NCBI RefSeq assembly: GCF_000955905.1
Contig: NZ_CP011097.1
Coordinates: 755,957-819,956, forward strand
Source: Candidatus Nitrosotenuis cloacae
Lineage (GTDB): Archaea; Thermoproteota; Nitrososphaeria; Nitrososphaerales; Nitrosopumilaceae
DNA: 64,000 nucleotides
Reading direction: 5' to 3'
Position 1 is the first letter of the stretch, and every line of letters begins with the position of its first letter. Made by a program: the position numbers and the translations under genes. Below the pieces are notes generated by a model, which saw nothing but the letters and a program-made list of their open reading frames with translations, made no database searches and had not been told where the DNA came from. Shown one piece after another: positions 1 to 64,000 of the stretch.

Positions 1-72
1 AAAGTAGGTATTACATGGATAGATAATACGATAAACACCAAGAAAATGGTTATAACGAAATATTTCATGTGA
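1..72 (+). CDS. C-terminal end of an upstream gene (partial)
   Basis: The first frame is open from base 1 to a TGA at 70-72 and encodes 23 residues ending KMVITKYFM. The stop overlaps the GTG start of the next gene by two bases, the tight junction usual for co-transcribed archaeal genes. Too little is present to assign a family, and another frame could be the real one. Confidence 0.45.
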   Translation, partial: KVGITWIDNTINTKKMVITKYFM

Positions 73-413
73 TCAACATGCTTGGACTGGGTAATAATTT
101 GAGCGAATTAAAGATACGAATCCAAAAGGCACATGACGATCTTGCTAGCCTGGGGGAGCCAAGCCAACCACTCACAGAGATGATAGGCTCAACCAATGCT
201 ATTCGCCTAAATGAATACCTGAGCAAAACCGACGCAAAAAAGACCGAACTAATATCAGATTATGTTTTGTATACGAAGCAATTGGAGCAGATAATCTCAT
301 CACTGTTTTCAATTCAATCCGAACTCAAAAGCATCCTAAAAGAAGAGACCTCAATGATGGAGTCTACCGATATCAAGCCCAAAAGAACAAGGAAATCCAC
401 AAAAAAGAACTAG
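69..413 (+). CDS. small helical hypothetical protein
   Basis: A 114-residue protein from a GTG start; an ATG three codons in (base 78) is an alternative. The sequence is predicted to be mostly helical with heptad-like spacing (roughly residues 10-95) and ends in a basic tail rich in Lys, Arg and Thr, suggesting a soluble coiled-coil protein, perhaps nucleic-acid bound. No catalytic motif or membrane segment is visible and I do not recognise the family. It probably shares a transcript with the partial gene upstream and converges on birA, whose stop overlaps its last bases. Confidence 0.6.
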   Translation: MINMLGLGNNLSELKIRIQKAHDDLASLGEPSQPLTEMIGSTNAIRLNEYLSKTDAKKTELISDYVLYTKQLEQIISSLFSIQSELKSILKEETSMMESTDIKPKRTRKSTKKN

Positions 414-1411
414 TTCTGGTGGGAAATATCCCCAGACGTTATCCAGCTTGTCTTTGTGCCTGATTTTATGACCAGTGTTCCATCTCGATCTAGTCTTATG
501 GCCTTGCCTGTTGTTTTGGTGCCTGATGAATTTATCGTGATTTGTCTTCCGATGGTAGATGATCTTTTTGTCCACTGTGTGATGATTGACTGTGCCTTGT
601 CTTGTTCCAGTTCTTGCAAAATACCTTCAAGCTCCTCTAGGAATGTCTTGACTAGTTTTACAGGTTTTGTTTTGTCGTCTTTGATCAGTGTCTCTACTCC
701 ATAAAAATTCCCTTTTTGTTTTATCTTGTGTTCAATTTCTTTTGGCTTTATTTTGAAATTAATCCCGACTCCAACAACAATACTCTCAATCCGTGTTGAT
801 TCAATCGATGCGTCAATTATGATTCCCGCAACTTTTTTTCCGTGTATTGTGAGATCGTTTGGCCACTTTAGTTCTGTTTTTATTTTTAATGATTTTTCAA
901 TTGCGTTTGATAGTGCAATTGCAACTGCAAACGGAATCAGAGTTATTTTTGAGATATCAAATTTTGGCTGCAAAATTACTGAAAGCCATATTCCACCTTT
1001 GGGAGAAACCCACTGTCTGCCTAGTCTACCCTTGCCAAGTGTTTGTGATTCAGCAATTATGACTGCCCCAAACTCGTTTTGGTTTTTTGCAATATTTGTG
1101 GCAAAACTTTGTGTTGAATCAACAGAATCAAAATAGTATACCTTATTTCCTATTTGTTTTGTTTTGAGATCTTCCGTTATCTCCCAGGGAAGCAAAAGGT
1201 TTGTTGTATCAATTAGTCGATATCCTAGATTTTGTTTTGATTCTATTTTGTAGCCAAGTGATTGGATTTTTTTTATATGTTTCCAGATTGCGACCCGACT
1301 GATGTGTAGTACCTCACTTAGGTCCTCACCTGAGAGATGTTCTAGTCGATGTGCCTTGAGAAACTGTAAAACCTTAACCAGTCCTTGGTTTTCATCTGAT
1401 GTGTAAAGCAA
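410..1411 (-). CDS. birA: biotin-protein ligase with N-terminal winged helix (BirA)
   Basis: A 333-residue bifunctional BirA. Residues about 10-65 form a helix-turn-helix like the repressor domain of bacterial BirA. The ligase domain follows, with the ATP/biotin loop GKGRLGR and the KWPNDL motif, and a C-terminal SH3-like cap. It attaches biotin to the carrier protein of carboxylases; in this lineage the expected target is acetyl-CoA/propionyl-CoA carboxylase, the first enzyme of the 3-hydroxypropionate/4-hydroxybutyrate cycle. The start is TTG at 1411, with a TATA-like box about 30 bases upstream that overlaps the stop of the preceding gene. The N-terminal domain could allow autoregulation, but no operator was identified. 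Confidence 0.93.
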   Translation of the reverse strand: MLYTSDENQGLVKVLQFLKAHRLEHLSGEDLSEVLHISRVAIWKHIKKIQSLGYKIESKQNLGYRLIDTTNLLLPWEITEDLKTKQIGNKVYYFDSVDSTQSFATNIAKNQNEFGAVIIAESQTLGKGRLGRQWVSPKGGIWLSVILQPKFDISKITLIPFAVAIALSNAIEKSLKIKTELKWPNDLTIHGKKVAGIIIDASIESTRIESIVVGVGINFKIKPKEIEHKIKQKGNFYGVETLIKDDKTKPVKLVKTFLEELEGILQELEQDKAQSIITQWTKRSSTIGRQITINSSGTKTTGKAIRLDRDGTLVIKSGTKTSWITSGDISHQN

Positions 1412-1435
1412 ACTGTATGTGTTGGTATGATGGTT

Positions 1436-1446
1436 GATTTAAAATC
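1436..1446 (-). promoter_or_regulatory. TATA-like box for birA
   Basis: On the minus strand GATTTTAAATC is centred about 30 bases before the TTG start of birA and overlaps the stop codon of the upstream gene. It suggests birA has its own leaderless transcript. Confidence 0.45.
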
Positions 1447-1981
1447 CTATGTCGATGTCAAATCCACCATCGCCTGCACCACCATCTCCGCCCATGTCTC
1501 CACCGCCTGACTCTGCATCGGACATTTGATTTTCTGATCCTGGTGGAACCTGATCTGCTGGAACATAGCTGCCCATTGATGCCCCAATCATGGAAAACAT
1601 CATGGAAAACATCATCATGTTCATTATGCCAAAGAACATCATCATTGCAAAGTCTGATTTGTTATTGCCCATGAACTCTTCGAGCTTTTTCTTGTCTCCA
1701 AGTTTGTACAGTTGTGTCATCTGGTTCCATTTTTGTTCCATTTCATGAATCCTTTGTTGCACTTCGTTGTTTCCTTTCTCTGTTATTTGGAGCTCAGTTT
1801 TCTCTCCACCCAAGAATCCCTTCTTTTTCTCAACTTTGATTAGTCCACGCTCTTCCAATTTTTCTAATATTTTGTTTAATTCTTGAGGATCAATTCCCGT
1901 CTTTGATCTAATTTTATCAAACTTTTTTGCGCCATTTCTAATTGCGCCCAAAACAATAACATCTTTTGGCTCTTCTTCCAT
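1439..1981 (-). CDS. winged-helix protein with Met-rich hydrophobic segment and Gly/Asp tail
   Basis: A 180-residue protein. Residues about 8-75 look like a MarR/PadR-type winged helix (alternating helices, then a beta wing around KKKGFLGGEKTELQITEKG). Residues 104-136 carry twelve methionines in a hydrophobic stretch that could span or lie in a membrane, or bind copper(I). The last 35 residues are Gly/Asp-rich and end FDIDIGF. It is probably a DNA-binding regulator, perhaps membrane-attached; the Met-rich part makes metal sensing possible but unproven. A TATA-like box at 2001-2010 lies 26 bases from the ATG. Confidence 0.65.
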   Translation of the reverse strand: MEEEPKDVIVLGAIRNGAKKFDKIRSKTGIDPQELNKILEKLEERGLIKVEKKKGFLGGEKTELQITEKGNNEVQQRIHEMEQKWNQMTQLYKLGDKKKLEEFMGNNKSDFAMMMFFGIMNMMMFSMMFSMIGASMGSYVPADQVPPGSENQMSDAESGGGDMGGDGGAGDGGFDIDIGF

Positions 1982-2000
1982 GGTGTGGGTTTGCAGATAG

Positions 2001-2030
2001 TGTATAAAGAATTTTCCAATAAATTATAAT
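2001..2030. promoter_or_regulatory. divergent promoter pair
   Basis: TATAAAGA (2003-2010, read as TCTTTATA on the minus strand) is 26 bases from the ATG at 1981. AATTATAAT (2022-2030) is about 27 bases before the ATG at 2053. Both spacings fit leaderless transcripts. Confidence 0.5.
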
Positions 2031-2052
2031 CCTATTATGTAATGTTATGTGC

Positions 2053-2463
2053 ATGGATGTGGATTCCCACACAGATGATCAAATTCGCAAGATCTTATCG
2101 CTAAAAACCGTCGCTGTAGTTGGCATGTCAAAAAACGAAGAAAAGGCGGCTCATTATGTCCCAAAATACCTCTTGTCGCAAGGCTATGACGTAATACCAG
2201 TCAATCCTACTGCCGATCAAATTCTAGATAAAAAATGCCATGCTAGTTTGGATGACATACAAGAACAAATCGACATTGTGGATGTTTTTAGGCCGTCTGA
2301 TCAGGTCTTGCCAGTAATTGAGGAGGCAATCAAGAAAAAGCCCAAGGTGATCTGGTTGCAGGAAGGAATACACAACGAGGAAGCGGAAAATCTGGCAAGA
2401 AATGCAGGAATTCAAGTAGTGTATAATCGATGCATGCTTGCGGAACATCAGCGGTTATTCTAA
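2053..2463 (+). CDS. CoA-binding domain protein
   Basis: A single-domain Rossmann protein of about 136 residues in the CoA_binding_2 (YccU-like) family. Visible motifs are the VAVVGMSKNEEKAAHYVPKY nucleotide/CoA loop, VIPVNPTA, and the C-terminal NRCMLAEHQRL signature. Members bind CoA like the N-terminal part of succinyl-CoA synthetase alpha, but their reaction is generally unknown. An ATG at 2047 is also in frame; I prefer 2053 because the TATA-like box lies 27 bases upstream. Its stop TAA overlaps the ATG of the next gene by one base, so the two are likely co-transcribed. Confidence 0.85.
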   Translation: MDVDSHTDDQIRKILSLKTVAVVGMSKNEEKAAHYVPKYLLSQGYDVIPVNPTADQILDKKCHASLDDIQEQIDIVDVFRPSDQVLPVIEEAIKKKPKVIWLQEGIHNEEAENLARNAGIQVVYNRCMLAEHQRLF

Positions 2464-2834
2464 TGTCTGATTTTGATGATTTTTACAACTCTTTGCAGGA
2501 ACTAGTAAAATCTCACACAAAAGATGGAACTCTGATAAAAGTAGAGCCTGATCTACGCGAGGGAATAATTCGTATATTTGGAGAACATATGAGCTCGCTT
2601 GGCCGCGCAAAAAGTGGACTGGAAGACATGTCTGAGCTTGCTTACACTACAGCCGAGCATCATCCCTATTGGAATCTTTTGTATTCTGCATGTCAAGTAG
2701 CAAAAATAACTCTGGACAAATGGGACTCGGAGCTCACACCGGAAGAGCTAAGTGAGATTACCTGGTCAATTGATGAGCTAAAAAACACATGTCAGAAAAT
2801 AATTGAAAATCCTCACAATGATCACACTCACTAA
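2463..2834 (+). CDS. helical hypothetical protein
   Basis: A 123-residue acidic protein, predicted all-helical, with no cysteines outside two single positions and a His-rich C-terminus (NPHNDHTH). The start ATG overlaps the stop of the CoA-binding gene by one base; an in-frame ATG at 2430 would overlap far more and is unlikely. I do not recognise a family. Coupling to the CoA-binding protein suggests a shared transcript, not necessarily a shared function. Confidence 0.65.
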   Translation: MSDFDDFYNSLQELVKSHTKDGTLIKVEPDLREGIIRIFGEHMSSLGRAKSGLEDMSELAYTTAEHHPYWNLLYSACQVAKITLDKWDSELTPEELSEITWSIDELKNTCQKIIENPHNDHTH

Positions 2835-2845
2835 ATCTAGTCAGA

Positions 2846-2854
2846 GATAAATAG
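2846..2854 (+). promoter_or_regulatory. TATA-like box for the YchF-like gene
   Basis: GATAAATAG is centred 26 bases before the GTG start at 2876, a leaderless arrangement. Confidence 0.5.
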
Positions 2855-2875
2855 CAATGAACCATACTTGTATTT

Positions 2876-4099
2876 GTGCCAATAAAGATAGGAATTATCG
2901 GCAAGACTAATACCGGCAAGACTACATTTTTCAATTCTGCCACACTGTCATCCTCTGAAATCTCTACATATCCATTTACTACAAAAAAACCGGAATCTGC
3001 AACTGCAAACGCAGTCACACTGTGTGTCCATCCGGAATTTAATGTATTTGATAATCCGAAAAACTCGAGATGTATTGATGGTTGGCGCTATATCCCAATT
3101 GAGCTAATTGATCTGCCTGGTTTGATCAAAGACGCGTGGCAGGGAAAAGGACTTGGCAACCAGTTTCTCTCAGTTGCGGCACAGTCTGATGCATTATTGC
3201 ATGTAGTTGATGTTTCTGGAGGAATCGACTCTTCTGGTAAGATATCTGAGGCTGGAGCAGGTGATCCAATATCTGATTTTGCAGATATTGAGGAAGAACT
3301 AATCATGTGGTATTTGAAAATCTTGGAAGGCAATCGTGACAAGGTATCAAAGACGATTCATGCTGGAACTGACAAAATAATTGCAATTGCGGATTTGTAT
3401 CGAGGAATTGGCGTTAATAATTATCATGTAAAATCGGCACTTGTAGCAGCTGATGTTGAGGACAAGGAGCTAGATGATATCGGATTTCAGGAAAGCAAAA
3501 AATTTGCTGCAGTATTGCGTAAAATATCAAAGCCCACGCTAATTGTGGCAAACAAAATCGATGTTGAAGGCGCAGACAAAAACTTTGCAAGGCTACGGGA
3601 GCGTTACAATGATACTATAGTGGTTCCTGCAAGTGCGGACAGTGAGCTATCTCTGAGGCGTGCAGAACAAAAGGGCCTCATAAAATACTCGCCTGGCTCT
3701 GAGCAGTTTGATATTGAAAAGCCAGATGATCTGTCTCAAAAACAAAAGGGAGCACTTGATTTTATCACGAAAGAGATCATGGGAGAATACATGCGTACTG
3801 GTGTGCAGTTTGCAATCAATGTTACCGTATTCAAATTGCTAAAGATGAATGCAGTATACCCAGTTGCAGATGAAGAGAAATTAGCAGACAAAAAGGGTAA
3901 CGTCTTGCCTGATCTGATCCTACTAAAGGATGGGGCGACAGTTGCTGACTTGGCAAAAGAAATTCACACTAGTCTTACAAAGGGATTGCTCTATGCAAAA
4001 GACATTCGATATAACCTGAGATTGCCGCCTGATTATCAATTACGTGACCGCGATGTGGTCTCATTGGTTAGTGCATCCACTACAAAAAAACAACACTAG
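2876..4099 (+). CDS. YchF/Obg-family GTPase
   Basis: A 407-residue P-loop GTPase from a GTG start. G1 is GKTNTGKTT (residues about 9-17), G3 is DLPG within IELIDLPGLIKDAWQGKG, and G4 is NKID. A C-terminal TGS-like region begins near residue 330 with VYPVADEEK and ends with the RDVVSLVSA motif. Archaeal members of this YchF-related group are thought to act with ribosomes. The usual G4 NKxD is intact, unlike the NxxE of classical YchF, so it is closer to the archaeal/Drg-like branch that hydrolyses GTP. Its stop overlaps the stop of convergent cysS. Confidence 0.88.
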   Translation: MPIKIGIIGKTNTGKTTFFNSATLSSSEISTYPFTTKKPESATANAVTLCVHPEFNVFDNPKNSRCIDGWRYIPIELIDLPGLIKDAWQGKGLGNQFLSVAAQSDALLHVVDVSGGIDSSGKISEAGAGDPISDFADIEEELIMWYLKILEGNRDKVSKTIHAGTDKIIAIADLYRGIGVNNYHVKSALVAADVEDKELDDIGFQESKKFAAVLRKISKPTLIVANKIDVEGADKNFARLRERYNDTIVVPASADSELSLRRAEQKGLIKYSPGSEQFDIEKPDDLSQKQKGALDFITKEIMGEYMRTGVQFAINVTVFKLLKMNAVYPVADEEKLADKKGNVLPDLILLKDGATVADLAKEIHTSLTKGLLYAKDIRYNLRLPPDYQLRDRDVVSLVSASTTKKQH

Positions 4100-5484
4100 A
4101 TATCTGATTTTATTTTCTCTTTTTTCATCCAGATGGTTTTGTTTTTATGATCCAGCAAAACTATGTTTTGTGCTGAAATCTGATCACGAATTTTGTCCGC
4201 CTCTGAATATTGTTTTTGTGCGCGCAGTGATTCTCGTTTTTGTAATAGTTCTGTAATTGTTTGTTTTTCTGATTCTGTTATTTTTTGTACTTGTAATCCT
4301 AGAATGTCTAGCATGCGTTCAAACTCTGGCAATGCTATGTTGACAACAGATTTGCTCATTTCTTCTGATGCAGCTATTCTGTTTATCCCTTTTACCAACT
4401 TGAAGAATGCGTTTGTGGCAAGTGATGTGTTAAAGTCCGAATCCAATGCAGAATCAAATTCTGATCTACATTCTGTGATCAGAATAGTGATTTCATCAGT
4501 CGGTCCAGTACCTTCTGACATTATCATTTCATAATATGCCGTTTCGACTTGTCTCCATTTTATGAGGTTCTCCTTTAGTAATTCTTCCGAGTAATCAATT
4601 GCCTTGGAATAATGACCTGATATGCAAAAGAGTCGTATCACGTTTGGACCCCAATTATCCAGAACATTTCTTACTGATCTAATGTTTCCAAGAGATTTTG
4701 ACATTTTTTCCCCATTTATTGTGACCATTCCCACGTGCATCCATAGCTTGGCAAGTGGTCTGTTTGTGATTGCTTCTGTCTGTGCAATTTCATTTTCATG
4801 GTGTGGAAATATGAGGTCGCGTCCGCCACCATGTATCTCAAACTCTTCTCCCAAATACTTGAGGCTCATTGCAGAGCATTCGATGTGCCATCCGGGCCTT
4901 CCTTTACCCCATGGACTGGGCCAATTTGGATCTGCATCTGAGAATTTCCATAATGCAAAATCCAGTGCATCGTTTTTTGTCTCATCTACTTGTACCCGCG
5001 CACCGGAAATCAAATCTTCTGTCTTTCTTTTTGATAATTTTCCATATTCGGTAAATTTTGTAACTGAATAGTAAACACCATTCAAAGAAAGGTATGCAAA
5101 TTCTGAATCTACTAGTTTTTTGATCAGCTCAATTATTTCTGAAATGTGTTCTGTTGCCTTTGGATGGGCAGTTGCACGTCTGATGTTTAGTCTATCAAAA
5201 TCCTCAAAATAATGATCAATGTATCGTCTGGATATTTCAAGTGGGTGAATTCCCTCGGTATTTGCCCGATTGATTATCTTGTCATCCACATCGGTAAAGT
5301 TTTGCACAAATTTTACTGGTGTATTCTTTGATTCCAAATATCTTCTGAGAACATCAAAAATTATGATGGTCCGTGCATGTCCTATGTGGGATTCGTCATA
5401 CACTGTGACCCCACACAAGTAGATTCTAACGTTTTCTGCATTTACTTCTAGCTCTTTAGTGGTTAGCGTATCGTAGATCTTCAA
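4096..5484 (-). CDS. cysS: cysteinyl-tRNA synthetase
   Basis: A 462-residue class I synthetase that charges tRNA-Cys. Visible are the zinc-binding Cys24 in IYLCGVTVYD, the HIGH motif at residues 33-36, the HHENEIAQ zinc/substrate segment, and KMSKSLGN near residue 260, followed by a helical anticodon-binding end. Length is normal for the family. The start is TTG at 5484, just 10 bases after the stop of nadE on the same strand, so the two genes form an operon transcribed from the nadE promoter. Confidence 0.96.
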   Translation of the reverse strand: MKIYDTLTTKELEVNAENVRIYLCGVTVYDESHIGHARTIIIFDVLRRYLESKNTPVKFVQNFTDVDDKIINRANTEGIHPLEISRRYIDHYFEDFDRLNIRRATAHPKATEHISEIIELIKKLVDSEFAYLSLNGVYYSVTKFTEYGKLSKRKTEDLISGARVQVDETKNDALDFALWKFSDADPNWPSPWGKGRPGWHIECSAMSLKYLGEEFEIHGGGRDLIFPHHENEIAQTEAITNRPLAKLWMHVGMVTINGEKMSKSLGNIRSVRNVLDNWGPNVIRLFCISGHYSKAIDYSEELLKENLIKWRQVETAYYEMIMSEGTGPTDEITILITECRSEFDSALDSDFNTSLATNAFFKLVKGINRIAASEEMSKSVVNIALPEFERMLDILGLQVQKITESEKQTITELLQKRESLRAQKQYSEADKIRDQISAQNIVLLDHKNKTIWMKKEKIKSDI

Positions 5485-5494
5485 CTCTATTTCC

Positions 5495-6277
5495 TCAGAG
5501 TTTTGGTGGCATTATTCTCTTGTGTTGACTGTTTTTGTACATTTGATGGATTTTTTGGATTTTCTCTATTGGTATTTGTGTGGTTTTTGCAGCCTCATCT
5601 GGCGACATGGACTTGTCTACCGTACAATGTAAAATCACATCAATTGTCTCATATGGGATTCCTAATTCTTCTTCTGCCAAGTGGCCCTGCCATAGGTGTG
5701 GGCTGCTTTTTTTTGCAATGATTGAATCTTTAATCCTCAGATGCTTTGCTAATTCCCTTACCTGTGTCTTGTATAATGATGCTATTGGCAAAATATCTGC
5801 ACTACCGTCTCCAAATTTTGTAAAATACCCGATCATGTATTCGGATTTGTCACTAGACCCAATGACTAGGTAATTGCTCAAATTTGCATAATAGTATAGT
5901 ATGTTGGCCCTGATTCTTGCTCTCAGATTTCCAAGTGATCTCTGGTCAGGTTCTATAGTATTTGCAAATTGAGAATGAATCAAATTAATGTCAATCAATT
6001 TGTAGTTTAAGTGCAGACTATCCACCAAATGTAGTGCATCTTCTGTTTCATCTTTTGGCGAAACTTTACTGTCTGGCATTATTATCGCAAGTGAATTATC
6101 TTTAAACGAATTTGCGCAAATGTGTGCAATCACTGCGGAATCAATCCCACCGCTTAACCCAAAGACAAATCCTTTTGTGTTTGTCTTTGAGAGTTGCTCT
6201 TTTAGGAATGATTCTATGTTTTTTTGAATTTGTGAATAGTCTTGTTTTGTTATGCTTGATAGTATGTCTGGATTCAC
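5495..6277 (-). CDS. nadE: NAD+ synthetase, ammonia-dependent type
   Basis: A 260-residue NH3-dependent NAD synthetase that amidates deamido-NAD using ATP. It has the ATP-pyrophosphatase loop SGGIDS near residue 43 and the SSDKSEYMIGYFTKFGDG substrate segment; no glutaminase domain is present, so free ammonium is the nitrogen donor, plentiful in an ammonia oxidizer. The start is GTG at 6277 with a TATA-like box 26 bases upstream. It is the first gene of an operon with cysS. Confidence 0.95.
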   Translation of the reverse strand: MNPDILSSITKQDYSQIQKNIESFLKEQLSKTNTKGFVFGLSGGIDSAVIAHICANSFKDNSLAIIMPDSKVSPKDETEDALHLVDSLHLNYKLIDINLIHSQFANTIEPDQRSLGNLRARIRANILYYYANLSNYLVIGSSDKSEYMIGYFTKFGDGSADILPIASLYKTQVRELAKHLRIKDSIIAKKSSPHLWQGHLAEEELGIPYETIDVILHCTVDKSMSPDEAAKTTQIPIEKIQKIHQMYKNSQHKRIMPPKL

Positions 6278-6298
6278 AGAGTTTGTTTTTGTTATGTT

Positions 6299-6307
6299 GA
6301 TTAAAAA
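6299..6307 (-). promoter_or_regulatory. TATA-like box for nadE-cysS
   Basis: On the minus strand TTTTTAATC is centred 26 bases before the GTG start of nadE. Confidence 0.5.
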
Positions 6308-6319
6308 TTGTATTGTATG

Positions 6320-6622
6320 TTATGCGTCCAAGTAGATTCCGTCGTTTCTTGCCTCTATTGGATATTTTTGCAGTTTTACACCCTTGAGATAATCTAGCAG
6401 CTCGCCGGTTTTGATATTATAATGCCAAAAGTGCAAAGGGCACTCCACTATGTATCCTTCAAGCTTGCCTGGAACAATAGATCCGTCTTGGTGTACACAC
6501 AGTGCATCTAGTGCGTGATAGCCGTCTTGGTTGAATATTGCGATTCGTTTTCCGTCGACGTTGTATTCTTTGCTTTTACCAGCTGGGATGTCGCCCTTTT
6601 CGGCTACTTTTTTCCAGACCAT
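6320..6622 (-). CDS. Rieske-type [2Fe-2S] ferredoxin
   Basis: A small soluble Rieske protein, 100 residues from the ATG at 6622. Cluster ligands are Cys42-x-His44 and Cys61-x2-His64 (CVH and CPLH), the pattern of NirD-like and dioxygenase-associated ferredoxins. It should carry electrons in the cytoplasm to an unidentified oxygenase or reductase. An in-frame ATG at 6670 would add 16 residues but would overlap the divergent gene's region; the TATA-like box at 6645-6654 sits 27 bases before 6622, so I prefer the short form. Confidence 0.88.
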   Translation of the reverse strand: MVWKKVAEKGDIPAGKSKEYNVDGKRIAIFNQDGYHALDALCVHQDGSIVPGKLEGYIVECPLHFWHYNIKTGELLDYLKGVKLQKYPIEARNDGIYLDA

Positions 6623-6644
6623 ATTCACCTGAACAAATTTTGTT

Positions 6645-6690
6645 AGATATTTAGTTTCTTCTTTGTTCATGACAAGATTTTTTAATATAA
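6645..6690. promoter_or_regulatory. divergent promoters of the Rieske and ahcY genes
   Basis: Minus strand: CTAAATATCT (6645-6654) lies 27 bases before the Rieske ATG at 6622. Plus strand: TTTTTAATATAA (6679-6690) lies about 22-26 bases before a TTG at 6708. The two boxes explain both starts without overlap. Confidence 0.55.
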
Positions 6691-6707
6691 CTCAGAGTGG
6701 TACGCTG

Positions 6708-7946
6708 TTGAGCAAAGTAAAAGATGAAAGTCTGGCAGATCAGGGCAAGCTTTCATACGAGTGGGCTCGAAGCCACATGCCTATCTTGGACAATACCATT
6801 AATCGATTAAAGAAATCACAACCATTCAAGGGAATAACGCTTGGATTTTGCCTCCATATCACAAAAGAGACATCTGTTCTCTTGATGGGTGCAAAACAAC
6901 TTGGCGCAAATGTTGCTGCCTGTGCTGGAAACCCACTTACTACACAGGATGATATTGCGGCATTTTTGGCATCAGAGGGAATCCATGTTTATGCTTGGAA
7001 TGGTGAGACCAACGAAGAATACGATTGGTGCATTGACCAAGTCCTAGACCATAAACCACTGATTGTAACTGATGATGGTGCAGACATGAATGTCAAATTA
7101 CATTTTGATAAAAAATACAAAAACATGAAGATTCTTGGCTCTACTGAAGAAACAACTGCAGGTGTTAATCGCATCATGGCAATGCACAAAAAAGGAAAAC
7201 TACGCTATCCTGTAATTTTGGTAAATGAAGCATACACAAAACACATGTTTGATAACCGATATGGTACTGGACAATCCACAATAGATGGATTCTTGCGTGC
7301 AATGAATCTGTTATTTGCATCAAAAAGAGTGGTGGTTGCAGGATATGGCTGGGTTGGCAAAGGCGTGGCAGCTCGAAGTCATGGAATGGGCTCCAAAGTC
7401 ATAGTAACAGAGGTTGATCCTGTAAAGGCACTGGAAGCACACATGGATGGCTTTGAGGTAATGACAATGTCTGATGCTGCCAAAATTGGGGATATTTTCA
7501 TCACATGCACCGGCATGCGTGATATCATAACCAAAGAGCACATTCTAAAAATGAAAGATGGTGCAGTGATGGGCAATGTGGGACACTTTGATGTTGAAAT
7601 TGATAGTGACTTTTTGCTAAGCAAATCAAAATCCGTCAAGGAAGTAAGGCCAAACCTGGATGAGTGTACATTGCAAAATGGCAAAAAAGTCTACTTGGTG
7701 GGCAAGGGACGACTGGCAAACCTTGTGGCCGCAGAAGGACACCCACCAGAGGTAATGGCACAATCATTTTCTAACCAAATCTTGTCTGTATTGTATATTC
7801 TCAAAAACCATAAAAAAATTGGTAAAAAAGTAATAACAGTTCCTTCTGAGATTGATACTCAAATTGCAGTAGACGCATTGGGAGCATTTGATGTTAAAAT
7901 TGACAAGCTCACACCAAAACAGATAGCATACAGAGATAACTGGTAA
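6708..7946 (+). CDS. ahcY: S-adenosylhomocysteine hydrolase
   Basis: About 412 residues. The enzyme splits S-adenosylhomocysteine into adenosine and homocysteine, relieving product inhibition of methyltransferases. The N-terminus runs SKVKDESLADQGKLSYEW, the NAD-binding loop is GYGWVGKGVA, and the C-terminus ends with the family's tail (LTPKQIAYRDNW). In-frame starts at 6663 (TTG) and 6669 (ATG) exist, but the TATA-like box at 6679-6690 would then lie inside the gene; the TTG at 6708 matches both the promoter spacing and the usual N-terminus. Confidence 0.93.
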   Translation: MSKVKDESLADQGKLSYEWARSHMPILDNTINRLKKSQPFKGITLGFCLHITKETSVLLMGAKQLGANVAACAGNPLTTQDDIAAFLASEGIHVYAWNGETNEEYDWCIDQVLDHKPLIVTDDGADMNVKLHFDKKYKNMKILGSTEETTAGVNRIMAMHKKGKLRYPVILVNEAYTKHMFDNRYGTGQSTIDGFLRAMNLLFASKRVVVAGYGWVGKGVAARSHGMGSKVIVTEVDPVKALEAHMDGFEVMTMSDAAKIGDIFITCTGMRDIITKEHILKMKDGAVMGNVGHFDVEIDSDFLLSKSKSVKEVRPNLDECTLQNGKKVYLVGKGRLANLVAAEGHPPEVMAQSFSNQILSVLYILKNHKKIGKKVITVPSEIDTQIAVDALGAFDVKIDKLTPKQIAYRDNW

Positions 7947-7981
7947 GAAGCTTCTTAAGATACAAAACTCAAATTTATTCA

Positions 7982-9628
7982 TTGAGACAAAAAGCAATCA
8001 TCACTAGCGCATTGCCATATGCAAATGGCGAGATTCATCTTGGACATGTTGCATCAACGTATCTGCCTGCAGACGTTACTACACGATTTTTGAAGATGAA
8101 TGGTGTTGAGGCCTATTACATTTGCGCATCAGATGATTTCGGAACTCCAATTCTTATTGCAGCCGAGCGAGAAAAGAAAACACCTCAGGAATATGTTGCT
8201 CATTGGAACAAACGTGATTTTGAGGATTTCTCATCATTTGATATTGGCTTTGATCTGTTTTATCGTACCAGCTCCCCTGAGAATGTGGCATTTGTCAGAA
8301 ACGTCTACAACACACTAAAGAAAAATGGGCACATTTACGAGTCTGAAATAATCCAGTTTTACTGCAAAAACGACAAAAAATTCCTCCCTGATCGATATGT
8401 AATAGGAACTTGTCCTCACTGCCAGGCGCAAGACCAGTACTCTGATCTGTGTGAAAAATGCGGGCGTGTACCTGAGGAAATAAACGACCCAAAATGTGCC
8501 ATTTGTGGAGCAGTCCCAACCAAGGAAAAAACAACACATCACTTTTTCAAGCTAAAAAACTTTGGCGATTCACTCTTCAAGTGGCTTGATGAAACCCAAA
8601 CACTTCAAAAGGATGTCAAAAAATACGTCCAAAACTGGATTAGCACGGGACTGGTCGATTGGGACATTACGCGAGATATCTCTTGGGGCGTGCCAATTCC
8701 AGGCGATGAATCCAAGGTATTCTATGGGTGGTTTGATAACCACTTGGCATACATTTCATCCGCAATCAAGCTTTTATCGGACAAAGGACTAGATGGAAAA
8801 GAATTTTGGAACTCTGCTGACATTTACCATTTCATTGGAAAGGATATTGTGTACCATCATTATTTGTTCTTGCCTGCAATGCGACTAGGCATTGACTCGG
8901 AGTACAAGCTGCCAGATTACATCCCAACCAGAGGACACCTAACACTACAATCAAAGAAAATATCAAAAAGCAGAAACTGGTACATTGGATTAAAGGAATT
9001 CCTCGAGTTTTATCCAGCGGACTATCTTAGATATTATTTGATATCGATTAATCCGTACTCGCAAGATGATCTAAACTTTGATTGGGATGATTTTGCAACG
9101 CGAATCAACTCTGAATTGATTGGAAACCTTGGCAATTTGGTGAATCGTGCATTGGGATTTACAAAGAAGACATTTGATGGAATAATTCCATCTACTGATA
9201 ACTATGATGAAAAAGACAAGGAAGCAGAAGCAAAGATCAAATCTTTTTCCACAGAGCTGTACTCATTATTAGAACAGAATCATCTTGATAGGGCAATGAA
9301 AAAGGTAATGGAGTTCTCAATGTACTTTAATCAGTACTTTCAGCACAAAGAGCCTTGGAAGAAAGCGCCAGGCACGAATACATGCGTGTTTTTGGCAGCA
9401 AACGCGGTCTATTCAATATCAATAGCACTGTGCCCATTTTTGCCAAAATCTGCTCAAAAGGTCTGGGAGCAGCTTGGGATGAATGGTAATGTAAAAGACA
9501 AACCTTGGAAGGCAATCTCGGAGATTGGATTACAATCGGGACACAGACTAGGCGAGATAAACCCGATATTTGCTCGAGTCGAAGATGCGGACATAAAAAA
9601 ACGCAAAGAGAAATTTGAAACAAAATAA
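7982..9628 (+). CDS. metG: methionyl-tRNA synthetase
   Basis: A 548-residue class I synthetase. The HIGH motif is HLGH (residues 19-22) within SALPYANGEIHLGH, the KMSKS loop is KISKS near residue 328, and a Cys-rich zinc knuckle (CPHC, CEKC, CAIC) spans residues about 140-180. There is no C-terminal tRNA-binding EMAP-like domain, so it must be supplied separately or be absent. The start is TTG at 7982. Its end overlaps the TTG start of the hydrolase gene. Confidence 0.95.
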   Translation: MRQKAIITSALPYANGEIHLGHVASTYLPADVTTRFLKMNGVEAYYICASDDFGTPILIAAEREKKTPQEYVAHWNKRDFEDFSSFDIGFDLFYRTSSPENVAFVRNVYNTLKKNGHIYESEIIQFYCKNDKKFLPDRYVIGTCPHCQAQDQYSDLCEKCGRVPEEINDPKCAICGAVPTKEKTTHHFFKLKNFGDSLFKWLDETQTLQKDVKKYVQNWISTGLVDWDITRDISWGVPIPGDESKVFYGWFDNHLAYISSAIKLLSDKGLDGKEFWNSADIYHFIGKDIVYHHYLFLPAMRLGIDSEYKLPDYIPTRGHLTLQSKKISKSRNWYIGLKEFLEFYPADYLRYYLISINPYSQDDLNFDWDDFATRINSELIGNLGNLVNRALGFTKKTFDGIIPSTDNYDEKDKEAEAKIKSFSTELYSLLEQNHLDRAMKKVMEFSMYFNQYFQHKEPWKKAPGTNTCVFLAANAVYSISIALCPFLPKSAQKVWEQLGMNGNVKDKPWKAISEIGLQSGHRLGEINPIFARVEDADIKKRKEKFETK

Positions 9629-10364
9629 ACGAATTCCAAGAATTTCAACCCGTGGATTCTATGATTTGAATAGTGGCAAGACAAAAAAGAGCAAACAATA
9701 CGATCTGTATCCAAAAAAATTCTTTGATGAGTTGGATGTGGTGCCAGAAATAACAATAATGATTCATGGACTACGTAATGACCAGTCTGGAGCATTAACA
9801 AAATTTCGCATTGCAAAACAACGCCTGACTCAACTTGGATACCTGCATCCTGTAGTTGGGTTTAGCTATGATTCCAATACCAGAGGTGTTCAGTACAAAT
9901 CTCAAGAACAAAAGGCAACAAATGTTGGAGTGTTGATTGCCAAGAAAAATGGATACAATTTGTCGCAGTTTTTGATAAACACCAAAAAAAGATTTCCCAA
10001 ACTAAAGATCCGACTAGTTGGACACTCTCTTGGCTCTCAAGTGATAATCTCTACACTGGAAAAACTTGGAAGCCGAAAACTCGTTGAATCCGTGCATATC
10101 TTTGGCGCATCGATCCCATCTAATCTATTAAGCCAACAAAACAAGGTAAATCTATTACAAAAAACAATATCTCAGAAATTTGTCAATTATTATAGCAAAT
10201 CTGATCTGGTTCTAAAATATGCGTATGAGCAAGGCCTGATCCCACAACCAATTGGATATGGTGGAATTCAAGGCAAATCCGTACCTAAATATTCGCAAAA
10301 ACACGTCAGGCCGCAAAACCATCGCTTTCTCAGCTATGCCCAAGTTTTGAAATCATTCCCATAA
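9615..10364 (+). CDS. alpha/beta hydrolase (DUF726/DUF900-like)
   Basis: A 249-residue serine-hydrolase fold without a signal peptide. The oxyanion region is IMIHGLRND, the nucleophile elbow is GHSLGS (residues about 136-141), a likely acid lies in YYSKSDLVL, and a likely catalytic His is in NHRFLSY near the end. The closest recognisable groups are the lipase-like DUF726/DUF900 families, whose substrates are mostly unknown. The start is TTG at 9615, overlapping the end of metG by 14 bases, so it is probably read from the metG transcript. Confidence 0.8.
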   Translation: MKQNKRIPRISTRGFYDLNSGKTKKSKQYDLYPKKFFDELDVVPEITIMIHGLRNDQSGALTKFRIAKQRLTQLGYLHPVVGFSYDSNTRGVQYKSQEQKATNVGVLIAKKNGYNLSQFLINTKKRFPKLKIRLVGHSLGSQVIISTLEKLGSRKLVESVHIFGASIPSNLLSQQNKVNLLQKTISQKFVNYYSKSDLVLKYAYEQGLIPQPIGYGGIQGKSVPKYSQKHVRPQNHRFLSYAQVLKSFP

Positions 10365-10369
10365 TCTGT

Positions 10370-10379
10370 GAATATATTG
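10370..10379 (+). promoter_or_regulatory. TATA-like box
   Basis: GAATATATTG is centred 24-27 bases before tandem ATG codons at 10398 and 10401. Confidence 0.5.
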
Positions 10380-10397
10380 AAGTGATTGCGAGGCTGT

Positions 10398-11321
10398 ATG
10401 ATGGCAGACTCTGTTAATTTTGTGGTATTGGGGGACCAAGAGGTAGCGGCAAGCCTTGGAAAGAAAGGGACTGCCACAGACATGACAATGTATGACAAAA
10501 AAGAGGCAGGTGTGATTAGAACATACACAACACCTAGCGGCTTTCCAGACAAGGTTCAACCACTATTACAAGTAATCAATTTGGCTGAATACGTAATATT
10601 TCATGTAAACAAGTTAGACAAGTTCGTAGGTGAGCAAATAATTGCACTTGATATGTTGCAAAAAAAGAATGGACTATTGTCCCATACGTATGATGTTGAT
10701 GAAAATACGCTAAACACCATGATAAAAAATACGGTACTTGTCAACTATCCAAGAATTACCCAAGATAAAATCAAGGAAGAGTCAGACAAACTTTCACAAA
10801 TATCAAAAGAAGGCAATGCTAGGGTGGTAATTGATCATTGCTTTGATGTCAAAGGTGTTGGCACTGTCATACTTGGTAAGGTAGAACAGGGAAAGATCAA
10901 GCAATATGATACTCTGAAATTGTTACCTGCCGGAATTGATGTTTTGATAAAATCCATTCAAATGCATGACGATCCGGTTGATGAGGCAGTATCGCCGGGA
11001 AGAGTTGGTCTTGCGGTAAAAGGTGTAAGTCCAGATCAAGTAGGCCGTGGGGATGTATTATGCGCGCCAGGCCCCGAGCAAATCTCTACAGAAATCGAGA
11101 TTGATTTTGCAAAAAGCCCATTTTACAAGGGAGATATTGCACCAAACCAAATGTGCCTAATCAATGTGGGTTTGCAGATAAAGCCAGCCAAATTCTTATC
11201 CATTTCACCACTAAAACTCACACTCGAAAAACCCGTATTGTACAACAAAGGAGACATTTGCGTCATACTAAAACCAGAGTCGACTAGCATCAGACTGTTG
11301 GGTAGCGGCACAATAAAATAA
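10398..11321 (+). CDS. EF-Tu/SelB-like protein lacking a P-loop
   Basis: About 307 residues. The C-terminal two thirds match translation-factor beta-barrel domains II and III: VKGVGTVILGKVEQGKIKQYD is the typical domain II start, and VSPGRVGLAVKGV follows. The N-terminal ~110 residues sit where the GTPase domain should be but are short and lack a GxxxxGK loop and DxxG; only a G4-like NKLD remains. GTP hydrolysis is therefore unlikely, and it may bind an RNA or ribosome partner. A TTG at 10386 is in frame, but the promoter spacing supports 10398 or 10401. Confidence 0.75.
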   Translation: MMADSVNFVVLGDQEVAASLGKKGTATDMTMYDKKEAGVIRTYTTPSGFPDKVQPLLQVINLAEYVIFHVNKLDKFVGEQIIALDMLQKKNGLLSHTYDVDENTLNTMIKNTVLVNYPRITQDKIKEESDKLSQISKEGNARVVIDHCFDVKGVGTVILGKVEQGKIKQYDTLKLLPAGIDVLIKSIQMHDDPVDEAVSPGRVGLAVKGVSPDQVGRGDVLCAPGPEQISTEIEIDFAKSPFYKGDIAPNQMCLINVGLQIKPAKFLSISPLKLTLEKPVLYNKGDICVILKPESTSIRLLGSGTIK

Positions 11322-11337
11322 AAAATCATACCTAATT

Positions 11338-11347
11338 GTTAAATAGA
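11338..11347 (+). promoter_or_regulatory. TATA-like box for the three-repeat secreted protein
   Basis: GTTAAATAGA is centred 26 bases before the ATG at 11368. Confidence 0.5.
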
Positions 11348-11367
11348 AAATTTTCTTGATCTGAATA

Positions 11368-12408
11368 ATGCAAATAATTCTTGGGTTTTTGATGGCAATT
11401 ACCTTGTTTACTGGCACATTAGTCACAGGATTTGCCCAGTCCGAATCTGTTGAATGCAAGGCTGCATCTGATGCAAAAAAACAGATTGAAAGCCTTGATA
11501 GAAAATACTTGGAGCTAAAGAAAAAAGCATATGCCGAGTGGGAATCCGTGAGTAAATCTGGGCAATACTCTGGTAGTTGGGAAGAATTTGCACAAAAATT
11601 CATTGACTCTTCTGAAGTAAAAGAAATCCAAGCACTCCGTCAGAAATATGCCGAAATTGATCAAAAATGTCCCCAGTATGGCGCACTCAAACCGGAATAC
11701 TCTGATTCAAAGAAAAAAGATTGCGATAATACCAATTATCAAAATATTAAAAAGACATTTTTTACAATTGAGCAAAAAATGATTGCTGCCAAAGAAAAAT
11801 ACTACAAAGAATGGGAATCATTATCAAAATCAGGAAAATACTCGAATTCATGGGATCAATATGCCAAAGAAAACCTTTACTCTTCATCTGAAGCATTAGA
11901 ATACCAAAATATCCAGGCAAAATATGGAAATCTAGTCCAGTATTGTCAATCTGAGTCAGTTGCAGTTGTGCCAAAAACTCTTCAAATTCCTTCTGGTTGC
12001 AACGAATCAGAATTAAAAATTGCAAAAAAGACACTATTGGAGTCTGATGGTAAGGTTACCGCACTAAAAGAACGGCTCTACTCCGAGTGGAAACTACATG
12101 CTGATGCTGGCAAGACAACTGATTCTTGGGATACTTACATGAAACAGCACTTTGATGGGGCAGTTGAAGTAAAGGAATGGCGCCAATTACAAGAAAAATA
12201 TGCAGGCGTAATCCATATCTGTACTCCAACAAACATGGATGTCGTCTCACCAAATAGCCAGATATCACAACAAACCGAAAAGTCTACAAAATCCAAAATC
12301 ATATCTGAGAAGAAAAAAGACTCGGACAAGTCTGAAAAACTCAAAAAGACAAAAAAGGCAAAAAAACCAAGCGATCAGCAAGTAAAACCAACACTCAAGA
12401 ATAATTAA
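11368..12408 (+). CDS. secreted protein with three Cys-bracketed helical repeats
   Basis: A 346-residue exported protein: a signal peptide of about 23 residues (cleavage near FAQS), three tandem repeats, and a Lys/Ser-rich low-complexity tail from about residue 295. Each repeat is bounded by a Cys pair 71-74 residues apart (30/101, 119/193, 211/285) and carries a core like Y-x-E-W-(E/K)-x6-G-x4-(S/D)-S-W-x2-(Y/F) followed by a helix rich in Glu, Gln and Lys. One disulfide per repeat is likely. I do not recognise the family; the basic tail could bind polyanions or the cell surface. Confidence 0.75.
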   Translation: MQIILGFLMAITLFTGTLVTGFAQSESVECKAASDAKKQIESLDRKYLELKKKAYAEWESVSKSGQYSGSWEEFAQKFIDSSEVKEIQALRQKYAEIDQKCPQYGALKPEYSDSKKKDCDNTNYQNIKKTFFTIEQKMIAAKEKYYKEWESLSKSGKYSNSWDQYAKENLYSSSEALEYQNIQAKYGNLVQYCQSESVAVVPKTLQIPSGCNESELKIAKKTLLESDGKVTALKERLYSEWKLHADAGKTTDSWDTYMKQHFDGAVEVKEWRQLQEKYAGVIHICTPTNMDVVSPNSQISQQTEKSTKSKIISEKKKDSDKSEKLKKTKKAKKPSDQQVKPTLKNN

Positions 12409-12433
12409 TTACAATATCAGGCCATGTCAAACC

Positions 12434-12556
12434 ATGAAAGGACTTCGTGCCTGCCCGATTTGCTCATCTTGTGGCTCTAAGAAATTTGAGCGATTGGGAG
12501 GGAACGACGCGGTGCGCGTGCGATGCCTCTCATGCGGGAAAATAATCTCAATTTGA
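12434..12556 (+). CDS. 40-residue zinc-ribbon mini-protein
   Basis: An ATG-initiated frame encodes 40 residues with four zinc-ligand cysteines as CPICSSC and CLSC, separated by a basic linker (KKFERLGGNDAVRVR). That is a complete minimal zinc ribbon of the kind that binds nucleic acid or a protein partner. The gene fills the gap between the secreted protein and ilvC on the same strand. It is below usual gene-calling length, but the intact CxxC pairs argue it is real. Confidence 0.6.
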   Translation: MKGLRACPICSSCGSKKFERLGGNDAVRVRCLSCGKIISI

Positions 12557-12596
12557 TTTTTGATGGTTTTTATTGTGTTTATTTTGAAATCAAATC

Positions 12597-13595
12597 ATGG
12601 CAAAGACATGGAAAGATACTGATATTGATTTAGCTCCCATTAAAGATCAGACAATTGCGGTAATTGGTTATGGAATACAAGGTGATGCTCAGGCAAACAA
12701 TCTCAGAGATTCCGGACTCAAAGTAATAGTTGGCCTAAAAGAAGGAAGCCAAACCTGGAACAAGGCAAAAGCAGATGGCCATACTGTAATGTCCGTTGCA
12801 GAGGCTACAAAAAAAGGCGATATTATTCACATTTTACTTCCTGACATGATACAATCCCAAGTCTACAAAGATGAAATCCAATCAAACCTTTCTGCTGGCA
12901 AGGCATTATCATTTTCACATGCAGCTGCCATCCAATGGAACTGGATCAAGGCACCAGACAATGTCGATGTTATTATGGTTGCACCAAAAGGCCCAGGCTC
13001 TAAGGTACGTGAAACATACCAAGAAGGATTTGGTACACCTGCCATAGTCGCAGTATATCAAGACAAAACCGGTAAGGCATGGGAGCGAGTACTGGGAATT
13101 GGAAAAGGAATTGGTTCTGCAAGAGCGGGATTAATCCAAACAACATTCAAAGAAGAAGTTGAAACTGATTGGTTTGGAGAACAGGCTGATCTTTGCGGAG
13201 GATGTGCATCAATGGTTACAAACGCATTTGAAACTCTAGTTGAGGCTGGCTATCAGCCGGAAATTGCATACTTTGAGGTCTTACATGAGTTGAAGCTCAT
13301 AGTTGATATGATTCAAAAATATGGCATCAATGGCATGTGGAGGCGAGTATCTGAAACTGCAAGGTATGGTGGTCTTACACGTGGCCCAATGGTTATGGAT
13401 AAGGAAAGCAAGGCAAAGATGAAAAAAGTACTAGACATGATCCAAGACGGTACGTTTAATGAAGAATGGATCTCGGAATACAAAAAGAATGGCAAGAATG
13501 CATTTGATAGATACATGAAGCAACTTGAATCTCACCAAATCGAGCAAGTTGGCAAGCAAATGCGAAAGATGATGTGGCCGGATTCCAAAGAATAA
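12597..13595 (+). CDS. ilvC: ketol-acid reductoisomerase
   Basis: A 332-residue class I KARI, the NADPH- and Mg-dependent second step of valine, leucine and isoleucine synthesis. The N-terminal Rossmann loop is GYGIQGDAQANNL; the C-terminal knotted domain carries the metal-binding acidic residues in DWFGEQADLCGG and FEVLHELKLIVD. Length and ending are typical. An ATG with an upstream T-rich TATA-like stretch near 12566 suggests it has its own promoter. No other branched-chain genes lie nearby. Confidence 0.96.
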   Translation: MAKTWKDTDIDLAPIKDQTIAVIGYGIQGDAQANNLRDSGLKVIVGLKEGSQTWNKAKADGHTVMSVAEATKKGDIIHILLPDMIQSQVYKDEIQSNLSAGKALSFSHAAAIQWNWIKAPDNVDVIMVAPKGPGSKVRETYQEGFGTPAIVAVYQDKTGKAWERVLGIGKGIGSARAGLIQTTFKEEVETDWFGEQADLCGGCASMVTNAFETLVEAGYQPEIAYFEVLHELKLIVDMIQKYGINGMWRRVSETARYGGLTRGPMVMDKESKAKMKKVLDMIQDGTFNEEWISEYKKNGKNAFDRYMKQLESHQIEQVGKQMRKMMWPDSKE

Positions 13596-13599
13596 GATT

Positions 13600-14022
13600 T
13601 TAGATTTTTCTTAGTTTTGCAACGCCTGAATTGATGTGCTCTATGATTGCCGGCAATGGTGATCCTGGACCAAATACTTTGGAGACTCCTGATTTTTCCA
13701 AGCCCTTTTTGTCTTCTTCTGGAATTACTCCACCGCCCACAACTAGGACGTCTTTGAGGCCTTTCTTTTGTAGTTCTTTTACAACCCTTGGAAATAGCGT
13801 ATTGTGCGCACCATTTAGTAGGCTGAGTGCAACTGCATCTACATCTTCATCCTCTGATATTTGGGCGATTCTCTCAGGCGTGGCAAACAAACCCGAATAA
13901 ATTACCTCCATTCCTGCGTCTCGGAATGCCCTGCACAAAACCAACGCCCCTCTATCATGACCATCAAGGCCTAGTTTTGCTACAAGAATCTTGACTCGAC
14001 GAGTGGCAAGTTTTTGCTTCAT
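13600..14022 (-). CDS. mcmA2: methylmalonyl-CoA mutase small subunit (B12-binding domain)
   Basis: A 140-residue cobalamin-binding protein with the DxHxxG signature (Asp20, His22, Gly25 in KLGLDGHDRG), the SLLNGAH segment and VVGGGVIPEED. It supplies the lower axial His to adenosylcobalamin for the large subunit encoded at 18052. Together they interconvert succinyl-CoA and methylmalonyl-CoA, a step of the 3-hydroxypropionate/4-hydroxybutyrate cycle. The two subunits are separate genes, as is usual in archaea, but here lie on opposite strands with an aminopeptidase between. A TATA-like box at 14045-14055 precedes the ATG by 28 bases. Confidence 0.93.
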   Translation of the reverse strand: MKQKLATRRVKILVAKLGLDGHDRGALVLCRAFRDAGMEVIYSGLFATPERIAQISEDEDVDAVALSLLNGAHNTLFPRVVKELQKKGLKDVLVVGGGVIPEEDKKGLEKSGVSKVFGPGSPLPAIIEHINSGVAKLRKI

Positions 14023-14044
14023 CTGAGACTAGTTACCGTATCGC

Positions 14045-14055
14045 ATTTTAAAAAC
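14045..14055 (-). promoter_or_regulatory. TATA-like box for mcmA2
   Basis: On the minus strand GTTTTTAAAAT is centred 28 bases before the ATG at 14022. Confidence 0.5.
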
Positions 14056-14206
14056 TTATGATCTAGATGTCTTGTTTATGATGTCATTTGGAATGATGAT
14101 AAATCATACTCAACAAACCGCTTTACTGGATAGTGTGGCGTTAGTTGGTATCACTGATCGTTTGATACTCTAAATCTACATAAAGGCTAACAAATAACGC
14201 AAAATT

Positions 14207-16696
14207 GTGCTGGTTACACCAATACATTATGATCTTAGCTTTGAGCCAATTTTCTCAAATTTCACGTTTGAAGGAAAAGAGGCAATCGATGTAAGGATCG
14301 CCAAGCCCACTAATACCATAACACTTCATGCAGCAGAACTAAAAATAAAAAAATGTCTTATAGTGTCGTCTGGCAAATCCATCTCAGCACAGACAAAACT
14401 GGATGAAAAAAAAGAAACCCTTACAATCAAACTCCCAACAAAAATTGCAAAATCTGCCAAAATTCACATCGAATACACTGGCGTGCTAAATGACCGGCTA
14501 GTTGGATTTTATCGCAGTCAATACAAGGACAAATCTGGCAAGACAAAATACATTGCAACCACACAATTTGAGGCAGCAGACGCAAGGCGCGCATTTCCTT
14601 GCTGGGATGAGCCTGCAGCAAAAGCAGCATATGATATTTCAATCATAACTGAACCGCATCACACTGCAATATCAAACACCAACCAAATCCTCAAAAAGAA
14701 AATTGGCAAAAAAACACTCTACAAATTTGCCAAAACTCCGATAATGTCTACGTATTTGGTATATCTTGGTGTTGGCGAATTTGAATATCTAACAACAAAA
14801 TCTGGCAAAATAACAATGCGAATTGTCACCACCAAAGGAAACAGTAAGAAAGGAAAATTTGCACTGGATTTATGCAAAAAATTGGTCAAATCATACGAAG
14901 ACTATTTTGGAATAAAATACCCGCTACCAAAACTGGACCTAATTGCAGTGCCTGACTTTGCTTCAGGCGCAATGGAGAACTGGGGAGCAATAACATTCAG
15001 AGAGACCATTCTGTTATTTGATGAGAAAACATCATCCACTCAGACAAAACAATTCATCGCCGAGGTTGTATCACACGAGCTAGCGCATCAGTGGTTTGGC
15101 AACTTGGTTACGATGAAGTGGTGGAATGATCTTTGGCTAAACGAGTCGTTTGCGACATTCATGGCAACAAAGTTTGTTGACAAGTTTTACCCAGAATGGA
15201 AACTCTGGGACCAATTCCTAGAAGATACAATGAACACCGCAATGGGCCTTGATGCATTACATTCCTCACACCCAATTGATGTCAAAGTAAACTCTCCATC
15301 GGAAATCAGAGAGATCTTTGATGCCATATCGTATGATAAAGGTGGTTGTGTTCTAAAGATGTTAGAGAGTTTTGTCACTGAAAAGAATTTCAGAGCAGGC
15401 TTGCGCGTATATTTGAAAAAATTCTCTTACAAAAATGCCGAAGGCAATGATCTCTGGGATGAAATTGGAAAATCCTCCAAGATGCCAGTTCGCTCCATGG
15501 TGAATTCTTGGCTAAAACAGACTGGGTTTCCACTAGTTGAGGCTAAAAAACAAGACTCCAAACTGGTGTTGTCTCAGAAGCGATTTGTCTTGGAACAAAA
15601 AGGATCACAAAAAGGACTATGGGAGATTCCGCTGACTATAACTCATGATGGCAAAGCCATAAACAAGATCCTCAAGAAAAAACAGGAATCACTCATCATA
15701 CCATCCAATGAAATACTGGTAAATCCTGGCAGAAATGGATTCTATCGAGTAAAATATTCTCAGGATATTCTATATGATCTAAAGGAATTGATTTTACAAA
15801 AATCAATTTCACACATTGATAGGTGGGCAATACAAAACGACTTGTTTGCACTATGTGTATCTGGCGATGGCAAGGCTCGTGACTATCTAGAGATTGCAAC
15901 ATCATATGAAAACGAAGATGACTATCTTACCCAATCAAATGTATCTGGGAATCTTTACGCATTATACCACAGAACAATCGAAGAGCAGTATAATCCAGAA
16001 ATAAAACAAATCACCCATCAATACTTTAGAAAAATGTTTGATAAACTTGGCTGGGATGCACAAAAAGATGAACCACACACAAATGCGTTGTTGCGCAGCT
16101 ATGTGATAGGGGCTTTGGGAAAACTAGATGATGAGGAGATTCTGTGTGAAGCAAACAGTCGATTCAGGCAATATTTGCAAAACCCATCATCACTAAATCC
16201 TGATATCCAAGATGCGGTGTTTTCATTGGTTGCATGGAGTGGAGATCACAATACGTATCAAAAACTATTACATCTGTACAACAAGGCCGAATCTCAGGAA
16301 CAAAAGACAAGATTTCTTGGAGCCCTGTCTAGCTTCAAAGACCCAAAACTATTGCTAAAAACACTAGACTTTTCACAATCAAAAAATGTGCGCTCGCAAA
16401 ACATGCACATTCCAATAATTCGCGTCTCTGGGAATCAGTACGGCAAAAAAATCCTCTGGCCATGGCTAAAAAAGAACTGGAAAGGCTTGCGCATCAAAGT
16501 TGGTGTGGGTAGTCCACTTCTTAATCGCATGGTGTCTAGCATTTCGGCAGTGGCGGATAATTCAATGCAGGGCGAGATAAAGCAGTTTTTCCAAAAAAAC
16601 CCAACACCTGGAACTGAGATGACATTATCCCAAACATTGGAGCGAATTCGAATCCATCACCAATTCATCAAGCGACTGCGTGCAGAATTTGCCTAA
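14207..16696 (+). CDS. M1-family zinc aminopeptidase
   Basis: An 829-residue gluzincin aminopeptidase of the tricorn-interacting-factor/ERAP group. The exopeptidase motif GAMENWG lies near residue 255, the zinc site HELAHQWFGN near 289 and the third ligand Glu in NESFA near 311; a long helical C-terminal domain follows. It should trim peptides released by the proteasome or other proteases in the cytoplasm; no signal peptide is visible. The start is GTG at 14207, preceded by an ACATAAAG stretch about 26 bases upstream. The next gene overlaps its end by 17 bases. Confidence 0.94.
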   Translation: MLVTPIHYDLSFEPIFSNFTFEGKEAIDVRIAKPTNTITLHAAELKIKKCLIVSSGKSISAQTKLDEKKETLTIKLPTKIAKSAKIHIEYTGVLNDRLVGFYRSQYKDKSGKTKYIATTQFEAADARRAFPCWDEPAAKAAYDISIITEPHHTAISNTNQILKKKIGKKTLYKFAKTPIMSTYLVYLGVGEFEYLTTKSGKITMRIVTTKGNSKKGKFALDLCKKLVKSYEDYFGIKYPLPKLDLIAVPDFASGAMENWGAITFRETILLFDEKTSSTQTKQFIAEVVSHELAHQWFGNLVTMKWWNDLWLNESFATFMATKFVDKFYPEWKLWDQFLEDTMNTAMGLDALHSSHPIDVKVNSPSEIREIFDAISYDKGGCVLKMLESFVTEKNFRAGLRVYLKKFSYKNAEGNDLWDEIGKSSKMPVRSMVNSWLKQTGFPLVEAKKQDSKLVLSQKRFVLEQKGSQKGLWEIPLTITHDGKAINKILKKKQESLIIPSNEILVNPGRNGFYRVKYSQDILYDLKELILQKSISHIDRWAIQNDLFALCVSGDGKARDYLEIATSYENEDDYLTQSNVSGNLYALYHRTIEEQYNPEIKQITHQYFRKMFDKLGWDAQKDEPHTNALLRSYVIGALGKLDDEEILCEANSRFRQYLQNPSSLNPDIQDAVFSLVAWSGDHNTYQKLLHLYNKAESQEQKTRFLGALSSFKDPKLLLKTLDFSQSKNVRSQNMHIPIIRVSGNQYGKKILWPWLKKNWKGLRIKVGVGSPLLNRMVSSISAVADNSMQGEIKQFFQKNPTPGTEMTLSQTLERIRIHHQFIKRLRAEFA

Positions 16697-17096
16697 GAAA
16701 AAAGTCATTTTAGCATCCATTACAACCATCCTTGTACTTGGGATTGGAATTTCAATCTCCCAAAGCATAATGACACAGCAAAAATATGAAAATGTGTTTT
16801 ATCTGGATGCAACGTTTCATCAATCGCAAAAACAAGTCGAAATAAAATTCTCTGATAATACCTCACAAACCACTGGCGTGGTATTGGAAATTCTGGGAAT
16901 GGAGACATCGTTTCAGAGAACGTTCAATGGTAATTCCTTTACTCTGATGGTGCCATTTGATGGCGAGCCGCAATATGGGTGGAAGGTAGTACCAATCACA
17001 CTGGTAGTGAGTCACCCTGAATTTGGTAAAGTAGGCCTCAAAACCGACATACATAGTGAAGGCCAATCAAGCAAGGTAATCTTTACTCAACTGTAA
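16680..17096 (+). CDS. membrane-anchored hypothetical protein
   Basis: A 138-residue protein with one N-terminal transmembrane segment (residues about 8-28, after a KKK stretch) and a predicted beta-sandwich exterior domain of about 100 residues. It has no cysteines or recognisable motif. The topology suggests a small extracellular domain tethered to the membrane. The GTG start lies inside the end of the aminopeptidase gene; a TTG at 16689 is an alternative. The family is not recognised. Confidence 0.6.
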   Translation: MQNLPKKKVILASITTILVLGIGISISQSIMTQQKYENVFYLDATFHQSQKQVEIKFSDNTSQTTGVVLEILGMETSFQRTFNGNSFTLMVPFDGEPQYGWKVVPITLVVSHPEFGKVGLKTDIHSEGQSSKVIFTQL

Positions 17097-17137
17097 TTAC
17101 AACAAGAATTTATTGCAGATAAAAAAAATCACTCTGT

Positions 17138-18055
17138 TTGAATTTATTGGCAGATCTAAAGAAGGGAAAGCGTGGTGCAATCGCAAAGGCAATCTCTATT
17201 GTTGAGAATGATGAATCTGAAGCAAGAAAACTGATCAAAAAAATATTCAAAACATCTGGCAAATCTGTCGTAATTGGGATTACTGGACCTGCTGGTGCTG
17301 GGAAAAGCTCGTTAATCAACAAAACATCCGTCTCACTCAAAAAACTGGGTTTGAGAGCAGCTGTTCTGGCAGTGGATCCTACTAGCCATGTTACTGGTGG
17401 TGCTATTCTGGGTGATAGAGTCCGTATGACTGAGTCCACTGACTCTGGAACGTATATTCGAAGCATAGCATCGCGTGGTGCAACAGGGGCAATCTCTCAC
17501 TCTATTCGAAATAGCGTTAGGGTGTTAGAATATGCCGGGTTTAATCCAATCATAATAGAAAGCGTGGGGGCTGGCCAGACTGAAGTTGAAATTGCAAACA
17601 TTGCCGATATTACAGTTGTCGTGTTTAATCCTCACACTGGTGATAGCATCCAGACCGTAAAGGCAGGACTGACTGAAATCGGTGATGTGTACTTGGTTAA
17701 CAAGAGTGATCTGGATGGTGCGACTCAGCTATTCGAGTCAGTCAAAGAGTTCATTGGAATGACTGAACGAAACCCAATCATACTACAAACATCTGTTACA
17801 AAAAATAAGGGAATTGACGAATTTGCAAAAAAGCTAAAAGAGATGATGGCGCAAAAACAAAAAACCAAAAAAGACCGCGACATAAAGCGACTAGACTCCG
17901 AGCTCAAAGATATTGTTTTAAATAATGTTAGGATAAGAATCGACACGTTGCTTGAGTCTGACAAAAACTATGCCAAATATCTCAAAAAATTACAATCAAA
18001 AGAACTAGACCCATTTGAAGCAGCAGATAAAATATCTACTAGTATATTCAAGTGA
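17138..18055 (+). CDS. meaB: MeaB/ArgK-type G3E GTPase, mutase chaperone
   Basis: A 305-residue P-loop GTPase. GPAGAGKSS is at residues 50-58, VDPTS follows in the switch I region, and ESVGAGQTE and NKSD are the G3 and G4 motifs. MeaB proteins load and protect the adenosylcobalamin of methylmalonyl-CoA mutase. Its TGA overlaps the GTG of the mutase large-subunit gene (GTGA), confirming the partnership. The start is TTG at 17138, with an AATTTATTG box about 28 bases upstream. Confidence 0.95.
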   Translation: MNLLADLKKGKRGAIAKAISIVENDESEARKLIKKIFKTSGKSVVIGITGPAGAGKSSLINKTSVSLKKLGLRAAVLAVDPTSHVTGGAILGDRVRMTESTDSGTYIRSIASRGATGAISHSIRNSVRVLEYAGFNPIIIESVGAGQTEVEIANIADITVVVFNPHTGDSIQTVKAGLTEIGDVYLVNKSDLDGATQLFESVKEFIGMTERNPIILQTSVTKNKGIDEFAKKLKEMMAQKQKTKKDRDIKRLDSELKDIVLNNVRIRIDTLLESDKNYAKYLKKLQSKELDPFEAADKISTSIFK

Positions 18056-19647
18056 ATAGTATGGCGCAAAAACAAGAAAAACCAAAGAAAATTTTAACCG
18101 ATTCTAATTTCACAGTTGACCGAGTATATCACGCAAAGAAAAAGGCCACAAAAGAAGAGCCCGGCAAATATCCATTCACACGTGGAATCCACGCAGAAAT
18201 GTATCGAGAGCGATTTTGGACAATGCGTCAGTATTCTGGATTTGGCGACGCAAAACAGACCAATGAACGATTCAAGTTCATGCTCGAAAAGGGGCAAACC
18301 GGTCTATCCATGGCGTTTGATCTTCCAACGCAAATAGGACATGATGCAGACGCCACACAGGCAGAAGGAGAGGTAGGAAAGGTCGGCGTATCAATATCGT
18401 CACTAAAAGACATGATGACTGCATTTGATGGTATACCGCTAGGCAAAGTAAGCTCTTCAATGACAATCAATTCCACTGCATCAACATTACTTGCATACTA
18501 TATCGCGGTTGGCGAATCTCAGGGATTTGCAAGCACAGAATTACGTGGAACTACACAAAATGACATTCTCAAAGAATACATTGCAAGAAACACGTACATC
18601 TATCCACCACAACCGTCAATGAGATTGATTGGTGATATGATCGGATATTGTGCAAAACATGTCCCACAATGGTATCCAGTTTCAATTTCAGGTTATCACA
18701 TGAGGGAAGCCGGCTCTACTGCAACACAAGAGGTGGCATTTACCATAGCAAATGCAATTGCGTACATTCAGACCTGCCTTGATAGGGGACTCAAAATAGA
18801 TGACTTTGCACCAAGATTGTCGTTTTTCTTTTGTTGTACAATAGAGTTCTTTGAAGAAATTGCCAAGTTCAGAGTTGCAAGAAAAATCTACGCAGAAATT
18901 CTCAAAGAAAAATTCCACGCAAAGGATCCTAAATCACTACAACTAAAATTCCACACACAGACAAGCGGAGAATCCCTCACTGCACAACAACCAGACAACA
19001 ACATTGTTCGAGTCGCAATACAGACAATGGCAGCAGTAATTGGAGGAACACAGTCATTGCACACTAATTCTCGTGATGAGGCATTGGCATTACCAACTGC
19101 CGAATCCGCCAAGATTGCGCTCAGAACACAGCAAATCGTCGCGCACGAATCCGGCATAACAAAGACAGTTGATCCAATGGCCGGCTCGCACTATCTAGAG
19201 TATCTATGTGATGAAATCGAGGACGGTGTTCGCAAATACCTAAAACAAATTGAAAAGATGGGTGGCGCGCTAAAGGCAATCGAGAAAGGATTCTTCCAGT
19301 CCGAAATCAGACAAAACGCATACCGACTAAAAAAGGAAGTTGATGCAGGTGAGCGCGTACTGGTCGGTGTAAACAAGTTTTCTGATGAAAAAGAAGCAAA
19401 GCAAGAACTACTCCGAATAGATGACACCGTAGAGAAAAAACAGAGAGCGGTACTCAAAAAACTACGCTCTGAGCGAGACAACAAAAAAGTACAATACGCC
19501 TTGTCTAAAATGCAGGTAGCTGCAGAAAAAGATGATAATCTGATGCCATTTATCCTAAATGCGGTAAAAGTATATGCTACAACTGGAGAGGTAAGCAACA
19601 CATTCAGGCAAGTGTTTGGCGAATACCGACCAAAAGAAGTGTTCTAG
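18052..19647 (+). CDS. mcmA1: methylmalonyl-CoA mutase large subunit
   Basis: A 531-residue catalytic TIM-barrel subunit without the B12-binding domain, which is the separate protein at 13600-14022. It has the substrate loop FDLPTQIGHDAD, SSMTINSTA, and HTQTSGESLTAQQPDNN with HTNSRDEA. The reaction is succinyl-CoA to or from methylmalonyl-CoA in the 3HP/4HB cycle. The start is GTG at 18052 overlapping meaB, or the ATG at 18061. The epimerase gene follows with no gap (TAG then ATG), making a meaB-mcmA1-mce operon. Confidence 0.96.
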   Translation: MNSMAQKQEKPKKILTDSNFTVDRVYHAKKKATKEEPGKYPFTRGIHAEMYRERFWTMRQYSGFGDAKQTNERFKFMLEKGQTGLSMAFDLPTQIGHDADATQAEGEVGKVGVSISSLKDMMTAFDGIPLGKVSSSMTINSTASTLLAYYIAVGESQGFASTELRGTTQNDILKEYIARNTYIYPPQPSMRLIGDMIGYCAKHVPQWYPVSISGYHMREAGSTATQEVAFTIANAIAYIQTCLDRGLKIDDFAPRLSFFFCCTIEFFEEIAKFRVARKIYAEILKEKFHAKDPKSLQLKFHTQTSGESLTAQQPDNNIVRVAIQTMAAVIGGTQSLHTNSRDEALALPTAESAKIALRTQQIVAHESGITKTVDPMAGSHYLEYLCDEIEDGVRKYLKQIEKMGGALKAIEKGFFQSEIRQNAYRLKKEVDAGERVLVGVNKFSDEKEAKQELLRIDDTVEKKQRAVLKKLRSERDNKKVQYALSKMQVAAEKDDNLMPFILNAVKVYATTGEVSNTFRQVFGEYRPKEVF

Positions 19648-20049
19648 ATGAAAATAGATCATATAGCAATTGCAGTAAATGATGTAGAGCAAGCAGCAAA
19701 ACAATACCAGGGAGCTCTTGGTGTTGAGAAGATCGTATACGAAACAGTAGAAGCTGAAGGCGTCAAGCTAGCAATAATAAAACTAGAGAATGGAAGAATT
19801 GAGCTGATGCAGCCAACGCGTGATGATAGTCCAATCAAAAAATTCTTGGAAAAGAAAGGCGAGGGATTACATCACATGGCGCTAGCCACTGATGATATTG
19901 AATCAGAATACCAACGAATGGAAGGATGTGGAATCCAATTCTTGGGCAAAATTAGACCTGGCTCTGAGGGAACAAAAATAACGTTCATTCACCCAAAGTC
20001 TCTGTCTGGTGTTCTAACTGAGATCTGCTCGCATCCAAAACACGACTAG
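19648..20049 (+). CDS. mce: methylmalonyl-CoA epimerase
   Basis: A 133-residue vicinal-oxygen-chelate (glyoxalase-fold) enzyme with metal ligands in the first strand (KIDHIAIAV), the middle strand (GLHHMALATDD) and a Glu in the last strand (GVLTEIC). It interconverts (S)- and (R)-methylmalonyl-CoA, feeding the mutase encoded directly upstream. The ATG abuts the mutase stop codon. Confidence 0.94.
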   Translation: MKIDHIAIAVNDVEQAAKQYQGALGVEKIVYETVEAEGVKLAIIKLENGRIELMQPTRDDSPIKKFLEKKGEGLHHMALATDDIESEYQRMEGCGIQFLGKIRPGSEGTKITFIHPKSLSGVLTEICSHPKHD

Positions 20050-20053
20050 AAAA

Positions 20054-20620
20054 TCACTCTAGCATCTTTAGTGTATCTGATGCCGTGATGATTCCAATTA
20101 TTTTACCTGCCTTGTCCACCAGAATGCACTTGGAATATCTGATTAGCGGTACAAGTGCTCGAGCGGGAGTCTGATGGTCCACAATTGGTGGCCTTGCCTC
20201 CATGACGTCTGCAAGCTGAATCTGCTTCCACGATGACTCGTCACTATCAGTAAGATGTCTTACCACGCCATCCTCTGTTATCACACCCACTGGTTCTGAT
20301 GATCTGAAAATTGGAATTTGGCTGATGGACATTTTGCGCATTTTGTGTATGGCATCATGAAGCGAGTCCGTTGGCTTTAGCTTGACAATTTCTTTACTGC
20401 AAATATCGCCTGCCTTGTTTGGATCAGCTCGTCCTTCTAGGGTTGCCAAACTATCAAAGACTCGTTTGGCAGTCTCGTAGCTTGGCTGACTTCGACCAGA
20501 TTCTATCTGGTTTATCATCGATGTGCTGACTCCTGTCATCTTTGCGAGCTCTTTTTGGGTCACGCCAATCTTGAGTCGGGCCTGCTTGATACTGTCTATT
20601 CTGGGAAGCATGACTCTCAC
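20054..20620 (-). CDS. XRE helix-turn-helix plus CBS-pair regulator
   Basis: A 188-residue regulator: a Cro/CI-type helix-turn-helix at residues about 10-62 (IGVTQKELAKMTGVSTSMIN), then two CBS domains (about 65-188). CBS pairs usually bind adenine nucleotides or S-adenosylmethionine, so it probably senses energy or methylation state and binds DNA accordingly. Similar proteins are common in archaea; targets are unknown. The GTG at 20620 is 25 bases from a GTAAAATTC stretch upstream; an ATG at 20611 is the alternative. Confidence 0.88.
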   Translation of the reverse strand: MRVMLPRIDSIKQARLKIGVTQKELAKMTGVSTSMINQIESGRSQPSYETAKRVFDSLATLEGRADPNKAGDICSKEIVKLKPTDSLHDAIHKMRKMSISQIPIFRSSEPVGVITEDGVVRHLTDSDESSWKQIQLADVMEARPPIVDHQTPARALVPLIRYSKCILVDKAGKIIGIITASDTLKMLE

Positions 20621-20654
20621 TAAATCCCATTACGGTATGAATTTTACTGCTAAA

Positions 20655-20665
20655 ACTCTTATTCT
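20655..20665 (+). promoter_or_regulatory. TATA-like box for the TPR gene
   Basis: ACTCTTATTCT is centred 27 bases before the TTG start at 20687. Confidence 0.4.
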
Positions 20666-20686
20666 AAACAAGAAAACCACACATCA

Positions 20687-21250
20687 TTGGGATTATTTGA
20701 TAATTTCAAAAAGAAATACCCTGAATGCAAGACTACCGAAGACTGGTTTTACAAGGGCAACCAACTAGCTTCTTCTGGAAATTTGGATGATGCAATCAAA
20801 TGCTTTGATGAGGCAATCAAGCTAAACGTAAACAACTCACAAGCCTGGAACAACAAAGGTTTTGCACTGGACGAGTCTGGCAAATCAAAACAGGCCATCC
20901 AATGTTATGATATGGCAATCAAACTGAGCCCTGGAAACGCTGATGCTTGGTACAACAAAGGATCTGCAGTTGGCAAATCAAAAAAATTCGAAGATGCAAT
21001 CAAATGCTTTGATGAGGCAATCAAAATCAATCCAAAAAACTCACTTGCTTGGAATGGTAAGGGTTTTGCACTGGGCAAGACCAAAAACTTGGATGAGTCT
21101 ATTGTATGCTTTGATGAGGCAATAAAACTAAACCCCAGCTATTTTGATGCTTGGTACAACAAGGGCTTTGCATTAAAAATTCTTGGAAATATGGCAGAAT
21201 CGGATCGATGCTTTGAGCGAGCCACCTCGCTAAAATCACGTAATAAATGA
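20687..21250 (+). CDS. TPR-repeat protein
   Basis: A 187-residue protein with five 34-residue tetratricopeptide repeats from about residue 18 to the end, each with the W-x2-(K/N)-G ... DAI-x-C-(F/Y)-(D/E)-x-AI-x-L pattern. It is a protein-binding scaffold with no enzymatic domain. A 32-base stretch encoding repeat cores recurs exactly at 20789-20820 and 20993-21024, pointing to recent internal duplication or gene conversion. The start is TTG (MGLFDNFKKKYPE). It sits back-to-back with the CBS regulator; partner unknown. Confidence 0.88.
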   Translation: MGLFDNFKKKYPECKTTEDWFYKGNQLASSGNLDDAIKCFDEAIKLNVNNSQAWNNKGFALDESGKSKQAIQCYDMAIKLSPGNADAWYNKGSAVGKSKKFEDAIKCFDEAIKINPKNSLAWNGKGFALGKTKNLDESIVCFDEAIKLNPSYFDAWYNKGFALKILGNMAESDRCFERATSLKSRNK

Positions 21251-21254
21251 AAAA

Positions 21255-21298
21255 GTGAGGATATCCGGTAGAACAGGGTCGACAGATGATATCCTCAC
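21255..21298. repeat. perfect 11-bp inverted repeat after the TPR gene
   Basis: GTGAGGATATC (21255-21265) and its exact complement GATATCCTCAC (21288-21298) flank a 22-base loop that contains GTCGAC. The left arm begins five bases after the TPR stop codon. A smaller palindrome TCGGTATTACCGA follows downstream. It could be a 3' UTR hairpin, a small structured RNA or an operator. No T-run follows directly, so it is not a classical terminator. Confidence 0.6.
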
Positions 21299-21472
21299 CT
21301 GATTTGGTTGGTCTTGGCTGGTCCTAATCTCGGTATTACCGAATGAACCTTAGCATGTTTGTGCGATTTAACAAATAAAGGATTGCGTAGGAATCATACG
21401 TGAACAATTCTAAAATGTTGTTCAAAAAATACACACTAGTTTTCAAACCCTACCAAAATCATCATTCCACAA

Positions 21473-21859
21473 ATGAACATACTGGTAGCGGAAGACAACA
21501 AGTTTACCGCACAACAATACAAAATATTATTGGAAAAAATGGGACACAAAGTCATCACCACTGAAGATGGTAGTGAATGCGTCAAAAAATACAAGGAACA
21601 ACTAAAATCCGAATTTGACTCACTGGATGACTCTCCATTTGATCTAGTGTTGTTGGATCATAACATGCCAAAAAAGACAGGCGCTCAGGCAGCAAAGGAA
21701 ATTTTAGCAAAAAACCCAAACCAAAAGATTCTCTTTGTTACTGGATATCAGAGATGGGCAGTAGAGGATGATACGGATGATCTGTTTGAGAAAATCGTAC
21801 TGTTGGAAAAACCGTTCACGCTAAATCAGCTGTCCAGAAAGATTGAATCGTTGGTATAG
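21473..21859 (+). CDS. stand-alone response-regulator receiver protein
   Basis: A 128-residue single receiver domain. It has the acidic pair Glu7/Asp8, phospho-acceptor Asp62 in LVLLDHNMPKKTG, switch Thr90 and conserved Lys113 in LEKPF. There is no output domain, so it works like CheY/Spo0F through protein contacts. An insertion around residues 41-54 lengthens the loop before the acceptor strand. It closely resembles the receiver at 58833, sharing the AAKEILA-x-NP-x-Q segment, suggesting paralogues. No histidine kinase is encoded in the window. Confidence 0.92.
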   Translation: MNILVAEDNKFTAQQYKILLEKMGHKVITTEDGSECVKKYKEQLKSEFDSLDDSPFDLVLLDHNMPKKTGAQAAKEILAKNPNQKILFVTGYQRWAVEDDTDDLFEKIVLLEKPFTLNQLSRKIESLV

Positions 21860-21860
21860 T

Positions 21861-24581
21861 TTATCGTCGCTTTTTTGATTTTTTAGCCGCTTTTTTTGGC
21901 TTCTTTACCTTTTTCTTGGTTATCTTTTTTGGGGCAGATTTTTGCAAGAGTTTTGATTGGGCAGCCGCCACAATAGATATTGGAATTCTGTGAGGCGAGG
22001 CACTAACATACGATACTCCGGCATTATGGAAGAACTTGATAGAGTTTGGATCTCCACCATGTTCACCGCATACTCCTACCTCGATTCCAGGCTTTACTGT
22101 TTTGCCGTTGGCAATGGCTAGTTTGACTAGGCTTCCAACACCATTGACGTCCAGTGTCTGGAATGGGTTTCTCTCCAAAATCTCTTTGTCAATATATTCT
22201 GGGAGGAATTTGCCTTCTGCATCCTCCCTTGAGAAGCTAAACACTGCCTGAGTGAGATCGTTTGTGCCAAAGCTGAAAAACTCGGCAGTATTTGCCAGCT
22301 CATGTGATGTAAGACAACCTCGAACCACTTCAAGCATTGTTCCAAAGCTTATCTTTAGTTTCAGTCCGTGTTTTGACTCGACTTCGGATTTTACCCTATC
22401 GTAAATGGATTTGATGTGGTTTAACTCTGCAATGCTTCCTACCTGTGGAATCATTATTTGTGGAAATGCGTTCACTTTTTGTTTTGCTAGATCAGCCGCT
22501 GCTTCAAAGACTGCGCGTATCTGCATTTCATAAATTTCAGGATATGTTATACCGACTCTAACTCCCCGATGGCCCATCATTGGGTTTATCTCGGCTAGCT
22601 CTTTTGCCCGTGCCAAGTAGGTTTTGGCCTCTTCCATGTCAGGTGAGCCACCACTTCGCTCCATCTTGTGGATTTTGTTAATGAGTTCTTCTGGGTTTGG
22701 CAAAAATTCATGCAATGGTGGGTCGAGCAGTCGTATTGTGACCTTGTAGCCCTCCATTGCTTTTAGAATTTGAATGAAATCGCTTTTTTGTAATTCTTGT
22801 AGCTTTGTGAGATGTTCTTTGCGCTCCTCTAATGATTTTGCCATGATTAGTTTAACAAACAATCCTAGTCTATCTGATGCATTGAACATTCTCTCTGTTC
22901 TGCACAAGCCTATTCCTTGGGCGCCATACTTTCTTGCTAGTTCTGCACCGTCTGGCGTATCTGCATTTGCTCTGATCCCAATTGTTTTTGTTTTTTGAGC
23001 CCAATCAAGAATTGTCCTGAAATCATCAGTTATCTTTGGCTCTATTGTTGGCACCTCGCCAGTGTATACGTCACCCTGGCTACCATCGATTGTTATTGCA
23101 TCGCCTTCATGAATTGTGATATTTCCAACAATTGCTTGTTTTGTTTCTGGGGAGATCTTCAGATCAGCACACCCAACAATACATGGCTTGCCCATTCCTC
23201 TTGCTACTACTGCAGCATGTGATGTTTTGCCGCCCCGGCTGGTCAGTATTCCAACGGATGCAAAAAATGCAGGAACATCTTCCGGCTTTGTTTCTTCTCT
23301 TACTAGGATGACTTTGGCACCATTCTCACCCATTGCAACTGCTCTTTTCACATCAAACACTGCAACACCGCTTGCTGCACCTGGTGATGCGGCAATTCCT
23401 TTGACTACCTTGGTGAATTGTTTTGCTTTTTCATAGTCGATGGTTTTGTGCAGTAATTGTTCTAATTGGTCTGCGTTTAGTCTGAGTAATGCACGGTCTT
23501 TATTGATGAGTTTTTCTTTTACCATATCTACTGAGCTCTTGATCATGCCAGCTGCGTTCATTTTTGCAGACCTTGTCTGCAGCAAATAGAATTTGCCTTG
23601 CTCTACTGTGAACTCTATGTCCTGTGGCTCTCTGTAATGTTTTTCTAGCTTTTTGCAAGTGTTTGATAATAATTCATAGCTTTTTGGCATCTCTAATTTC
23701 ATCTCGTCTACTGGCTTTGGAGTTCGAACCCCTGCCACTACGTCTTCACCCTGTGCGTTCACTAGATAGTCGCCAAAGATGTGGTTGCTGCCATCGCCGG
23801 GGTTTCTGGTAAATACTACACCTGTTGCGGAATCATTACCCATATTGCCAAACACCATTGCAACCACATTCACTGCGGTTCCATCTGCGATGTCTTTTGT
23901 GATGTGGTTTTTCTCCCTGTATACGATTGCTCGCTCGCCCATCCAACTGTTAAAGACTGCCATGACTGCTAATTGTAATTGCTCGTCTGGATGTGTTGGA
24001 AATGGTTTACCAGTGTGGGTTTGGCAGACCTGCTTGTACTGCGATACTACACTTCGCAATGATTGCTCATTTAGGTCGCTATCCGCAGTTACGCCTTGTG
24101 CTTTTTTGGCACTTTCCAGAATATGATCAAATTTCTTGTCATCCACGCCAAAGACTACTTTGCCAAACAACTGGACAAATCTGCGATAGGAATCCCATGC
24201 AAATCTTGGATTGTTTGTCTTTTTTGATAGCGCCTCAACTGTAATGTCGTTTAATCCTAGGTTTAGTATGGTGTCCATCATTCCAGGCATTGATAGTGCA
24301 GCACCGGAACGCACTGACACTAACAATGGATTTTCAGACGAGTTCCATTTCTTTTTTGCAATCTTTTCTAGCTTGGTGATGTTCTTTTTTACCTGAGTCC
24401 ACAAGTCTCGTGGAACGGTCTTGTTGTTTTGATAGTATAATTTGCAAACATCTGTGGTGATGGTGAATCCTTGAGGGACTGGCAGCTTTAGCTGAGTCAT
24501 CTCGCAGAGGCCTGCGCCCTTGCCGCCTAGGAGTTTTTTGTTCTTGCCGTCTCCCTCATCAAAGAAATAAACCATTTTCAT
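21861..24581 (-). CDS. ppdK: pyruvate, phosphate dikinase
   Basis: About 906 residues from the ATG at 24581. The enzyme makes phosphoenolpyruvate from pyruvate, ATP and phosphate for gluconeogenesis. It has the N-terminal ATP-grasp part (LLGGKGAGLCEMT), the swivelling phospho-His domain (GGKTSHAAVVARGMGKP) and the C-terminal PEP/pyruvate barrel ending with VGVCGEHGGDPNSI. The Lys-rich final ~28 residues extend beyond the usual family end. Longer starts up to 24638 would run into tpiA; the ATG at 24581 follows the tpiA stop by 19 bases and gives the expected MVYFFDEGDG start, so the two genes form an operon. Confidence 0.95.
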   Translation of the reverse strand: MKMVYFFDEGDGKNKKLLGGKGAGLCEMTQLKLPVPQGFTITTDVCKLYYQNNKTVPRDLWTQVKKNITKLEKIAKKKWNSSENPLLVSVRSGAALSMPGMMDTILNLGLNDITVEALSKKTNNPRFAWDSYRRFVQLFGKVVFGVDDKKFDHILESAKKAQGVTADSDLNEQSLRSVVSQYKQVCQTHTGKPFPTHPDEQLQLAVMAVFNSWMGERAIVYREKNHITKDIADGTAVNVVAMVFGNMGNDSATGVVFTRNPGDGSNHIFGDYLVNAQGEDVVAGVRTPKPVDEMKLEMPKSYELLSNTCKKLEKHYREPQDIEFTVEQGKFYLLQTRSAKMNAAGMIKSSVDMVKEKLINKDRALLRLNADQLEQLLHKTIDYEKAKQFTKVVKGIAASPGAASGVAVFDVKRAVAMGENGAKVILVREETKPEDVPAFFASVGILTSRGGKTSHAAVVARGMGKPCIVGCADLKISPETKQAIVGNITIHEGDAITIDGSQGDVYTGEVPTIEPKITDDFRTILDWAQKTKTIGIRANADTPDGAELARKYGAQGIGLCRTERMFNASDRLGLFVKLIMAKSLEERKEHLTKLQELQKSDFIQILKAMEGYKVTIRLLDPPLHEFLPNPEELINKIHKMERSGGSPDMEEAKTYLARAKELAEINPMMGHRGVRVGITYPEIYEMQIRAVFEAAADLAKQKVNAFPQIMIPQVGSIAELNHIKSIYDRVKSEVESKHGLKLKISFGTMLEVVRGCLTSHELANTAEFFSFGTNDLTQAVFSFSREDAEGKFLPEYIDKEILERNPFQTLDVNGVGSLVKLAIANGKTVKPGIEVGVCGEHGGDPNSIKFFHNAGVSYVSASPHRIPISIVAAAQSKLLQKSAPKKITKKKVKKPKKAAKKSKKRR

Positions 24582-24600
24582 TATTTTATCACGGATTTTT

Positions 24601-25269
24601 CTATCGATTTGTTGGGGTTTTAAGCATTGCCTTGGCAAATTCCTCTACGATCATGCCCCAATTCTTTGCTTTGACTATGCCACTTGCTACCAATATTCCA
24701 GATGAACCAAGCTCAATTGCCTTTCTGACATCTACACCAGATACGATTCCGGCACCACACAAAAGCTTGGTGCTATTCTTTGCATTTTTTACTGCCTTTG
24801 CCGCCTCTGTGATTAGTTCTGGTCTCTCGGTGGACACTGCCTTTCCCGATCCAATTAGTTCTGGCGGCTCGATTGCGATATAATCTGGGTTTAACTTTGC
24901 ATACTTTGAGGCCTCCGATACGTCTTGAACACAGACAACTGATATCATCTTTAGACTACGTAATCTTTCCACCAATTCTATGATGTCCTTTGGTGGGATT
25001 CTGTGCTCACTATGATTGATCAATGAACCGGTAACCTTGGATTTTTTTAGCAATTCTGGTATGACAAAGCCTGTGGTACTACCAACCTTGGCATTGTCTG
25101 TGTGCTGAGATAGGATTGGGCCTGAGTATTTCACCCCTAAAAGATGGTGTGGCGGGCAAATTGCTATTTTTATCTTGTATTTTTTTGCTATTCTCTGAGC
25201 GGTGGTGGCAAGCTTTTGGGTTTTTACACCTGATATTTCATCATAATTTTTGAAATTTATTACAAACAA
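24601..25269 (-). CDS. tpiA: triosephosphate isomerase, archaeal type
   Basis: A 222-residue short archaeal TIM that interconverts dihydroxyacetone phosphate and glyceraldehyde 3-phosphate. Catalytic Lys is in NFKNYDE, catalytic His in LINHSEHR, and catalytic Glu in AIEPPELIG; the phosphate loop is GAGIVSG. Length fits the archaeal tetrameric form. The start is TTG at 25269, with CTATTTATTG about 30 bases upstream. It is the first gene of a gluconeogenic operon with ppdK. Confidence 0.95.
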   Translation of the reverse strand: MFVINFKNYDEISGVKTQKLATTAQRIAKKYKIKIAICPPHHLLGVKYSGPILSQHTDNAKVGSTTGFVIPELLKKSKVTGSLINHSEHRIPPKDIIELVERLRSLKMISVVCVQDVSEASKYAKLNPDYIAIEPPELIGSGKAVSTERPELITEAAKAVKNAKNSTKLLCGAGIVSGVDVRKAIELGSSGILVASGIVKAKNWGMIVEEFAKAMLKTPTNR

Positions 25270-25314
25270 GATCTTTGTGTTGATGACTCTGAGTGCTATT
25301 TATTGTTTATAGGA

Positions 25315-26286
25315 TTATAGTTCCACTGGTGCAGATCCTTTCCAGATAAACGTGCACAGGGTAAAGATGTTGTTTGTCATCTCATCTGAGTTTGTAAACA
25401 GCGCGCATTCCGCATCGGTATTCTCATGCAGATTTCCCTTTACTGCAGAATCTGACATTAGGAGCTTGCCGCTTAGTGGGCATGACTTTGAAACTGCAAT
25501 TCTTCCCTTTGATGGTAGCTTTCCTATTCGAACCTCGCTTGCGCCAAATCGTTTGATGAATAGCTTCATTTTGTCCGGAATTTCGTCAACTACCAGTCGT
25601 ACGGTTCCACCGTTTCGCTCTGTCTGTTTTACCTTTTCTGGTATGGTGGTGTGGTATAATTTTGAGACATCCTCTAGTGTGGTAATCAGGTAAAATACAT
25701 CTGTGTTATTCTCTAAAATCCGCTCTATCTGAGAAGTGATGTTTTCGATTCCCTGAATGATTCTAAATGTTGGGGTGGTTGACTTGCTGTCCGTTGTACT
25801 GATTTCCTTTATCTTGTCGACAATTTTTTTGCCGTCCTTACGTATTTTGGATATCTCTTCTTCTTTTTTCTTTAGTGTGATGGATAAGATTTCATCGGGC
25901 TCTGATGCAATGCACAACTTTGGTGATGAAAACGATATTGATACTATGCCGTTGCTTGAGAGCTTGTCGATTGTTCGATAGGTTTTTGCTCTGTCCACGT
26001 TGATCTCTTTTGCCAGAGCGCTTGCCGTAATTGGACCTGTTCTGAGCAAATTCAGATAAATTTTTGTTTCCAGCTCATCCAAATCTAGGATTGCGGATAG
26101 CTCCGATGCTAATCCCTCGACATACGGATTGTGGGTCTTGGTTAGCTCTGGGTCCGTTCCACTCAATGACAGATCCTCCATGGGATCTGTTTGGTTATTG
26201 CGTATTAACGACGTTCTCTGTTTTTTTCGAACGGACAAATTTTTCTCCCCCAAGGCTGTTGCTGTGCATTTAAGAGCCATTTTCAC
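25315..26286 (-). CDS. TrmB-family winged-helix regulator
   Basis: A 323-residue transcription factor. A variable N-terminal region of about 70 residues precedes a winged helix (LDELETKIYLNLLRTGPITA through VDRAKTYRTIDKLSSNG, residues about 75-130), then a coiled coil and an effector-like C-terminal domain. TrmB proteins usually sense sugars; in thaumarchaea the family is expanded and ligands are mostly unknown. It lies just downstream of the pilus-platform genes on the same strand, separated by about 90 bases. The start is GTG at 26286 or ATG at 26280. Confidence 0.85.
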   Translation of the reverse strand: MKMALKCTATALGEKNLSVRKKQRTSLIRNNQTDPMEDLSLSGTDPELTKTHNPYVEGLASELSAILDLDELETKIYLNLLRTGPITASALAKEINVDRAKTYRTIDKLSSNGIVSISFSSPKLCIASEPDEILSITLKKKEEEISKIRKDGKKIVDKIKEISTTDSKSTTPTFRIIQGIENITSQIERILENNTDVFYLITTLEDVSKLYHTTIPEKVKQTERNGGTVRLVVDEIPDKMKLFIKRFGASEVRIGKLPSKGRIAVSKSCPLSGKLLMSDSAVKGNLHENTDAECALFTNSDEMTNNIFTLCTFIWKGSAPVEL

Positions 26287-26374
26287 TTATCTATAAAAAT
26301 AATTGCGTATGATTTATCAGCGAGGTGATGTTTTTTTGCACAACATCAGATCGTATGCATATATTTTACAAAAA

Positions 26375-27265
26375 CTACACCACATTAAATGCAATTACTG
26401 CAAGTACTATCATGACTACTACGTGTTTTATGCCTGAAACGTACGAGCCGCTGCCAATTTTACCTGCTGCCAGTCCGCCAAATATTGCCTCAATTATGGC
26501 CATATTGAGCAATAATGCGTCGATCTGAGCAATGTCTACCCCGGATAATGCCGAAAATACATTTGTACTTGACATATGCGTGGTGACTAGTAGTTGCTTG
26601 ACTGATTCTATCTGGGTAAAAAACTGCGAGGACAATATCACCGAGATTGCAATAAAGACTGCAAATGAAATGTAGATGGTATAGGTATATGGCTGCAGTG
26701 CGGACTTGCGTTCTTTTTCCAAGTTTCTAAGCTCAGTCACATATTTCTGAATGGTCTCTAGGTTTTCTGAGACATTTCCACCGTTTTTGAATGCTATCTC
26801 TAATAATACAATGACACGCTTTGCCATTCTTGTTCCGGCCTTTTTTGTAAAGTTTTCAAATGCCTCGCTTATTGGCATGCCCCAACTAATGTTTGCCTTG
26901 AGGTTTTTGAGAAGCGGTCCAAGGTTGCCCATATTTCTCTCAGGCACCATCTGGATTGCCTGAATTAGATTGGAGCCACTCTGAATTGAGCTGACCAATG
27001 ATAACAAAAACAGTGGCAAATGTCTGTCAACTCCCTCCCTCCTTTGTACTTCTTTTAGCTGCAATAGTGTTAGTGGTATGACTGCTGCAAGTATTCCAAA
27101 AATTATGCCAATATCACGAGTCATCATCTGAACTGTTCCTGAGAGATAAAAGCTGGATGTGATTACTGCAATGCTTGCAACTGTAGAGATTGTCATGACT
27201 CGGAATTTTTCTGACTTTACAAACGGCATCTTTGGCATTATGATTTGTTCTGTTCTTGCGCTCAT
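26375..27265 (-). CDS. type IV pilus platform protein (TadC/T2SF family)
   Basis: A 296-residue polytopic membrane protein with a type II secretion F domain in the middle (VSSIQSGSNLIQAIQMV, then GMPISEAFENFTKKAGT) flanked by pairs of hydrophobic helices at residues about 27-65 and 200-295. It forms the inner-membrane platform on which pilins are assembled. Its ATG lies 4 bases after the stop of the paired platform gene (27270), so they are co-translated. Order ATPase, platform 1, platform 2 is typical of archaeal adhesion pili. Confidence 0.9.
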   Translation of the reverse strand: MSARTEQIIMPKMPFVKSEKFRVMTISTVASIAVITSSFYLSGTVQMMTRDIGIIFGILAAVIPLTLLQLKEVQRREGVDRHLPLFLLSLVSSIQSGSNLIQAIQMVPERNMGNLGPLLKNLKANISWGMPISEAFENFTKKAGTRMAKRVIVLLEIAFKNGGNVSENLETIQKYVTELRNLEKERKSALQPYTYTIYISFAVFIAISVILSSQFFTQIESVKQLLVTTHMSSTNVFSALSGVDIAQIDALLLNMAIIEAIFGGLAAGKIGSGSYVSGIKHVVVMIVLAVIAFNVV

Positions 27266-27269
27266 TTTC

Positions 27270-28190
27270 TTACCTCTTTGGCACCATTGAATCCATCAAC
27301 AATAGCATGACTATGCCAAACAATGGTACCATGACATACGTCAACATATTCATCAGTGTGAGTAGATCAAACCCTCCTAGATCTGGACTCATAATTGCCA
27401 TTATGGATAGCATGATGACTGCCATTAGGGGAAACACAATTAGTAGAATGGTGTACATTTCCGCCATTATTCCAAGAGACTCTGTTGATCTCTTGACGTT
27501 GATCTTTTTTTCTTCTAGGTGAACCTTGGCAGTTGCAAGAAAATATTCTCGAAGATTTCCCCCTGCCTTGAATGTGATGATTGCGCCTTCCAACAGCTCT
27601 GAATAGGAACCGTTTGGGGTCCTTTTGATAAGATCATTTACTGCGGTTATCACATCCATCCCAAGAATCTCGATGTTTCTTGTAACAAAACGCGAATCCT
27701 TGACGATTTCCTCATTGGATGGCTCTTGAGCAATTGCCTTGAAGACACCCTCAAGTGACAAGCCGCTGGCGCATAATGTTGCCATGTATCCAATAAAGTG
27801 CGGAGTCTCCTCTCGAAGTTTGGTGAGCCGTGTCTTTGCATTAAGCATTGGCGTTATCTGCAGTACTGCAAACGTGATAATTCCTAGGCCTAGTGAGCCG
27901 ACAACTGCCAAAAGCCCTGCAATCAGTGGGGCAATGTTTAGCATTATTGAGATAATTATTGTGATTGCAAATCCGATTATGGCAGCTATAAAACTTGATG
28001 AAATCATTGAGGCAACAAAGACTTCAAAGGGAACTGGCATCATTGCCTGTCTGATGCTTTCTTTGAGCCTTGGCAGCTTTGGATACAGAAAATCAATATG
28101 CCTGTTTAGTAGTCTATAGCTGAATATCTGAAAGCTGGATGGCTGATTTTTCTGCTCTGCTTGGGCATTGTTCTTTAAGAGTCCAATCAG
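27270..28190 (-). CDS. type IV pilus platform protein (TadB/T2SF family), probable CTG start
   Basis: The frame is open from 28214 with no ATG, GTG or TTG before the tandem ATGs at 28043/28040. Starting there gives 257 residues and removes the family's soluble N-terminal part (SSFQIFSYRLLNR to PRLKESIRQA), which reads as normal coding. A CTG at 28190 shares a CTGA overlap with the ATPase stop and gives about 306 residues, similar to the partner platform protein (296). An ATT at 28187 is another option. The T2SF domain has LSLEGVFKAIA and a later hydrophobic pair. It acts with the ATPase and TadC-like protein in pilus assembly. Confidence 0.82.
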   Translation of the reverse strand: MIGLLKNNAQAEQKNQPSSFQIFSYRLLNRHIDFLYPKLPRLKESIRQAMMPVPFEVFVASMISSSFIAAIIGFAITIIISIMLNIAPLIAGLLAVVGSLGLGIITFAVLQITPMLNAKTRLTKLREETPHFIGYMATLCASGLSLEGVFKAIAQEPSNEEIVKDSRFVTRNIEILGMDVITAVNDLIKRTPNGSYSELLEGAIITFKAGGNLREYFLATAKVHLEEKKINVKRSTESLGIMAEMYTILLIVFPLMAVIMLSIMAIMSPDLGGFDLLTLMNMLTYVMVPLFGIVMLLLMDSMVPKR

Positions 28191-29836
28191 TCTTCTATCA
28201 CCAGCCTCTTTTTCTCATAAAATCTATCTGAATTGGAATAAAAGTCCAAAATGTTTGTCATTACTTCTTTGTGTCCTCGAATGTTGTGCTGGACAAGCCA
28301 CTCTAATGCAGTCCTGCGTTTTTCCAGCTCATATGCAATGTTGTCATTGGATATGCCGGTTTTTTCTTTGATTTTTTCTAATACAATGCTGTTTCCCCCG
28401 TATTCATGCTTGTCGTCATTTGGATTCCATCTGAAAACGTCATGTGTTTTTATCTCACCTGTTTTTTCATCTAGGCCTGCAATTTCTGCAATCTTGATTA
28501 TCCTTCTAATTGATTTATCATTGATTCTCAGTTTAAGCTGCAGTGTTATGAGATCCAGAGTGTTTGCAATGAGTGCTTTTGGAACGTCCATTGGTGATGA
28601 TACTAGTCTAGTTAGCGTGGCTTCTACGGAATCTGCGTGAATTGAAGAGAATCCACCGTGACCTGTCGCCATTGCCTGAAATAGTGTATATGCTTCTCTG
28701 CCTCTTGTCTCGCCCACAATCAAAATGTCTGGTCGCTGTCGCAGTGCTGCCCTGAGAAGATCAAACTGGGTAATCTCGCCAATTTGTCCGTCTGTAAAAT
28801 TCTGACGAGAGACTGCTGGAATCCAGTTCTCATGTAATAGATTTAGTTCATGAGTGTCCTCAATGCTGACTATTTTCTGTCCTGGTCTGATAAAAGAGGA
28901 GAGAGAATTGAGCAGTGTTGTTTTGCCACTTGCAGTACCTCCAGCAACTAGCATTGTGGAATTGTTCTCAACAGTATACCAAAGATATGCAGCCGCCTGC
29001 ACGGAAATGGTCTTGAATCGCAACAAATCCACTATTGTGATTGGATCTGCGCGAAACCTTCGTATGGTAAACGTACTTCCACGCTTTGTAATCTCGCTTC
29101 CTAAGGTGAGATTTATTCTGCTTCCATCTGGCAGTGCTGCGTCTACTATGGGGTTTGCTAATGATGCATGTTTGCCGCCAACATAGGACATTTTTTGCAC
29201 AAAATTATTCAATTCGTCATCATTCTCAAAGATAATGTTGGTTGGAACCGACTCGAACTCGCGATGCCAGATGTATAGTGGGACGTTCACTCCATCACAG
29301 CTAATCTCTTCAATTAGATGATCACGCATAAGTGGCTCTATCTTACCAAGATAGACAAAGTCACGTATTGCATAGTATGTTATTTTTGATAGTGTTCTTG
29401 TTGGAATCTCCATGTTGTATTTTTTTATCAATTCTAGAATTTTGTGTTTGAGCTCACGGGCGGCGTCCTTTTTTGTCTTGATACTGTTAAGTGTGATACT
29501 TAGCTCAGATATCAGCAGTTTTTTTATGACCTTGAAGTTTGTCTCGTCGTTTCGACTTAATTGTGGCTCTATTATGATATAGCGTAGGCCGTTCTTTGAG
29601 GTGGGATCTCTTATTAGGCCTGCATAAATTTCTGCATCATCAAATTCTATTTTATTTAGTGTCTTGAATTTGGGAATAAGATCCTTTACATCCGCTGTTC
29701 CAAATGTTGTGTTTTCCAATGTAGTTTGATTCTGTATTTTATTGTCTTTTTTTGCAAAAAACTTGCCAAAATCTGGAGGCGGTATTTTTTTGATTCTGAT
29801 AAAAGAAAATCCACCTGGGTTCTTTATCAGATTCAT
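28187..29836 (-). CDS. type II/IV secretion ATPase (TadA/VirB11-like)
   Basis: A 549-residue hexameric motor ATPase. An N-terminal domain of about 200 residues precedes the RecA core with Walker A GGTASGKTT near residue 300, the SIEDTHEL Asp box, Walker B ILIVGETRGREAY, and a His box in ATGHGGFSSIHADS. It powers pilin extrusion at the cytoplasmic face. The start is ATG at 29836, divergent from the TackOD1-like gene with about 40 bases between. It heads the minus-strand pilus operon ATPase-platform-platform. Confidence 0.94.
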   Translation of the reverse strand: MNLIKNPGGFSFIRIKKIPPPDFGKFFAKKDNKIQNQTTLENTTFGTADVKDLIPKFKTLNKIEFDDAEIYAGLIRDPTSKNGLRYIIIEPQLSRNDETNFKVIKKLLISELSITLNSIKTKKDAARELKHKILELIKKYNMEIPTRTLSKITYYAIRDFVYLGKIEPLMRDHLIEEISCDGVNVPLYIWHREFESVPTNIIFENDDELNNFVQKMSYVGGKHASLANPIVDAALPDGSRINLTLGSEITKRGSTFTIRRFRADPITIVDLLRFKTISVQAAAYLWYTVENNSTMLVAGGTASGKTTLLNSLSSFIRPGQKIVSIEDTHELNLLHENWIPAVSRQNFTDGQIGEITQFDLLRAALRQRPDILIVGETRGREAYTLFQAMATGHGGFSSIHADSVEATLTRLVSSPMDVPKALIANTLDLITLQLKLRINDKSIRRIIKIAEIAGLDEKTGEIKTHDVFRWNPNDDKHEYGGNSIVLEKIKEKTGISNDNIAYELEKRRTALEWLVQHNIRGHKEVMTNILDFYSNSDRFYEKKRLVIED

Positions 29837-29883
29837 TATTCTTGTATGATTGTTGGTTGGCTCATAAGAGATTGTGAGTGCAA

Positions 29884-30999
29884 ATGAACAGCATCCCGTT
29901 TACATTTTTGGAATCAATGAAAACATTGGACGTCATGTTTCAGCTAAACCGTATCAAAGGGAAGGGTAGCGTCAAGCCTCAAAAGTTTGAGCAAAAATAC
30001 CAAGAGAAAAACATAGACGCAGAACTATCAAAATGGCAGGAACAAAATAGTGAGAAAATCTCGTTTTTGATAAAAAAAGCAAAAGATGGTTACAACGGTC
30101 TGCTTGTGCCTGAAATAGACCACAAGACTGCCACGTTTGGGTATAGGATTCTACGAGAGCTACCGGACTACGATGTAGAGTTTTTGAATAATCTGGTCAA
30201 TCTGAGCATGTTTGACAAGCTGGTCAATAACAAATTTCTAATCTGTCCGGAGCACAAGACATCGTTTCTGCTCAGCATTAGGATCAGCTGCCCAAAGTGC
30301 AGCTCCATTAATGTGGAAAAACTCAACCTACTTGAGCATAGGGCATGTGGGTTCATCTCGGAGAGAAAACACTTTGGGGGTCAGGCCGAGCTAAAATGCC
30401 CATCATGCAAAAAACTGATCAAAAATCAGGAAAAAGAACTACGATTGCCGGCCTCTTGGTATTTGTGCAATGATTGCAAGGACAAATTTGATGAAGCCAA
30501 GGTCAATCTTCACTGCAACGAATTTGATCATGATTTTACTGTAAACCAAGCAGACTCGATCATACTGTACAACTATCTTTTATCAAATGACACTGAAAAG
30601 TCTACTCTAGATCAAGAAAAGATAAGGGAGGAAATTGCAAAAATTCTTACAAAACACAACTACACGGTATCTGAAAATCACACCATAAAGGGAAAAAGTG
30701 GAATTGATCAAATTGTTGATATTGTTGGAACCGGGGCTGATCAATCGATTTTTGTTTTCATTAATAGTTTGATAGAAAACAACTCTGAGATTGATTCCAA
30801 ACTGATTCAGATTCTTGATACGATGCCAAAAATAGCAATCTTGATTGGATTCTCATCTGTTTCTGAGATGACCAAATCCATTGCATCCAAGTATAATCTG
30901 TCCATAATATCGTCACAAAACATTGATGAGATCACAACCGAAGTCCAAAAAATCGTCTCTGCTAAAAGCAAAAAACCAGATGGCGATAAACCCACATGA
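29884..30999 (+). CDS. multi-zinc-ribbon protein, TackOD1-like
   Basis: About 371 residues. A middle region (about 115-225) has a series of paired zinc ligands: CPEH, CPKC, EH-x3-C, CPSC, CNDC and a final C-x3-F-x-H. This matches my recollection of the thaumarchaeal output domain TackOD1, found in signalling proteins near pilus genes, though here no receiver domain is fused. The C-terminal ~120 residues form an alpha/beta domain with GKSGIDQIVDIVG, faintly like restriction-endonuclease folds. GTG at 29878 is an alternative start. Its stop overlaps the first pilin gene (ATGA), so it is co-transcribed with the pilin-like genes and may be cytoplasmic. Confidence 0.65.
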   Translation: MNSIPFTFLESMKTLDVMFQLNRIKGKGSVKPQKFEQKYQEKNIDAELSKWQEQNSEKISFLIKKAKDGYNGLLVPEIDHKTATFGYRILRELPDYDVEFLNNLVNLSMFDKLVNNKFLICPEHKTSFLLSIRISCPKCSSINVEKLNLLEHRACGFISERKHFGGQAELKCPSCKKLIKNQEKELRLPASWYLCNDCKDKFDEAKVNLHCNEFDHDFTVNQADSIILYNYLLSNDTEKSTLDQEKIREEIAKILTKHNYTVSENHTIKGKSGIDQIVDIVGTGADQSIFVFINSLIENNSEIDSKLIQILDTMPKIAILIGFSSVSEMTKSIASKYNLSIISSQNIDEITTEVQKIVSAKSKKPDGDKPT

Positions 31000-31481
31000 A
31001 ATGGAAATCTAGGCGTGCAGTAAGTCAGATTATAGGCACGCTTTTCATGCTTGCCATAGTTGTCCCAATTGGGACTGTCATAGTTACCAAGGGGTTAAAC
31101 CAAGTCGGTGAGATAAACAACCGCCTTGCAAGCGGCATTACACTCGAAAGCGAAAAGGGACAAGAGGATATTGTGTTTGAGCATATACGATTTGATCCTG
31201 TCAGCAAACAAGTTACAATTTCAATTAGAAATGTGGGCACAACCGAGTCTACAATAAACAAAGTCACCATAGTAAAAATGGAAACCCAAGAGTTAATCGT
31301 AAATGATCAAAACATCTCCATAAACGTACAACCAAAGATAGGCCTCACAATATCAGAAATTGGAAACATCTCTGTTGCACAATGGGATGATCCGATATAC
31401 CGAGATGCAGAATACAAAATAGCAATCACGACAGAAAAGGGGAATTTCTTTGAAATCTCAGCGAGGCCGTTTAACACATGA
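30996..31481 (+). CDS. type IV pilin-like protein 1
   Basis: A 161-residue protein with a class III signal: MKWKSRRAVSQIIG followed by a hydrophobic helix (LFMLAIVVPIGTVIV). Cleavage would fall after the basic residues, and the beta-rich remainder would be outside the cell. The start ATG overlaps the TackOD1-like stop (ATGA) and its own stop overlaps the next pilin start (ATGA). It is probably a minor pilin or pilus-associated subunit. Confidence 0.82.
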   Translation: MKWKSRRAVSQIIGTLFMLAIVVPIGTVIVTKGLNQVGEINNRLASGITLESEKGQEDIVFEHIRFDPVSKQVTISIRNVGTTESTINKVTIVKMETQELIVNDQNISINVQPKIGLTISEIGNISVAQWDDPIYRDAEYKIAITTEKGNFFEISARPFNT

Positions 31482-32134
31482 TTACAAAAAGACGAGGCAT
31501 ATCTGAAATAATTGCAACCCTGATGCTTTTGGGAATAACCACTGCGGGTTCTGTGTTCTTGGCAAGCCTTGTTTATGGCAGTGGCTTTCAAAATACGCCG
31601 GAATCTGATTCTTTACAATCGTCATATGCAATCAAGCTCACTGGATATGATACTCGTGATTCAAATGATCTTTTGGGCATTGGCAGCATTGATAACAAAT
31701 TTGACAAAAAACTCTGTGCCAAGGGATGTCAGGGGTTTGCCGATAACATTCCAAACAGTGCAAACCCTGGAACTGAATTTCTGGCATTACAAATCAGAAA
31801 TGTCAGCACAGAATCTGTATATCTCAAGGGAATACAAATCAATGGCATTCAGCATGTTTGGGACCAAAACACCGGCGGCAAGTCCCTTGATGCAAGCAGC
31901 AATGACTATGCCGGAAAATACCCACTAAATGGAAAATTTAGCATAATTTCTGTTACCGGACTCGCTCAAAAATCCGAAAACAAGGTAGATGCAGACGAGG
32001 AAGTGCGACTAATAATCAAACTTGATGATGCGCTATCCTCAGACATTGCGTTATCCAAGCCAATCCTGACTGGAATCAACTTTGGTGGAGTTCGTGCATC
32101 TGAAAATGTCATTTTGAGTGGTGAAATAAGATAA
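31478..32134 (+). CDS. type IV pilin-like protein 2
   Basis: A 218-residue protein with the class III start MITKRRGISEIIATLMLLG and one N-terminal helix, then an extracellular beta-rich domain with a Cys pair (LCAKGCQG) that may form a disulfide. The ATG is in an ATGA overlap with the upstream pilin. It shares the RG-(I/V)-S-x-I-(I/V) core with the neighbouring pilin-like proteins. Confidence 0.82.
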   Translation: MITKRRGISEIIATLMLLGITTAGSVFLASLVYGSGFQNTPESDSLQSSYAIKLTGYDTRDSNDLLGIGSIDNKFDKKLCAKGCQGFADNIPNSANPGTEFLALQIRNVSTESVYLKGIQINGIQHVWDQNTGGKSLDASSNDYAGKYPLNGKFSIISVTGLAQKSENKVDADEEVRLIIKLDDALSSDIALSKPILTGINFGGVRASENVILSGEIR

Positions 32135-33873
32135 CGCGGGGAATCTCAACCATCGTCGGCTCGGTGTTTTTCTTGGTTTTACTATCTGGCGGATTGTCTG
32201 TGTCATACCTGATAATAGAGACACAATCGGATATGATAAAAACTCAGCAGGTAATTGCAGATGCTGAAATTAAAAAAATTCAGGAAAAATTCATTGTTTC
32301 TGTTTCCGCGGATAATGTTGATAATAATCGTCTTGCAGTATATGTAAAAAATCAGGGCAGCAATTCTTTGCAGATTGATAATATTTGGATAATCAACCAG
32401 ACTGATCCGAGTCGGCCTGCAACAAAGTTTGAGACCAATTATACTGAATCTGTTTTGGCCCCGGGATATGGAACTCAGATTCTTGAAAACTATCCGTTAT
32501 ACATGGATTCTGGGGATTACTTGGTTAAAGTGATCTCTTCAATTGGTACGATACGTACCGCAGAGCTAGAAGTTGGTGGACGAGGTCCACTCAAAGCAAA
32601 GATGATGATTGATCCGCCAGATGTTCGAATAGGAGAAAATGCAACTGCTTGGCTTTTTGTAACCAACACTGGCAATACTCGAATACTAAATGTCACCGCA
32701 GATCCAATAGTAGTCGCACCATCATCTACTGTTATTGCATCATCTCCAGTCATACAAGTTACATCTGATCTTGCACCTGCAGAGTCGGCCATATTTGCGT
32801 GGAAGTACAATTTGATGGGAACAATTGGAACAAATGTGACATTTTCTGGATTTGCAAGAGGAGTAGACGAGCCAACAAAAACACCGATTCAGAGCAACAA
32901 TGAAAAACAGTTGGTGTATCTGCGAGATAACAACGGCTTGGGAACCATACTGACCCAAACATTGCTCTCCAAACCTGAGATTTTCATGGTTTTACCATCG
33001 CCATTTGGAGATTCTGCACAGAGAGGACTATGGGGTGTAAATGTGGTAAATCCGACCAGCCAGCCGATTTACGTAAGCAAGGTGGTCATAAACGCAGTAA
33101 CTCCTAGGGCACAATCAAACGACAAGATTTTTGATGTAAATGGGTGTTCTCCGGTAACTGTGGCACCGACCCCAAGCTCCTGGTCGTGTCCTGCTGGAAA
33201 CCAACTCATGTGGAAAAACTCTGTCACACCACAGGTGATTCCACCAAAATCCGTCTATCCATTTTTGGTACAAGTTACTGCTGGCTCACTTGCAGGCGCA
33301 CAAGACGACTTGGAGACCATACTGATTCAGACAAACGTCTTTACCACTTTGGGTCAGTTTGGCAAAGCAGGATATGGCTCTTCTATGAGAAACACCGGCT
33401 CTGCAATACCAAACGTGTTTTTGTCCAATGCAGTTGGCTCATCAAATCCGAGTAACATCCTATCAAATATGACTAATATCAAGCCCGGCACATACAAGAC
33501 ATTTAATGCAACAATTGCAGATTTTGATACCAGTGTAACAAACGTGATTGGCTCTGGCTCTAGGCTGATCATAAACATACCAAAGGGATGGACTGATGTG
33601 ACTATGCTATCACATAATGGATTTTCGACCCCAACGTATCAGACCTTTATTGATACGTCATCGCAAATAGTTGGAATTCTAAACCAAGACATCTCAGGTG
33701 CTGCAGGAAGTGCAAAAACCATACAATTCCGAGCCAAGGCACCCCCGGTACTGGACACCCAGATGTACGTCATGTATGTATTGGCTGACGGAGATGTCAT
33801 AAAAAATGGTGATACTGCAAACCCATTCCCAATAGGACCTATTGCAGAAATACTACTCCAAGTATCGCCATAG
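32131..33873 (+). CDS. large pilin-like surface protein, probable ATA start
   Basis: From GTG at 32164 the protein has 569 residues but loses a pilin-type N-terminus. The open frame extends upstream through ITRGISTIVGS, matching the neighbours' RRGISEIIAT. The only plausible codon is ATA at 32131, which overlaps the previous stop as ATAA. That gives about 580 residues: an N-terminal helix (residues about 6-30), then a long extracellular part with CARDB-like beta domains (NNRLAVYVKNQGSNSL, ENATAWLFVTNTGNTR) and one Cys pair near residue 345. It is likely a pilus tip or cell-surface adhesin. Confidence 0.75.
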   Translation: MTRGISTIVGSVFFLVLLSGGLSVSYLIIETQSDMIKTQQVIADAEIKKIQEKFIVSVSADNVDNNRLAVYVKNQGSNSLQIDNIWIINQTDPSRPATKFETNYTESVLAPGYGTQILENYPLYMDSGDYLVKVISSIGTIRTAELEVGGRGPLKAKMMIDPPDVRIGENATAWLFVTNTGNTRILNVTADPIVVAPSSTVIASSPVIQVTSDLAPAESAIFAWKYNLMGTIGTNVTFSGFARGVDEPTKTPIQSNNEKQLVYLRDNNGLGTILTQTLLSKPEIFMVLPSPFGDSAQRGLWGVNVVNPTSQPIYVSKVVINAVTPRAQSNDKIFDVNGCSPVTVAPTPSSWSCPAGNQLMWKNSVTPQVIPPKSVYPFLVQVTAGSLAGAQDDLETILIQTNVFTTLGQFGKAGYGSSMRNTGSAIPNVFLSNAVGSSNPSNILSNMTNIKPGTYKTFNATIADFDTSVTNVIGSGSRLIINIPKGWTDVTMLSHNGFSTPTYQTFIDTSSQIVGILNQDISGAAGSAKTIQFRAKAPPVLDTQMYVMYVLADGDVIKNGDTANPFPIGPIAEILLQVSP

Positions 33874-33942
33874 ATTTTGGTAAAAATGTTTACCAAATAA
33901 CACAGCATCACCCGTTTAAATCCAAATCTCATCTCTGATTTA

Positions 33943-35136
33943 ATGAATAAAATAACAATGCTGGCAGTTATTGGCCTTGGAGCACTTGTCTTTGGCGTAA
34001 TTACGCCTGAATCTGGCTTGATGGCAAGCGCTACGGGCAACAATAACGGCTACAACGGAAACAACAATCATGATCGTGATGATCGTGACAATAACAATCA
34101 TGGCAACAATTCGTACGACTCACCCAAAGTCAAAATCTACAAGGTAGTAATCAACAATGATGGCAATCCAACACCACCAATGTCTACCTTTGGCGTCAAG
34201 CTAAAAGACACGCTTGTCAACACAAACGGAACAACATTTACAATATCAAAGAACAAACCAGTGACTTTGACAGAGGCCGGAGCACCAGGCTTTAGCTTTG
34301 TGGAGATTCGAGGCGATGGACATTGTCCAGAAAATCTTGGAGGCACGATAACACTGGATGATGGGCAAAAAATAGAATGTTACATTGTGAATCAACCAAC
34401 TCCTACAGGTGATGGTACTGTGAGTGATCCGCCTACAGTCAAAATCTACAAGGTAGTAATCAACAATGATGGCAACCCGACACCTTCCGCCGAATCTTTT
34501 GGACTATCCATCAATGGAGGTACAACATTATCCAATGGAACCAAGGTAACACTACAGGCAGATACTCCCGCAGTGCTTGCAGAGGCAGGGCTTGTTGGCT
34601 ATGAATTTGTAGAAATTCGAGGCGATGGAAACTGCCCTGAAAACATTGGTGGAACTATAACCCTCAGTGCAGGACAAGACATCGAGTGTTATGTAGTGAA
34701 TCAGCCAATAGATCAGACTGGTCCACCGGACCCAGGTGTGATATTCCACTATAACACACTGTCATTTAGCTTTGCAGATCCATTGTATGGCGACAGCTGC
34801 TCTGCACCAGGCAAGACTCCACCATGCATAGAGCTTGCAAACTCTATTGATGGAAACGTGCTTGTGGTGGACTCTGAGCTAAAAACGGATACCACAATTG
34901 TCTTGTTTAGCGTGGTTGAGACAGGCAAGGTAACGCAAAACCCGCCGCAATTTGCTACCAGTCCTATCTGTGTCTTGTCCGGAATTGGACCGCACACTGC
35001 GTCATATGCACAGGCAGAGGAGATTAGCCCTGTTGTAAATCCAAGCGGCCAGATGGGATTTGAGTTCCAGTGCTCTTTGATTGAGGCTGCCAACTTTAAG
35101 GTAAGCTATGCCCTAATTGAGACACAAAGACAATAA
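33943..35136 (+). CDS. secreted protein with two SpaA/prealbumin-like repeats
   Basis: A 397-residue exported protein: signal peptide (residues about 1-28), an Asn/Gly/Asp/His-rich linker (about 31-62), two homologous repeats of about 103 residues starting at VKIYKVVINNDGNPTP, and a C-terminal domain of about 140 residues with four cysteines. Each repeat ends with GDG-x-CPEN and IECY/VVNQP, so a Cys pair lies in each. The fold resembles SpaA-like stalk domains. The repeat starts share an exact 38-base DNA identity at 34129-34166 and 34438-34475. It is probably surface-associated and lies downstream of the pilin genes on the same strand. Confidence 0.8.
   Translation: MNKITMLAVIGLGALVFGVITPESGLMASATGNNNGYNGNNNHDRDDRDNNNHGNNSYDSPKVKIYKVVINNDGNPTPPMSTFGVKLKDTLVNTNGTTFTISKNKPVTLTEAGAPGFSFVEIRGDGHCPENLGGTITLDDGQKIECYIVNQPTPTGDGTVSDPPTVKIYKVVINNDGNPTPSAESFGLSINGGTTLSNGTKVTLQADTPAVLAEAGLVGYEFVEIRGDGNCPENIGGTITLSAGQDIECYVVNQPIDQTGPPDPGVIFHYNTLSFSFADPLYGDSCSAPGKTPPCIELANSIDGNVLVVDSELKTDTTIVLFSVVETGKVTQNPPQFATSPICVLSGIGPHTASYAQAEEISPVVNPSGQMGFEFQCSLIEAANFKVSYALIETQRQ
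34129..34475 (+). repeat. 38-base exact direct repeat within the SpaA-like gene
   Basis: A 38-base sequence beginning GTCAAAATCTACAAGG occurs at 34129-34166 and again at 34438-34475, 309 bases (103 codons) apart, in the same frame. It marks the first strand of each protein repeat. Confidence 0.85.
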
Positions 35137-35148
35137 TCTCTTTTTTAT

Positions 35149-35298
35149 TTTTTCACAAGAGCAAGAAGAGTGCATGATACTGATATTGCTCATGCAGTGG
35201 TAGGACATACTGCGTATCTTGATATGTATGATAGAAAGGACGATCTGGAAAAATTAGAGTTGTATCTTAAGGTTGAAGCCACATTGAAAATTATTTAA
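35149..35298 (+). pseudogene. C-terminal remnant of a tyrosine integrase
   Basis: A frame without a start encodes about 49 residues ending at TAA 35296-35298. It includes ARRVHDTDIAHAVVGH, then TAYLDMYDRK and LELYLKVEATLKII. VVGH followed by Y-LDMYDR and a YLKVE tail looks like the end of phage/archaeal tyrosine recombinases: the second His of the catalytic box and the nucleophilic Tyr. The rest of the gene is missing, so this is a scar of an integrated element. It lies against the stop of the convergent surface-protein gene. Confidence 0.65.
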
Positions 35299-36488
35299 TA
35301 ATTTACTTGATTAGTTTTTTGAATTTGTGTTGTGGCTAAAATTGGAAGTATCTCCCCTTTAGCATATGGATCTGGAAGTGTTTTATCATAATAAGTTGCA
35401 GTTATTTCGTCACCTGGAGAAACCAATAGTGAGCTGCTGGTTTTTACTTGTGAAGTTGGAATTTCTCCTTCAAAAACTCCTGGCCATGTCTCATGCAACT
35501 GCACAACAATCCCATTCAGATCAGAATCAGACTTTACATTAACACTAACAATATCGGATTTGTCTCCATATGCAAGATTCAAGTCATAATCATTTAATCT
35601 TAAAATTGGTTTTTGAGCAATGTCATATGATCTCATAAAAAAGCCTAGTTCACCTAGATACATTCTAATCGGTACTGAGGTGTCAACATATTCTCCTGGT
35701 GCATAATAATAACGCGCTGTGATTTTGTCACTTTGAGCAGTCCCTATTTTTCCATTATATGGGCCAATTCCACTTGTTTCACTCGTCAATATATCTTCAA
35801 TACCGTCATTGTTCACATCTCCAAGTAGAAAACCTGTCAGCTGTATCTCTCCAGTGAAAAAATTAGAATTTTTTCCAGTTTCGCTTAATACATAATCCAA
35901 ATGTTTTCCACTATCAGTAAAAATTTCGAGTTTTTTGTTATTAAATGAACCAACAAAGTCGATTTCATTTGGATTGATATTACTAGCTGGATCTGTTATT
36001 GAAAGATAGACTTTGTCATTCCAAGAATAATCTCTTTGATCAAATTCAATTATTGGGTGTTCGATTTTTTGTATATTTGTGAAAACCAAATTGGGCGGGG
36101 TTATTGCATTAATTCCATCTGCGGAAGGCAGATACATCACTTCAGTATTGCCGACAGACATTGTAATGCTGCCTCCTTCAGAGGTAGTTGTCTCTGGTTG
36201 GCCCATAACAGTAACCAAGAAAGGAATGTGATTCTGTCCATTTGTTGCAACATAACCGTCTCCATCAAAATTACTTGTAAAAGAACCAAAGAGTGGAATT
36301 AAAAGAGGAATTAGGGGAATTATTTTCCCTATTAGTTTCAGAATCTCTAAAGTACTATTCTGATTTTGAATTTGAATATTGTTAATTGTTACATGATTAA
36401 TGATGAAATTGACACTACGATTATCATAGAAATTGTATTCCGATCTACCGCTTTTACTCATTACCATAATTAGTGGATTTAATCTCAA
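35295..36488 (-). CDS. surface protein with thaumarchaeal Ig-like repeats
   Basis: A 397-residue protein. A hydrophobic stretch (residues about 48-68, LKLIGKIIPLIPLLIPLFG) could anchor it in the membrane. Two later regions show the beta-sandwich pattern common in thaumarchaeal S-layer-like proteins (F-x-Q-RDYSWNDKVYLSITD-x5-NP ... SETG-x3-NFFTGEI ... GDEITATYY). DVNNDGIEDI is a calcium-binding-type loop. The start is TTG at 36488; ATGs at 36467 and 36461 are alternatives. It lies beside the integrase remnant with no related neighbour on its strand, so it may have arrived with a mobile element. Confidence 0.7.
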   Translation of the reverse strand: MRLNPLIMVMSKSGRSEYNFYDNRSVNFIINHVTINNIQIQNQNSTLEILKLIGKIIPLIPLLIPLFGSFTSNFDGDGYVATNGQNHIPFLVTVMGQPETTTSEGGSITMSVGNTEVMYLPSADGINAITPPNLVFTNIQKIEHPIIEFDQRDYSWNDKVYLSITDPASNINPNEIDFVGSFNNKKLEIFTDSGKHLDYVLSETGKNSNFFTGEIQLTGFLLGDVNNDGIEDILTSETSGIGPYNGKIGTAQSDKITARYYYAPGEYVDTSVPIRMYLGELGFFMRSYDIAQKPILRLNDYDLNLAYGDKSDIVSVNVKSDSDLNGIVVQLHETWPGVFEGEIPTSQVKTSSSLLVSPGDEITATYYDKTLPDPYAKGEILPILATTQIQKTNQVNY

Positions 36489-36624
36489 AAACTTTCTCTT
36501 TTCTTAAACATAATCCAGCCTCATACTAGCACAGATAATCCCCTACCCAAATCCACTCTAGTGCAAAAAGTCAAGCCTTAACTACTACCCCTACAAATCA
36601 CGCGGGAAATTGAATTTGAACCGA

Positions 36625-39156
36625 CTAATCGTAGATTTCATCTTCGTCTTCTTGTAGTTTCTTCTTTGGATTTCTCAAAAACGCAAAGATTCCACCACCG
36701 ATTGCAATCACGCCAGCTATTGCACCATAGATAACCCAGTCTGGAAGCTCTGTTTTTGTCTCCTCTACTACTTGGGCCACTTCAAACTCGACTGCCTTTG
36801 AGTCCTCAGTGTATCCTTCGGCTGATGCCAAAATCTGCAAAGACATTTTGGGTGATTTTTTGGCATTGAATTGAATGGTAGCAGAGCCATCATCACCAGT
36901 AGTCAATACCTCAGGCGATATGGTAGAGTCAGCAGATACTACTCGTATTGTTGCACCGCCGACTGAATTATCCTCCTCATCATCTACGTAAATTTTCATC
37001 TGCGTTGGCTGCTCTAGCGTCACAGGCTCTGAAACACTGCCTACACTGATCTTTAGTTTTGTTACTAATGTTTTTACTAAAACATCTGATTCTGCACCAA
37101 CTATGCCTTTTCCAGTAGCTGTGATCTTTACATCACCATCCTTTACTGGGGATATTGGGAACTCGACATATGATCCGCCGGCTGAAATGATTGCTGACTC
37201 CTGAACCTCGATTATTCCAAGCTCCGATGTTGCAAGCTTTACCTGCAAATCATTTCCAAGTATGATTGGATTTCCATTAAAGTCAACGAGTTGAATTGCA
37301 CCAAAATATTCCCCATCAGAATTGAGTTTCTTTTGCGGTATGCTCATTGCAATCTGTGCGGTTGGATTTTTTGCATAGTTGCTTGTCACCTCCAAGTCTG
37401 CATCTGCCGATTCTCCGATTGGTATTGTCTTGATTGCTATTGTCTCGCTTTCTGTCTGGATTGCATTTCCTTGGAAATTGACATGTGCAAAGGACTTTCC
37501 TTTTTCTATTGTGAGTATTTCATTGATTGGTGTAATCAAATATCTGATTTCATTTTCCACTAGTGTGGGCCTTCCTTTCTGATCAAGTGACATTACAAAG
37601 AAATCAAACCTGCCGGTTTTGTCAAATGATATTGCATTTGTGCCTGTAGGAGAAAACAATGTGGTCTGTTCTTGCTTTAGGGTGTTGATTATCTCGGTGG
37701 TGGTAGATGCAGAACCAATGCCTTTGATCGTAGATGAAAGATAGACTGGACCCGTCTCCTGACCCGTCTGTATTATTGCTGTACCATGAGAAGAAGACGC
37801 TGTGATCCTGCCTAGATCACTTATTTGTAATATCAAATCGTTGCTTGATATCATATTGATTCGTTGCTCTGATCCAATGGAATCATAGTTTTCATTAATC
37901 AAAATAGGATAGAATTCCTGCTCTTTTTCCTCTGTGTTTTCTTCTGTTGAATCACCATTTTCTGTTTCTTCTTTTTCTTTGTCAACCATGATTCCCATCT
38001 GATATACTGCTACTGATTGTGATTTGGTTGGAATTCTATCCAATGCATATACTGCAAGTGTTTTGTTTTCCGCAAGAGGATTGTTTGTAGTGATTGGTTT
38101 TACTGTCTCTAGCGTATCTGTTGCAACGCCAAGCCCCTTTGTCGCAGCACCAATTGTTATTGTTTGATTCTCTTTGAAAAAGTCCAGTCTTGGTGTGAAT
38201 CTATAGCTAAACTCGCCTTTTTTTATTATTCCCTTGATGCTTTCTTCTTTGATTTTCCTATCGATTTGGTTATTAATTGATACATCGTCTGAGAAAAACT
38301 CGACTTTGATATCTTCTTGTGCCAGGGTTGGCAATCCATCTGAATCAATCAGAGTGACTAGGACCTCAATGTCTCTTTTTAGTGCAGATGGTACTCGTTC
38401 TGGAAATATGTCCACTGACAATGATGATGGGAGTGACGATGAGATCTTGATTTCTTTTGCTTCATCAAATCCAAGCTTCTCTGATGTTGCACGCAAAAAC
38501 GCATTCCCAACCTTGTCTTTGGTTTGTATGATTCCCCAAGCATAGCTGTCTCCCTTCTTTATTGTTGGTTCTGCAACTTCAACTGTGATCAGGCCTTCCT
38601 CATACTCCATTGAAATTGGAATATCAAATGGAGCCTGCGTGATTTTTCCCTCAGAGTTTATCAGATAAAATGAAAATGGCATTTGCGAGTCAACATTCAT
38701 CTCACTTGCTGCCAAGTTGATGACTAGACGCAGATCATTTTCCGTAAAATCTTGCTCGCCAATACTCATCTCGGCAAAGTTGCTATGATCATTATATGAC
38801 GCAAAAATCTTTGCTTGCCCCTTTATTCCATGTGTGTTTACTCCAAATGTGGCAAATTCCTGGCCTGCCTGTATGATGACAGAATCACTAACTGATACAA
38901 TCTCGGGATTAGAAGACGTTAGTTTGATGGTTATGTCATTTGATGTGGTAATCAGATTCTCTGCCTTGTTTTCAAACCAAACATAGCCAATCTCATGCTC
39001 TGCTTCTGTTTGTTCTATTTTTGGTGGTGAAAATTCGATTCTAAGTGAAACTGCAGATTTTTCAGATTGGGCAGAGATTAAAACAACATTTCCTGAAATC
39101 AAAACAAAGATTATTGTTAAAATCAAAAAGGCTTTTTCAGAGGTGTTTGTTGTCAT
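36625..39156 (-). CDS. large cell-surface protein with C-terminal membrane anchor
   Basis: An 843-residue exported protein with an N-terminal signal peptide (about 1-31, cleavage near ISAQS), a long run of Ig-like/invasin-type beta domains, and a C-terminal transmembrane helix (WVIYGAIAGVIAIGGGIFAF) followed by basic then acidic residues. Several repeats resemble bacterial Ig-like domains (VSVSDSVIIQAGQEFATF, VEVAEPTIKKGDSYAW). There is a Glu-rich linker near residue 400. It probably contributes to the cell envelope or pilus anchoring. It starts 27 bases after the pilin gene stop, with GGAG as a possible ribosome site before the ATG, so the pair is co-transcribed. Confidence 0.85.
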   Translation of the reverse strand: MTTNTSEKAFLILTIIFVLISGNVVLISAQSEKSAVSLRIEFSPPKIEQTEAEHEIGYVWFENKAENLITTSNDITIKLTSSNPEIVSVSDSVIIQAGQEFATFGVNTHGIKGQAKIFASYNDHSNFAEMSIGEQDFTENDLRLVINLAASEMNVDSQMPFSFYLINSEGKITQAPFDIPISMEYEEGLITVEVAEPTIKKGDSYAWGIIQTKDKVGNAFLRATSEKLGFDEAKEIKISSSLPSSLSVDIFPERVPSALKRDIEVLVTLIDSDGLPTLAQEDIKVEFFSDDVSINNQIDRKIKEESIKGIIKKGEFSYRFTPRLDFFKENQTITIGAATKGLGVATDTLETVKPITTNNPLAENKTLAVYALDRIPTKSQSVAVYQMGIMVDKEKEETENGDSTEENTEEKEQEFYPILINENYDSIGSEQRINMISSNDLILQISDLGRITASSSHGTAIIQTGQETGPVYLSSTIKGIGSASTTTEIINTLKQEQTTLFSPTGTNAISFDKTGRFDFFVMSLDQKGRPTLVENEIRYLITPINEILTIEKGKSFAHVNFQGNAIQTESETIAIKTIPIGESADADLEVTSNYAKNPTAQIAMSIPQKKLNSDGEYFGAIQLVDFNGNPIILGNDLQVKLATSELGIIEVQESAIISAGGSYVEFPISPVKDGDVKITATGKGIVGAESDVLVKTLVTKLKISVGSVSEPVTLEQPTQMKIYVDDEEDNSVGGATIRVVSADSTISPEVLTTGDDGSATIQFNAKKSPKMSLQILASAEGYTEDSKAVEFEVAQVVEETKTELPDWVIYGAIAGVIAIGGGIFAFLRNPKKKLQEDEDEIYD

Positions 39157-39185
39157 TTTGTCTCCATAAAAAGAAAAAGAGGAGA

Positions 39186-39779
39186 TTAGCCACTTTGTTG
39201 TCCAATAACTACCGTGCCTACAAATACGGCACCGTTCGTAGTGGTAATCTTGAATTGTGCATCTCGACCGATTTTCATGTTTTCGCCCAGATTCATTACT
39301 ACTGTAGCTGTCTGTCCTGGTTGAATTTCTCCTACTGGTGAAGTAATCAATGCTGTTCCAGCATAAACTCCATAATCACCAGCTGCTAACGCTGTAGGGG
39401 CTGCTACATAATCAAACGTAGCTCCACCCAATCTCACTTCTCCTAGGGTTACTGCCTGAACACTATCGTTTTTCAGGTATGCTGTAACAAATTCACCGCT
39501 GCTCTTGAGATTATCAGAAACACCGCCTGCTGTAGGTACGATTGCTAATCCATTATGATCAAACAAACCACCTGCAATATCTCTTCCATCATAACCAACC
39601 ACTTTTAGTGATTCTATGTTTGGTTTGCCGCTGATCTGCGATGAGCTGAAGAAGTTCTGCGAGTACGCAAAGACAATTGCTCCACCAACTACGGCTATTG
39701 CAACTAGCAATAGTGTAGCAATGATTGGGGCTACTCCTCTGCGTGAATGAAGTCGTCGATTGTTGATGTTTGTATTCAT
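39186..39779 (-). CDS. type IV pilin/archaellin-like protein (major pilin candidate)
   Basis: A 197-residue protein with the class III motif RRGVAPIIATLLLVAIAVVGG preceded by a basic leader of about 14 residues, so peptidase cleavage should fall after RRG. The mature part is beta-rich and Gly/Ala/Thr-rich, typical of archaeal major pilins, with no cysteines. It begins its own transcript; CTTAACAG lies about 27 bases before the ATG. The large anchored surface protein follows in the same operon. Confidence 0.87.
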   Translation of the reverse strand: MNTNINNRRLHSRRGVAPIIATLLLVAIAVVGGAIVFAYSQNFFSSSQISGKPNIESLKVVGYDGRDIAGGLFDHNGLAIVPTAGGVSDNLKSSGEFVTAYLKNDSVQAVTLGEVRLGGATFDYVAAPTALAAGDYGVYAGTALITSPVGEIQPGQTATVVMNLGENMKIGRDAQFKITTTNGAVFVGTVVIGQQSG

Positions 39780-39847
39780 TGTATGATGATCAGACAGGCG
39801 TGCTGTTAAGGCGAATGCTGTGCAGGAACTACAACATTATTCTTTAT

Positions 39848-42394
39848 CTAATTCCAGAAAAACTGGTCCAGACCAGTCTGTTTTGGCTTGCCTACCATAC
39901 TATCAAAATCCAAATCCATTGATGATGTGATTTGGTCAAGTGTAGATTCCATAAACTCCATGTATTTTTCGGAATCTATCTCATCAGGTCTGGCCATTTC
40001 CACTGGTTTTACGCCTGGTTTGTTTAGAATCTTGACGTATGATATGATGTCACCCCGCTTTATTTCGCGCTGTTGTTCCAGTAATTTGGCTGCCCGGATG
40101 TGTTGTGGGATGGTCTTGTCATATTCCGATGGGGCCTTGCTAATCATAACATTGAATGCAAGCTCGGAGATTGGGATTTTCTTTTCTTTGACTTTGATTG
40201 CACACTCGGAGATTTTTTGGCTGATCTGTTTTTTGGCATTCTCGAAATCTTGTGCAGTTTGAACTCCAGATAATACGTTTAGGACCTCAAAGAATAATGT
40301 TCGAATGAATGGTGGTGTATGGGATTTCTTTCCGGTTAATCCCTTGACGTCTACTTTGCCTTCCTTTGTCACACCAAGATAGTTTTTCTTTCTACCACTC
40401 AACACAACATAGCGGTATTCTTTATCGATTTCAAGATCAACTCCTTGTTCTGTTTTGGTGTCCTCAATTACTTTGTGAATTTGTTCTGCTGTTGGATTTT
40501 TAACAAATAGAGAGTCCGTGTCTCCATACAATACCTCGACTCCATTTTCTTTGCATTTTTTTATGGTCTCCATGATGATATATCGACCGACTGCAGTGGT
40601 AGCCTCAGCTGCTGGCAAAAAGTATAATGGGAATATTTCTGCACCCATCACACCATAGCTGGCATTTAGTATGACTTTGAGCGCTTGGCTGACTACGGTA
40701 TATTGCTCTTTTTGCTCTAGGGTTTTTGCTTTTTTTGCTAGAGATTTGTAGTAATTTACGCGTAAATCCCGAAGCGAGCCAATCAACATTGATGTCAATC
40801 CGTTATATTTTGTGCAGACCCAGTGGTTTGTATCTGGAATTTTGTTTGATTTGCATTCTTCATGAACACACCGTACCGTTTCGTATGAAAGATTTCGAAC
40901 CTTGATTATACTTGGATACAGACTGGCAAAGTCCATAACTGTGACATCAAAATGAATTCCCTCTGTTGGCTCTACCACCAATCCTCCGCGGTATTTTTTA
41001 TCCTTGATTACTGCATCGTTCATCACTCCCTGTGATTTGGAATCCAGCTCCTCTCGTCTTGGAATGAGTGCATTTCGTTGCCTGTGCTCATAATACAACA
41101 AACTGCGAATCCACTGAGATACGCCCATTCTTGCAATATCATCAATGGGCATCCTTGCTATTCTGGAAATTACCACCAGCAGATTCATCAAAAGATCATT
41201 GTTGAAGCTGGTAAGCTTGTACGTTATACGGGCATCATTGTAACAATAGCTGGCAAGCTGATAGTTTGTCAATTGATCTAATTCAACTCCATAGTTCAGT
41301 TTTGATTCGTTTAGCAAAGCCTTTGAGACACTATTCAGCGAAAAGTCGGTGTACTTGTGAGAAAATGCATAGATCTGAAATGATCTATTTGACATGGTGC
41401 GATACAGATCAATGTGAACTCCCTGCTTTAGTGTGGCAGAGTCTCGCATCATGTAGAGCGGGTTTTCAGAATTTTTTATTCCCAGTCTTTCCGCTCTGTT
41501 ATACAAGTATGGCATGTCAAAATCATCACCGTTGAATGTTATCACAAACGGATATTCCGCAATCAGTTTGAATGCGTCTTCAATCATCTTTTTTTCGTCT
41601 GATTGTGCGTAAAATGTCGCTTTTACGCCTTCAGGAAGCTCGTTTTTGCCGTCATTGGAACCATCCTTGCGCAAAATGAATATCTGCTTGAGCGCATCTG
41701 TCCCCTCAAATCCAATTGCTGTGACTCGTTTTTCCGCAATCTTTGGGTCTGGAATTCTTCCAATTTCTGATTCAACCTCAATATCAAAACTGATCCTCTT
41801 CATTGCAGGAATTGGCTGATTTAGTAATTCTGCCCACTGTGTGATGTATTCTTGAAATTCTTTTGTGTTTACTATGCCTTTTGTGGTGTTTACATCAAGC
41901 AGTAGGCTTTTCATTGCAAGGGATACTTCTTCGCTCATTTCAAAGTCATGTGGAACTATCTTGCCGTCCTTGATTTCATAGAACTTGCCTACTATTAGGC
42001 CCCTGTCATACAGATAGTTCTCGTAATACTTGATGTCTGACTCCCATGTTTCTATGATGTTTCGAATACTTTTATCGGTTTGAGTTCCACCAATTGCAAG
42101 AGGGTCTGTTACCGTAATCTTTGATATCTCGTATTCCTTGTCCTTGAGAAAGTCCTTTCGCTTGATTGATTCTATTTTTATTATGTCCTTTCTGCTGGAA
42201 AGAAATCCCAATTCTTCTGGATTTAGCTTGGAATAACAGTATGGCTTGTGGCCAATTTCGTCTGCCCATAAAATCAGTTTTTGTGATTCTGGATTGTAGA
42301 ATTTCAGCACTGCAGCTTGTTTTTGGTTATCATATGTGGCAGAAACCAAAAGGGATGGACCAAGTGTTTTTAGCTGTGTTTCTTGGACTAGCAT
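39848..42394 (-). CDS. polB: DNA polymerase B (family B replicative polymerase)
   Basis: An 848-residue polymerase. The exonuclease sites are FDIEVE, TFNGDDFDMPYLYNRA and YCYNDARI; polymerase motifs A, B and C are DFASLYPSI, KVILNASYGVMG and YGDTDSLF, and a KKNYLG motif follows. All catalytic residues are present, so it should have proofreading. The last residues QTGLDQFF form a consensus PCNA-interacting box. The ATG lies six bases after the deaminase stop, so both genes share a transcript. Confidence 0.97.
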   Translation of the reverse strand: MLVQETQLKTLGPSLLVSATYDNQKQAAVLKFYNPESQKLILWADEIGHKPYCYSKLNPEELGFLSSRKDIIKIESIKRKDFLKDKEYEISKITVTDPLAIGGTQTDKSIRNIIETWESDIKYYENYLYDRGLIVGKFYEIKDGKIVPHDFEMSEEVSLAMKSLLLDVNTTKGIVNTKEFQEYITQWAELLNQPIPAMKRISFDIEVESEIGRIPDPKIAEKRVTAIGFEGTDALKQIFILRKDGSNDGKNELPEGVKATFYAQSDEKKMIEDAFKLIAEYPFVITFNGDDFDMPYLYNRAERLGIKNSENPLYMMRDSATLKQGVHIDLYRTMSNRSFQIYAFSHKYTDFSLNSVSKALLNESKLNYGVELDQLTNYQLASYCYNDARITYKLTSFNNDLLMNLLVVISRIARMPIDDIARMGVSQWIRSLLYYEHRQRNALIPRREELDSKSQGVMNDAVIKDKKYRGGLVVEPTEGIHFDVTVMDFASLYPSIIKVRNLSYETVRCVHEECKSNKIPDTNHWVCTKYNGLTSMLIGSLRDLRVNYYKSLAKKAKTLEQKEQYTVVSQALKVILNASYGVMGAEIFPLYFLPAAEATTAVGRYIIMETIKKCKENGVEVLYGDTDSLFVKNPTAEQIHKVIEDTKTEQGVDLEIDKEYRYVVLSGRKKNYLGVTKEGKVDVKGLTGKKSHTPPFIRTLFFEVLNVLSGVQTAQDFENAKKQISQKISECAIKVKEKKIPISELAFNVMISKAPSEYDKTIPQHIRAAKLLEQQREIKRGDIISYVKILNKPGVKPVEMARPDEIDSEKYMEFMESTLDQITSSMDLDFDSMVGKPKQTGLDQFFWN

Positions 42395-42400
42395 GATATC

Positions 42401-42922
42401 TTACCTTTTTGGCTCATCAAACAAAACGCTTGCCCAGCGCTGGATTCTTTTTCTCTCCAACTGGATGATTTCAATTCCGGCCTCTTTCATCAAACCATAG
42501 TCTGTTTCAGGATATGTGTCAAGGCAGATTATTTTTTTGATTCCTATTGTGATTGCCATTTTAGAGCATTCTAGGCACGGAACAAATGTTGTGTATAATA
42601 CGGCATCCTTGGTTCCAGCCTCGATTCCCATTATGGCGCAATGCATTATGGCGTTTGCCTCCGCATGATTACACAGGCATCTATCTAGCGATGCGCCTGA
42701 CTCTATTTTTCCCTCCATTCGAAGTTGGCATCGTTTACATCCACCCTCAAAGCAGTTTTTCACACCTGGCGGCGTTCCATTGTATCCTGTGGCAATCTGT
42801 CGATTGTTCCTAACAATTACTGCACCAACCTGCCTTGTCATGCAGTTTGATCGTAATTTGGCAAGCTCTGCTTGCAGCATGAAATATTCATCCCAGCTTG
42901 GACGCTCAAATCCAGCACACAT
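42401..42922 (-). CDS. deoxycytidylate deaminase family protein
   Basis: About 173 residues from the ATG at 42922. The zinc site is HAEANAI plus PCLECSKMAI, and the start MCAGFERPSWDEYFM matches the dCMP deaminase/ComE group. It converts dCMP to dUMP for dTTP synthesis. It carries extra Cys residues (NCFEGGCKRC and DRCLC) typical of the structural zinc in this group. An ATG at 42934 would put the TATA-like box only 13 bases away, so the shorter start is better. It is first in an operon with polB, linking nucleotide supply to replication. Confidence 0.9.
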   Translation of the reverse strand: MCAGFERPSWDEYFMLQAELAKLRSNCMTRQVGAVIVRNNRQIATGYNGTPPGVKNCFEGGCKRCQLRMEGKIESGASLDRCLCNHAEANAIMHCAIMGIEAGTKDAVLYTTFVPCLECSKMAITIGIKKIICLDTYPETDYGLMKEAGIEIIQLERKRIQRWASVLFDEPKR

Positions 42923-42942
42923 GAATTGAATCATCCGACTTT

Positions 42943-43019
42943 GATATTTAGGTGGATCCCCTCAGGTTTCATTCAGAATTCACCTGTGGGCTACATTTGA
43001 TCACTCGAAACTATAAAAT
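42943..43019. promoter_or_regulatory. divergent promoters of deaminase-polB and the Hef-like helicase
   Basis: On the minus strand TAAATATC (42943-42950) is 25 bases before the deaminase ATG at 42922. On the plus strand CTATAAAAT (43011-43019) is 29 bases before the TTG at 43044. Confidence 0.55.
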
Positions 43020-43043
43020 CCAAAGTTGGACCATTTCTTGGTA

Positions 43044-44534
43044 TTGTCCGAGTATATCTCTCACAAGTTCATCAAGCCAAACTGCGTTGAAACTCGTGAA
43101 TACCAAGTATCTTTGGCTAACCAGGCAAAATCTGAGAACTGTCTTGTTGTGTTGCCAACAGGGCTTGGGAAAACAACTGTGGCACTACAAGTGATTGCAG
43201 ATTATCTTTCCCGCGGAGAAGGTGGTGTTTTGTTTTTGGCGCCAACCAGAGTCCTTACAAATCAACACTATGAATTTCTAAAAAATAATCTAAATCTTGA
43301 TGATATTGGATTGTTAACTGGTGAGGATACAATACCAAAGCGAAAAAAACTTTGGGCAAACTCTGTGATTTGTGCAACACCGGAAATCACAAAAAATGAT
43401 CTAGACCGGGGAATAGTATCAGAGGATCAGTTCTCTTTGGTGATATTTGATGAGGCGCATCGTACTGTGGGCGATTATGCATATTCAGGTATTGCAAATA
43501 GATTTGCAGGCAGAAAGGTACGCATAATGGGCATGACTGCTACCTTGCCTGCAGAAAAAGAAAAAGCAACTGAAATCATCACCACACTACGCATAGCAAG
43601 CATTGCTCAAAGAAACGAGGAGAGTCCTGATGTCTCACCATACATACAGAAAACAAACACAACATGGGTCAAAGTTGATCTGCCACAAGAAATGAAGGAA
43701 ATTCAGTTTTACCTAAGAAAGGCCCTAGAGGCAAGACATGCAGAGCTGACAAAATGTGGACTGCGATTGTCCACAAATGTCTCACTATCACAACTATTGA
43801 GGGCACGTGATTTTGTAATGCGGCAAAACCGCCGAGCTGCAAAACCCTTGTTCACTGCCATAAGATTACACTATGCGCTAAATATTCTGGAATCTCACGG
43901 CGTGACGTCGTTTTTGCGATTCTGCGATAGAACTAGGGAGAAAAAAGGAGTCGGCATAAAGGATTTGTTTGAAAATGATTCCAATTTCATTCGAGCTGTA
44001 GCATTTGCACAAGATGCCCAGAAAAAAGGAATAGAGCACAGCAAAATAATCAAGCTGGCAGAGATTGTAAAATCGTTGTCTGGCAGAGCAATCGTGTTTA
44101 CCAGTTATAGGGATTCAGTCGAGATAATTCACTCCAAGCTAGTCGAGCTTGGCGTGTCTGCTGGATTTTTGATTGGCAAGGCAGGCGAGACAGGCCTAAA
44201 ACAAAAACAGCAAATAGAAACAGTGCAAAAATTCCGGGATGGTGAATACAAGGTTCTAATTGCAACTCGAGTAGGTGAAGAAGGACTGGACATATCCGAA
44301 GTTAATGATGTCATATTCTTTGATAATGTACCAAGCTCGATTCGATTTGTCCAAAGAAAGGGCAGGACTGGAAGAAAAGCAGAAGGAAATCTAACTGTAT
44401 TAATTGCCAAAGGAACAATAGATGAGGCGTATTATTGGGTAGGACAACGTAAAATCAAGGCAGCTCAATCAATGGGTGACAAGCTAACAAAAGACCTGCA
44501 AAAATCTGATGTATCTCTGGATGCATATTTTTAA
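43044..44534 (+). CDS. hef: Hef/FANCM-type superfamily 2 helicase
   Basis: About 496 residues: helicase only, no C-terminal XPF nuclease. Motif I is LPTGLGKTT, motif II DEAH, motif III GMTATLP, and motif VI QRKGRTGRK. An insertion domain of the Hef/FANCM type separates the two RecA lobes (residues about 200-320). It should remodel stalled forks. The end DVSLDAYF resembles a PCNA-binding box without its Gln. A TTG at 43026 would place the start only 11 bases after the TATA-like box, so 43044 (SEYISHKF) is preferred. Confidence 0.9.
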   Translation: MSEYISHKFIKPNCVETREYQVSLANQAKSENCLVVLPTGLGKTTVALQVIADYLSRGEGGVLFLAPTRVLTNQHYEFLKNNLNLDDIGLLTGEDTIPKRKKLWANSVICATPEITKNDLDRGIVSEDQFSLVIFDEAHRTVGDYAYSGIANRFAGRKVRIMGMTATLPAEKEKATEIITTLRIASIAQRNEESPDVSPYIQKTNTTWVKVDLPQEMKEIQFYLRKALEARHAELTKCGLRLSTNVSLSQLLRARDFVMRQNRRAAKPLFTAIRLHYALNILESHGVTSFLRFCDRTREKKGVGIKDLFENDSNFIRAVAFAQDAQKKGIEHSKIIKLAEIVKSLSGRAIVFTSYRDSVEIIHSKLVELGVSAGFLIGKAGETGLKQKQQIETVQKFRDGEYKVLIATRVGEEGLDISEVNDVIFFDNVPSSIRFVQRKGRTGRKAEGNLTVLIAKGTIDEAYYWVGQRKIKAAQSMGDKLTKDLQKSDVSLDAYF

Positions 44535-44587
44535 TGACTAATTATTTCATAATAACCAGTTACTTATCTAAAATGATGAATTAGTTC

Positions 44588-44612
44588 TCCTACCACGTTT
44601 TTTGTGGTAGGA
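44588..44612 (+). repeat. hairpin in the 5' leader of the tRNA gene
   Basis: TCCTACCAC (44588-44596) pairs perfectly with GTGGTAGGA (44604-44612) across a GTTTTTT loop. The right arm is the tRNA's own 5' acceptor strand, so the leader copies the tRNA 3' end (TCCTACCA). Confidence 0.7.
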
Positions 44613-44694
44613 TCGGCAAGCTCGGGATGCCGACTGTTTGAAAAACAGTTTATCTGTGGCTCAGATATCGTGGGTTCAAATCCCACTCCTACCA
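44606..44694 (+). tRNA. tRNA-Phe (GAA) with a 20-base variable region
   Basis: An 89-base tRNA with a full cloverleaf. Acceptor GGTAGGA/TCCTACC, discriminator A (44694); D-arm GGCA/TGCC with a 9-base loop having A14, G15, GG and A21; anticodon stem ACTGT/ACAGT, loop TTGAAAA, anticodon GAA at 44640-44642; T-arm GTGGG-TTCAAAT-CCCAC. Bases 44650-44669 (TTATCTGTGGCTCAGATATC) make the variable region about 15 bases longer than a normal tRNA-Phe. Inside it ATCTG-TGGCT-CAGAT can pair. It is either an intron in the variable loop or a long variable arm. CCA is not encoded. Confidence 0.8.
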
Positions 44695-44744
44695 GCCTTA
44701 TCGCATTTCTGATATTAAAGTCTGATTATTTTAATTCTGAATTT

Positions 44745-45023
44745 TCAGGCTAGTCTTTTGATGATGTGATAACCAAACTCTGTCTTTACTGGCTCAGATA
44801 TCTGTCCTACCGATAATGCAAATGCAGCTGCCTCAAATGGCTTTACCATTCTACCTCTTCCAAAATATCCCAAATCTCCGCCTCGCTTGCCGCATCCAGT
44901 ATCTAGCGATAGTTCCTTTGCCATATCTGCAAATTTGTCTCCTTTTTTTAGTCTCTCCAGTATGGCGAGTGCCTGACTTTGCTTTTCAACCAAAATGTGG
45001 GCGCATTTTATTTTATCTGCCAT
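44745..45023 (-). CDS. parvulin-type peptidyl-prolyl isomerase
   Basis: A 92-residue single parvulin domain without signal peptide: [10 protein letters not shown] (first His), [21 protein letters not shown], and FGYHIIKR (last His). It catalyses cis/trans isomerization at prolyl bonds in the cytoplasm. Small stand-alone parvulins of this size are characteristic of thaumarchaea. Length and both conserved His residues are normal. It converges on the tRNA gene. Confidence 0.93.
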
Positions 45024-45058
45024 GGTTTGTTGGTATGATCAGGGTTTGAAATATTTTG

Positions 45059-45448
45059 TCATAATCCCCAAGACGTCTTGGTCTTTGGTACTAGTTTTAG
45101 AAACGGTGCCTCTTTTTCCTTCCAGGGATCGCGTCTGACCCACTCGAATTTCTCAAAGAATTTGGCATAAATCTTTGCAAATTCTGGACCCTCTTCTATT
45201 ATTTTGATTTCACCTTGGGCCAGAACTGCCTTGTGTCCGCCGATTTTGTAAATATCAACAGATATTGCGGCCTTTGGATTGTCCTTGACGTTTTTGTAGG
45301 TTCTTGTTTTGTAATCCGTCGCAATATAGAATGAATCGTCCTCAAAAATAAAAGAGACCGGTTTTACGTGCGGCATATTTCCAACTGTGGCAAATCTTGC
45401 TTCCTCGATTGATTGCAAAAACGCTTTTTCCTTTGGGGAAAAATTCAA
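45059..45448 (-). CDS. PNPOx-like flavin/F420-binding protein
   Basis: A 129-residue split-barrel protein: LQSIEEARFATVGNMPHVKPVSFIFED then YIATDYKTRTYKNVKDNPKAAI and ending SWGL. This is the pyridoxamine 5'-phosphate oxidase-like group, which includes FMN- and F420-dependent enzymes; the substrate cannot be inferred. Its start overlaps the upstream gene stop by four bases (45445-45448), so the pair is co-transcribed. Confidence 0.85.
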   Translation of the reverse strand: MNFSPKEKAFLQSIEEARFATVGNMPHVKPVSFIFEDDSFYIATDYKTRTYKNVKDNPKAAISVDIYKIGGHKAVLAQGEIKIIEEGPEFAKIYAKFFEKFEWVRRDPWKEKEAPFLKLVPKTKTSWGL

Positions 45449-45729
45449 CCAAAAATCCTCTCGCGAATCTGCGGAATTTTGGAGTAGACCATATCGCGGA
45501 CCTTTACTTGATCTTCTTCCGTAGGCATTCCGTTTCGTATAGCGGCAATTGCTGTGCTTGCCATGCCTAGCGCCATGCCCATTATAACACCAAAGACAAA
45601 TTCCTTGACATCATTGACTTGCAGTTCTGCTTTGTTCTGTTCTACTTCTTGGATGTAAATTGGAATGGTAGATAGTGTACCATCTAGTGTCTGCATGATT
45701 AATTCTTCTAGCTGTTGCTCTTCACTCAT
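45445..45729 (-). CDS. small hypothetical protein with a hydrophobic Gly/Ala/Met segment
   Basis: A 94-residue protein. The middle (FVFGVIMGMALGMASTAIAAI, residues about 45-65) is hydrophobic with small-residue spacing and could insert in a membrane or pack as a helical hairpin; both ends are charged. I do not recognise the family. The four-base overlap with the PNPOx-like gene shows they are expressed together. Confidence 0.65.
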   Translation of the reverse strand: MSEEQQLEELIMQTLDGTLSTIPIYIQEVEQNKAELQVNDVKEFVFGVIMGMALGMASTAIAAIRNGMPTEEDQVKVRDMVYSKIPQIRERIFG

Positions 45730-45814
45730 GATCTTGTTGGGGTATAATGTGGTAATAAATTTGCAGAGAATTTCACAACAATCCTTTTAATGACGATCTC
45801 TTTGAATCAAAATA

Positions 45815-46216
45815 TTGCCTACGTATTTTACAATTCAAGAAGCTAATGCCGCACTACCCGCGGTAATTCACAAATACAAAGAGCTGCAAAAGCAAAAAGC
45901 CGAAGTCCAAAAACTAGAGGCGCAGCTAAACTCGCAGATGGGAATATCGTCTAGTCTTGGTGACTATGCCACAATAAAAAAACAACTAAACTCTGGTGTA
46001 ACAAAATTCTATGGACTAATAGAAGATCTGGAAAACACCGGTGTTGTTCTAAAGAGTCTAGAAGAAGGGCTTTTGGATTTCCCATCAAAAAGATTCGATG
46101 AGGATGTGTGGTTGTGCTGGAAGGAAGGGGAAACTGAGATAAAGTTCTGGCATGAAAAAGACGTCGGCTTTATGGGACGAAAACCATTGAGCGTTAGCGA
46201 CGAGTCACTTGTATGA
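45815..46216 (+). CDS. DUF2203 family protein
   Basis: A 133-residue protein from a TTG start with the DUF2203 pattern: FTIQEANAALPAV, a coiled coil at residues about 20-50, then DYATIKKQL and LEEGLLDFPSKR and the WLCWKEGE/IKFWHEKDVGF segment. Function is unknown. TTTTTAATG lies about 26 bases upstream. Its stop overlaps the ATG of the UbiA gene (ATGA), suggesting shared expression. Confidence 0.88.
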   Translation: MPTYFTIQEANAALPAVIHKYKELQKQKAEVQKLEAQLNSQMGISSSLGDYATIKKQLNSGVTKFYGLIEDLENTGVVLKSLEEGLLDFPSKRFDEDVWLCWKEGETEIKFWHEKDVGFMGRKPLSVSDESLV

Positions 46217-47115
46217 GCATATCTGTTTGGTTTCGAGTAATTAGGATAAAATTTCTCTTAGCATCTGTGATTGCAGTATCACTGGGCCTTGCCATATCGT
46301 ACTGGCAGACAAAGACGCTGGATATCATATCTGGTGTGATAACGATGGGTGGAGTAATTGCATTACACGCAAGCGTTGATCTCCTAAATGACTATTGGGA
46401 CTACAAGCGGGGAATTGACACCATAACAAAGAGAACCAAGTTCAGTGGTGGCACTGGAGTTTTGCCTGAGGGCTTGCTCAAGCCCTCCACAGTGTATCGT
46501 GCAGGCATGATCTGTCTGGCTTCGGGCTCACTTGCAGGTGCGTATTTCATCGTTCTTCATGGCTGGATTATTGCAGTGATTCTGGGATTTGCAATATTGT
46601 CCATCTATTTCTATTCTACAAAAATAGTTGATTCCGGATTGGGTGAGATATTTGTTGGAATCAAGGGTACAATGATAGTTCTAGGCACAATGTATATCCA
46701 AACCCAGGCAATCATGCCAACAAACATTGTCGCTGGAGTTATTGCAGGAACATTATCGTCATTTGTTTTGTTTATCACGTCTTTCCCTGATCATGATGCA
46801 GACAAGCAAAAGGGAAGAAAAACACTAGTCATCGCTCTGGGAAAATCAAAGGCATCTTCCCTGTATTGGGTATTTCCAGCTGTTGTGTATGGTTTGGTTA
46901 TGTTTGGCGTAATAACTGAGATGTTTCCAAGTTACTCACTGATTGTGTTTACTGGAATATTCATGATATCCAAATCTGCATCAAAAATAAAAAAATCACT
47001 TGATAACATGGATGAGTTTGTCCATATCATGAAATCAACTGTTTTGTTTTCTAGGATTACGGGCGCGCTGTTTGTTGTATCGTTTGTGATTGCCATACTG
47101 GCAAATAACAGTTAA
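46213..47115 (+). CDS. UbiA-family prenyltransferase (MenA-like)
   Basis: A 300-residue polytopic membrane enzyme with two Mg-binding Asp motifs: NDYWDYKRGID near residue 60 and DHDADKQKGRKTL near 196. About eight hydrophobic helices follow. It transfers a prenyl chain to an aromatic acceptor; NDYWDYKRGID and SGGTGVLPEG resemble MenA, so menaquinone or a thaumarchaeal quinone is plausible, but a lipid role (digeranylgeranylglyceryl phosphate synthase) is not excluded. The start overlaps the DUF2203 gene. Confidence 0.88.
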   Translation: MSISVWFRVIRIKFLLASVIAVSLGLAISYWQTKTLDIISGVITMGGVIALHASVDLLNDYWDYKRGIDTITKRTKFSGGTGVLPEGLLKPSTVYRAGMICLASGSLAGAYFIVLHGWIIAVILGFAILSIYFYSTKIVDSGLGEIFVGIKGTMIVLGTMYIQTQAIMPTNIVAGVIAGTLSSFVLFITSFPDHDADKQKGRKTLVIALGKSKASSLYWVFPAVVYGLVMFGVITEMFPSYSLIVFTGIFMISKSASKIKKSLDNMDEFVHIMKSTVLFSRITGALFVVSFVIAILANNS

Positions 47116-47127
47116 ATCAAACACAAA

Positions 47128-48243
47128 ATGCGTACTGGTATGATTTCTGGCTTTGCGACAACGGATGGAACAAAAAAATTCACGCAAAGGCCAGGACTGG
47201 TAGCAGAAAATTACAAAACCATTCACGGCCTGAGCCTATCAAATGTTGGAATTGGAACATATCTTGGCAATGCGGATTCGCAGACTGATGTGGCAGTAAT
47301 TGATGCAATCAAAAAATCCGTCATATCTGGAATTAATGTGATTGACACTGCCATTAACTATAGGGCACAAAAAGCAGAACGTGCAGTGGGAAAAGCGATA
47401 TCGGAGCTAATATCTGAGGGTAAAATAGAGCGCAATCAAATCTTTGTGAGCACAAAAAATGGCTATGTCACAAACGATGCCGATGTAAAAGAAGAGTTTT
47501 GGTCTTATGTGCAAAAAGAATATGCTGCTAAAGGTGTGATTGGCGCAAACGACATCTCATCTGGCTATCACTGCATGACAATTCCATATTTGGCTGATCA
47601 GCTAAACCGTAGCCTGAATAATTTGGGCCTTGACTGCATTGATCTAATGTATTTGCATAATGCCGTGGAGGGACAGCCAGACATTTCACGCGAACAATTT
47701 CTGCAAAATCTGGAAAAAGTGTTTTCATTTTATGAGCAAAAGCGAAAGGAAGGCAAAATTCGATTTTATGGAATGGCCACATGGGAGTGCTTTAGGGTAC
47801 CAAAGGAAAACTCACACTATCTATCACTAGAAGATACGATTCAGATGGCAATCAGAGTTGGGGGAGAGAATCATGGATTCAGATTCATCCAGCTACCATA
47901 CAACATGTATTATGATCAAGCATTCATGCTAAAATCCCAAGTCGTTGGTGGCAAAGAAATGTCAATACTTGATGCTACCTTAACTTTGGGAATTGGCGTG
48001 TTTACCAGTGTTCCATTAATGCAGGGAAGACTAATTGAGCCCGGAGTAAAACTGCCTGATTTTGGTGGATTGTCTGCGCCATCGCTAAAATGCCTCCAGT
48101 TCATTCGCTCAACTCCTGGTGTTTTGGCACCACTGGTTGGACAAAAAACACAGAGCCATGTTGATCAAAACCTGCAGATAATGAAGACTCCACCAATGCA
48201 GAATGCGGAATTTACGGAATTGGTAAAAAAACTAGTCTCTTAA
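47128..48243 (+). CDS. aldo/keto reductase family protein
   Basis: A 371-residue (beta/alpha)8 oxidoreductase. INVIDTAINYRAQKAERAVGKA carries the Asp-Tyr pair, STKNGY supplies the Lys, and LDCIDLMYLHN the His region. The protein is longer than usual aldo/keto reductases (about 320), with an insertion near residues 115-150. It should reduce carbonyls with NADPH; substrate unknown. It lies 12 bases after ubiA on the same strand, so both may act on a quinone or lipid, though that is an inference. Confidence 0.85.
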   Translation: MRTGMISGFATTDGTKKFTQRPGLVAENYKTIHGLSLSNVGIGTYLGNADSQTDVAVIDAIKKSVISGINVIDTAINYRAQKAERAVGKAISELISEGKIERNQIFVSTKNGYVTNDADVKEEFWSYVQKEYAAKGVIGANDISSGYHCMTIPYLADQLNRSLNNLGLDCIDLMYLHNAVEGQPDISREQFLQNLEKVFSFYEQKRKEGKIRFYGMATWECFRVPKENSHYLSLEDTIQMAIRVGGENHGFRFIQLPYNMYYDQAFMLKSQVVGGKEMSILDATLTLGIGVFTSVPLMQGRLIEPGVKLPDFGGLSAPSLKCLQFIRSTPGVLAPLVGQKTQSHVDQNLQIMKTPPMQNAEFTELVKKLVS

Positions 48244-48926
48244 TCTTGTTTCTTTACCTTTCCACCAAAATCAACTACCGAGCCTGAAATGTTTGGGATG
48301 GTTCTCTGCATGTCAAGTAACATACCCTCACTTTCCTCTACCTGTAGCCTGATGAACTCACCAGTAGTTGGCCTGTCCTTGTCTGCATAAATCACAACAA
48401 GATTTGCTATTTCGTCATTGCCAAGCAGAATATCATTATCTTGGTTTATTACAAAATACAAAAATGCCGTGGTGGTATCTGGTTTTTCGGAATCAACATT
48501 TGGATTTGTCTTTATCAAGCCCTTTTCCTTTGCTGCCTCTAGGGCTGACTTGAGTGATGCAAATTTGCCTTCAAGCGTACCTGCATAGATGTTATCATAA
48601 CTGATCTCATAGCTGCCGGCCTTTACTATTTTGTATGTCACCTTGATGTTCTGAGGCCTTAGGTCTATCAGCCCTGTTGTAGTAGCTGTCAGTGGTGTTG
48701 ATGTTAGTTTTATGGTTGCATCCTGAATGTCTGCAGCTCCGGTAATCTTGCCAATCACTTGAAGATTATTTGCGGAATCTTGCACTGCTTCCTCAACTAC
48801 TGCTTTCATTACCTCACTGGATGAAAATCCAGAACTCATAACCGACCATGTAATTGACATTGCAACTACGGCAAATGTCACCAGTGCAGCATTGTACCAA
48901 AACGTCAGGCCTCTATGATTCATCAT
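48240..48926 (-). CDS. orphan archaellin-like protein
   Basis: A 228-residue protein with a short N-terminal leader (MMNHRG) followed by a hydrophobic helix (LTFWYNAALVTFAVVAMSITW) and a beta-rich domain. The C-terminal part FVINQDNDILLGNDEIANLVVIY ... GEFIRLQVEESEGMLLDMQRTIP resembles archaellin FlaB family ends. The leader has only one basic residue near the cleavage point, so it may be a diverged archaellin. No archaellum operon is nearby. It overlaps the aldo/keto reductase stop by four bases in convergent orientation. Confidence 0.72.
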   Translation of the reverse strand: MMNHRGLTFWYNAALVTFAVVAMSITWSVMSSGFSSSEVMKAVVEEAVQDSANNLQVIGKITGAADIQDATIKLTSTPLTATTTGLIDLRPQNIKVTYKIVKAGSYEISYDNIYAGTLEGKFASLKSALEAAKEKGLIKTNPNVDSEKPDTTTAFLYFVINQDNDILLGNDEIANLVVIYADKDRPTTGEFIRLQVEESEGMLLDMQRTIPNISGSVVDFGGKVKKQD

Positions 48927-48991
48927 ATTTTTGATGCAAGATTATGGTATCTTCTTGCGTGTGTTTGGAATAAACGGATAATTTGACTTGA

Positions 48992-49002
48992 TTTTATATA
49001 AG
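48992..49002 (+). promoter_or_regulatory. TATA-like box for the DUS gene
   Basis: TTTTATATAAG is centred 26 bases before the ATG at 49023, one of the clearest boxes in the window. Confidence 0.6.
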
Positions 49003-49022
49003 ATCCAAAATTCCCAAGTGTA

Positions 49023-49976
49023 ATGACCGAGCTACCGAGGTTTTCCAGTCGTGCGTTTTTAGCACCAATGGCCGGCGTGAGTGATCCCGCACTCCGATTA
49101 CTATGCAAAGAGATGGGCGCAGGATTGGTAGTGACAGAGCTTACCAGTATTCACGCAATAATTGCAAAGGAAAAACAACTCCAGGCCCAAAACCAAACAA
49201 TTAGCGAATTTATCGAATATTCGGAAAAAGAACGACCATTATCGGTACAGTTGTTTGGCTCAGACTTGGAAGCGTTACAAAAAGCAACAAAAATAGTTGA
49301 GCCATATTTTGATGTCATAGACTATAACATGGGATGTCCAGCACCTCACATTACCCAACAAATGGCAGGCGGTGCATTACTACAAAATCTCTCCCTGACT
49401 GAAAAAATCCTACAAACCTTGGTCTCATCCACTGACAAGCCAGTCACACTAAAGATGCGAGCAGGCGTAGGCGATGATCTGGTTTTCTCAGATATTGCCA
49501 AAGTTGCGGAAAGGGCTGGAATTGCAATGATCACACTGCATGCAAGAACCGTAAAGCAAGGATATTCCGGTCAATCGGATTGGTCACTAATCAAGCAGCT
49601 AAAACAAACAGTTGATGTGCCAATAGTTGGCAATGGTGATATCACAACGCCAGAGCTGGCAAAGAAAATGATTGAAGATACTAACTGTGATTACATAATG
49701 ATAGGCAGGGGGGCAATGGGCAATCCGTTTTTGTTTGAGCAAATAAATGACTATCTAAAATCTGGAACATACAAAAAATATTCACAAAAACACAAATCCG
49801 ATATATTTTGCAAATATCTGGATTATGCAATGAATTATAACATAAAATTTGCAAACATAAAACAGCAGGCAATGCGATTCACAAAGGGCTTGATGAATGG
49901 TGCATCATTCAGATCAAAGATAATGATTGCAAAAACAATTGATGAGCTCAAATGTATAATGAGTCAGATATCATAA
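49023..49976 (+). CDS. tRNA-dihydrouridine synthase
   Basis: A 317-residue FMN enzyme that reduces uridine to dihydrouridine in the tRNA D-loop. It has LAPMAGVSDPALRLL, the NMGCPAPHI catalytic-Cys loop (family Cys within MGCP), KMRAG, TLHARTVKQGYSG and the GRGAMGNPF phosphate loop. Length and order are normal for the COG0042 family. It has a strong TATA-like box and an isolated transcript. Confidence 0.94.
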   Translation: MTELPRFSSRAFLAPMAGVSDPALRLLCKEMGAGLVVTELTSIHAIIAKEKQLQAQNQTISEFIEYSEKERPLSVQLFGSDLEALQKATKIVEPYFDVIDYNMGCPAPHITQQMAGGALLQNLSLTEKILQTLVSSTDKPVTLKMRAGVGDDLVFSDIAKVAERAGIAMITLHARTVKQGYSGQSDWSLIKQLKQTVDVPIVGNGDITTPELAKKMIEDTNCDYIMIGRGAMGNPFLFEQINDYLKSGTYKKYSQKHKSDIFCKYLDYAMNYNIKFANIKQQAMRFTKGLMNGASFRSKIMIAKTIDELKCIMSQIS

Positions 49977-49984
49977 CGCGTCAT

Positions 49985-49994
49985 CTATAAATAG
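49985..49994 (+). promoter_or_regulatory. TATA-like box for the YHS mini-protein
   Basis: CTATAAATAG is centred 26 bases before the GTG at 50015. Confidence 0.6.
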
Positions 49995-50014
49995 AAAACA
50001 TACTGCGCTTAGTT

Positions 50015-50161
50015 GTGCCAGTAGATCCCGTCTGCGGAATTGAAATGGATGAGAGTCTTGCAGTATCATATGACTATGAAGACAAGAAATACTTTTTTTG
50101 TTGCAACGGCTGCCGGAGAATTTTCAAGAAAAAACCAAAGAAATGGGCAAAAAAGGCCTAG
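50015..50161 (+). CDS. 48-residue YHS-domain metal-binding mini-protein
   Basis: From a GTG start the frame encodes 48 residues: DPVCGIEMDES ... KKYFFCCNGCRRIFKKK-x-KKW. This is the YHS (TRASH-like) signature, with Cys in DPVCG and FCCNGC as ligands. Such domains bind copper or similar metals in copper-handling proteins and sensors. The basic C-terminus could bind nucleic acid. It is too short for most gene callers but has a well-placed TATA-like box. Its stop overlaps the convergent asparagine-synthase-like gene. Confidence 0.78.
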   Translation: MPVDPVCGIEMDESLAVSYDYEDKKYFFCCNGCRRIFKKKPKKWAKKA

Positions 50162-51102
50162 ATAGGAAACCTGCCACACATTCTACAAAATCTGGAGTCT
50201 TTCTCTATCGTATAATGACAGTCAGGACATGAATGGTCTGATCTTGCTGTGATTAGCTTGTGGTGTTTTTTGTAGGTCTCATAATAGTAAAGTGATTCTT
50301 TGCTGCGAATTGTGACATTGTCTGCTTGCTTGATTTGCTTGATTTTCTCCAAAAACATCTCATCTGGAATCATTCTATCAAAAAACTCTGTCAATCCCTG
50401 TGTTCCAGCGCCTTCCTGCATTGGGGATTTTTGGCGCCACACTATCTGGGGTGGTAGCAAACCATCAAAGGCCTGCCTTAGGACGAATTTGCCAAACTTT
50501 TTGTCATTATGAATGCCGATCATCTCTGACGCTGGGGTGTTTTTCGCAAACTCCTTTACCGAATTGCTGCAAAAGGGTGATTCTACTTTGACTCCAAGTG
50601 CCTCCCCTAGTTTGTGTGATGGAAAGTGCATTATTCTGGCAATTCGCTTTAGGTCAGATTCTAAATCCGGAATGGTCTTGTTTAATAGAAAATTATATCC
50701 CGCAAATAGCTCATCAGCACCATCACCTGTAATGATTCCGCCAAACCCTTGGGCTTTTACATCTGATATTGCCAGAAATGGAACGACATTGTTTCGAATT
50801 TCTATGTCATTAAAGTTTTTTAAAATTCTGATCGTCTGCTCTATTCCGTCTATGATTTGAGAAATATCACACATCTGGATTGCCAATTCCAAATCAAAGT
50901 GCTGAGCAGCAAGCTGGCAATATGTAAGATCGTTTGCGGTGTGATCCTGAGATATTATGGCAAGGCATTTTGGCTTTTTTTCCTTGAGCAGATATGCCAG
51001 TATGGTGCTATCTAATCCACCAGATAATGCCAAGTGTTGCGATGTACAATCACATATTGCCTCTTGCAGTATGGTGCGAATCTTGCTGATCTCTTGCACC
51101 AT
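50158..51102 (-). CDS. asparagine-synthase-like ATP-pyrophosphatase with C-terminal zinc knuckle
   Basis: About 314 residues. The synthetase-type site SGGLDS lies near residue 28 and TGDGADELFAGYNFL near 140, and VESPFCSNSV is a substrate-loop-like segment, so the fold is that of the AsnB C-terminal half. The glutaminase domain is absent, so any amidation would use ammonia. The C-terminus carries CPDC and CRMC, a zinc knuckle absent in AsnB. The substrate may therefore not be aspartate. An ATG at 51123 is in frame; 51102 (MVQEISKI) is preferred. Confidence 0.82.
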   Translation of the reverse strand: MVQEISKIRTILQEAICDCTSQHLALSGGLDSTILAYLLKEKKPKCLAIISQDHTANDLTYCQLAAQHFDLELAIQMCDISQIIDGIEQTIRILKNFNDIEIRNNVVPFLAISDVKAQGFGGIITGDGADELFAGYNFLLNKTIPDLESDLKRIARIMHFPSHKLGEALGVKVESPFCSNSVKEFAKNTPASEMIGIHNDKKFGKFVLRQAFDGLLPPQIVWRQKSPMQEGAGTQGLTEFFDRMIPDEMFLEKIKQIKQADNVTIRSKESLYYYETYKKHHKLITARSDHSCPDCHYTIEKDSRFCRMCGRFPI

Positions 51103-51210
51103 ATTTCTATAATAAAAAATCAATTAAGCTTTTGTAAAAAAACAAATTAGCTCCAGCTAGTTTTAGCTGAATTTGCTTTGATCAAATCTTTTGCAAAATT
51201 CATTGTTAAC

Positions 51211-51220
51211 TTTAAATAGA
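51211..51220 (+). promoter_or_regulatory. TATA-like box for the HTH regulator
   Basis: TTTAAATAGA is centred 27 bases before the ATG at 51242. Confidence 0.55.
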
Positions 51221-51241
51221 TTACACGAGGACTTTTGCATA

Positions 51242-51658
51242 ATGTTACTGCCTGCAGAAATTGAATCAAAGACACTCATTCCTGCACTACGCGCAATTTT
51301 GGCAAAAAAGCTGGCAGAAGAGCACAATGTACGTGAAGACGAAATATCAAAGATGCTCGGAGTAACACAAGCGGCCATTAGCAACTACATCCGTGGAACT
51401 CGTGGTGATCCAAAATTAATTGAAAAGCTTGTTGCAGACAAACAGGTCTCTGAGATGATTGGCGAGCTTAGTGACAGATTATCATCAGACATGGCATACA
51501 CACCATCAAGCCTTGCAAAATTCATCAGCTTGTGCAATTACATAAAATCAAGTCTTTTGATCTGCGAGATTCATCATAAACTAGAAACAAACATTGATGA
51601 GGCAATCTGCAAGGAATGCGAAAACATGCTTCTAAAGGGACCAGGTTCTGTGTACTAG
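51242..51658 (+). CDS. archaeal HTH regulator (COG2522-like)
   Basis: About 138 residues. The N-terminus MLLPAEIESKTLIPALRAIL and a helix-turn-helix (VREDEISKMLGVTQAAISNYI, residues about 34-54) match the archaeal XRE-related group COG2522. The C-terminal part has a Cys/His cluster (LCNY, ICEIHHKLE, ICKECE) that could bind zinc. It likely controls a small regulon; target unknown. In-frame ATG at 51191 is upstream of the TATA-like box and is rejected. It converges on the Alba gene with a 4-base overlap. Confidence 0.82.
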   Translation: MLLPAEIESKTLIPALRAILAKKLAEEHNVREDEISKMLGVTQAAISNYIRGTRGDPKLIEKLVADKQVSEMIGELSDRLSSDMAYTPSSLAKFISLCNYIKSSLLICEIHHKLETNIDEAICKECENMLLKGPGSVY

Positions 51659-51951
51659 TTTTTTGAAATAGAAATCTCTATTGTGGAAATCATTCTTTTA
51701 CCAAACTCATTTTCCGAGTCCAGCTTTATGTAGTCGGTTTTGCAAGAGTTGTGTAACATTTTTTCAACTATAATGTTTGCAATGGCAACTGCTGCTGGAA
51801 TGTTTAGGCCCTTTGCCAACAAAATTGTTTTTCCATGTTTGTTTAGTATGGTAAATACATCCAGTGCCGCTGGCATTATTGGATCATTTCGAACAAAGTA
51901 CGTATATGGTGGATGTTGAGCGATCTGTTTTGTTTCTTCCATACTAATCAT
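51655..51951 (-). CDS. Alba-family nucleic-acid-binding protein
   Basis: A 98-residue protein; starting at the second ATG (51942) it has 95. VRNDPIMPAALDVFTILNKHG and LLAKGLNIPAAVAIANIIVEKML match the Alba fold, including the AKG loop Lys that contacts nucleic acid. The sequence diverges from canonical Alba (xKAxGxAIsxAVD), so it may be an RNA-binding paralogue rather than chromatin. AATAAAATT lies about 27 bases upstream. Confidence 0.75.
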   Translation of the reverse strand: MISMEETKQIAQHPPYTYFVRNDPIMPAALDVFTILNKHGKTILLAKGLNIPAAVAIANIIVEKMLHNSCKTDYIKLDSENEFGKRMISTIEISISKN

Positions 51952-52002
51952 TCAGTGTTTTGCAAAATTTTATTCTATTAAGTTTTGTCGACGATTCATC
52001 CA

Positions 52003-52503
52003 CTAGTTAAAATAATCAATTGGAACATTTTGGTAATCACCGTTTGGCAGTCTTCGCTTGATTACGATTGGTATTGCAAATTCTTCCAGCTCTTTTAGTG
52101 CTATGTCAAGTGATGTTCTTGCGTCTGATGGAATTGCGATAAATGGTGGTGCTCCCTGTGATAGTTGTAGTGCGCGTGCACCCAAGATTCTTGCCTTCTC
52201 GAATCTGGTCAAATTTGGTGGTCCTATTGCAATTTTGCCTTTACCTGCAAGTGGAATCTCTATGATTACGTGAACTGGGTCCATGTCGATGACTTCGCGA
52301 GTTTCCATCTGTTTGATTTTTTTGTCTAGCTCTGCTCGCTCGTCATCCGTTAATTCTTTTGATTCAAAAATTTTCTTGTATGCATTGATGGCATCCTCCA
52401 TTGTAGTGTCTTCTGCCATTTCTTCGCCAACTGGTCTGGCAAATTCTGGCTCCTCCTCAATTTCCTCTGGAGCTTCAACTTCTACTTCTTCAGGATCCGA
52501 CAA
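52003..52503 (-). CDS. rpoK: RNA polymerase subunit RpoK (Rpb6) with acidic N-terminal extension
   Basis: A 166-residue protein. Residues 97-166 are the RpoK/omega core: NLTRFEKARILGARALQLSQ and SLDIALKELEEFAIPIVIKR, which clamp the polymerase. The remaining ~95 residues are an unusual N-terminal extension, strongly acidic over residues 3-35 and partly helical, compared with about 60-90 total residues in most archaeal RpoK. Eukaryotic Rpb6 also has an acidic N-terminal tail. The start is TTG at 52503, 27 bases from the symmetric TATA-like box at 52526-52534. Confidence 0.93.
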   Translation of the reverse strand: MSDPEEVEVEAPEEIEEEPEFARPVGEEMAEDTTMEDAINAYKKIFESKELTDDERAELDKKIKQMETREVIDMDPVHVIIEIPLAGKGKIAIGPPNLTRFEKARILGARALQLSQGAPPFIAIPSDARTSLDIALKELEEFAIPIVIKRRLPNGDYQNVPIDYFN

Positions 52504-52525
52504 GTGAAAAAACTCTCTAATGCGG

Positions 52526-52534
52526 TTATATATT
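52526..52534. promoter_or_regulatory. symmetric TATA-like box between rpoK and a cyclophilin-like gene
   Basis: TTATATATT is centred at 52530, 27 bases before the rpoK TTG on the minus strand and 28 bases before the ATG at 52558 on the plus strand. No second box is seen in the 54-base gap, so one element may drive both leaderless genes. Confidence 0.6.
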
Positions 52535-52557
52535 CCAATAAGGAATGATTTGGTATT

Positions 52558-52944
52558 ATGAGCGCAGGATCTGTGTCCTCCAGTACGATGATTTTGGAGA
52601 TCAAGGGAAAATCCAAGATGAGCTGCGAGCTAAAACGTCATCTGTCCCCAAAGACTGTTGGCATAATACTACGATCTATTCCGCTCGATGGAAATGCACA
52701 TCTGATGGGCCAAAACATTGTTTATTTTGAAACCAAAGTAAACTCTGGAGTCGAGCGACAAAAAAAGGAATTCAAAAAAGGTGACATCGCATTTACTCCT
52801 GTGGGCTCTAGCATCTGCTTGTTTGTTGCAGATGTGATAACATCAAAGCCAATGACACCAATTGGAAAAATTCTCACAAACGTTGATTCACTAAAAGATG
52901 TAAAGTCTGGTGATGTTATTTCGCTTTATCAGTTAACTGGCTGA
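52558..52944 (+). CDS. cyclophilin-like protein (DUF369 type)
   Basis: A 128-residue beta-barrel protein: MILEIKGKSKMSCELKRHLSP, a central IPLDGNAHLMGQNIVYFETKV, KKGDIAFTPVGSSICLFV and a C-terminal VKSGDVISL. This matches the archaeal cyclophilin-like family (DUF369), whose activity has not been clearly established. No signal peptide. The ATG at 52558 is 28 bases after the shared TATA-like box; its end overlaps the convergent S25e gene. Confidence 0.82.
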   Translation: MSAGSVSSSTMILEIKGKSKMSCELKRHLSPKTVGIILRSIPLDGNAHLMGQNIVYFETKVNSGVERQKKEFKKGDIAFTPVGSSICLFVADVITSKPMTPIGKILTNVDSLKDVKSGDVISLYQLTG

Positions 52945-53255
52945 TAAATCCAGTGTCCTGCAAATCCGCCTGCGCGCTTTACAGAACCCTTTTTGAGTAG
53001 TCCTGTCAGACATGCATTTGCTGCAGAGATCTTTACTCCTGTTTGTTTTGCTAGCTCTTGAATTGTTAGATAATTGTTTGACTTGATTAGTTTGAGTGCT
53101 TGGTCCTCACCTAGTATGACGGTGATTTCAGCCTTCCTTTCTGACTTCTCACCCTTTCGATCCTTTTTGTCTTTTTTTGCACCGGACTCCTTTGATTTAT
53201 CATTGTCTTGGGATTTTTCCATGGATGCTGCGCTTTTCTTCTTGTCTCCGCCCAT
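52929..53255 (-). CDS. rps25e: 30S ribosomal protein S25e
   Basis: A 108-residue small-subunit protein with a Lys/Ser-rich N-terminal tail (residues about 1-42) and a winged-helix core (TVILGEDQALKLIKSNNYLT, then GVKISAANACLTGLLKKG, ending HWIYQP). S25e occurs in eukaryotes and some archaea including Thaumarchaeota, and is absent in Bacteria. CATTTATAAAC is 26 bases before the ATG. Confidence 0.95.
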   Translation of the reverse strand: MGGDKKKSAASMEKSQDNDKSKESGAKKDKKDRKGEKSERKAEITVILGEDQALKLIKSNNYLTIQELAKQTGVKISAANACLTGLLKKGSVKRAGGFAGHWIYQPVN

Positions 53256-53276
53256 GTGTTGAGTGAAAAATTGTCC

Positions 53277-53286
53277 ATTTATAAAC
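53277..53286 (-). promoter_or_regulatory. TATA-like box for rps25e
   Basis: On the minus strand GTTTATAAAT is centred 26 bases before the ATG at 53255. Confidence 0.6.
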
Positions 53287-53351
53287 GATTGAGGGATCCC
53301 TCACTATTCAATTATGAAAATATGGTGTGTGCGAAAAAAACAGACTAGTCT

Positions 53352-53361
53352 TACTATATGA
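53352..53361 (+). promoter_or_regulatory. TATA-like box
   Basis: TACTATATGA is centred 26 bases before the TTG at 53383. Confidence 0.5.
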
Positions 53362-53382
53362 TATCGTATCAGGCAGATTGTA

Positions 53383-53736
53383 TTGGCTAGAAGGTATATT
53401 GACCGCAACACAAAGGAGCGCTTTAAGCGACTTGCAAGTTATGATGATGGGGCAAAACACATCACTGAAAAGGGCCCAAATATTCCTGAATTTGATGAGA
53501 CTCTAAAGCCAAAGAGAATCATCTATCTTAAGGATGTCGAAGCAAGATCTGCGTCCACCTTTGAAGAAGTTGTAAATGAGAAAATTACCGATCTGTGCAA
53601 TGCCGCAGAAGAAACAAGTCAGTACATCAGACAAGTAAATCAGCATCTGGACCAACAAAAGCTCAAAATCGATGAGCTCAAACGATTACAGAAAATTTAT
53701 GATTCTCAGATGCGAAGTTTAGAAGGAAAAGAATAA
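53383..53736 (+). CDS. basic coiled-coil hypothetical protein
   Basis: A 117-residue protein from a TTG start. The first 25 residues are basic (MARRYIDRNTKERFKRLASY), followed by a linker and a long coiled coil (residues about 58-115). There is no enzymatic motif. The family is not recognised; a nucleic-acid-binding or scaffold role is possible. It converges on the CheY gene with no gap. Confidence 0.68.
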   Translation: MARRYIDRNTKERFKRLASYDDGAKHITEKGPNIPEFDETLKPKRIIYLKDVEARSASTFEEVVNEKITDLCNAAEETSQYIRQVNQHLDQQKLKIDELKRLQKIYDSQMRSLEGKE

Positions 53737-54117
53737 TCACATTCGTCCATGCTTGCTTAATGCAATTGCCATTTGTGATGAGTCAAATGGTTTTAGGATA
53801 TAGTCAATTGCACCAGCCCTCATTGCGTCTTGTACAATGTGGACTTTACCTGTGGATGACACCATCATGACCTTGGCTTCTGGGTTTATCTTTTTTATTG
53901 CCCTCAATGCCTGAATGCCGTCTGCCTTTGGCATCAAGACATCCATTGTAACCAAAGTCGGATGGTGCTCTTTGTATTTCATCACGGCATCTACTCCGTC
54001 TTCTGCCTCTATGATTTTATTAGAAAGATGGTTCTCCTCCACTATTTTTCTTATGGCCCGTCTTGTAAAATGAGAGTCATCAACTATCATAATTGATGGC
54101 TCATAGTCTTCGCTCAT
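53737..54117 (-). CDS. CheY-like receiver protein
   Basis: A 126-residue single receiver domain: acidic pair Asp13/Asp14, phospho-acceptor Asp59 in TMDVLMPKADG, switch Ser87/Ser88 and Lys109 in ILKPFD. It is typical of CheY or archaeal signal proteins and has no output domain. The start overlaps the CBS-protein stop by four bases, so the two are expressed together; the pairing suggests phosphorylation feeding on a nucleotide-sensing partner. No cognate kinase is in the window. Confidence 0.93.
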   Translation of the reverse strand: MSEDYEPSIMIVDDSHFTRRAIRKIVEENHLSNKIIEAEDGVDAVMKYKEHHPTLVTMDVLMPKADGIQALRAIKKINPEAKVMMVSSTGKVHIVQDAMRAGAIDYILKPFDSSQMAIALSKHGRM

Positions 54118-54965
54118 TTCAGGTCCGCCAGGGCATACAATATGTTTGTCTTGTTTAGTATGCCTATCATCTCGTCATTTCCGTTTTTTACTCCGACACA
54201 ATCTATTTTGTTGTATAGTAATAATTTGGCAGCATCCCTCATGTGGGAGCTAGAATCTACTGTGATTAACCCCTCTGTCATGATTTCACCGGTTGGTTGT
54301 GATCCTACGAAGCCGGTTTCTGACCACAATCCATCGTCTTCAGAATAATTATTCTCCTGGACTATGCTCATTTTGTTTGTTGCAAGACTCATCCTGAAAA
54401 TATCTCCAACTGTGATCATGCCTATTGGGGAGTCATTATCAGTTACAATTACTCTTGAAATGTCACACGTGATCATTTTTTTGAGAATTTCGTGAATTTT
54501 TGTGTGATGTGGTGCTGCAAAATAACTAACCATCATGTAGTCAGAGACCTTGCTTGTTCTAGTGTCTGTTTCGGTGTAATATCGAATCAGATCGCTTTTT
54601 GTTAGTATGCCGTACATTTTTTCCTTGGAACCTATTCCAAGCGAACTAATCTTGTTTAGTATCATCATCTGTGCTGCTTGACTACAAGTCATGGTTTCCA
54701 CCGCAAAGCAAACTCCATTCATTATCTCTGATGCAAAGACCTGGTCAAGAGTACGCTTGCTTCTGTCTATATACAAAAACCGAATAATGTCTTTGTCACT
54801 GATAACTCCAACCGGTTTTGAACCATTATTCACAAAGACCTTGCTTACTTTGTTTGATACGAGATTGGTTATGACATCATGGGCAGACTGAGTCTCCTGA
54901 ATTGATATGATATCAGTACTCTTTATCTCCGATATGGTATCCTGTTGGATATTTTCTATATGCAT
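54114..54965 (-). CDS. four-CBS-domain protein
   Basis: A 283-residue protein composed of four consecutive CBS motifs (residues about 18-70, 80-135, 145-200, 220-280; e.g. VFVNNGSKPVGVISDKDIIR and DNDSPIGMITVGDIFR). Two Bateman modules should bind adenine nucleotides or similar ligands. There is no DNA-binding domain. It is co-transcribed with the CheY protein, so the pair may link energy status to signalling. AACTTTATTC lies 26 bases before the ATG. Confidence 0.9.
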   Translation of the reverse strand: MHIENIQQDTISEIKSTDIISIQETQSAHDVITNLVSNKVSKVFVNNGSKPVGVISDKDIIRFLYIDRSKRTLDQVFASEIMNGVCFAVETMTCSQAAQMMILNKISSLGIGSKEKMYGILTKSDLIRYYTETDTRTSKVSDYMMVSYFAAPHHTKIHEILKKMITCDISRVIVTDNDSPIGMITVGDIFRMSLATNKMSIVQENNYSEDDGLWSETGFVGSQPTGEIMTEGLITVDSSSHMRDAAKLLLYNKIDCVGVKNGNDEMIGILNKTNILYALADLK

Positions 54966-55048
54966 CTGAATTTCTAGAAATCTGCAAACTTTATTCTCCA
55001 GTTAGTTTGATTCAAACAAACATGTTTTCTTGCTTACCGTATAATCCA

Positions 55049-55058
55049 ACTATAAATA
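55049..55058 (+). promoter_or_regulatory. TATA-like box
   Basis: ACTATAAATA is centred 26 bases before the ATG at 55080. Confidence 0.6.
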
Positions 55059-55079
55059 ATATCAAATCCACCCAATATC

Positions 55080-55292
55080 ATGGGAATAGTATCCAAAGGC
55101 GCAAAATGTGATGTGGATGGATGCTCAAATGATGGTGCACGTTCCTTAAACTCCTCCAAAGTAGAAAGTGCAGGACTAAGAATCAAGACATCTGCAAAAA
55201 AGGCAGTTTTATGCAAGGATCACTACAAGGAATGGAAAAAAGAAACAAAGGAAGACCGTGAAGTAGAGCGAGCTCGATTCGATAGATTCTAG
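55080..55292 (+). CDS. small Cys/His zinc-type protein
   Basis: A 70-residue basic protein. Three cysteines and one His are spaced as CDVDGC near the N-terminus and LCKDH near residue 45, giving a likely single zinc site. The C-terminal third is charged and helical (YKEWKKETKEDREVERARF), so RNA or DNA binding is plausible. No family is recognised. It has a clear TATA-like box. Confidence 0.72.
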   Translation: MGIVSKGAKCDVDGCSNDGARSLNSSKVESAGLRIKTSAKKAVLCKDHYKEWKKETKEDREVERARFDRF

Positions 55293-55331
55293 TGCCTTTT
55301 TTTATTTTGACTCGTTTTTTGCCCAAATAAT

Positions 55332-55341
55332 ACTATAATAG
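55332..55341 (+). promoter_or_regulatory. TATA-like box
   Basis: ACTATAATAG is centred 30 bases before the ATG at 55367. Confidence 0.5.
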
Positions 55342-55366
55342 ATATCGCACTCAAAACACTGCGAGA

Positions 55367-55699
55367 ATGAAAATCATCGACATGACAAATCCTGACAGAA
55401 TAAACCGCGAGCCTGATGACACTATGATACTGATAGAGTCGGGCAAATTCGCCGAACAGGGATTTGTGATACAAAAAATCTCATTGAGATTATTCGTAGA
55501 AAAACATGATACCAACCTTGGAAATTATTCACTGATTACCTCTCTAGTGGAAACAGACAGGGGTGCAGTCGAGATGATTTATGATGAAGGATATAGAGGT
55601 GAGAATGCGCTAGAGCGAGCAGGTAATTTCCTTATGGCAAATCTTGGATTATCCAGCGTGATACTGCGCTCAGTCATCGCACTACAATCAAAAAACTAG
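55367..55699 (+). CDS. hypothetical protein
   Basis: A 110-residue alpha/beta protein without cysteines, signal or membrane segment. It has an N-terminal MTNPDRINREPDDTMILIE segment and a C-terminal helix. I do not recognise a family. The stop shares a base with the first possible start of rlmN, so the two are probably on one transcript. Confidence 0.65.
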   Translation: MKIIDMTNPDRINREPDDTMILIESGKFAEQGFVIQKISLRLFVEKHDTNLGNYSLITSLVETDRGAVEMIYDEGYRGENALERAGNFLMANLGLSSVILRSVIALQSKN

Positions 55700-55746
55700 T
55701 GGATTTGCAGAAGAATAAAAGAAGCTTGCACACACTAAACCATATC

Positions 55747-56829
55747 ATGATTGATCTTTATCGCTTGCTCCCAGAGGAAATGGAAAAACTGGTCCTAGAG
55801 ATGAATCAGCCTAGATATCGAACAGACCAAATCCTACATGCATTATACCATGAATATCCAAAGAGCGTGGATGATCTCAAACAGCTCCCATCAGAAATGA
55901 GGGCAGAACTAGTCGCAATGGGATATGTGGTTGGCTCTGCCGCCGAAACACATCGAGTTGTAAGTGAAGACGGGGACACTACCAAGATTTTGCTCTCACT
56001 CAAAGATGGTACACTAATCGAAGCAGTTCTAATACAATACCAGTCCGAAAAGCCAAACGGCCATCCACGCTCAACTATTTGCGTGTCGACTCAGGTAGGA
56101 TGTGCAATGAAATGTGTTTTTTGTGCAACAGGACAAATGGGCTTTGAGCGAAACATACGTGCAGAGGAAATTGTAGCACAGATAATGCACTTTGCTAGTT
56201 TGCTAAGGGACAGAGACCAACACATAACAAACATTGTATTCATGGGAATGGGCGAGCCGCTTGCAAACTATGATGAAACCATCCGCGCAGTCAGACTACT
56301 CACACACCAAAAAGCATTTGGACTAGGACAGCGAAGTATCACCATTTCAACAATTGGTCTGATTGCAGGGATTGACAAACTTGCAGAGGAAGACTTGCAG
56401 ATAGGCCTTGCAATATCACTACATGCGCCAAACAACGAGATGCGCAAGTGGTTGGTGCCAACTGCATCACCTCACTCCGTCGAAGACATCATATCTGCTG
56501 GAAAACGATATTTCAGAAAAACTGGACGACGTGTAACATTTGAGTATGCTCTAATTGATGGCGTAAATGATTCACCAGAAACCGCAGAGGAATTGGCCTG
56601 GCTTTTGAGGGGAAATGGCTCTCATGTCAATCTGATTCCAGTAAATCCAACCGCAGGCGATTTTGAGCGCCCATCGCGAAGAAATGTACTAGAGTTTGAG
56701 GACATTTTGTTGGACAGTGGAGTGAACTGTACTGTTCGAGTCGAAAAGGGCTCTGAGATATCTGCCGCATGCGGACAATTGCGAACCGACGTGGTCAAAA
56801 AAGGAAAACCAAATCCTCGCAAGTACTAG
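55747..56829 (+). CDS. rlmN: RlmN-type radical SAM methyltransferase
   Basis: About 360 residues from the ATG at 55747 (MIDLYRLLPEEMEKLV); a GTG at 55699 would add 16. The radical SAM cluster is CAMKCVFCAT (C-x3-C-x2-C), STQVGC precedes it, and a catalytic Cys lies in SAACGQL near the end. RlmN methylates A2503 of 23S rRNA and A37 of some tRNAs. This family is mainly bacterial, so its presence suggests ancient transfer; its codon use looks like the neighbours'. ISLHAPNNEMR and HVNLIPVNPT are also conserved. Confidence 0.93.
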   Translation: MIDLYRLLPEEMEKLVLEMNQPRYRTDQILHALYHEYPKSVDDLKQLPSEMRAELVAMGYVVGSAAETHRVVSEDGDTTKILLSLKDGTLIEAVLIQYQSEKPNGHPRSTICVSTQVGCAMKCVFCATGQMGFERNIRAEEIVAQIMHFASLLRDRDQHITNIVFMGMGEPLANYDETIRAVRLLTHQKAFGLGQRSITISTIGLIAGIDKLAEEDLQIGLAISLHAPNNEMRKWLVPTASPHSVEDIISAGKRYFRKTGRRVTFEYALIDGVNDSPETAEELAWLLRGNGSHVNLIPVNPTAGDFERPSRRNVLEFEDILLDSGVNCTVRVEKGSEISAACGQLRTDVVKKGKPNPRKY

Positions 56830-56852
56830 AGATCGCCACACCCTGACGTAAC

Positions 56853-56861
56853 ACTTAATTC
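56853..56861 (+). promoter_or_regulatory. TATA-like box for thrS
   Basis: ACTTAATTC is centred 28 bases before the GTG at 56885. Confidence 0.45.
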
Positions 56862-56884
56862 AATAATGTAGAGTCCTTGAATTT

Positions 56885-58768
56885 GTGCGAGTATTACAAT
56901 TACACTGCGATAGCATAGAGTATAATCCAATCAAAAAAGAGATAAAATCTGCAGAAGAAATAACGCCAGAACCAAAAAAAATTGAAGAGGTAGTTGTCTG
57001 TTTTGTGGCAATTGAATCCGGTGATGACTCTGAAATTGCGCAAAAGGCAATTGCCGAGATCAAGACCAGCATGGGAAAGGTTGGATGCAAAAAATTATTG
57101 TTATACCCATATGCCCATTTGAGCTCAAACCTGGCATCGCCAAGCACCGCACTATCACTACTAAAAGAAATGGAGTCGTCCGCATCTGATCTGGAAGTAT
57201 CTCATGCGCCGTTTGGCTGGACCAAATCATACAATGTCAAAGTAAAGGGGCATCCACTAGCAGAAAGCTCAAAGGTCTTTACAAAAGAAGGACCATCCCA
57301 TGATCACCATGGACACTCACATGATGATGAGGGCCAAGCATCAGAGGCACTAAAATCTGAATCCAAAATCAAGTCCTTCTGGTATATCATGTCACCAGAT
57401 GGTATCATGACTGAGGTTGACAAGTTTAACTTTGCAAAACATCAAAAACTAGAGGTCTTGGCAAAATACGAGGCCGCCAAGAAAAGGGCAGTGGATGAGC
57501 CACCACCACACGTTAAACTAATGAAAAAGATGGCAATTGCAGACTACGAGCCTGCATCAGATTCTGGCAACATGAGGTTTTACCCAAATGGACGATTAAT
57601 CAAGTCCTTGTTGGAGCGATTCGTCACAGACCAAGTCAAGGAATATGGCGGATTGGAAGTAGAGACTCCAATAATGTATGATTCGCATCACCCAAGCATG
57701 GAGAGCTACTTTAATCGATTCCCGGCAAGACAATACAACATCAACACAGAAGGCAAGCAACTGTTTTTGAGATTTGCAGCATGCTTTGGACAGTTCCTAA
57801 TGGCAAATGACTTTCAAATCTCTTACAAGAACATGCCAATGAAACTGTACGAGCTTACCAGATATAGCTTTAGGCGAGAACAATCCGGAGAATTGGTTGG
57901 CCTCAGAAGATTGCGTGCATTTACAATGCCTGATTGCCATGCGTTTTGCACCGACATTCCGCAAGCAATAGATGAATTCAGGAAACGCTTTGATCTATCA
58001 CAACATGTCCTAAAAGAGGTTGGAATTACAGAGCCAGACTATGAGATGGCAATCCGTTTCACAGAAGAATTTTACAATGAAAATAAATCCCACATTGAAG
58101 AGCTGGTCAAAAAGATGGGAAAGCCAGTCCTAGTAGAAATGTGGAAGGAGAGATTTTTCTATTTTGTCTTAAAATGGGAATTCAACTATGTGGATGATAT
58201 GGGAAAAGCATCTGCGCTATCCACTGATCAAATCGATGTGGAAAACGGAATGCGCTATGGAATAAAATATTTTGATGAAAACAACATACCACACCATCCA
58301 ATCATACTACACAATTCACCAAGCGGTGCCATAGAGCGAGTAATCTATGCGTTATTGGAAAAAGCAGCCTTGGACCAAAAACAAGGAAGAAAGGCACATC
58401 TGCCACTGTGGCTTGCCCCAACTCAGGTTAGGATCATACCTCTAAAGGAAGAGTTTTACTCACATTGTGAAGCCCTTGCGGACAAGCTAGTATCGCAAGA
58501 GATTCGTGTTGATATAGATGATAGAAACGAAAGCGTAGGCAAAAGAATCCGAGAATCCGAAACAGAATGGATTCAATATAGTCTGGTGATTGGCGAAAAA
58601 GAGATTGGCCAGCCAAACCTTTCAGTTAGGGACAGAAAGACAGGTGATGTCAAAGAAATATCATTTGATGCATTTGTTGAGGAGATAAAGTCTCAGACTG
58701 TCGGCAAGCCATTTACCAAGCTGAACATGTCGCGTCATCTATCCAAACGACCGCAAATAATGGTCTAA
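56885..58768 (+). CDS. thrS: threonyl-tRNA synthetase, archaeal type
   Basis: A 627-residue class II synthetase. The N-terminal ~145 residues (MRVLQLHCDSIEY to LASPSTALSLLKEME) form the archaeal D-aminoacyl-tRNA-deacylase-like editing domain instead of the bacterial one; a His/Asp-rich linker follows near residue 135. The core has TRYSFRREQSGELVGL (motif 2), LPLWLAPTQVRIIPL and SGAIERVIYALLE (motif 3), then the anticodon domain. It charges tRNA-Thr and edits serine. The start is GTG with a TATA-like box 28 bases upstream. Confidence 0.96.
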   Translation: MRVLQLHCDSIEYNPIKKEIKSAEEITPEPKKIEEVVVCFVAIESGDDSEIAQKAIAEIKTSMGKVGCKKLLLYPYAHLSSNLASPSTALSLLKEMESSASDLEVSHAPFGWTKSYNVKVKGHPLAESSKVFTKEGPSHDHHGHSHDDEGQASEALKSESKIKSFWYIMSPDGIMTEVDKFNFAKHQKLEVLAKYEAAKKRAVDEPPPHVKLMKKMAIADYEPASDSGNMRFYPNGRLIKSLLERFVTDQVKEYGGLEVETPIMYDSHHPSMESYFNRFPARQYNINTEGKQLFLRFAACFGQFLMANDFQISYKNMPMKLYELTRYSFRREQSGELVGLRRLRAFTMPDCHAFCTDIPQAIDEFRKRFDLSQHVLKEVGITEPDYEMAIRFTEEFYNENKSHIEELVKKMGKPVLVEMWKERFFYFVLKWEFNYVDDMGKASALSTDQIDVENGMRYGIKYFDENNIPHHPIILHNSPSGAIERVIYALLEKAALDQKQGRKAHLPLWLAPTQVRIIPLKEEFYSHCEALADKLVSQEIRVDIDDRNESVGKRIRESETEWIQYSLVIGEKEIGQPNLSVRDRKTGDVKEISFDAFVEEIKSQTVGKPFTKLNMSRHLSKRPQIMV

Positions 58769-58832
58769 ATCTAGTTCGTTTACTTTACACACCTCAAAGT
58801 AAAATAGCGATATTATGAATTTCACAATGGGC

Positions 58833-59222
58833 ATGAATATTTTGGTCGCAGAGGACAGCGTCGCATATGGGGTATTATACCAAGAGATATTTCAATCAAA
58901 AGGCCATACAGTCAAGCTGACATTTGATGGACAGGAATGTGTAGACGAGTATTCATCCAACAAATCTTACGATGTGGTGATTTTGGATTATGGTATGCCA
59001 AAAAAGAATGGGCTTGATGCAGCAAAGGAAATTCTGGCAATAAATCCAAAGCAAAACATTGTCTTTATCTCAAGCTTTGGTGATCAGCTGGAATCACAAA
59101 TTGAGGATCTTGGGTGGGGCAAAAAGGTCCAATTTGTGGAAAAGCCCTTCAGCTCAGTTGCTCTGGTCAATAAAGTAGAGCAACAATATTCAGAATCACT
59201 CCAAAAAATACCTGCCAAGTAA
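58833..59222 (+). CDS. stand-alone response-regulator receiver protein
   Basis: About 129 residues from the ATG at 58833 (MNILVAEDS); ATGs at 58815 and 58827 are also in frame, but AAGTAAAATAG at 58796-58806 gives about 30 bases to 58833. Acidic pair Glu7/Asp8, acceptor Asp52 in VILDYGMPKKNG, switch Ser80/Ser81 and Lys104 in VEKPF are intact. No output domain is present. It strongly resembles the receiver at 21473, sharing MNILVAED, MPKK-x-G and AAKEILA. Confidence 0.9.
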   Translation: MNILVAEDSVAYGVLYQEIFQSKGHTVKLTFDGQECVDEYSSNKSYDVVILDYGMPKKNGLDAAKEILAINPKQNIVFISSFGDQLESQIEDLGWGKKVQFVEKPFSSVALVNKVEQQYSESLQKIPAK

Positions 59223-59231
59223 ATTGCTATT

Positions 59232-59241
59232 GATTTATTTT
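59232..59241 (+). promoter_or_regulatory. TATA-like box for the agmatinase gene
   Basis: GATTTATTTT is centred 28 bases before the ATG at 59264. Confidence 0.5.
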
Positions 59242-59263
59242 CTAGTGGATTTTTGAGATTTGT

Positions 59264-60130
59264 ATGAGTTATCTGGATTTGTATCTGACCAAGGATCCAC
59301 TGTTAATCAGTCCGGGTGAGGCAAAAAATCCAACTGCCACGGTATTTGGTATTCCATTTGATTCAACTCATTCTTACAAGCCCGGCTGCCGATTTGGCCC
59401 AGATGCAATAAGAAAGGCCTTTAACAATATCGAGATTTTCCATCCTGATTTAGGAATTGATCTGGAAACTGCATCAATTGAAGACTTGGGCAATACGATG
59501 CACACTGCAAATGTGGAAGACATGTTGGATATGGTGGGTAAATTAACATCAGAGCTGACCAAAAAAGACCGACTGTTGGTGATTCTGGGTGGTGAGCACT
59601 CCCTCACATATGGAACATACATGAATGTCCCAAAAGACACCGGATACATCGTATTTGATGCTCATTATGATCTACGAGACGGATATGCCGGGGAACAATA
59701 CAGTCACGCATCATATCTTAGACGAGTAGTTGAGAAAAAAGGTGCAGACAAAATAATTCATGTCGGTGCACGATCGTTTGTCAAAGAAGAACTATCATTT
59801 CTCAAAGAAAACAAAATCAAAACTATCACCGACAGAGATATTCGCGATGGCAAAGGACCAAAGATGGTAAAAGACGCTCTGTCTACATTTGATAAAACAT
59901 ACATCAGCGTAGACTTGGACGTGCTGGATCCTGCATTTGCGCCAGGTGTTGGTAACCCAGAGGCAGTAGGAATCACATCCCGCGAATTGTTTGATATGAT
60001 CCATGCGACCAAGGACTCGAAAATCTCGGTGCTGGATGTGGTGGAATTAAACCCAACATATGATAATGGCGCTACGGCATCGCTTGCAGCCAAGCTGTTA
60101 TCTACACTGGTTGCCATGAATTTTAAATAG
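59264..60130 (+). CDS. speB: agmatinase/ureohydrolase family protein
   Basis: A 288-residue manganese enzyme of the arginase/agmatinase fold. Metal ligands are His112 in GGEHSLTYG, Asp132/His134/Asp136 in FDAHYD, and Asp217/Asp219 in SVDLDVLDP. It should release urea from agmatine to give putrescine for polyamine synthesis; other guanidino substrates are possible because the family is broad. It also has SHASYLRR and GVGNPE. The phosphotransferase promoter lies at its 3' end. Confidence 0.92.
   Translation: MSYLDLYLTKDPLLISPGEAKNPTATVFGIPFDSTHSYKPGCRFGPDAIRKAFNNIEIFHPDLGIDLETASIEDLGNTMHTANVEDMLDMVGKLTSELTKKDRLLVILGGEHSLTYGTYMNVPKDTGYIVFDAHYDLRDGYAGEQYSHASYLRRVVEKKGADKIIHVGARSFVKEELSFLKENKIKTITDRDIRDGKGPKMVKDALSTFDKTYISVDLDVLDPAFAPGVGNPEAVGITSRELFDMIHATKDSKISVLDVVELNPTYDNGATASLAAKLLSTLVAMNFK
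60121..60130 (+). promoter_or_regulatory. TATA-like box for the CDP-alcohol phosphotransferase
   Basis: TTTTAAATAG overlaps the agmatinase stop and is centred 27 bases before the TTG at 60153. Confidence 0.55.
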
Positions 60131-60152
60131 ACTGAAATTTTCTTTTGTGTAA

Positions 60153-60746
60153 TTGCTAAATAATCTACGAGACTCGCTAAAACCAACACTGGAAAAGCTT
60201 GGCGCAAAGTTTGGCGCAACTGGACTTTCTCCCAACTTTTGGACCGGCGTTGGATTGGGTTTTGCGTTTTTGTGCTCGATGGTATATGGTCTAAATTCGT
60301 ACATAACACATCCTTGGTTCAACGCTGCAATAATTGGCGGCATATTGCTTTTGGTTTCTGGATTTTTTGATATGGTGGACGGCCAAGTTGCCAGATACAC
60401 CAAAAAGGTCTCAAAAAAGGGCGGATTTCTGGACTCTGTGTTTGACAAGATTGCCGAGGTTGCAATCTTTGCTGGATTGTTAGTTGGAGGATTTGCCGAG
60501 CCAATCTGGGTTTTATTGGCAATCACACTATCATTGCTGGTCAGCTATACAAGATCCAGAGCAGAATCACTTGGAATCAAGCTGCAGGGAATAGGAATTG
60601 GCGAGCGAGCAGAGAGATTGCTAGTAATTGCAATAATTGGTATGATTCCTGGCTTGATGCCGTATGCCATAGGAATTGTGATAGTAATTGCCGGAATTAC
60701 CTTTATTCAGAGAATTATAGTGACGTCAAAAAACATTGCAGACTAA
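60153..60746 (+). CDS. CDP-alcohol phosphatidyltransferase, archaetidylinositol phosphate synthase type
   Basis: A 197-residue membrane enzyme with about six hydrophobic helices. The family motif is complete: DMVDGQVAR-x8-GGFLDSVFDK (D-x2-D-G-x2-A-R-x8-G-x3-D-x3-D), which binds metals and the CDP-lipid. Archaeal members of this length join CDP-archaeol to inositol 1-phosphate or another alcohol, making polar lipids; which alcohol is not certain. The start is TTG at 60153. Its stop overlaps the convergent rps26e stop by four bases. Confidence 0.9.
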   Translation: MLNNLRDSLKPTLEKLGAKFGATGLSPNFWTGVGLGFAFLCSMVYGLNSYITHPWFNAAIIGGILLLVSGFFDMVDGQVARYTKKVSKKGGFLDSVFDKIAEVAIFAGLLVGGFAEPIWVLLAITLSLLVSYTRSRAESLGIKLQGIGIGERAERLLVIAIIGMIPGLMPYAIGIVIVIAGITFIQRIIVTSKNIAD

Positions 60747-61030
60747 CGTAATCTGCCAGTCTTTCTTCGAGAATCAGCTGATCTGATTTTCAGGATGCCA
60801 AAGTGAATTGCGCAAGAGATGCAGTACCATTTTAGAATTGATGGTGATGCAATGTATGCTCCTTGTGCTCTGAGCTCTTTTGCAAGTGAGTGCTCAACCA
60901 AGCTTAGTCTTGATGTGACTTTTTTTGCCTTGTCTTTTGGTACGGTTGCTCCGCAGTTTGTGCACTGTATACGGTCAGATGAGCCCTTGCCGCCCTTTCG
61001 TCGTCCTCTGCTTGCACGCTTTAATGGCAT
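60743..61030 (-). CDS. rps26e: 30S ribosomal protein S26e
   Basis: A 95-residue small-subunit protein from the ATG at 61030: basic N-terminus MPLKRASRGRRKGGKG, a zinc-binding CTNC ... CISC pair, and a basic C-terminal end. S26e is shared by eukaryotes and a minority of archaea including Thaumarchaeota. The open frame extends upstream to 61120, but CTTTATATTC (61051-61060) is 26 bases before 61030, so the shorter protein is right. Confidence 0.95.
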   Translation of the reverse strand: MPLKRASRGRRKGGKGSSDRIQCTNCGATVPKDKAKKVTSRLSLVEHSLAKELRAQGAYIASPSILKWYCISCAIHFGILKIRSADSRRKTGRLR

Positions 61031-61050
61031 GGTATGCCTTCCGAGTGCCT

Positions 61051-61060
61051 CTTTATATTC
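61051..61060 (-). promoter_or_regulatory. TATA-like box for rps26e
   Basis: On the minus strand GAATATAAAG is centred 26 bases before the ATG at 61030. Confidence 0.6.
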
Positions 61061-61070
61061 TTGGTGTGAT

Positions 61071-62828
61071 CTAGTCGGATTTTTGCGATACCAGATACAC
61101 TGCAAACTTGTTATCTGCATCTATGGTGTAGTCTGATATTTTTTCAAACTCGTATCCTTTGATGGTCCTTACCTTTTGGTATAGCGATTCACCAATTACC
61201 AATGTGTTTGGTCTTGCAAGCGAATTGATCTTGGAGCATGTGTTTACTGTAGAGCCAAAGATATCATCAATGGCAGATGTTGCAACTATTGCTACTCGAA
61301 CTGGGCCAAACATTGCGCTGATTCTATAGCTGACCTCTGGCAGTTTTTCAGCAAGTAATGCATGGTTTATTGTCTGCCTTGCCTCGATTAACTTCATACA
61401 GCAATGCATCATCTCTGAGAATGGCTCTGATTCATCAGAGTCGGTCTTTGGAAAATAATACAGTAACGCATCACCAATGTTTTTGACCACCACGCCATGG
61501 TTTTGTGTAATTGCAGTGGCAGTAGAATTTAGAAATATCGAGTAAAACTTGCTAGTCTCCATGTCTGATAGCTTGGCAGTAAGTTTCGTAGAACCTACAA
61601 TATCCACAAAACACACACAATAATTGGAACTATACTGAGAGAACTGCAATAGGATGTCTTTTTGCTGCTTGATTACGTCTTCTCTTTCCTTGATTTTGAG
61701 CAGCGAGTCTTGGATCTTTTCTGCCATCTGATCAAAGGAATGCGCAAGCTGCCCAATCTCGTCTTTTGTCTTGATGTTGGTTCTGACATTAAAGTCACCG
61801 TTTGCGATTTGGTTTGCAGCGTTTTTTAGCTTGATTAACGGCTTTGACAATAACTTTGAGAGAAAGAATGCAGCAGCTCCAACTATTATGGTGATGATTG
61901 CACCAAGTACGATAATTTTGTCTCTAAGGTCTGCTACTGGCTCAAATATCTCTTCATTGTCTATCTCTACTAGTAACACCAAGCCCAAATTTTTGATGCA
62001 GCTTGATGCGCCTTCCACATCTCGGTGTCTGTAATCATTGTATGAACCGTAGTGATTTTGGCCTGTGGTAAAGCATGTTTCAACAGGTATGTTGTCTATT
62101 TTTTGATTAAATGCCGCATTTGGAATGAATCTTGACTCGGATACCAAGATACCGTTTTCATTTACCAAGTATGCCTCACCTGTTTTCCCTAGGCCTTGCC
62201 TGTCCAGCAGAATTTGATCAACTAGTTTTGTGTTTGCGGTAATTATTGCAACACCGAGTATTGCACTCTCCTTTGATTTTTCGTATATTGGTGATACCGT
62301 GACTGTCTTTCTTTTGTTGTCCTTGCCAAGCATAATTTGTGAGAATGTTTCTTTTGTACCTTTGATGAAAGTCGGGTCATCCAAATAACTTTCCTTAGTC
62401 TTTGTGTTTACCAAAGCAAAGTGGCGCTTGCCATTAATTCCGATTATCTCAACGTTTTCAAGATCATTCAGTCCGCCGATGCTTGCCTCAAATGCTTGCA
62501 CCTCCACTAGAAACCCGAATCGATGATCCGCAATTGACTCTGCCAGTTTTTCATCGTCCGATATGGCGTTTAGGCCAATCATCAGATTCTTTATCATTGG
62601 ATTTGTGGTGATTACTTGAATTTGCTCTATTTTGGAGCTCAAAATATTGTCCACTGATGCGCCCCTGATTGCAGATTCTCCCTTTAGCTGGTTTATGACC
62701 CTCTCTTCCAGTATGATGTTTGCGTAATGAAATGAAAAGAAGATGGTGATTCCGATTCCAATTAGGGATACTGTCATGACCAGTGAGACAAGCTTTTTGT
62801 CCAGCGTGACAGGAATTGGAGCCCTCAT
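61071..62828 (-). CDS. membrane class III adenylate/guanylate cyclase with extracellular Cache-like sensor
   Basis: A 585-residue receptor: TM helix 1 (residues about 14-36), a Cache-like extracellular sensor (about 37-300), TM helix 2 (about 300-322), a HAMP linker (LSKPLIKLKNAANQIANGDF, about 325-380), and a class III nucleotide cyclase domain from about 400. Metal-binding Asp residues are in FVDIVGSTKL (near 408) and NIGDALLYYF (near 452). It should make cAMP or cGMP in response to an external ligand. Whether all catalytic residues are intact needs alignment. GATATTCC lies about 25 bases before the ATG. Confidence 0.9.
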   Translation of the reverse strand: MRAPIPVTLDKKLVSLVMTVSLIGIGITIFFSFHYANIILEERVINQLKGESAIRGASVDNILSSKIEQIQVITTNPMIKNLMIGLNAISDDEKLAESIADHRFGFLVEVQAFEASIGGLNDLENVEIIGINGKRHFALVNTKTKESYLDDPTFIKGTKETFSQIMLGKDNKRKTVTVSPIYEKSKESAILGVAIITANTKLVDQILLDRQGLGKTGEAYLVNENGILVSESRFIPNAAFNQKIDNIPVETCFTTGQNHYGSYNDYRHRDVEGASSCIKNLGLVLLVEIDNEEIFEPVADLRDKIIVLGAIITIIVGAAAFFLSKLLSKPLIKLKNAANQIANGDFNVRTNIKTKDEIGQLAHSFDQMAEKIQDSLLKIKEREDVIKQQKDILLQFSQYSSNYCVCFVDIVGSTKLTAKLSDMETSKFYSIFLNSTATAITQNHGVVVKNIGDALLYYFPKTDSDESEPFSEMMHCCMKLIEARQTINHALLAEKLPEVSYRISAMFGPVRVAIVATSAIDDIFGSTVNTCSKINSLARPNTLVIGESLYQKVRTIKGYEFEKISDYTIDADNKFAVYLVSQKSD

Positions 62829-62878
62829 GGGTTTGATCGATTTTGCTTGGAATATCTCTTTTTCTCAGATTACTAGCT

Positions 62879-62887
62879 AAATTTATG
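62879..62887 (+). promoter_or_regulatory. TATA-like box for the 33-residue Cys protein
   Basis: AAATTTATG is centred about 27 bases before the ATG at 62911. Confidence 0.5.
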
Positions 62888-62910
62888 CTAGTTCGACGTG
62901 ATATGATGTG

Positions 62911-63012
62911 ATGCGAGGCCTGTGTCACGTATGTCTGCAATCAAACGTGGAACTAGTAATAGAGCGTGGCCAAATTCTGTGCCAGGCTTGTCTGAAAAAA
63001 GCAAAAAACTAA
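62911..63012 (+). CDS. 33-residue Cys4 mini-protein
   Basis: ATG-started frame of 33 residues: MRGLCHVCLQSNVELVIERG then QILCQACLKKAKN. Two CxxC pairs make a complete small zinc knuckle with a basic end. The spacing from a TATA-like box fits a leaderless gene. It lies upstream of the PfkB gene on the same strand. It is short, so coding status is not certain. Confidence 0.6.
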   Translation: MRGLCHVCLQSNVELVIERGQILCQACLKKAKN

Positions 63013-63037
63013 ATCCAAATCAGCTTGAGCAATCCAA

Positions 63038-63907
63038 GTGAAGCTTGCCGTTTTCTCGCATTGTACAATAGATGAGATAAAGATCAATGATGATCTGTAT
63101 GAGAGGCCTGGTGGGCCTGCATGCTATTGCGGACTGGCTGCTAGGGAAATGGGTTTTGATGTGGAACTGGTGACAAAGTTTGGAACAGATTACACATTTT
63201 CTGATCAATTATCTCAAAACAAAATAAAATTTCAAAATACACCATCGCAAAAACCAACGACTAGATTCAGATTGGAAATAAACGATACCGACAGGACATT
63301 GTGGATAAAAAATACATGCGATAAAATCGAATACACCAAAACTAATGCAGATGGAATTCTGATCAGCCCAGTCTTTGATGAAGTATCTTTGGATGTATTG
63401 GAGAAGATAAAATCCGATGCAAACTTGGTCGCATTGGATCCTCAGGGGTTTTTGAGGCGGGCAGGGCCTGATGGTATGGTATCATTTGAGCGAACAAATC
63501 TGGACCTATCAAACATTGATGTGTTAAAGTCCGACCCAGGCGAGGTGAATAATCTGACAGGTCTTGAAGGACTGGAAGGCGCCAAACTGTTGCACAAAAA
63601 AATAGATCACATACTATACACAAACAAGCGCGACGTGTCATTATTTTACAAAAACAAACAATATTCCATCACGCTACCCAACATGGATATTTTTGATACA
63701 TCTGGTGTTGGCGATATCTTTACTGCCACATATTGTTGTACAATGTTAAAGGAAAAGGATGCTTTGTGGGCACTAAGCTTTGCAGGTGGTGCAGCTCAGG
63801 CAGCTCTGGAATCAAAAGAGGTTGGACTGGACAAAATACCGCCAAAAGGCGCCACCCAGACAAATGCCTCGTATTTCTACAATATTATAAAGTTCAAAGA
63901 CGTCTAA
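63038..63907 (+). CDS. PfkB-family carbohydrate/nucleoside kinase
   Basis: A 289-residue ribokinase-fold enzyme. N-terminal substrate motif GGPACYCGLAA, C-terminal ATP/anion hole DTSGVGDIF (normally DTxGAGD; the second Gly is kept, Ala replaced by Val), and the catalytic Asp is the final one of that motif. It phosphorylates a sugar or nucleoside, which the sequence does not define. The start is GTG (MKLAVFSHCTIDE), 25 bases after the Cys mini-protein stop, so they may share a transcript. Confidence 0.88.
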   Translation: MKLAVFSHCTIDEIKINDDLYERPGGPACYCGLAAREMGFDVELVTKFGTDYTFSDQLSQNKIKFQNTPSQKPTTRFRLEINDTDRTLWIKNTCDKIEYTKTNADGILISPVFDEVSLDVLEKIKSDANLVALDPQGFLRRAGPDGMVSFERTNLDLSNIDVLKSDPGEVNNLTGLEGLEGAKLLHKKIDHILYTNKRDVSLFYKNKQYSITLPNMDIFDTSGVGDIFTATYCCTMLKEKDALWALSFAGGAAQAALESKEVGLDKIPPKGATQTNASYFYNIIKFKDV

Positions 63908-63910
63908 GCT

Positions 63911-63920
63911 TTTATTATAA
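63911..63920 (+). promoter_or_regulatory. TATA-like box for the last, partial gene
   Basis: TTTATTATAA is centred 25 bases before the GTG at 63940. Confidence 0.5.
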
Positions 63921-63939
63921 TCTAACAAACTGATCATTT

Positions 63940-64000
63940 GTGCAAATAGGAATCTCTGGTCTTACACCAAATGACATTGCAGTGAAAACAATCAAGACCG
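63940..64000 (+). CDS. start of a gene running off the window (partial)
   Basis: A GTG-initiated open frame of 20 codons (MQIGISGLTPNDIAVKTIKT) continues past the end of the window. The TATA-like box and spacing support it. Too little remains to assign a family. Confidence 0.6.
   Translation, partial: MQIGISGLTPNDIAVKTIKT

Follow-up and report, generated by a model that had tools for sequence, protein, structure and literature searches.

The window, a stretch of 64,000 nucleotides from the genome of Candidatus Nitrosotenuis cloacae (one contig of 1,620,156 bases), carried a tRNA gene with anticodon GAA that is very probably a supernumerary class II tRNA whose body derives from tRNA-Ser; it would belong to a family found sporadically in Nitrosopumilaceae chromosomes and in a group of their tailed viruses, and would have arrived as a 210-bp insertion. 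Its serine-like body combined with a phenylalanine anticodon could let a wrong amino acid enter proteins, or the tRNA could do a job outside translation. The features of the locus are given below; covariance model R1 was built from two local copies and R2 from 14 copies.

44535-44744: 210-bp insertion with the tRNA inside, separating the stop codons of the helicase and parvulin genes, which converge (from the junctions of congeners)
44568-44575, plus strand: weak TATA-like sequence CTAAAATG (position weight matrix built on the upstream regions of 40 ordinary tRNAs)
44588-44612: perfect 9-bp inverted repeat TCCTACCAC / GTGGTAGGA, allowing the leader to base-pair with the 5' strand of the acceptor (from the sequence)
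44606-44694, plus strand: class II tRNA gene with long variable arm, GAA, Ser-like body and A73 (Rfam and ARAGORN; R1 109.7 bits, R2 93.3 bits)
44640-44642, plus strand: anticodon GAA within the loop TTGAAAA (from the sequence; among the 14 copies of R2, 13 have GAA and one GUC)
44650-44669, plus strand: long variable region with the hairpin TATCTG-TGGCT-CAGATA at 44651-44667 (from the sequence; covariation in six pairs over 14 copies, no bulge-helix-bulge)

Fold of the tRNA and nature of its variable region

ARAGORN called the gene tRNA-Phe(gaa) and Rfam RF00005 matched it over the same 44606-44694 (52.7 bits, E 1.8e-8), which together with the sequence bore out the claim of an earlier note that a real tRNA with GAA, A73 and well-formed stems lies there. 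The acceptor (GGTAGGA/TCCTACC), D (GGCA/TGCC, with D-loop AGCTCGGGA), anticodon (ACTGT-TTGAAAA-ACAGT) and T (GTGGG-TTCAAAT-CCCAC) stems were all perfect; positions 8 and 9 were T8 and C9, and A73 was followed by G74. The acceptor domain comprised 7 + 5 pairs, which an optional -1:73 pair would make 8/5. The variable region of 20 nt, also noticed earlier, was read directly as TTATCTGTGGCTCAGATATC.

The earlier note had hesitated between an intron and a class II-like arm. We scanned all junctions for a bulge-helix-bulge (BHB), with controls, in the window copy and in a second (sister) long-arm GAA tRNA of the same genome (663374-663463; variable region of 21 nt, G73, one T-stem mismatch; 79% identity by BLAST). 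No BHB was found at any junction in the variable region of either copy, in line with the earlier failure to fit a canonical one to the extra bases, and the positive control, tRNA-Val(CAC) (G000:C1:601098-601191; L024:1501-1594), displayed a full BHB with a 20-nt variable-loop intron. Covariation was examined in 14 related copies, with shuffled and slid versions of the alignment as controls. In this alignment, which was fitted to the structure and favours pairing, 95.8% of the cells of the whole structure were paired vs. 69.6% in shuffles, of which 0 of 500 reached this value, and 36-45% after sliding. Changes on both sides occurred in all five helices; in the variable-arm helix they affected six of six pairs, with 90% of cells paired, and arm lengths among relatives ranged from 13 to 21 nt. 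Compensation extended to each stem, the variable arm included, and indicated that the arm is part of the fold. The hairpin ATCTG-TGGCT-CAGAT described earlier was present, extends to six pairs (TATCTG/CAGATA) and stands above chance by covariation. Of the two options the arm was borne out and the intron was not supported. A tRNA-Phe with a 15-nt variable-loop intron is scarcely credible: such an intron does occur in the tRNA-Val(CAC) of the same genome and the 15 nt are flanked by a 4-nt direct repeat (TATC), but BHB is absent from every junction scanned, the hairpin is kept by compensatory change at 13 to 21 nt like class II arms, and the body is unlike tRNA-Phe. The intron reading was rejected on the BHB scan; archaeal noncanonical (BHB) introns likewise add bases to the variable loop, whereas the window tRNA has a covarying hairpin and no BHB.

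Relatives, insertion sites and viral copies

Relatives were sought in 250 Nitrosopumilaceae genomes by BLAST and then with R1 and R2, part of the listed hits being read. BLAST gave two relatives, one degenerate (in G220) and one partial (in G186), whereas the models gave GAA copies in the window genome G000 (2), G223 (2), G225 (2), G242, G246, G152, G238 and G134, that is, in at least eight of the 250 genomes; the relative on C15 of G225 was degenerate as well. Other non-serine anticodons occurred on similar bodies (GUC in G244, GAU in G157 and G134, CAA in G056, CAU in G142). Among the hits read, the remaining high-scoring ones of both models, and the best R2 matches after the family members, were ordinary tRNA-Ser(GCU). 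The loop YTGAAAA and the anticodon GAA stayed constant while all stems drifted. The discriminator was G73 in every family copy except the window copy, with A73, and position 20 was G in the window copy and A in its sister. Searching for the exact D-arm pattern in genome and viral contigs gave no new tRNA among the matches. A cross-family tree of these short tRNAs placed the window, sister and viral L295 copies together (0.875); its overall support was low and it was not relied on. The partial copy of G186 (L508, G186:C65, ~5880-5985) comprised the 3' part of a class II tRNA with GAA, lay immediately upstream of a DNA methyltransferase gene and close to a transposase-like gene, and looks like a recombination remnant.

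The helicase-parvulin junction was readable in 15 of 16 congeners (one contig ends too early), and the gap measured 3-9 bp in 14 of these 15 and 79 bp in the most distant; relative to the congeners, the window locus had 210 bp extra. With the tRNA the gap was 279 bp at the site of G223, vs. 2-20 bp in most congeners, and 323 bp at that of G242, vs. mostly 11-46 bp. The inserts of G223 and G242, although at different loci, had in common the tRNA and ~27 nt of upstream sequence that takes in a TATA-like box. The presence/absence pattern extended to three chromosomal loci (window, G223, G242) and one viral site. A clear target-site duplication or terminal inverted repeat was not found at the insertion ends. 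As judged from these comparisons, the window tRNA is a recent, sporadic insertion and a member of a dispersed, virus-linked family. Both the G223 and G242 sites held other inserts in some congeners; in the DsbD/aminotransferase gap that carries the tRNA in G223, G247 and G243 (L679, L683) had a different insert of ~300 bp with a small acidic reading frame.

In three IMG/VR contigs (L295, L523, L571), whose proteins were 61-78% identical to each other, the tRNA lay directly downstream of a head-protein gene. The same head-protein gene was present without a tRNA at that place in L616, L617, L619, L625 and others, indicating that the tRNA is an optional insert. Over most of its length, the viral terminase shared 36-44% identity with copies from Nitrosopumilaceae genomes (matches in some others were shorter or weaker) vs. 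at most about 26% with catalogued phages; from this closeness, the tailed viruses carrying the tRNA are most likely thaumarchaeal. The D-loop of the L295 copy was without G18G19. Scanning with family-specific flanks yielded no viral contigs beyond these three, BLAST against phages gave T-arm matches only, and viral pattern scans returned mostly bacterial tRNA-Ser(UGA), where TTGAAAA is one base out of register. Some viral contigs with bacterial-type tRNAs carried GAA on a Ser body (L509, L511, L543) or on a Leu body (L445), apparently an independent case of mismatch between body and anticodon.

Regarding the flanks, CTAAAATG sits 38 bases upstream of the window tRNA (mean of 31 in ordinary tRNAs), and its matrix score was equalled or exceeded by 2.5% of random window positions. 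CTCCTACCA (44587-44595) repeats the 3' end of the tRNA (44686-44694). In many copies a leader AAACC/TC and a trailer GGGTTT/GGGTCT lengthen the acceptor helix. Each of the 13 GAA/GUC copies with the common flank type, the window copy included, had G at position 74, vs. none of 40 ordinary tRNAs of this genome. Pairing of U-1 with A73 could give the window copy an 8-bp acceptor with a discriminator G; since -1:73 was pairable in 19 of the 40 ordinary tRNAs, this pairing alone is no evidence.

Identity of the tRNA body

The label tRNA-Phe of the earlier note is probably wrong. Another tRNA-Phe gene had been named beforehand as what would count against it, and an ordinary class I tRNA-Phe(GAA) with a variable loop of 5 nt was found in the same genome (G000:C1:871480-871553); with this gene and a second long-arm copy present, the window gene is a spare. 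The body, the D-arm geometry and the relatives point instead to tRNA-Ser. In this genome R2 gave 74.1 bits to tRNA-Ser(GCU), 57.0 to the best tRNA-Leu and 49.8 to tRNA-Phe. The D-arm segment of the window tRNA measured 20 nt, as in local tRNA-Ser (22 in local tRNA-Leu), with a 4-bp D-stem and a 9-nt D-loop that match local tRNA-Ser; C9 also fits serine, as does G30-C40, a serine determinant (PMC9976931). This geometry, C9, the long arm and G30-C40 are shared with Nitrosopumilaceae tRNA-Ser, and so is G73 in nearly all family members. The differences from tRNA-Ser, which has NGA or GCU anticodons and the discriminator G73, were the GAA of the family and, in the window copy, A73 followed by G74. 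When the variable arm and anticodon were left out, identity was 0.64 to Thr, 0.63 to Leu and 0.62 to Ser, so that Ser was not singled out by this measure.

Two other identities were considered. As to tRNA-Leu, A73 was present, but the arm loop was TGGCT rather than A47c G47d and the D-arm had 20 instead of 22 nt. A class I tRNA-Phe has a variable loop of 4-5 nt vs. 20 nt here; from the archaeal Phe identity set (A73, G20, C13-G22 and G34 A35 A36; PMC9976931), the window copy had A73, G20 and GAA, with A-U in place of C13-G22. A single base (G35 to A) separates GAA from GGA, a serine anticodon, and a single base likewise CAA from CGA; the family may have originated by such a change.

Possible charging and function

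SerRS ignores the anticodon and depends on the variable arm and G73, the latter holding for archaeal SerRS. With G73 in the other members and A73, G20 and GAA in the window copy, the virus-type copies look serine-accepting and the acceptance of the window copy is ambiguous, as far as their bases tell. In the explanation that we favour, the transcript would mature as a tRNA and be charged by SerRS through the variable arm, the anticodon being ignored; the virus-type copies with G73 would then act as a missense adaptor with a low level of Ser placement at UUU/UUC, probably where virus and host interact. The copies in chromosomes would represent viral or mobile genes that had been captured, and the window copy (A73, G20, GAA) would have shifted towards Phe acceptance or, alternatively, would keep Ser acceptance by means of an 8-bp acceptor stem (U-1:A73, with G74 as discriminator). 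Taken whole, with Ser-type identity and SerRS-charged missense mechanism, this explanation is held with modest confidence; the Ser-charging missense mechanism as a whole is put forward tentatively. That thaumarchaeal tailed viruses spread a Ser-charged tRNA for Phe codons, a mobile missense tRNA serving infection or conflict, and that hosts capture copies and sometimes re-tune the discriminator, is a speculative extension and unlikely to hold in full.

Several observations go against the favoured explanation: A73 in the window copy, given the reliance of SerRS on G73; the weak and displaced promoter of the window gene; the T-stem mismatch of the sister and the loss of G18G19 in viral L295; and the pairing of leader and trailer beside the acceptor stem in several copies, which could hinder ordinary processing. 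Phe residues encoded by UUY in the head proteins and local helicase of carriers aligned with Phe, not Ser, in non-carriers, indicating that misreading is partial, conditional or absent. Reassignment of Phe codons in hosts or viruses was rejected on this alignment.

The constant code is also in line with a tRNA-like RNA acting outside translation, as a decoy for tRNA cleavage by host or viral enzymes, in regulation or packaging, or as integrase target. We consider this role rather doubtful, if the strongest of the alternatives: the acceptor helix extended beyond the tRNA in many copies (AAACC/TC ... GGGTTT), the viral copy lacking G18G19 and the partial G186 copy adjoining DNA methyltransferase and transposase-like genes agree with it, but the YTGAAAA loop and GAA were kept despite stem drift, as expected if codon reading matters, and A37 suits a tRNA for codons starting with U. 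It is also unlikely that the window gene is a relic in decay that now serves no function in Candidatus Nitrosotenuis cloacae; the perfect stems of the window copy and the family-wide covariation argue against decay, to which the recent and sporadic insertion, the weak promoter, the mismatched sister and the degenerate relatives (G220, G225 C15) would be suited. Less probable again is a functional additional tRNA-Phe that has a class II arm and is charged by PheRS through GAA, A73 and G20. These three are archaeal Phe elements (PMC9976931), A73 is unique to the window copy within the family and the sister has A20; against this, A-U replaces C13-G22, all remaining members have G73 and the genome already has a normal tRNA-Phe.

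The closest known parallel is given by the allo-tRNAs (Mukai et al. 2017; PMC7609411), which are bacterial, serine-type class II tRNAs with an 8/4 or 9/3 acceptor and very diverse anticodons, some of them pseudogenes linked to transposon-like genes or not functional in translation. The window family has in common with them the Ser-type body with class II arm, the non-serine anticodon and the sporadic occurrence, but it is archaeal and viral, mostly GAA, and 7/5 (or 8/5); as the 8/4 or 9/3 acceptor is absent, we do not class it with allo-tRNAs, and the likeness is one of logic. The nev-tRNAs of nematodes are likewise of class II and bear anticodons for other amino acids, but they are eukaryotic, with reported Leu-type charging and no known viral link. 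To our knowledge, natural cases of a tRNA body at odds with its anticodon are rare beyond bacterial allo-tRNAs and a few eukaryotes, and no archaeal or archaeal-virus counterpart was found in the open-access literature searched, the coverage of which was partial. A mobile family that keeps a Phe anticodon and its fold, occurs in viruses and leaves the code unchanged makes the question of a natural missense tRNA or a tRNA mimic in archaeal virus-host conflict testable in cultured ammonia oxidisers. It also sets an annotation trap, as its genes get labelled tRNA-Phe. In a separate gene, the 'tRNA-Ile(aat)' called by ARAGORN at L007:1666-1789 is probably a tRNA-Leu(UAA) with introns.
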